Source: a virus
DNA: 20,500 nucleotides
Reading direction: 5' to 3' (one strand)
IMG/VR virus record: IMGVR_UViG_3300010160_000292
Coordinates: 1-20,500 of that record
Within the stretch, counting starts at the first letter, position 1, and every line of letters begins with the position of its first letter. The notes beneath the pieces are model-generated. The model worked only from the letters and a program-made list of their open reading frames with translations, was not told where the DNA came from and searched no databases. This document shows, piece by piece, positions 1 to 20,500 of the stretch. The translations under genes and the position numbers were made by a program.

Positions 1-22
1 AGAATTCATGGGGTTCCTATGC

Positions 23-30
23 GGTAAATA
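23..30 (+). promoter_or_regulatory. T4-type late promoter motif (GGTAAATA)
   Basis: The octamer GGTAAATA matches the T4 late consensus TATAAATA at its last six positions. It lies 33 bases before the ATG at 64 and 65 bases before the ATG at 96, so it could drive the tape-measure gene. The TAA inside it (25-27) may also be a stop codon of a gene running in from the left. It is supported by the recurrence of the TAAATA core in front of other transcription units in this window; as an isolated match it would be weak. Confidence 0.5.
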
Positions 31-42
31 TATGACTAAAAT

Positions 43-50
43 TATTTATA
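43..50 (-). promoter_or_regulatory. Perfect late-promoter octamer on the minus strand
   Basis: Read on the minus strand this is exactly TATAAATA and would fire leftward out of the window, against the plus-strand motif at 23-30. No minus-strand gene can be seen in the remaining 42 bases, so a real target would lie to the left. It may be a chance match in an AT-rich gap. Confidence 0.2.
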
Positions 51-95
51 GGCATACAACAGCATGGATCAACAAATGCAGGACCTTATTGACAG

Positions 96-3000
96 ATGCG
101 AGATCTGGCAAAAGCGTTTAGAAGTACCAGTGGAACTGGAGCTTCTGGATCGGCCATGGCCGATAAAAGTGTTAATCAGCCGATCAATGCTTTGGGGCAA
201 TTATCAACTAAGCTTGACGGAACTAAACGAACAAGAGCCGAAGAATTACAGGCCATGAAACGATTTGCGGCCAATGTAAATCGTGCAACTAATGCTCAAG
301 AAGCTCAGGCAGAAGCTATTGCTAACAATATTAAAAGGCAAAAAGATGCCGCAGATGCAGCCGCCGAGTCAGCCCGTAAGTCTGCTCTCTCTGCTGAAGA
401 ATTAGCTGCCGAACAAAAAGCGGCATTGCGACAGCAAATTCAAGAAGAATCCAAAGCTCGTAACAACATGTTACGGGACAGCATTAATAATCAACGTCGA
501 ACCGCAAGTTCTAGTAGAGAAGTTTTTGATGAACTCAATTCCACAGGTGGCAGTTTAGAGTTATTAAAAGGCAAGTTTTTAGACCTAGGTGGCAACAGTT
601 TAAATGCACAAGCTGGCCTACAATTGTTTGCATCAGCAGTGCAGGGCACAGCCAAGGCATTGACCACATATTCTGCAGCCTTGTACAAAGGCGAGCGCGG
701 AGCACAAGTTTCTGCCAAAGCATTTAGTGACCTAGCTAATCCGATATTAGACACAGTTGACAAACTTGGAAATCTTGTCAGCTTCATGAGCATCTTTGTA
801 CCTGGCGGCATATTAGTCAAAGGTGCAGTTGCTCTAGGTGGTGGATTAATATCACTGGCTTCCAATGCTGGTAAGCTGGCAGTTAAGTTTCAAGAAGTTG
901 GGGCAAAACAAGCTGATGACTTGTTCAAGAGTTTTAGAGAAATAAGTCAAGTTGGTGCTGCCACTGCTGGTGGCATGGATGATGTGTTTAACAATCTCCA
1001 AACACTGGGCATGACAGTCAGTGAAATTGAAGACTACAACAAACTCATTGTCAGCAGTGGTCAAAAGCTAGGATTGTTAGGTGCTGCCGCTGATGGTGGC
1101 AAAAAAGCATTTGCCGAAGTTGCCGGCGGCCTAGTAAAAAGTGAATTGGGCAGAAATTTAGAATTGATGGGTGTTAGCGCCGCCGAACAAAGAGAAGCCG
1201 CATTAACTTACATGAGCATCCAGGCTCGCACTGGACAACTAGAACTTAAAAACACCAAACAATTAATTGATGAGTCCAGCAAGTTTGTCAAAGAACTTGA
1301 TATGGCCGCAAGGTTAACTGGGCAAACTCGCAAAGAACAAGAAGCCGCACGTGAAGCCAACATGGCTGAAAGTAGATACCGTGCCGCCTTATTTGCCGCA
1401 CAGCAACGTGGCGATCAGCCTGAAGTTGCTAGACTACAAAAAGCCGGGGACATGGCTGCAATGTTACGTGGCCTGGGTATGACTGAACAAGCAACTGGTA
1501 CACTACAGTATGCTGCCGGTGGCAATGCAATGACCACTCCGGAGGCTATTCAGGCAGCCATGAGTTTAGGTCTAGCAGAAGTATTAAACAATCCCAATAT
1601 CACAGCAGTGGGTGCGTTACAACAATCTTTGGCTAACTCTAAAGAGCAGTTAGAATACCTGGCAGAAACAAACAAGTTCACAGGTGAGATTACTGCAATT
1701 CAAGGTAATATTCCCAAGACATTGGATGCTATTACAAGGTTGGAAAATATACAAAAAGCCGCTGACAAAGAAGATATGACAGTGGAACAATTTCTAGGAA
1801 CCAAGCAAGGACAGATGATGTTGGCTCCTGAGAAGAATACCAAGTTGATGACTGATGCTGGCAGAGCACAGCAGAGTGCAGCCATGATGATGGACAGTGT
1901 GGTCTACAGTTTTAACTATGCGGTAGATATACATGAAACTGCTACCAAAACATTCAAAGAAGCAGTTGATACGTTTGCCAAAGTTACTGGAGCAAGAACA
2001 CCAGAGGGAGGAACGTATGCCACTGGTGGTCCAGGTCAAGGTGGTCCAGGTGCTACTCAAACAGCTGCCGACGCAACAGCAATTGCCAAAGCAACTAGAG
2101 AGATAGCTGATGCCACTGCTGAACGTGCGGCAACTGCAATTGATGTAGAAAATGAAGCAAAACGTGAACTTGAACGTTTAAAACAAATTAATGCCAGCAA
2201 ACAGCAACAACAAGAAGCTGAAAAGAAAGTAGCTGCCGCTGCCACTGATCGGGCCAAGCTTGAAGAACAAGAACGTAATGATGCAATAAATGCTCGTCAA
2301 AAGGCATTAGAAGCAAAAAATAAACGCTTAGCCGAACAAAAAGCGGCCAACGCTGCCAAAATGCCAGGGGCTAAACCACAAGGTGCTACTCCACAAGGTA
2401 GTACCACACAAGGTAATACTCCAACTACATCTGTACCAACTGGACCATCCAGCACTGATTACATGAGTAAGTTGGTACAAGCTGAAAGTGGCGGAAAAAA
2501 TATTGCCAATCGTAGTGGCCAAGGTGGCACATCAACTAGTACAGCATTTGGTCTAACACAATTCACCAAAGGAACATTTGAAGGATTGGTGAAAAACGCA
2601 GCTTCAACTAATCCGTTGTATGGAAAAACCTGGGAAGATTACAAAGGTGATACAAAGTTACAGATGGAGGCCACGCGGCAACTTACTGATCAAAATCGTG
2701 CATTCCTGTCAGGTAACAAACTTAGCACCACAGATTCAGCATTGTATTTGGCACACTTTCTAGGTCCTAGTGGCGCACGAAAAGCATTATCTTTCCCTGA
2801 CTCAGCACCGATAGCCAGTGTAGTCAGTGTTGAACAATTGGCCGCAAATCCTGGACTGCAAGAAATGTCCACTGTGGGTGATCTAAAAGCCTGGGCAGAC
2901 AAGAAAATGGGCGGTGTTGGTTATGCCATGGGCGGCATTGTTCGCTCAAAGAGTGGTGGCACACAAATCACAGTTGGTGAAGGAAGCTTCAACGAAGCCG

Positions 3001-3533
3001 TGGTTCCACTACCAGATGGTAAAACTATTCCAGTATCTTTTGGACGAGACATCAATGAAATTTTTAAATCACCAGCCCTTAAGAACATTGGTAAGCATGA
3101 TGCTGAGCTAGCATCGGTTAGTCAAAAAATCAACGAAGTATTGAATTCACCATCACTTAAAAATACCAGCCAGTATGATGATACCAAACTAGCATCTTTT
3201 GGTCAAAAAATTACTGAAGTATTAAATTCATCAGCACTTAAAAACCTCAGTACTCTTGATATAGTAACTCCGTTAAACAATATATTAGCAAAAATGAACC
3301 CGTCTACTGGTAACGGATCAGACTCAGCTAACACTGCGTCACAAACTGAATTTGATTCTAAATTAGTAGCATCAACAATTGCCAGTGAAATTAGATCAGC
3401 AGTTAAAGATATGTTGCAACAACCTCAAAATTCTGATCAATCAGTTCTTGTTGCAGTGATGCAAGATATGATCCGTGAGCAAAAGACCACTAATACTATC
3501 AATCAAAGAATACTGCAAGTATCACAAAGTTAA
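96..3533 (+). CDS. Tape-measure protein with lytic transglycosylase-like domain
   Basis: This is a long (1145 aa) tail tape-measure protein. It would span the tail tube lumen and set tail length, and its enzyme domain could cut peptidoglycan during DNA entry. Residues about 60-150 are Ala/Gln/Glu/Lys-rich and look helical. Residues about 224-262 are hydrophobic and Gly-rich. Residues about 655-780 are another charged helical stretch followed by a Pro/Thr/Gln linker. From about 786 there is an SLT-like domain: QAESGG with Glu797 as candidate catalytic acid, then AFGLTQF and YLAHFLGPSGA. Residues 943-980 carry the GG-I...VGEG...EAVVPLPDGKTIPV signature common near the C-terminus of phage tape measures. 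Residues about 985-1052 contain a threefold imperfect repeat. The ATG at 96 is the first after an in-frame TGA at 90; the only purine-rich site is a weak AGGA at 80-83. The true N-terminus may lie at 64 in another frame (see findings). The portal gene follows after 14 bases. In T4 the tape measure (gp29) is not next to gene 20, so this position differs. Confidence 0.85.
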   Translation: MRDLAKAFRSTSGTGASGSAMADKSVNQPINALGQLSTKLDGTKRTRAEELQAMKRFAANVNRATNAQEAQAEAIANNIKRQKDAADAAAESARKSALSAEELAAEQKAALRQQIQEESKARNNMLRDSINNQRRTASSSREVFDELNSTGGSLELLKGKFLDLGGNSLNAQAGLQLFASAVQGTAKALTTYSAALYKGERGAQVSAKAFSDLANPILDTVDKLGNLVSFMSIFVPGGILVKGAVALGGGLISLASNAGKLAVKFQEVGAKQADDLFKSFREISQVGAATAGGMDDVFNNLQTLGMTVSEIEDYNKLIVSSGQKLGLLGAAADGGKKAFAEVAGGLVKSELGRNLELMGVSAAEQREAALTYMSIQARTGQLELKNTKQLIDESSKFVKELDMAARLTGQTRKEQEAAREANMAESRYRAALFAAQQRGDQPEVARLQKAGDMAAMLRGLGMTEQATGTLQYAAGGNAMTTPEAIQAAMSLGLAEVLNNPNITAVGALQQSLANSKEQLEYLAETNKFTGEITAIQGNIPKTLDAITRLENIQKAADKEDMTVEQFLGTKQGQMMLAPEKNTKLMTDAGRAQQSAAMMMDSVVYSFNYAVDIHETATKTFKEAVDTFAKVTGARTPEGGTYATGGPGQGGPGATQTAADATAIAKATREIADATAERAATAIDVENEAKRELERLKQINASKQQQQEAEKKVAAAATDRAKLEEQERNDAINARQKALEAKNKRLAEQKAANAAKMPGAKPQGATPQGSTTQGNTPTTSVPTGPSSTDYMSKLVQAESGGKNIANRSGQGGTSTSTAFGLTQFTKGTFEGLVKNAASTNPLYGKTWEDYKGDTKLQMEATRQLTDQNRAFLSGNKLSTTDSALYLAHFLGPSGARKALSFPDSAPIASVVSVEQLAANPGLQEMSTVGDLKAWADKKMGGVGYAMGGIVRSKSGGTQITVGEGSFNEAVVPLPDGKTIPVSFGRDINEIFKSPALKNIGKHDAELASVSQKINEVLNSPSLKNTSQYDDTKLASFGQKITEVLNSSALKNLSTLDIVTPLNNILAKMNPSTGNGSDSANTASQTEFDSKLVASTIASEIRSAVKDMLQQPQNSDQSVLVAVMQDMIREQKTTNTINQRILQVSQS
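3051..3249 (+). repeat. Threefold imperfect repeat in the tape-measure C-terminus
   Basis: Three successive units of about 27-28 codons each carry an (I)NE(I/V)-(F/L)-(K/N)-S-(P/S)-(A/S)-LKN pattern, followed in the first two units by a spacer ending in LAS-(V/F)-(S/G)-QK. The nucleotide copies share long words such as TCAAAAAAT and GAAGTATT. The periodicity suggests repeating helices just after the conserved PLPDGKTIPV motif. Confidence 0.7.
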
Positions 3534-3534
3534 C

Positions 3535-3542
3535 GGTAAATA
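3535..3542 (+). promoter_or_regulatory. Late-promoter motif abutting the portal start codon
   Basis: GGTAAATA is followed by ATATT and then the portal ATG at 3548. In T4 the octamer lies around -10, with transcription starting about five to six bases after it, so the transcript would begin at or next to the AUG. No Shine-Dalgarno sequence precedes the ATG. Confidence 0.6.
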
Positions 3543-3547
3543 ATATT

Positions 3548-5329
3548 ATGAGCTGGAAAAAATATTTTAAAGTAGCCAATGTTGGCGGCGAACTTAGCCC
3601 GCTTTCGGGCAAGGGATCAGACGGGTTGCCAGGATATGGCCGCAACGATGGGCGAGATTCCATGCGTGGCCATGCTGATATTGCGTATCGCAATTATGCT
3701 AGTCGCTTGCCAGAAGTATATTCTGGACACCCAAACCGTATTGCTCGATACAATCAATATGAGCAAATGGATATGGACAGTGAAATCAATGCGTGTCTTG
3801 ACATTTTGGCCGAGTTTAGCACACAAACTATCAAAGAAGAAACAGTTCCTTTTCAGGTCAACTACAACGAAACTCCCACTGATAATGAAGTAAAAATTAT
3901 CAAACAACAGCTACAGCAGTGGACCAAATTAAACAAATTAGACCAACGTATCTTTAGGATTTTCCGCAATACTATCAAGTACGGCGACCAAGTATTTGTG
4001 AGAGATCCTGAAACATTTGAAATGTACTGGGTTGATATGACCAAAGTGGCCAGGGTTATTGTCAACGAAAGCGAAGGCAAACGTCCAGAGCAGTATGTTA
4101 TTCGTGATATTAATCCCAACTTTCAAAACTTAACTGTGGCTGCCAAGACCACCACAGATTATCAAGCAAATCCTCCATCGGGCGGTTATGCATCTCCCAA
4201 CAATTATACTGCGCCTAGTGCTGGAGCAGCCGGTGGTAGTGCTGGCCAAACACGTTTTGCGGCTGCAATGAATGAAACTGTGCTGGATGCAAAACATGTA
4301 ATTCACTTGAGTTTAACAGAAGGTCTTGACTACTATTGGCCGTTTGGACAAAGCATTTTAGAAACAATTTTTCGTGTTTTTAAACAAAAAGAACTGCTAG
4401 AAGATGCTGTATTAATCTATCGTGTGGCACGTGCACCAGAACGTCGAGTGTTTAAGATTGACGTGGGTAATATGCCAAGTCACATGGCCATGCAGTTTGT
4501 TGAACGTGTTAAAAACGAAATTCACCAGCGCAGAATCCCCAGCCATACAGGGGGCGGTCAAAACATTATGGATAGTAGTTACAATCCATTGAGTATCAAC
4601 GAAGATTACTTTTTCCCACAAACAGCAGACGGCCGTGGAAGTAGCGTAGACACATTACCAGGTGGTGCAAATCTAGGAGAAATTGATGACTTAAAGTACT
4701 TCAATAACAAGATGTGCCGCGGCCTGCGTGTGCCTAGTAGCTATTTGCCCACAGGTCCAGACGACAGTGATCGGCCCATGAATGATGGTCGTGTTGGAAC
4801 TGCACTAATTCAAGAATATCGTTTTAACCAGTATTGCGAACGCCTACAGCGTTTGGTTGTGCAAAAGCTAGATGATGAATTTAAAATGTTCATGCGTTGG
4901 AGAGGGTTTAACATCGATAGTGGCTTGTTTGCCATCTCATTTAATCCTCCACAAAACTTTGCCAGCTATCGCGAAGCAGAACTAGACACAACACGAGTCA
5001 CCACATATACTCAACTTGAACAAATTCCTTACTTGAGCAAGCGTTTCTTGCTCAAACGTTATCTAGGTCTTACTGAAGAAGAAATTAGAGAAAACGAAGA
5101 AATGTGGGAAGAAGAACGAGAATCTCCAGAACCACAGGCCACCACAGGTCAAGATCTGCGTAGCGTGGGTGTCACTCCAGCTGATCTTGAAAGTGACATC
5201 ACCACTGGTGAAGAATTTGCAAATATGGGCGGCGAAGAACTTGGCGCTGCCGCACCTGGCGCTGCCGCACCTGGCCAACAAGCAGCCGCTGGAGCAGGTG
5301 CCCCTGGTGCCACGCCCCCGGCAGCATAA
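3548..5329 (+). CDS. 20: Portal vertex protein (gp20 family)
   Basis: This is the portal protein, the dodecameric ring at one capsid vertex through which DNA is packaged and to which the neck attaches. At 593 aa it is somewhat longer than T4 gp20 (524 aa). Family hallmarks in order: YEQMDMDSEI with ALDIL-like sequence (71-86), FRNTIKYGDQVFVRDPET, VIHLSL...YYWPFGQSILE, FKQKELLEDAVLIYRVARAPERRVF, NMPSHMAMQFVERVKNEIHQ, DYFFPQTADGRGSSVDTLPGG and FNNKMCRGLRVPSSYLP. A Ser/Gly/Ala-rich insertion lies at about residues 208-237. The C-terminus (about 520-593) is acidic and then Ala/Gly/Pro/Gln low complexity, which probably accounts for much of the extra length. The start is fixed by the fit to the family N-terminus (MSWKKYFK). 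There is no ribosome binding site; a late-promoter octamer ends five bases before the ATG. The TAA stop (5327-5329) lies inside the next late-promoter motif. Family assignment is secure. Confidence 0.97.
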   Translation: MSWKKYFKVANVGGELSPLSGKGSDGLPGYGRNDGRDSMRGHADIAYRNYASRLPEVYSGHPNRIARYNQYEQMDMDSEINACLDILAEFSTQTIKEETVPFQVNYNETPTDNEVKIIKQQLQQWTKLNKLDQRIFRIFRNTIKYGDQVFVRDPETFEMYWVDMTKVARVIVNESEGKRPEQYVIRDINPNFQNLTVAAKTTTDYQANPPSGGYASPNNYTAPSAGAAGGSAGQTRFAAAMNETVLDAKHVIHLSLTEGLDYYWPFGQSILETIFRVFKQKELLEDAVLIYRVARAPERRVFKIDVGNMPSHMAMQFVERVKNEIHQRRIPSHTGGGQNIMDSSYNPLSINEDYFFPQTADGRGSSVDTLPGGANLGEIDDLKYFNNKMCRGLRVPSSYLPTGPDDSDRPMNDGRVGTALIQEYRFNQYCERLQRLVVQKLDDEFKMFMRWRGFNIDSGLFAISFNPPQNFASYREAELDTTRVTTYTQLEQIPYLSKRFLLKRYLGLTEEEIRENEEMWEEERESPEPQATTGQDLRSVGVTPADLESDITTGEEFANMGGEELGAAAPGAAAPGQQAAAGAGAPGATPPAA

Positions 5330-5332
5330 ATA
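5325..5332 (+). promoter_or_regulatory. Late-promoter motif overlapping the portal stop codon
   Basis: CATAAATA matches TATAAATA at seven of eight positions. It contains the portal TAA stop and is followed by ACATT and the ATG at 5338. This is the same octamer, five bases, ATG geometry as at the portal gene, again without a Shine-Dalgarno sequence. Confidence 0.65.
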
Positions 5333-5337
5333 ACATT

Positions 5338-5556
5338 ATGATTCTATTAGAACTTTTTTCTCGTGAAAATTCAGCATATCAAGATCTTTCTCAAGACAAC
5401 AGTCAGCCACGCCTTGGCGACCTAAGAAAAACTAAATTGACTCTGCGACAAATTAACAAACTTCGCAGACTCAATGATGTGCGTGGATTTGAATTCAAAG
5501 AACGTCTTGAGAAAGTAAGACGTCAGTATGCACCACCAGCCCAGCCTCTAGCTTAA
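5338..5556 (+). CDS. Small basic protein between portal and prohead core genes
   Basis: This 72-aa protein is rich in Lys and Arg, and its central helix-forming stretch (about residues 29-64) reads like LRKTKLTLRQINKLRR followed by FKERLEKVRRQYA. It occupies the place where T4 has small prohead core genes (67 and 68) between genes 20 and 21, so a role in head assembly, for instance as a core or internal protein, is a reasonable inference. It is not acidic like gp67, and I do not recognise an enzymatic or DNA-binding motif. Similar short proteins occur at this position in other T4-like phages as far as I recall, usually unnamed. The start has no Shine-Dalgarno sequence and lies five bases after a late-promoter octamer, and eight bases after the portal stop, so translation could be leaderless or coupled to the portal. 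Confidence 0.75.
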   Translation: MILLELFSRENSAYQDLSQDNSQPRLGDLRKTKLTLRQINKLRRLNDVRGFEFKERLEKVRRQYAPPAQPLA

Positions 5557-5574
5557 TATTTTTCTTTTTAATCT

Positions 5575-5591
5575 GGATTTTTATAAAATCC
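5575..5591 (+). terminator. Possible weak terminator hairpin
   Basis: GGATTTT and AAAATCC pair across a three-base TAT loop and are followed after a few bases by ATTTTT. The stem is AU-rich and the U-run is not directly adjacent, so this is only a candidate attenuator between the 5338 gene and the acidic core gene. Confidence 0.3.
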
Positions 5592-5642
5592 TGTCATTTT
5601 TCCACAAAAAACTCCGATAAACGCATAGTTTATTAACTGCTG

Positions 5643-5650
5643 TGTAAATA
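5643..5650 (+). promoter_or_regulatory. Late-promoter motif upstream of the head core-protease-scaffold-capsid run
   Basis: TGTAAATA (seven of eight to TATAAATA) lies 32 bases before the ATG at 5683, in a 126-base intergenic gap. No further TAAATA-core octamer precedes genes 21, 22 or 23, so this promoter may serve the whole 5683-9471 run up to the terminator at 9507. Confidence 0.6.
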
Positions 5651-5682
5651 TTCTTACGAGCCATTTACTACCGGAGGAACTC

Positions 5683-6489
5683 ATGAATAAATTTGAACAA
5701 TTAGTTGAATACGTCATTAATGACGAAACCGAAAAAGCCCGCGAGCTTTTTCATGAAATTGTTGTAGAAAAAAGTCGCAACATCTACGAACAGATGATGG
5801 AAGAAGAAGAACTTGACGAAGCCAAAGATGATGGTGACGAAGAACTTGAAGAAGCCAAAGATGATGGTGACGAAGAACTTGACGAATCTCTTGGTGGCGA
5901 TCAAGCTGACGACCTAATTGACGATGTTGAAGCTGAAGAGCAAGGCATGTCTGAAGGCGACGAAGAAGCAGAATTTGACGACGGTGCTGAAGAAATTGGC
6001 ACAGACGTAACTCACGATATTGAAGGTGAACACGATGAAGGCGGTTTAGAAGACCGTGTTGTTGATCTTGAAGACAAACTAGACGAACTTATGGCCGAAT
6101 TTGAATCCTTGATGGGTGACGAAGCTGGCGAAATGGGCGGCGAAGATGATGCTGATATGGACGCAATGGATGCCGAAGAAGTTGTAGACGACGAGTTTGA
6201 AACTGAAGGCATGATGGAAAACGTTACTTTAAAAGCTGTTGCTAAACCCAGCAACCCCTCAGTTTCTAGCAAAAGTGTTGTAGCCGCAAACAGTGGCGCC
6301 AAAGGTGCAATGGCCAAGCCAGTACACCCAACAGGAACTGAAGCTCAAGGACGTCCAGCTCCTACAGCTAAAGATGCAATTGGTAAAGTTGGTAATACAC
6401 CATCACAAAGCACTCAAAAGCCAACTCCAGCTACTAAACCCAATTTAGGTCAAGCAGCCGGTGTTAATACCAAATCGGTAATTCAGTAA
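5683..6489 (+). CDS. Acidic prohead core protein (gp67-like)
   Basis: This 268-aa protein is probably an internal prohead core component, incorporated with the scaffold and digested by the prohead protease before packaging. Its N-terminus (MNKFEQLVEYVINDETEKARELF) has the pattern of T4 gp67, a short amphipathic helix followed by an ELF or KLF motif. From about residue 40 to 175 it is overwhelmingly Asp and Glu, and from about 185 to 268 it becomes a Pro/Ala/Thr/Lys/Asn low-complexity tail. It is much longer than T4 gp67 (80 aa). Several (L/I)-x-E tripeptides, the cleavage pattern of T4 gp21, are present, for example LDE and LEE. A 33-nt tandem repeat encodes EELDEAKDDGD (5806-5886). The start is supported by a strong GGAGGA at 5673-5678, spaced four bases before the ATG. 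Gene 21 follows after 13 bases. The gp67 link rests on N-terminal pattern, composition and position, not a full alignment. Confidence 0.8.
   Translation: MNKFEQLVEYVINDETEKARELFHEIVVEKSRNIYEQMMEEEELDEAKDDGDEELEEAKDDGDEELDESLGGDQADDLIDDVEAEEQGMSEGDEEAEFDDGAEEIGTDVTHDIEGEHDEGGLEDRVVDLEDKLDELMAEFESLMGDEAGEMGGEDDADMDAMDAEEVVDDEFETEGMMENVTLKAVAKPSNPSVSSKSVVAANSGAKGAMAKPVHPTGTEAQGRPAPTAKDAIGKVGNTPSQSTQKPTPATKPNLGQAAGVNTKSVIQ
5806..5886 (+). repeat. 33-nt in-frame tandem repeat in the acidic core gene
   Basis: There are two nearly identical 33-nt units (5806-5838 and 5839-5871) and a partial third (5872-5886), each starting GAAGAACTTGA and encoding EEL(D/E)EAKDDGD. The units differ at a single codon (GAC versus GAA), which indicates a recent duplication. 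Confidence 0.9.
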
Positions 6490-6502
6490 AGGATCCAGGT
6501 AA

Positions 6503-7126
6503 ATGGCTCTTTACCTCCGTGAAAACTTAACCTTCGATGCCGCCCGCATTATTGTGGAAGGCAACGAGGGTAAAGATCTTTACATGAAGGGCATCTGCAT
6601 TCAAGGCGGTGTTCGCAACGCCAACGAGCGTGTGTACCCCGTACAAGAAATCGAAAAAGCAGTCGGCACACTGAATGAACAAATTATACAAGGTAATTCA
6701 GTGTTAGGCGAAGTTGATCACCCAGACGATTTAAAAGTTAATCTAGACCGTGTTAGCCATATGATCACAGAAATGTGGATGGATGGCCCTAACGGTTATG
6801 GCAAACTTAAAATTTTACCTACACCAATGGGGCAACTAGTTAAAACTATGTTGGAAAGCGGTGTAAAACTAGGCGTTTCAAGTCGCGGTAGCGGTAACGT
6901 TAACGAGGCAAACGGACATGTCAGTGACTTCGAAATAGTCACTGTGGATGTGGTTGCTCAACCCAGTGCACCAAATGCATACCCCAAGGCCATATACGAA
7001 GGCTTGATGAATATGCGACACGGTCATCGAGTGCTAGGAATAGCGCAAGATGCTGGCAAAGACAACAAAGTACAGAGATACCTGAAAGGTGAAATTGCTC
7101 GCCTTATCAAGGATCTCAAAATTTGA
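6503..7126 (+). CDS. 21: Prohead core protease (gp21 family)
   Basis: This is the maturation serine protease of the prohead. It would cleave scaffold, core proteins and the major capsid protein after short (I/L)-x-E motifs, leaving room for DNA. At 207 aa it is close to T4 gp21 (212 aa). Motifs in order: the N-terminal substrate-like strand region; GGVRNANERVYP (35-46), typical of the family; GEVDHP with His73 as the likely catalytic histidine; GVSSRG (124-129) with Ser126 or Ser127 as the likely nucleophile; and VTVDVVAQPSAP with Asp149 and the family QPSAPNAYP signature. The start is supported by AAAGGA at 6488-6493. It sits directly between the acidic core gene and the scaffold gene, the same order as in T4 (67/68-21-22-23). 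Assignment is secure; the exact catalytic residues are by analogy. Confidence 0.95.
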   Translation: MALYLRENLTFDAARIIVEGNEGKDLYMKGICIQGGVRNANERVYPVQEIEKAVGTLNEQIIQGNSVLGEVDHPDDLKVNLDRVSHMITEMWMDGPNGYGKLKILPTPMGQLVKTMLESGVKLGVSSRGSGNVNEANGHVSDFEIVTVDVVAQPSAPNAYPKAIYEGLMNMRHGHRVLGIAQDAGKDNKVQRYLKGEIARLIKDLKI

Positions 7127-7140
7127 TCTAGGAGAAATAG

Positions 7141-8232
7141 ATGCTAGACGCAATTAAACCATTGCTCGATAGCGGCCTAATCAACGAAGACGTTAGCGAA
7201 GCACTCAACGAAGCTTGGGAAACTAAACTAACAGAAGCACGTGAACAGGTTCGTGCCGAACTCCGAGAAGAGTTTGCACAACGTTATGAGCATGACAAAA
7301 GTATCATGGTAGAAGCTCTAGATCGCATGGTAACAGACGGACTAAGTGCCGAACTTCAAAATGTAATTTCTGAAAAGAAATCACTGGCCGAAGATCGCGT
7401 CAAGTTCCAAAGCAAAATGAAGGAATCATCTACAAAGTTTAACGACTTTATGGTTTCTAAACTTGCTGAAGAAATTGGCGAACTGCGCAAAGATCGTAAG
7501 ACTCACAATGAAGGACTCCAGAAATTGGAGAAGTTTATTGTCCGAGCACTTGCAGAGGAAATTAGTGAATTTGCACAAGACAAGAAGGACTTAGTGGAAA
7601 CTAAAGTTCGACTAGTCAGCGAAGCACGTAATAAACTCGAAAGCTTGAAAGCACGATTCATCAAAGAATCAGCTAGCAAGATGAGCAAGGCTGTTGGCCA
7701 GCATCTCAAGACAGAACTCACCCAACTACACGAAGACATTAAAGTTGCTCGAGAGAACAATTTTGGTCGTCGTATTTTCGAAGCGTATGCCGCAGAATTT
7801 GGTAGCACTCACCTTAATGAGAATGCCGAAGTACGTAAACTACGCAAAGAAGTTGCTCATAAAGAGCATCAGTTAAGTGAAGCTACCCGGATTGTTGGCA
7901 AGGCTAAAACCCTTGTTGAATCCAAAGAGCGAGAGATTCAAGTTATTAAAGAATCCAATGAACGTGCAAACGTCATGGAGGAATTGTTAAGTCCCCTGAA
8001 TCAGGAAAAGCAAGAAGTAATGAAGAATCTTTTAGAAAGCGTACAGACTGCTCGTCTAAAGAACGCTTACGAAAAGTATCTACCAGCTGTATTAGCTAAC
8101 ACCATGCCCAAGGCCCGCAAGGCCTTAAGCGAAAGCGTTAGTGTAGTAACTGGTGATAAAACCGTACCAGCAGGAATGCAAAGTGAAGATCGCAGTAATG
8201 TGATTGACATCAAGCGCCTGGCTGGTCTGTAA
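7141..8232 (+). CDS. 22: Prohead scaffold protein (gp22 family)
   Basis: This is the major scaffold of the prohead core, on which the capsid shell assembles and which gp21 then degrades. The 363-aa protein is longer than T4 gp22 (269 aa) and almost wholly alpha-helical with long charged coiled-coil stretches (about 25-110, 120-205 and 230-320). The family motif NNFGRRIFEA begins at residue 206 (7756), followed by AAEF and HLNEN. Many (L/I)-x-E tripeptides (LTE, LRE, LAE, LEE-like, LLE) are spread through the chain, consistent with multiple cleavages by gp21. The C-terminus (SNVIDIKRLAGL) is short and distinct. A good AGGAGA (7130-7135) precedes the ATG by five bases. The gene lies 14 bases after gene 21 and 21 bases before gene 23. 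Confidence 0.93.
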   Translation: MLDAIKPLLDSGLINEDVSEALNEAWETKLTEAREQVRAELREEFAQRYEHDKSIMVEALDRMVTDGLSAELQNVISEKKSLAEDRVKFQSKMKESSTKFNDFMVSKLAEEIGELRKDRKTHNEGLQKLEKFIVRALAEEISEFAQDKKDLVETKVRLVSEARNKLESLKARFIKESASKMSKAVGQHLKTELTQLHEDIKVARENNFGRRIFEAYAAEFGSTHLNENAEVRKLRKEVAHKEHQLSEATRIVGKAKTLVESKEREIQVIKESNERANVMEELLSPLNQEKQEVMKNLLESVQTARLKNAYEKYLPAVLANTMPKARKALSESVSVVTGDKTVPAGMQSEDRSNVIDIKRLAGL

Positions 8233-8253
8233 TAGTAATAAAAGGAGACTTAA

Positions 8254-9471
8254 ATGTCACAAGAACTATTAGAAAGCCGTTGGGACGAGACCAAAGAAGC
8301 CCTTATGGAAGGCCTCAAAGGCAACCGTCGCAACTCTATGAGTGTTATCCTCGAAAACACTCGTAAGTACCTCAAAGAGAACGCATCTGCAGGCTCTACA
8401 GTTTCTGGTAACATCGCTACATTAAACCGTGTGATTCTTCCAGTTATCCGTCGTGTTATGCCTACTGTTATCGCTAACGAAATCGTTGGTGTTCAGCCTA
8501 TGACTGGCCCAGTGGGACAGATCCATACATTGCGTGTACGCTATGCGTCTACAATGACAGACCAATCCGCAGCCAACACTAGTGTTGTGCAAGGTGAAGA
8601 AGCATTGTCACCATTCAAGATCGCTGTTGCATACTCTGCAGGCGCTCGTGGTGCTGACAACGCTGCCACTACACAGACAGCCGCTCAAGGCTACTCTGGT
8701 GGCGCCACAGCTACCATGGAAGGTAACGGCGGTCGTCAGATCTCTGTTCAAATCTTGAAGCAAGCTGTTGAAGCCAAGACTCGCAAATTGCAAGCTCGTT
8801 GGACTTTTGAAGCCGCCCAAGATGCACAAGCTATGCATGGTATTGATGTTGAAGCAGAAATTATGGCTGCTTTGGCTCAAGAGATCACAGCTGAGATTGA
8901 CCAAGAGATCCTATTGAGCTTGCGCTCATTGGCTCAGACTGAGTTCACATACAACCAAGCTACTGTTTCTGGTACTGCTACATTCGTTGGTGACGAACAT
9001 GCCGCTTTGGCTGTTCTAGTTAACCGTGTTGCTAACTTGATCGCACAACGCACACGTCGTGGTGCTGGTAACTGGGCTGTTGTTTCTCCAGCTAGCTTGA
9101 CTGTTCTTCAGTCTGCTACAACTTCTGCTTTTGCTCGCACTACAGAAGGCACATTCGAAGCTCCTACAAACACTAAGTTTGTTGGTACATTGAACGGCGC
9201 AATGCGTGTGTTTGTTGATAGCTATGCTAGTGACTCTACACCTGTATTGGTTGGTTACAAAGGTTCTTCAGAGGCTGATGCCGCTGCGTTCTATTGCCCA
9301 TACATTCCGTTGATGAGCTCTGGTGTTGTTCTTGATCCATCAACATTTGAACCAGTTGTGTCATTTATGACACGTTACGGTTACATCGAACTTACTAACA
9401 CAGCAAGTTCTTTTGGTAACGCTGGTGACTATGTTGGCGAGATCGCTGTATCTAACTTGTCTTTCAGCTAA
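8254..9471 (+). CDS. 23: Major capsid protein (gp23 family)
   Basis: This is the main shell protein of the head. At 405 aa it is shorter than T4 gp23 (521 aa). The section ALPVIRR-like to VGVQPMTGPVGQIHTLRVRY (residues about 61-95) is the strongly conserved gp23 segment, with QPM(T)GPVGQI at 81-90. The N-terminal 42 residues are charged and helical (ELLESRWDETKEALMEGL) and look like the propeptide removed by gp21. LKE at 40-42 fits the (I/L)-x-E cleavage pattern and lies just before the Ser/Gly/Thr-rich start of the mature chain; ILE at 32-34 is an alternative. Residues about 185-250 include the DIDQEILLSLRSLA-type helix region of the HK97-fold shell. The start is supported by AAGGAG at 8242-8247. 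Codons are visibly enriched in GCT, GGT, CGT, AAC and GTT compared with neighbours, as expected for the most abundant virion protein. An intrinsic terminator follows. Confidence 0.96.
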   Translation: MSQELLESRWDETKEALMEGLKGNRRNSMSVILENTRKYLKENASAGSTVSGNIATLNRVILPVIRRVMPTVIANEIVGVQPMTGPVGQIHTLRVRYASTMTDQSAANTSVVQGEEALSPFKIAVAYSAGARGADNAATTQTAAQGYSGGATATMEGNGGRQISVQILKQAVEAKTRKLQARWTFEAAQDAQAMHGIDVEAEIMAALAQEITAEIDQEILLSLRSLAQTEFTYNQATVSGTATFVGDEHAALAVLVNRVANLIAQRTRRGAGNWAVVSPASLTVLQSATTSAFARTTEGTFEAPTNTKFVGTLNGAMRVFVDSYASDSTPVLVGYKGSSEADAAAFYCPYIPLMSSGVVLDPSTFEPVVSFMTRYGYIELTNTASSFGNAGDYVGEIAVSNLSFS

Positions 9472-9506
9472 TCACTGCAAGACTTACCCAGGGATGGGAA
9501 GGTACG

Positions 9507-9530
9507 AAAAAGCCCCTTGCGGGGCTTTTT
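9507..9530 (+). terminator. Strong intrinsic terminator after the major capsid gene
   Basis: AAAAAGCCCC (9507-9516) pairs perfectly with GGGGCTTTTT (9521-9530) around a TTGC loop, giving a ten-base-pair stem ending in a T-run. It lies 36 bases after the gp23 stop. The A-tract/T-tract symmetry could also allow function on the minus strand. Confidence 0.93.
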
Positions 9531-9557
9531 CTTTGTCTGAGCTAGACAACAAAAACG

Positions 9558-9565
9558 ATTAAATA
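9558..9565 (+). promoter_or_regulatory. Late-promoter motif abutting a GTG start
   Basis: ATTAAATA lies between the capsid terminator and the gene at 9570. Only ACAA separates it from the GTG. No Shine-Dalgarno sequence is present, so it shares the promoter-start geometry of the portal and 5338 genes with one base less. Confidence 0.5.
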
Positions 9566-9569
9566 ACAA

Positions 9570-10235
9570 GTGACTACAATATTCTTTACTCCCCCAGGTT
9601 ACTCGGGTTCATCAGAACTATCAGCTTCAACTGGATTAGAAATTATTGACCAAGGGCGTTGGCAATTTAGTCAGGCCGGATACAATGATGGCGCAACATT
9701 TGGTCTTGGGCTAAGTTGGCCAAATCACGGATACAACGGACAGTTTGATTATGGCGCACCTCCAGCAAATCGACAGCCGTTGTCAGGTGGCATTCTGCAT
9801 GTTGCGGCAACTGACTGGCCAATTGCAGTAATAGGTAATCAACTCACTGATTATACTGATCCTGACACATTAATAACTTACACTGCAAGTCAATGTCAAA
9901 TTACAGTCAGTGGAAGATGGCAAGTTACTAGACAACAAAATTCCAATAGTTTTAACTCATTTGGGGTACTGTATGACGGGTTAACCGAAACAGATCAAGG
10001 CAGTAGAACTATGAATCCTTGGTTGTTAACTTATATTTCTGGGGTTGAAACTTATGTAATACAGGGCGCAGATGTTCAAGGTGGTGCGCTAGATACATTT
10101 TCAACACACGATTTTTATTGTAGAGTCACTGAGTTGGCAACTAGTAATAACAGCAACTTTGAATTCCAAAGCAATACTATAACACGACCAGTATGGACCT
10201 ACACTTATAGTAAACGTTACGAAATAACGATTTAA
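9570..10235 (+). CDS. Protein of unknown function, putative virion protein, GTG start
   Basis: This 221-aa protein is rich in Gly, Tyr, Trp, Thr and Asn (for example PPGYSGSSELS and SWPNHGYNGQFDYGAPP), with alternating beta-strand-like sequence and no predicted membrane segment or signal peptide. I do not recognise a family. Its place directly after the capsid gene under its own late-promoter motif suggests a virion component, such as a decoration or fibre-related protein, but nothing in the sequence proves this. The start is chosen because an in-frame TAA at 9564-9566 leaves only CAA before the GTG at 9570, and no in-frame ATG occurs in the first half of the protein. No ribosome binding site is visible. 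Its stop overlaps the stop of the convergent minus-strand gene at the TTAA (10232-10235). Confidence 0.75.
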   Translation: MTTIFFTPPGYSGSSELSASTGLEIIDQGRWQFSQAGYNDGATFGLGLSWPNHGYNGQFDYGAPPANRQPLSGGILHVAATDWPIAVIGNQLTDYTDPDTLITYTASQCQITVSGRWQVTRQQNSNSFNSFGVLYDGLTETDQGSRTMNPWLLTYISGVETYVIQGADVQGGALDTFSTHDFYCRVTELATSNNSNFEFQSNTITRPVWTYTYSKRYEITI

Positions 10236-11380
10236 ATCTTATACAATTTTAAATGTCGCGTAATTTTACGATTAACTGAATCCCAATCATCCATTGCATC
10301 CTGACGGAATAGCACAGCACTTTGATACCAGTGCGTGGTATTTTTATTAATCATCCAGCGCCAATCTACTGCGTAGTTGTTCAACATGATCCATGTTGGG
10401 CGACCCAATGCTCCGGCCAAATGCGCAGTGGATGTGTCCACTGACACAACAACATCAAGATGCATCATGAGCGCGGCCGTGTCGGCAAAATCTGAACTTG
10501 TACCGGGAAAACGTAAAACACCAGCTTCGTCTAGCATTGCATCTTCTTCGGGAGTTGCATCAGCTTGTAAATTAATCCAATCATGTTCAGGGTTTGCTTT
10601 GATTATTTCCAGCATTTTTGGAAGAGGAATAGATTTATGTAAGTTAAGCCAAGAGTCTCGACGTCCAGTCCAGCCAAACCCCACACGTATTTTTTTCTTT
10701 ACGCCTAATTTTTTTTGCCACTCAGATACTAAGTTGGCAGGCGCACCCAGGTAACTCAACACCTTTGGAAAGTTTTGTAAGTTGACTCCAAGTATTCCCG
10801 GAATACTCATAATTGGTACCCAGTAATCAAATGCGCCCAAATCTTCACCATACATCCCAACCCGACTGATTGTGCCAGCACCAGAGAAGAGTCGAACAAG
10901 TCCACTAGTAGTTTGGAACAGTACTGTAGCACCAGCCTCTTTTAAATTATATAAAAATCTTGAAAATTGAATAATATCCCCGTGTCCTTGTTCGCCGACA
11001 ACAAGTATAGTTTTATCTTTTAAATCTTCACCGCGCCATCGTGGTTGAGTAAAAATAGGTTCAGTGCCAACAAGATGTTCATACTGCCACCGAACTTCGT
11101 AGGCTGGCCATCCGCGAGTGTAATCGCCGGCCAATAACAAAGTCACTGCTCGATTAAAGTGCGCATGAACATAATTAGGTTCAAGAGCAATTGCACGTTC
11201 TAAAAACGGAATAGCCCCAGCAGGATCTCCTATTTCACGTAGCACATTGCCGTAGTTGTTGAATGCCGGGGCATAGTTTCTGTCCATTACAAACGCTTGA
11301 GCATAACACTCAAGTGCTTTTTCAGGATTTCTCTGTGCTCGATATTCATTACCTAGATCTAAAATTTCGTTTGGTGTCAT
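10232..11380 (-). CDS. TPR-containing glycosyltransferase-like protein
   Basis: This 382-aa protein has an N-terminal run of about three tetratricopeptide repeats (residues about 4-100: YRAQRNPEKALECYAQAF, then YGNVLREIGDPAGAIPFLERAI, then FNRAVTLLLAGDYTRGW). A domain of the kind found in TPR-linked, GT9/heptosyltransferase-like glycosyltransferases follows. GEQGHGD (129-135) is the glycine-rich loop, usually GEQGLGD; VGFGWTG (233-239) and VSVDTSTAHLAGALG (312 onward) are the nucleotide-sugar-site motifs, followed by a PTW...DWRW pattern. It may transfer a sugar to host surface glycans or a virion protein; donor and acceptor are unknown. It is the only minus-strand gene here and lies between late virion genes, which suggests an acquired cargo gene. 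Its ATG has no Shine-Dalgarno sequence; a TTTAAATA octamer lies five bases upstream. The family is well supported; activity is inferred. Confidence 0.88.
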   Translation of the reverse strand: MTPNEILDLGNEYRAQRNPEKALECYAQAFVMDRNYAPAFNNYGNVLREIGDPAGAIPFLERAIALEPNYVHAHFNRAVTLLLAGDYTRGWPAYEVRWQYEHLVGTEPIFTQPRWRGEDLKDKTILVVGEQGHGDIIQFSRFLYNLKEAGATVLFQTTSGLVRLFSGAGTISRVGMYGEDLGAFDYWVPIMSIPGILGVNLQNFPKVLSYLGAPANLVSEWQKKLGVKKKIRVGFGWTGRRDSWLNLHKSIPLPKMLEIIKANPEHDWINLQADATPEEDAMLDEAGVLRFPGTSSDFADTAALMMHLDVVVSVDTSTAHLAGALGRPTWIMLNNYAVDWRWMINKNTTHWYQSAVLFRQDAMDDWDSVNRKITRHLKLYKI

Positions 11381-11385
11381 GTTGA

Positions 11386-11393
11386 TATTTAAA
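11386..11393 (-). promoter_or_regulatory. Minus-strand late-promoter motif for the glycosyltransferase-like gene
   Basis: Read on the minus strand it is TTTAAATA (seven of eight to TATAAATA), followed by TCAAC and the ATG at 11380. It has the same five-base spacing as the portal and 5338 genes. It faces away from the plus-strand motif at 11426-11433, forming a divergent pair 32 bases apart. Confidence 0.5.
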
Positions 11394-11425
11394 CTATTAT
11401 ACAGCTACTAGATTATTTGTGCAAC

Positions 11426-11433
11426 CATAAATA
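11426..11433 (+). promoter_or_regulatory. Late-promoter motif upstream of the 172-aa virion gene
   Basis: CATAAATA followed by CTAGTC fits the extended T4 late pattern TATAAATACTATT well. It would give a leader of about 85-90 bases before the ATG at 11527, the longest leader in the window. Confidence 0.7.
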
Positions 11434-11440
11434 CTAGTCA

Positions 11441-11454
11441 ACGCAATCATGCGT
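11441..11454 (+). other. Leader hairpin upstream of the 172-aa virion gene
   Basis: ACGCA (11441-11445) and TGCGT (11450-11454) form a perfect five-pair stem with an ATCA loop, very close to the predicted 5' end of the transcript from 11426-11433. A second possible stem, GCGG with CCGC around CTAGAAC, lies about 30 bases further on. Such a 5' hairpin could stabilise an abundant late mRNA. No known riboswitch was recognised. Confidence 0.4.
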
Positions 11455-11526
11455 TTTATGCTGATGATTAATACCCAACAGCGTAGCGGCTAGAACCCGC
11501 ATCGGACTTCTTTAAGGAGAAAACAA

Positions 11527-12045
11527 ATGGGTCGTCCTCTAAAAATTAAAAAATCTACAACCAAAGACATTGGTTTCAACAATCTTGGCAGTTTAACAAA
11601 TCCGGTATATCCAGCAACATTAAACTCGTCTCAATACCTGGGCGTAGTTGGCGGTGCAAACGCCAGCGTAGCTACATCAGCATATCCTGTGGTTCGTGTT
11701 CAAGCATGCGAAATTGGCGGCACTGAAGAAGCAGCCATCATTGTGCGCCAAAAAGGAACAACTACTTACCTGGTGTTAGGCCAAACCAGTGGAAACACAT
11801 ATCAAGCAACACTGGCCAATGAAACCACTGGCAACATTTCGGCAGGCAACATGAACATTGCCATGTTTAATGGTGACAGTACAGATATCTTAATCAGCAA
11901 ACTTACAAACAAGTGGGCCTTGGATTATTCTACACCTCCAGTTCGCTATGTAATCAACTTCTTCACTGACGAAGGAACCGAGATTAAATCTGGCACCAAC
12001 GGTGCGACAAACGCCTTGGCCATCGCAGAAAATTACACCAGCTAA
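11527..12045 (+). CDS. Putative virion structural protein (172 aa)
   Basis: The protein begins MGRPLKIKKSTTKDIGFNN and continues with a small-residue-rich, beta-strand-like sequence, including a GGANASVATSAYPVVRVQA stretch and a TTYLVLGQTSG hairpin-like segment. Proteins opening MGRP-(I/L)-K(I/K)K occur in the late regions of T4-like phages of aquatic bacteria as small structural proteins as far as I recall. A role as a head or neck decoration protein is possible but unproven. No catalytic motif, signal peptide or membrane segment is visible. A strong AAGGAGA (11514-11520) precedes the ATG by six bases. The gene has its own late promoter and a long leader and is followed by a terminator hairpin 19 bases after its stop, so it looks like a separately expressed, probably abundant product. 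Confidence 0.8.
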   Translation: MGRPLKIKKSTTKDIGFNNLGSLTNPVYPATLNSSQYLGVVGGANASVATSAYPVVRVQACEIGGTEEAAIIVRQKGTTTYLVLGQTSGNTYQATLANETTGNISAGNMNIAMFNGDSTDILISKLTNKWALDYSTPPVRYVINFFTDEGTEIKSGTNGATNALAIAENYTS

Positions 12046-12064
12046 TTTCAATCCGACCAACCAC

Positions 12065-12097
12065 TCCTCCCCAATATATACTGGGGAGGATTTTTTT
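12065..12097 (+). terminator. Terminator hairpin whose 3' arm is the next gene's ribosome binding site
   Basis: TCCTCCCC (12065-12072) pairs perfectly with GGGGAGGA (12083-12090) around a ten-base AT-rich loop, followed by seven T residues (12091-12097). It has all elements of an intrinsic terminator for the 11527 gene. The GGAGGA in its 3' arm lies seven bases before the ATG at 12098, so the same hairpin would hide the next gene's Shine-Dalgarno sequence. Confidence 0.88.
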
Positions 12098-12682
12098 ATG
12101 GCCGCATTTGTGTTAGGTAATGGTGTAAGTAGAGAAAACGTATCGATCAATCGATTACTTGAACTAGGGGCCGTCTACGGGTGTAACGGGTTATATCGTA
12201 CGCACACAGTTACCGCAATAGTTGCAACTGATCAACCAATAGCCAGAGCCATACAAACATCGGGCTACAGCGCAAAGCATAGATTCTACACTCGAAGACC
12301 ATTGCCTAATCTTGGGGCAAAAGACATACCAAAATCTTACTTTGGATATAGCTCAGGACCTATTGCTGTGGCTATTGCGGCGCAAGATTCTAAGAACCCT
12401 GTTTACATGCTGGGGTTTGATATGGGCCCCACCAATGACGGCAAGTTTAATAATGTGTATGCCAGCACTGAATTTTATAAACAAGTTGGAGCTACTCCAA
12501 CATTTACTGGTAATTGGATCAAACAAATTATTAAAGTTGTGTCAGATTTTCCTGGACAACAATTTATACGTGTTGCTGGCCCAACAACAGCAAATATACC
12601 AGAGTTGAATAAATTGTCAAACATGCATCATCTTGATATCACAACCTTTTTAGAACGAATAAATAACGGAAAGGATCTGTAA
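12098..12682 (+). CDS. Rossmann-like protein, possibly glycan-related
   Basis: This 194-aa protein (start corrected to 12098) opens with FVLGNGVSREN (LGNG-S-R at 6-12), then YGCNGLYR, IVATDQPIA (41-49), SSGPIAVAIAA (85-95) and VYMLGFDMG (102-110). This LGNG...ATD...SG-A...LGFD arrangement is seen in small Rossmann-type proteins related to DUF115 or sialyltransferase-like enzymes; I cannot fix a reaction. Lying close to the TPR glycosyltransferase-like gene, it may belong to a glycan-modifying pair, but this is inference. The frame is open further upstream to an ATG at 12002, but that reading overlaps the preceding gene and runs through the terminator. The ATG at 12098 has a strong GGAGGA seven bases away, and the protein family pattern begins there. 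It ends TAA directly followed by the ATG of the next gene. Confidence 0.78.
   Translation: MAAFVLGNGVSRENVSINRLLELGAVYGCNGLYRTHTVTAIVATDQPIARAIQTSGYSAKHRFYTRRPLPNLGAKDIPKSYFGYSSGPIAVAIAAQDSKNPVYMLGFDMGPTNDGKFNNVYASTEFYKQVGATPTFTGNWIKQIIKVVSDFPGQQFIRVAGPTTANIPELNKLSNMHHLDITTFLERINNGKDL
12658..12665 (+). promoter_or_regulatory. Late-promoter motif inside the end of the 12098 gene
   Basis: AATAAATA (seven of eight to TATAAATA) lies 17 bases before the ATG at 12683, inside the last codons of the previous gene. It would give a short leader that keeps the GGAAAGGA ribosome binding site. Part of the match is constrained by coding, so it is moderately supported. Confidence 0.4.
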
Positions 12683-13336
12683 ATGTCTACCACCAAGAGA
12701 ATCACCGGCGATTACAACATTATTAGCATAAATCCCTCTGACGGAGACAATGTCAATATCACCACGAATAGTGTAAACATCACTGGAAACTTGTCAGTTC
12801 AAGGTAATGTTACTTACATTGATGTCACTGAACTTGACGTTGGCGATCCGTTTATCACAGTGGCTGCCAACAATACTGGTACACTAGGTACTGCAATATA
12901 TCAGCAACAAGGTCTAGTGACTCAGACTTCAAACAGTACCTATGCTGGTCTTAGATTTAATAACTCTACTGTACAGTGGGAAATTTCCCCGGCAGTTGAT
13001 GGTAACGGAGCACCAATAACTGCGTATGCAGCCATTGGTACCGCAGTGGCTGGATCAGTGGCTGGACCCAATGCCAGTATTCAATTTCACGATTCTGGAA
13101 ATGTATTTGGTGGCAATGCTTCACTGACATATGACACTGCCAACAATCGATTGACTATTCAAGGACATCAAAATTTTGGCAACATAGGATCAACTCCAGC
13201 ATCTGTGGCAAACTCAGTGTCAGTGTACAGCAAAGCACAGGGATCCGGTGGTACTGGGTTATATGTTATAAGCCCCACAGTCAATGACGAGTTGGTCAGT
13301 AAAAGTGCTGCCATAGTTTTTTCAATAATATTTTAA
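12683..13336 (+). CDS. Repeat-type virion appendage protein, paralogue of the gene at 20296
   Basis: In this 217-aa protein, residues 33-62 (VNITGNLSVQGNVT, then a short loop and LDVGDPFITVA) match a motif common in structural proteins of T4-like aquatic phages, in which a GNL-V-GNVT strand pair is followed by (V/L)-x-V-x-DP. Later segments AGLRFNNSTVQWEISP and ASIQFHDSGNVFGGNASLTYDTANNRLTIQG (about 130-155) are also typical of trimeric phage fibre or appendage proteins, as is the C-terminus GLYV...DELVSKSAAIVFSIIF. It is therefore probably a beta-rich, oligomeric virion protein. AAAGGA at about 12670 supports the start, which directly follows the previous stop. The gene is the first of a close-packed run of five (12683-20126), with spacings of 9, -1, 27 and -1 bases. 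Confidence 0.8.
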   Translation: MSTTKRITGDYNIISINPSDGDNVNITTNSVNITGNLSVQGNVTYIDVTELDVGDPFITVAANNTGTLGTAIYQQQGLVTQTSNSTYAGLRFNNSTVQWEISPAVDGNGAPITAYAAIGTAVAGSVAGPNASIQFHDSGNVFGGNASLTYDTANNRLTIQGHQNFGNIGSTPASVANSVSVYSKAQGSGGTGLYVISPTVNDELVSKSAAIVFSIIF

Positions 13337-13345
13337 GGAATCAAG

Positions 13346-13660
13346 ATGACAATTGCAACATCTAACGTCTCAACAACCACTAGTTCAGTGTACACTAGCT
13401 CGGGGAACACAGCCATAACTTGGCTAAGCCTTGCCAACTACGGAGCTGGTAATATCACTGCCAATGTACATGTTGTTCCCAGTGGTGGAACAGCTAACAG
13501 CATTAACAAAGTTTTAGCCAGTATTCAAATTACCACTCTTGATACCTATCAATTGTATTCTGGTGCTGAAAAATTGTTGCTCAGCAATGGTGACACAGTA
13601 CAAGTTGATGCCAGTGCAAATTCATCAGTTGGCGCAGTTACTAGTTACACATCAATCTAA
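13346..13660 (+). CDS. Small beta-rich virion protein (104 aa)
   Basis: This 104-aa protein is rich in Ser, Thr, Val, Ala and Asn with short alternating strands (TAITWLSLANYG, NITANVHVVPSGGTANSINKVLA, EKLLLSNGDTVQVDAS). The pattern, a strand-rich small protein with an SNGDTVQVDAS-like turn and a GAVTSYTSI end, looks like an accessory phage fibre or neck protein of the kind often found beside appendage genes in T4-like phages. No enzymatic motif is seen. TAAGGAATCAAG supplies the ribosome binding site (AAGGA about eight bases before the ATG). Its TAA shares its last A with the ATG of the following gene, so the two are probably translationally coupled and made in similar amounts. Confidence 0.72.
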   Translation: MTIATSNVSTTTSSVYTSSGNTAITWLSLANYGAGNITANVHVVPSGGTANSINKVLASIQITTLDTYQLYSGAEKLLLSNGDTVQVDASANSSVGAVTSYTSI

Positions 13661-14058
13661 TGGGTTATTACGTTAAAAATCGAGTATTACAGTCGGGCTC
13701 ATCCGGAGTTGTATTACCAGCTGGCGGGTCAGCTGTTCGGCCATTGGCGCCAAGCTTTGGACTTATTCGATACAACACAGATTTAGCAAAAGTTGAATTT
13801 TTTAATGGCACAGCGTATGTGCCATTGGCATCAACTGGCGCTCTTAGCTATACGATTGACAGCTTTACGGGTGATGGTAGCACTGCTGTGTTTACAATGA
13901 GTATAGAGGAAAGCTCAGAAGCTCAGATTATGGTTTTTGTAGGATCAATATATCAAGATTCTAACTCCGCTTATACTGTTAATGGAGGATATGATATTAC
14001 ATTTACGTCAGCCCCACCAAGCGGTGAACCAATCTCAGTAATACACAGCTCTACCTAG
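13660..14058 (+). CDS. Virion protein sharing a two-part module with the 839-aa appendage protein
   Basis: This 132-aa protein has residues 26-56 reading VRPLAPSFGLIRYNTDL...VEFFNGTAYVPL, a short beta module in which G-(L/T)-IR(Y/F)NT is followed by a V(E/Y)-(F/Y)-(N/T)G-(T/S)-(A/S)-(Y/W)V strand. Residues 61-129 (TIDSFTGDGSTAVFTMS..., FVGSIYQDSNSAYTV, ITFTSAPPSGEPISVIH) form a second module. Both occur in the same order in the protein at 17607 (residues about 242-346), so this gene looks like a free-standing copy of that domain pair. A role as a trimeric or decorating component of the same appendage is likely. It starts inside the stop of the previous gene (TAATG), consistent with coupling, and has no clear independent ribosome binding site. 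Confidence 0.78.
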   Translation: MGYYVKNRVLQSGSSGVVLPAGGSAVRPLAPSFGLIRYNTDLAKVEFFNGTAYVPLASTGALSYTIDSFTGDGSTAVFTMSIEESSEAQIMVFVGSIYQDSNSAYTVNGGYDITFTSAPPSGEPISVIHSST

Positions 14059-14059
14059 T

Positions 14060-14067
14060 CATAAATA
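14060..14067 (+). promoter_or_regulatory. Late-promoter motif upstream of the PKD appendage gene
   Basis: CATAAATA followed by TCCAAG lies in the 27-base gap before the ATG at 14086. It would give a short leader containing AAAGG (14075-14079) as the ribosome binding site. Confidence 0.65.
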
Positions 14068-14085
14068 TCCAAGCAAAGGTATTAG

Positions 14086-17000
14086 ATGGCTATTAATCGC
14101 ATTTCCGGTAATATTTTACAGGACAATTTAGTTCGTGGCGCCAACCTGGCCATTCAAGGCAATCTCATCTTTTTTGATGTAAGCAGTAATCGTGTTGGAA
14201 TTTTAAACAGTAGTCCAAACGTAGCACTTGATGTCACTGGAAATATTGCTGGCGGTAACATTACTACAACAGGATTAATCACTGCCGGTGGAAATATTAC
14301 CGGTGGTAATATTACGACACCAGGGGTAATTACTGCCAATGGAAATATTTCCGGCAATGGGGTGACTCTATCGGCAAACGCTATTTCTGCAGTATCTGGT
14401 GTACTTGACCTAGGATCCAACGCCAACATTAAGATCACCGGCGGATCTGTAAATTATGTTCTCACCACCAACGGATCAGGTAATTTGTCATGGACGGCTG
14501 GCAACTCCATTGTTGGAGTACTGGGCAATACAATTGCACTTGGAACTCCCACCGACGGTAATCTTACTGCCAATGCTGCCTATGATGGTTGGACAACTGG
14601 CACCTATGTAACTGACGGACTTGATGATTTAAATCAAGTGGCATTAAATATTGCCAATAGCACTTATGTTGGACAGACAAATTTTACTGCTAATGTAACT
14701 TCTGGGTCAAGTCCAATGAGTGTGGCATTTACCAGCACTTATGTAGGCAACGCAACCAACTATCTTTGGGATTTTGGTGACGGTAACACAGCATCTACTC
14801 AAAATCCAGTTAAAACTTATAGTAATGTGCTGGGCGGAACATTTACTGTTTCGTTTACCGCCTGGAACACCAGCGGAACATATTCAGGTAACGCTTCTTT
14901 GGGTGCCAAAGGATCGGTGGACTCGGTTACTAAAACAGGATTTATTGTGTTGTTCACGCCGTTGCCAATACCATCATTTACTGTTAGCCCAAGTAGTTTA
15001 GATACAGGTAGCAGTGTTACATTAACCAATACCAGCCAGTACGCCACTTCCTTTACAATCAACTATGGCGATGGTAATAGTGCAGTCAATCCAGGAAATT
15101 CTTGGACCACTAACAGTCATACCTATATAAATGCTGCCAACACTGATGCTCTCCGTAGTATTACATTAACTGGAACAAATCAAACTGCTGGTAATGCTCC
15201 ACCTTACAGTGTGACATCCAGTGCGTCAAACGTTAAAATATACACACAACAAAGTCCAGCAGTCACGGCTAATACAACAACAACTATCAACTATTCATCT
15301 ACATCGGGTGGAGTAGTTAGCTTTAGAAACGATACACCTGGAAGCCCGGGTAACACTGCTAGTTTTGGCGCACAACAATTGTACAACTTCCAATGGGGAG
15401 ATGGAACAGCCAATAGCAACGTTAACATACAATCTGGTCTTGCTGGAAATCCCAGTGCTGCCAATGTTACACATGCATTTGCATTGACATCAGTACAACA
15501 AAATGCTGCCACCACAGTAAATTACACATCAAATGTTTGGTTGTATACAGGATATAGTACTAGTCCGTTTAAGTCAGGCAATATAACAATTTCTATTGAA
15601 CCAGAAGTTCGTGCTGGGTTTATTGGAACAGCAAATACACAAACTGATGCTACTGGGTACACATCAAATGCTCAAGTTGGTTATCTCTTTACTGATTATA
15701 ACGGACGAGATCGTAGTTTGTTTAATTTCCGCAACGACACCTCGCCCAATGTTGCTTTTACTGGCAATGTGTTTAACTGGACATGGGGAGATACTACCAG
15801 CAACATTGGGCTGACAACGTTTGCCAACGTTACACATTCGTATTCAACAGCAGTGGGATCACCCACTACTGGAACCAAAACAGTGACATTGACTGCCAAC
15901 GGAACACCGGGCACTATATCTCAAAGTAATGTGTCAACTAGAACTGCATATATTACAATTTTAGCAAACCCAACAGCACCAACCAATCTCGGCGGGTATA
16001 CCAATGTAACCATATCTACTGCCAGCCAAGGAACTAGCCCGTTGTTGGCTGCTGGAGCAAATGATAATACTGGTGGAAACATTGTAGCTAATGGCACATC
16101 GGTAACTCGAGTTGCTACCACTACACCAGTTGCTACTAGTACACAAGTGACCAATGCAAATACTGCAACTACAGGAACGCTGACTGCGTATGTAAACAAT
16201 GCAGCCGCAGGAAATGTAACGTTTACTACCGGCGGTAACACAGTGGGCACAGCTGGTGCATTAATTGTATCAGCAGATCGAGATTTACACGTGGCCAATG
16301 CCGCAGTGCCCACAGGCTTTTATAAAGTATTTTCGGCTACTATCAGCAATACTTTGGCCAGCTTAGGCAATGGTTACAACGATTTTCAACTTCGTCATTC
16401 AACATCAGGCAATACAAACACAGTGGGCATGGTCAAAGATAATTTAAATTCTGCGCCCACCTTGGTTACTGGCAATGTTGTAATGATCGAAGCTGTGGCA
16501 GGAACTTATCGCTACATTTCAGGCGTACCTTACTACAGCAGTGGTTCGCCGAGCGTCACAGTGGCCAACTTGGAGCTACAGAACTTTACAGGACAAACTT
16601 TCCGTAGCAGTGATCCATTTACACTGGGTTCAGGCACAAACTATGAAGGGTCAGGCGCAGTAATAGTTACCCAAACAAAAGGCCTGGCCACAATTAACAA
16701 TGCAAGTGCTAGTATGCTCACTGGTGCTAATGTCAATGCCAACATTGGGATTGCAACAAACTATGTGTTGGGTAATTTAACTGGCAACATCAATGGTAGC
16801 AACAACAGCGTGAGTACTTTACAGGCCAACGTATTCAATGTGATTGGAACCAGTACCACAGTACAACTCCCCACAAAGATACAAACGGCAGCCACAGCTA
16901 ATACTGGTGTGCAAGAAGGTAATATTGCAGTTAGTGTTACACTGGGTTCAGTGTACACTGATGCTGGACTTCGCATCACTGGGTTTGGTGCCGCAAGTAA

Positions 17001-17607
17001 TACCCCGGCTTTTACCGGCAGTACTAATTTTTACACTGGCAACGCCTGGACAGGTGCACAAACCATTGCCGGCACACAAGAAGCAGTCATACGTTACGGC
17101 AATCTTCAACATTATACCACAAATTTAAGTTCTGGATACCTGCCAGTGGGTCCAGATTTAAACACTGGACGGTCGGGGACGCAATACTTTACTTTTGCTT
17201 TCCGAAGAGCCACCATGGCCAACTTTGATATTAGATTGACTACCACCACAGGTATTGCAGGCCTTTTCATTGCGGCGCCCGGTACACCCATTGACACCGG
17301 TGGATTCTCATCACCTACGCCAGGATATCCAGGACCTACCAGCACACTCAACGGATGGTTGACTTGTTCAACACAGTATAATGGATCAGGAGTCCCGGGA
17401 GCAGGCACCGGTGGTAACGGCAGCAATGGATGTGCATTGACTGGGGCTGATGTAGTGCCACTTAATTCAGCAATTGCCAATGTTGGTTATACCATGACTC
17501 TGGGATCACAAAATGCAAGTAACAGCACAGGCAATAATATTTTAGTTCGAGTTGCCTTGAGTAGCGGTCAAACTATAACTGCACTTTCTATAGGAGATGC
17601 TGTATAA
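14086..17607 (+). CDS. Large tail or appendage protein with four PKD-like motifs
   Basis: This 1173-aa protein opens with a short MAINRISGNILQDNL motif shared in style with the gene at 20296, then DVSSNRVGIL and a 17-residue repeat (53-91) of NI-GGNITT-G-ITA type. Residues about 150-195 (GTPTDGNLTANAAYDGW...VTDGLDDLNQVA) are typical of T4-like aquatic phage appendages. Four PKD-like beta-sandwich signatures follow: WDFGDG (228-233), YGDG (327-330), WGDG (437-440) and WGDT (567-570), each with a downstream (T/H)-Y/F strand pattern. PKD domains are Ig-like folds in surface and carbohydrate-active proteins. A long beta-rich region continues, and the C-terminal domain includes FTFAFRR...FDIRLTT..GIAGLFIAAPGTP with a Cys pair (TCSTQY, GCALTG). 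It probably projects from the virion and contacts the host or glycans. AAAGG supports the start. Its last base overlaps the next ATG. Confidence 0.85.
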   Translation: MAINRISGNILQDNLVRGANLAIQGNLIFFDVSSNRVGILNSSPNVALDVTGNIAGGNITTTGLITAGGNITGGNITTPGVITANGNISGNGVTLSANAISAVSGVLDLGSNANIKITGGSVNYVLTTNGSGNLSWTAGNSIVGVLGNTIALGTPTDGNLTANAAYDGWTTGTYVTDGLDDLNQVALNIANSTYVGQTNFTANVTSGSSPMSVAFTSTYVGNATNYLWDFGDGNTASTQNPVKTYSNVLGGTFTVSFTAWNTSGTYSGNASLGAKGSVDSVTKTGFIVLFTPLPIPSFTVSPSSLDTGSSVTLTNTSQYATSFTINYGDGNSAVNPGNSWTTNSHTYINAANTDALRSITLTGTNQTAGNAPPYSVTSSASNVKIYTQQSPAVTANTTTTINYSSTSGGVVSFRNDTPGSPGNTASFGAQQLYNFQWGDGTANSNVNIQSGLAGNPSAANVTHAFALTSVQQNAATTVNYTSNVWLYTGYSTSPFKSGNITISIEPEVRAGFIGTANTQTDATGYTSNAQVGYLFTDYNGRDRSLFNFRNDTSPNVAFTGNVFNWTWGDTTSNIGLTTFANVTHSYSTAVGSPTTGTKTVTLTANGTPGTISQSNVSTRTAYITILANPTAPTNLGGYTNVTISTASQGTSPLLAAGANDNTGGNIVANGTSVTRVATTTPVATSTQVTNANTATTGTLTAYVNNAAAGNVTFTTGGNTVGTAGALIVSADRDLHVANAAVPTGFYKVFSATISNTLASLGNGYNDFQLRHSTSGNTNTVGMVKDNLNSAPTLVTGNVVMIEAVAGTYRYISGVPYYSSGSPSVTVANLELQNFTGQTFRSSDPFTLGSGTNYEGSGAVIVTQTKGLATINNASASMLTGANVNANIGIATNYVLGNLTGNINGSNNSVSTLQANVFNVIGTSTTVQLPTKIQTAATANTGVQEGNIAVSVTLGSVYTDAGLRITGFGAASNTPAFTGSTNFYTGNAWTGAQTIAGTQEAVIRYGNLQHYTTNLSSGYLPVGPDLNTGRSGTQYFTFAFRRATMANFDIRLTTTTGIAGLFIAAPGTPIDTGGFSSPTPGYPGPTSTLNGWLTCSTQYNGSGVPGAGTGGNGSNGCALTGADVVPLNSAIANVGYTMTLGSQNASNSTGNNILVRVALSSGQTITALSIGDAV
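14242..14358 (+). repeat. 51-nt in-frame repeats near the start of the PKD protein
   Basis: There are two 51-nt units (14242-14292 and 14293-14343) and a partial third to 14358. They encode NI(A/T)GGNITT(T/P)G(L/V)ITA(G/N)G followed by NISGNG. The same Gly-Gly-Asn turn spacing recurs in the fibre repeats of the next gene. Confidence 0.7.
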
Positions 17608-20126
17608 TGGCTGCTTCATTTGGTGAATCACAAAAATTAGATTATCTTTGGAAAAAAGTTGGTTACGGCGTGGCCAAGACTTCAATTCCACCTCCTGGTT
17701 CAGGCAGTAAGGAAGCGTTTAACGAAAGTATAGCCAGTCCGTTGTTGTATCGTGGTGACCTTGTTTGGAAAGACAGCGGAGACATTCCCAGTACCCCACC
17801 TTCGGACACAACATCAATTGTACAAGTTTACCAAGACGGTGGCGGCGGCGGATACAGTGCCACAGTACAATGCACAGAAGATTTGACTTCTCCTGACAAT
17901 CAGACCTGGAAAACCAATCTTGCCAATTGGATTCCCACACAGTTTGGCGACAACTATTTGGTGAAAGTTTATGTAGATACCACAGGATCTACTACCCCAC
18001 AAACTACAGGAACCAGATTGTTCCAAGCAGGATCAGGATCAGATGACACTTGGTTCTTTGATTATCAAGCTGGTATTTTAAACTTTAACGGAGCCGCAAT
18101 CCCGTCAGTTATTGCTGGTGGAGTCTCGGGCAAATCAGTATTTGTTGTGGGCTACAGATATGTGGGTGTTTTTGGTGTTGGTGGCGATCTTGGAAATATA
18201 ACTTTTAGTAACAACACAATTAGCTCTAGTTCTGCCAACGCAACAATTGTTATACAGCCTACTGGAACTGGACTGGTAACAATAGATACCAATACTGGGT
18301 TAACTGTTCCGTCTGGCAACACAGACCAGCGCCCGGCCTCTGCTGGCAGCGGAACTATTAGATTTAATACATTTACTCAGAATTTAGAAGTTTATACCGG
18401 AACGTCTTGGGTAGAAGTTGGCAGTGGCGGAAACACGTTTACTATCACAAACCAAACAATTACCCCAGATGGTAGTGGTGCCGTTTACACATTAGATCAA
18501 GATGCAACATCACCAGGTATATTACTAACAATAAACGGTGTTAATCAAACACCGGACGTTGATTATTCAGTAACTGGCAATTCGTTGACAATGTCAGCCA
18601 CTCCACTAAGTTCTGATTTAATACAAGTTAGATTCTTGGCAGGGTTGCTCACAAACAATATCATGACAAATAGCTCAGGTAATGCTGTCATGACTGTGGC
18701 CACCTCTGGCAATATAGATTTGCAGCCAAGCGCAGACCACTCAGTCAATTCATACGGCAATATTCTTCCCACAGCCAATGTGACCTACAATCTAGGATCA
18801 ACTACTCAGCGTTGGAAAGACTTGTGGTTAGCGGGGTCAACCCTAACTCTTGGCAACATTGTCATCAAGAATAGCAGTGGGAATACTATTAGTTTTTACG
18901 GTCCAGATGGGGTCACACCAGCCACACTTGACGCCAATGCAGAAATTGTTGCTGATTCTATTTCTAGTGGAACATCTAACGTTAGTATTCCCACTGCAAA
19001 CGGCAACGTTAGAACAGTGGCTGGAGGTAATGTTACATTAACTGTGACAAGTACTGGCGCCAACGTTACAGGAACACTCAATGTCACTGGCAACGCCAAC
19101 GTGGGTAACCTGGGAGCCACCAATCTTGTGGGTACTCTAACCACAGCCACACAAACTAACATTACTTCAGTGGGTACACTGGGTAGTTTGAGTGTGACTG
19201 GCAACATCACTGGTGGCAATTTGTCAGGTACTAGTATTGTGGGTACTCTAACCACAGCCACACAAACTAACATTACTTCTGTAGGTACATTGGGTAGTTT
19301 GAGTGTGACTGGCAACGCCAACGTGGGTAATTTAGGAGCCACCAATCTTGTGGGTACTCTAACCACAGCCACACAAACTAACATTACTTCTGTAGGCACA
19401 TTGGGTAGTTTGAGTGTGACTGGCAACATCACTGGTGGCAACATATCAGCTACGGCTCACACAGGGACTACAGTTAGTGTTACTGGTAACGTAACTGCTG
19501 GCAACTTGAGTGTTACTAATATTGCAGGTACACTGACCACCGCAAGTCAAACCAACATCACTTCAGTGGGTACATTGGGTAGTTTGAGTGTTACTGGCAA
19601 CATCACTGGTGGCAATGTAATTACAACAGGCAGTACAGGAGTGTTGTCAGTTAACAGCATTGAACACAGTGGATCAAATAGTGCGGGAAATATTGGCAGC
19701 ACAACCAGTTATTTTAACACAGTATTTGCCACTGCTACTTCGGCACAATATGCTGACTTGGCAGAAAAGTATTTGAGTGATGATTGGTACAGTCCAGGAA
19801 CTGTTCTAGTTTTTGGTGGATCTGCACATGTTACTGCGTGTAGTCAATATGCAGATCATCGGGCTGCCGGGGTAGTAAGTACAGCTCCAGCACATTTAAT
19901 GAATGCAGAATTATCAGGGATCACAGCCACAGTTGCACTAGCCGGACAAGTTCCATGCAAGGTAATTGGCCCAGTAGCAAAAGGTGATGTTTTAACCACT
20001 TCTGCAGTTGAAGGTTATGCCAAAGTCCTGGATTTTTCACAGTTTAAACCTGGATGCATAATTGGAAAAGCACTAGAAGAGTGCAATAGTGGTCCCACTA
20101 CAATTTTAATTGCAGTTGTGCGCTGA
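17607..20126 (+). CDS. Tail-fibre-like appendage protein with repeats and conserved C-terminal domain
   Basis: This is an 839-aa protein. The N-terminus (GESQKLDYLWKKVGYGVAKT, then NESIASPLLYRGDLVWKDS) is an attachment-type domain conserved in T4-like aquatic phages. Residues 242-346 duplicate the two-part module found alone in the gene at 13660. YNLGSTTQRWKDLWLAG (from 394) is the LGS-(S/T)-x-RW-x-(D/N)-L motif common in fibres just before repeats. Residues about 490-670 are 37-residue repeats (GTLTTATQTNITSVGTLGSL then SVTGN). NIGSTTSYFNTVF precedes a 127-residue C-terminal domain (713-839) starting AQYADLAEKYLSDDWYSPGT and including VAGVVST-like, VPCKVIGPVAKGDVLTTS and IGKALEE. That domain resembles C-terminal chaperone or autoprocessing domains of phage tailspikes, but no cleavage residue can be assigned. 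It is probably trimeric. AGGAGA (17592-17597) precedes the ATG, which overlaps the previous stop. Confidence 0.88.
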   Translation: MAASFGESQKLDYLWKKVGYGVAKTSIPPPGSGSKEAFNESIASPLLYRGDLVWKDSGDIPSTPPSDTTSIVQVYQDGGGGGYSATVQCTEDLTSPDNQTWKTNLANWIPTQFGDNYLVKVYVDTTGSTTPQTTGTRLFQAGSGSDDTWFFDYQAGILNFNGAAIPSVIAGGVSGKSVFVVGYRYVGVFGVGGDLGNITFSNNTISSSSANATIVIQPTGTGLVTIDTNTGLTVPSGNTDQRPASAGSGTIRFNTFTQNLEVYTGTSWVEVGSGGNTFTITNQTITPDGSGAVYTLDQDATSPGILLTINGVNQTPDVDYSVTGNSLTMSATPLSSDLIQVRFLAGLLTNNIMTNSSGNAVMTVATSGNIDLQPSADHSVNSYGNILPTANVTYNLGSTTQRWKDLWLAGSTLTLGNIVIKNSSGNTISFYGPDGVTPATLDANAEIVADSISSGTSNVSIPTANGNVRTVAGGNVTLTVTSTGANVTGTLNVTGNANVGNLGATNLVGTLTTATQTNITSVGTLGSLSVTGNITGGNLSGTSIVGTLTTATQTNITSVGTLGSLSVTGNANVGNLGATNLVGTLTTATQTNITSVGTLGSLSVTGNITGGNISATAHTGTTVSVTGNVTAGNLSVTNIAGTLTTASQTNITSVGTLGSLSVTGNITGGNVITTGSTGVLSVNSIEHSGSNSAGNIGSTTSYFNTVFATATSAQYADLAEKYLSDDWYSPGTVLVFGGSAHVTACSQYADHRAAGVVSTAPAHLMNAELSGITATVALAGQVPCKVIGPVAKGDVLTTSAVEGYAKVLDFSQFKPGCIIGKALEECNSGPTTILIAVVR
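19090..19617 (+). repeat. 111-nt repeat units with a 222-nt superperiod in the fibre gene
   Basis: Units starting at 19131, 19242 and 19353 are exactly 111 nt apart (37 codons). Their first 76 nt are nearly identical, with about three differences between units one and two and one between units two and three. Their second halves alternate between an NANVGNLGATNLV type (19090-19130 and within unit two) and an NITGGN type, so the closest copies are 222 nt apart. A more divergent fourth copy starts at 19527 after a 21-codon insertion. Confidence 0.93.
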
Positions 20127-20162
20127 CACATTCACCGCCTGCATTAATTAATTGTAAAACAT

Positions 20163-20170
20163 CATAAATA
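20163..20170 (+). promoter_or_regulatory. First of two late-promoter motifs before the 20296 gene
   Basis: CATAAATA followed by GATTTATTG lies in the 169-base gap after the fibre gene. It would give a leader of about 120 bases. A TTGTTA-CCA-TAACAA hairpin (20197-20211) lies in that leader but has no adjacent U-run. Confidence 0.45.
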
Positions 20171-20267
20171 GATTTATTGTTGCTACAGCAAGGCAGTTGT
20201 TACCATAACAATTGTTGCAGAAAAACTCTTAAAAAAAATACCCAATCCCAAATAAACTCCCACTTAG

Positions 20268-20275
20268 TATAAATA
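20268..20275 (+). promoter_or_regulatory. Perfect late promoter of the 20296 gene
   Basis: TATAAATA is an exact match to the T4 late consensus, the only perfect plus-strand intergenic match seen here. It is 20 bases before the ATG, leaving AGGAGA (20281-20286) as a well-placed ribosome binding site. Confidence 0.85.
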
Positions 20276-20295
20276 GGTGTAGGAGAACTATTATC

Positions 20296-20500
20296 ATGGC
20301 CGTAACTAGAATTAAGAATAATCAGATTACTGATGGAACCATCAATGCCTCGGCAAAAACGCAGGCATATTCCATAACATCGGGGTTGTTATCAAACAAC
20401 TTGACTTACGGATCCGATCTTACTATTAGTGGAAACTTAACAGTCAACGGCAACGTTACTGCGGTTGACACTGTTGACTTGATAGTTGAAGATCCAATTA
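20296..20500 (+). CDS. Partial virion appendage protein, cut by the window edge
   Basis: The first 68 codons are visible and open to the end of the window. The protein begins MAVTRIKNNQITDGTINASA, a start of the same style as the PKD protein (MAINRISGNILQDNL). Residues 44-68 (TISGNLTVNGNVT, a short loop, then LIVEDPI) align with residues 33-59 of the protein at 12683, including the GNL-V-GNVT and (V/L)-x-V-x-DP elements. It is therefore a further member of the appendage family and probably continues with beta-rich repeats. The ATG is supported by AGGAGA nine bases upstream and by a perfect TATAAATA late promoter. Its total length and C-terminal domains cannot be seen. Confidence 0.85.
   Translation, partial: MAVTRIKNNQITDGTINASAKTQAYSITSGLLSNNLTYGSDLTISGNLTVNGNVTAVDTVDLIVEDPI

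Follow-up and report, generated by a model that had tools for sequence, protein, structure and literature searches.

Genes and signals at the locus

The window, by which we mean the whole 20.5-kb virus record analysed here, comes from a T4-like phage and carries a gene for the Gp23 major capsid protein at 8254. Its nearest annotated DNA is that of phages Atu_ph07 and Hallingskeid, where 120-140 bases of the capsid gene match at about 80%. Between two co-directional genes, at 11527 and 12098, the sequence runs in the order TCCTCCCCA-ATATATAC-TGGGGAGGA-TTTTTTT-ATG. The features of this region are the following:

11428-11433, + strand: TAAATA core of the putative late promoter of the upstream gene (CATAAATAC at 11426), a motif of the clade
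11439-11529, + strand: Rfam RF02980 'freshwater-2' RNA, probable leader of the upstream late transcript (69 bits, E 4e-10)
11527-12045, + strand: upstream gene, 172 aa, without a family match, closed by the putative terminator
12065-12073, + strand: 5' arm TCCTCCCCA, an anti-Shine-Dalgarno (sequence, folding, covariation)
12074-12081, + strand: hairpin loop ATATATAC (sequence, folding)
12075-12080, + strand: TATATA, proposed late-promoter core, one change from TAAATA and 17 nt before the ATG
12082-12090, + strand: 3' arm TGGGGAGGA, including the Shine-Dalgarno GGAGGA at 12085-12090
12091-12097, + strand: T7, candidate terminator U-tract and Shine-Dalgarno-to-AUG spacer, such tails being conserved in relatives
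12098-12682, + strand: downstream gene, 194 aa, sialyltransferase (CST-II/GT42)-like fold, PHROG 30607
12660-12665, + strand: TAAATA, putative late promoter of the next gene (12683), within the end of the 12098 gene

The structural model of the 12098 product is confident (pLDDT 90.7) and, among solved structures, matches sialyltransferase CST-II best (TM 0.53). The product also has weak profile matches to alpha-2,3-sialyltransferases; more than 585 relatives are present in IMG/VR. The TAAATA of the next gene stands at the corresponding place in 134 of 134 relatives. It thus appears that late genes here are individually promoted, and that 12098 would otherwise be an exception. On the opposite strand, amid late structural genes, a gene with TPR and glycosyltransferase-9-like parts occupies 10232-11380.

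The hairpin (12065-12090), the T-run and the ATG are contiguous. Nine pairs can be counted in the stem, not the eight given by the earlier note, which had correctly placed GGAGGA within the 3' arm, seven bases before the ATG, and had read the T-run that fills this interval as the spacer. The 19-nt distance that it gave from the 11527 gene also holds, the stop being at 12045. Positions 12046-12110 fold better than all but one of 200 dinucleotide shuffles (z -3.5). The 36-mer of the element occurs once in the window (0.00 expected), and GGRGGATTTTTTATG, with one mismatch allowed, has at most one match per relative genome. A GC-rich stem, a U-tract directly after it and, in the window, a stop codon 19 nt away are the marks of an intrinsic terminator.

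Conservation among relatives

Relatives were gathered with the 12098 protein alone. A first search gave 58 close relatives plus distant ones, and a second, with an alignment as query, contributed a further 80 of more than 585; close relatives, including the later set, are 57-71% identical. The analysed set (n=139) consists of the window and 138 loci chosen by protein similarity and not by the hairpin. Some contigs are common to both searches, and independent counts are those of distinct sequences (93-94 elements, 102 proteins).

Hairpin, T-run and ATG stand directly before the gene in 137 of the 139 sequences; the element is not a product of chance. One of the two exceptions is cut by a contig end. 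The other, L324, has a 10-codon ORF (MTFNSNWGPE) after its conserved hairpin, which overlaps the start of the sialyltransferase-like gene. Compensatory change, which the earlier note had put forward as a check, is evident: stem positions pair in 98.8% of cases, against a mean of 85.6% (maximum 88.2%) with shuffled 3' arms, a comparison that ignores kinship. In this control the 3' arms were permuted, loop length was re-optimised and pairs were counted by script. A-U, U-A and C-G replace one another within the stem, and positions 4, 6 and 8 each show more than two kinds of pair or at least several. In 60 of 64 distinct elements the spacer consists of 5-8 T and nothing else, a purity that a mere Shine-Dalgarno spacer would not require.

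Distant homologues, from Pelagibacter phages and similar, are without the element, which is thus a feature of the clade that has the 11527-type neighbour. A homologue of that neighbour lies on the same strand in all 102 relatives tested and ends 45-62 nt before the ATG. Within six genomes, a Shine-Dalgarno in such a hairpin was found at 14 of 1346 starts, six of these 14 being the 12098-type gene. An independent scan for the pattern of hairpin, T-run and ATG returned at least 120 matches; the 12098 family makes up 90 of the 120 among the matches listed. This set was selected for the hairpin and was used for loop variety only.

The loop and the late promoter of the clade

The late promoter of the clade, defined from six long relatives, is NTAAATA. 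Upstream of their genes TAAATA occurs 188 times in forward and 57 times in reverse orientation, with 12.6 expected from its genome-wide frequency, and most sites lie 17-28 nt before the start codon. Each of the six relatives also has a gene for a gp55-like late sigma factor, the 20.5-kb window being too short to include one.

All 94 distinct loops of the 12098 family have the form TANNTA, where NN is CA in 60, AG in 14, AC in 9, AA in 6, TA in 3 and AT in 2. The variants (TAAATA, TACATA, TAAGTA, TAACTA, TATATA and TAATTA) thus comprise the clade's promoter core and five of the six sequences that differ from it at one middle base; the nine that differ at both are absent. The protein tree requires the loop state to have changed at least 15 times, and if all 16 states were freely available the chance of keeping to these six would be about 4e-7, a crude figure that ignores AT bias. 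The loop core lies 14-19 nt before the ATG, mostly 15-17, at the short edge of the canonical spacing. Canonical TAAATA is found in six of the 94 distinct loops; members that have it include L274, L277, L278, L280 and the L340 group.

The earlier note had found no late-promoter motif for 12098. An exact search of the window agrees in that there is no exact TAAATA near this gene; the loop nevertheless holds TATATA, one base off, and we infer a late promoter core from it, although the window's own form is off-consensus. TATATA is, besides, a palindrome and frequent in AT-rich DNA. TACATA, which most loops carry, is only weakly enriched elsewhere (29 vs 15, p about 0.05). Orthologous late promoters seldom depart from TAAATA (24 cases, few one-step variants); when conserved variants were sought, one other gene kept TAAGTA in three clades and none kept a two-step variant. 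Single deviations from the late consensus are tolerated and used in T4 promoters, which are AT-rich in the region after the motif (PMC2988020). The DNA after the loop motif is instead G-rich, which is unfavourable for opening. Either a deliberately weak promoter or an RNA function of the loop could explain the off-consensus preference.

Predicted ribosome-site lock and transcription start

According to predicted folding, opening the Shine-Dalgarno in a long RNA costs 16.8 kcal/mol, with a mean unpaired probability of 0.008, and in an RNA that begins in the 3' arm it costs 0.5 kcal/mol. The same method applied to T4 gene e gives 14.0 for the long and 1.0 for the late-start RNA. These predicted energies, together with covariation, support the sequestered ribosome binding site that the earlier note had proposed for read-through RNA, and with the conserved T-run spacer they fit its link of termination and translation in one element.

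Counting ten to eleven nt past the first T of the core, the late start is predicted at about 12083-12086, in the 3' arm. The earlier note had named a start within the hairpin loop that frees the ribosome binding site as speaking against its proposal; a near-consensus core does lie there, the start itself being a prediction. Were it used, the lock would act on read-through RNA only. The upstream unit provides a calibration: counting from the T of TAAATA at 11428, its freshwater-2 match begins eleven bases on, at 11439. The corresponding offset is 11 in three relatives (L002, L007, L018) and 10 in three others (L043, L045, L047), which would suggest that the leader begins at the late start site. 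Among 20 relatives searched, 17 have freshwater-2. This cis-regulatory RNA, so far an orphan, would thus seem to form the 5' end of a late mRNA in T4-like jumbo phages.

Recurrences at other genes

In IMG/VR scans, TAAATA occupied a loop of this kind in 18 contigs, against four for the reversed TATTTA (binomial p 0.004, the contigs being non-independent). The genes concerned include unrelated ones (PHROG 1462, a head-protein-like gene). For 24 genes outside the 12098 family among the matches listed, TATAAT or TAAATA is promoter-oriented in nine and reversed in two. A DnaJ-like gene (9678-10470, - strand, in G001; 71176-71968, + strand, in G002) has a terminator/ribosome-site hairpin whose loop contains a sigma-70 -10 element (AATCCTGTATAATTAACTGTACAGGATTTTTTATG), and in G002 this forms part of TTGACA-17-TATAAT; the two genomes are related, near-copies of one another. 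Loops that are promoter-oriented in these recurrences make a promoter likelier than an RNA operator.

Separately, similar ribosome-site hairpins that have TATAAT within or close to the loop were seen at L179, L191 and L258 and at L184, L214 and L288; they recall the control of T4 I-TevI. By eye, the genes at these loci have the look of zinc-finger/HNH-type homing endonucleases.

Interpretation

The locus is probably best explained as a T4-type hairpin, combining late promoter and ribosome-site lock, that has been fused with the terminator of the upstream gene between two late units of a T4-like jumbo phage. The hairpin and T-run would end the upstream late transcript, which comprises the freshwater-2 leader and the 11527 gene and would start from the promoter at 11428. 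Any read-through RNA would fold the same hairpin, so that the Shine-Dalgarno of 12098 would be paired and the gene hardly translated. A gp55-type late RNA polymerase may use the weak, off-consensus core in the loop; late RNA begun in the 3' arm would lack the 5' arm and leave GGAGGA exposed, while the T-run would serve both as U-tract and as spacer. Translation of 12098 would then be confined to late RNA, and its expression would presumably be low.

In a model built on the earlier note, 12098 is expressed from locked read-through RNA only, and a ribosome that reaches the end of the 11527 gene lifts termination as well as the lock. Such coupling is geometrically imaginable given the constant upstream gene and its distance from the ATG. 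However, it has been argued that a terminator can fold fully once 10-15 nt of RNA are free beyond the A site (PMC4824070), and the stop-to-hairpin gap in relatives is mostly 17-19 nt (mode 17, range 13-30; 19 in the window). A gap at or above this requirement speaks against the suggested disturbance of the hairpin by ribosomes; the spacing seems instead tuned for hairpin formation. Distance is the ground for rejecting translational coupling from 11527 to 12098, with a gap never below 13 nt that should keep a terminating ribosome from reaching the stem, and it would also leave the conserved loop unexplained. We regard this model as highly improbable, and the same can be said of a plain terminator whose purine-rich 3' arm serves as Shine-Dalgarno by chance and whose loop is simply AT-rich. 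AT-rich loops are indeed frequent in terminators, and signals overlap in compact phage genomes, but pairing, Shine-Dalgarno, T-run, ATG spacing and loop core are kept jointly in 137 of 139 loci, and the six-genome survey found the arrangement at few starts, among which the 12098-type gene is prominent.

A less remote alternative, though an unlikely one, is that the UA-NN-UA loop is an RNA recognition site, either a translational operator or a cleavage site, at which a protein or nuclease opens or seals the lock. The loop sequence is conserved whereas the stem drifts, and T4 gp43 is among the repressors known to bind hairpins close to a ribosome site, the loop in T4 being UAAC (PMC3014915). UAAC is present in some loops of the 12098 family, but not in that of the window. 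Moreover, every loop variant tracks TAAATA, and an operator would not predict promoter-oriented -10 elements in the loops of unrelated genes, the sigma-70 case included.

Beyond the fused late-promoter hairpin at this locus, a broader generalisation can be offered only tentatively. A single helix of about 35 bp might constitute a reusable 'stop-start-lock' module that terminates, carries a promoter in its loop and leaves the ribosome site accessible only in RNA started internally, with late (gp55) use and at least one early (sigma-70) use. Its off-consensus form in a large family could reflect a weak promoter under upstream traffic. If the fused hairpin works as proposed, a device known from a few T4 genes would prove to be a module that abundant, uncultivated phages have kept through deep divergence, and one helix could serve as terminator, promoter and ribosome site together. 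Such an arrangement would insulate neighbouring late genes at small DNA cost, and it makes the testable prediction of an RNA start inside the terminator's 3' arm.

Comparison with known systems

Single helices that both terminate and hide a ribosome site are known from the dual-acting expression platforms of riboswitches and attenuators, and the same helix is proposed for both roles here. The difference is that no aptamer, leader peptide or alternative pairing partner was seen at the hairpin, and that the Rfam scan gave freshwater-2 as its sole match, about 530 nt away, with none at the hairpin; a novel aptamer is conceivable. The element resembles an ordinary intrinsic terminator in its GC-rich hairpin, mostly of 9 pairs, with 5-8 T directly after it, and departs from one in that the 3' arm is the Shine-Dalgarno of the next gene and the loop holds the putative promoter core. 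No description of this fused form was found in the open-access literature.

Late promoters inside hairpins that sequester the ribosome binding site have been described for T4 e, soc, 49, I-TevI and segB and for Aeh1 mobE (PMC3014915, PMC2988022), and in T4 the hairpin lowers lysozyme synthesis 100-fold (PMC3014915). The locus has in common with this group a Shine-Dalgarno predicted to be paired, a co-directional upstream unit and, in relatives, a gp55-type sigma; as to promoter placement, the window's loop has the off-consensus TATATA, and some members have canonical TAAATA. In T4 gene e, the textbook case, the hairpin contains TATAAATA, and TAAATA stands 13 nt before the ATG. Both elements have the Shine-Dalgarno in the 3' arm and a -10-like late element, putative in our case, within the hairpin, with similar opening cost and core-ATG spacing, and RNA from the internal start, predicted in our case, lacks the 5' arm. 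Unlike that of gene e, which has UAUU before the AUG, the present hairpin is terminator-like, has a T-run as spacer and stands at the end of an adjacent late gene. The putative promoter core mostly differs from the consensus by one base, and the hairpin is conserved in an uncultivated phage family before a sialyltransferase-like gene. It appears, from sequence comparison, to be a compact version, about 35 bases long, of the switch known from T4, maintained in a large family of T4-like phages.
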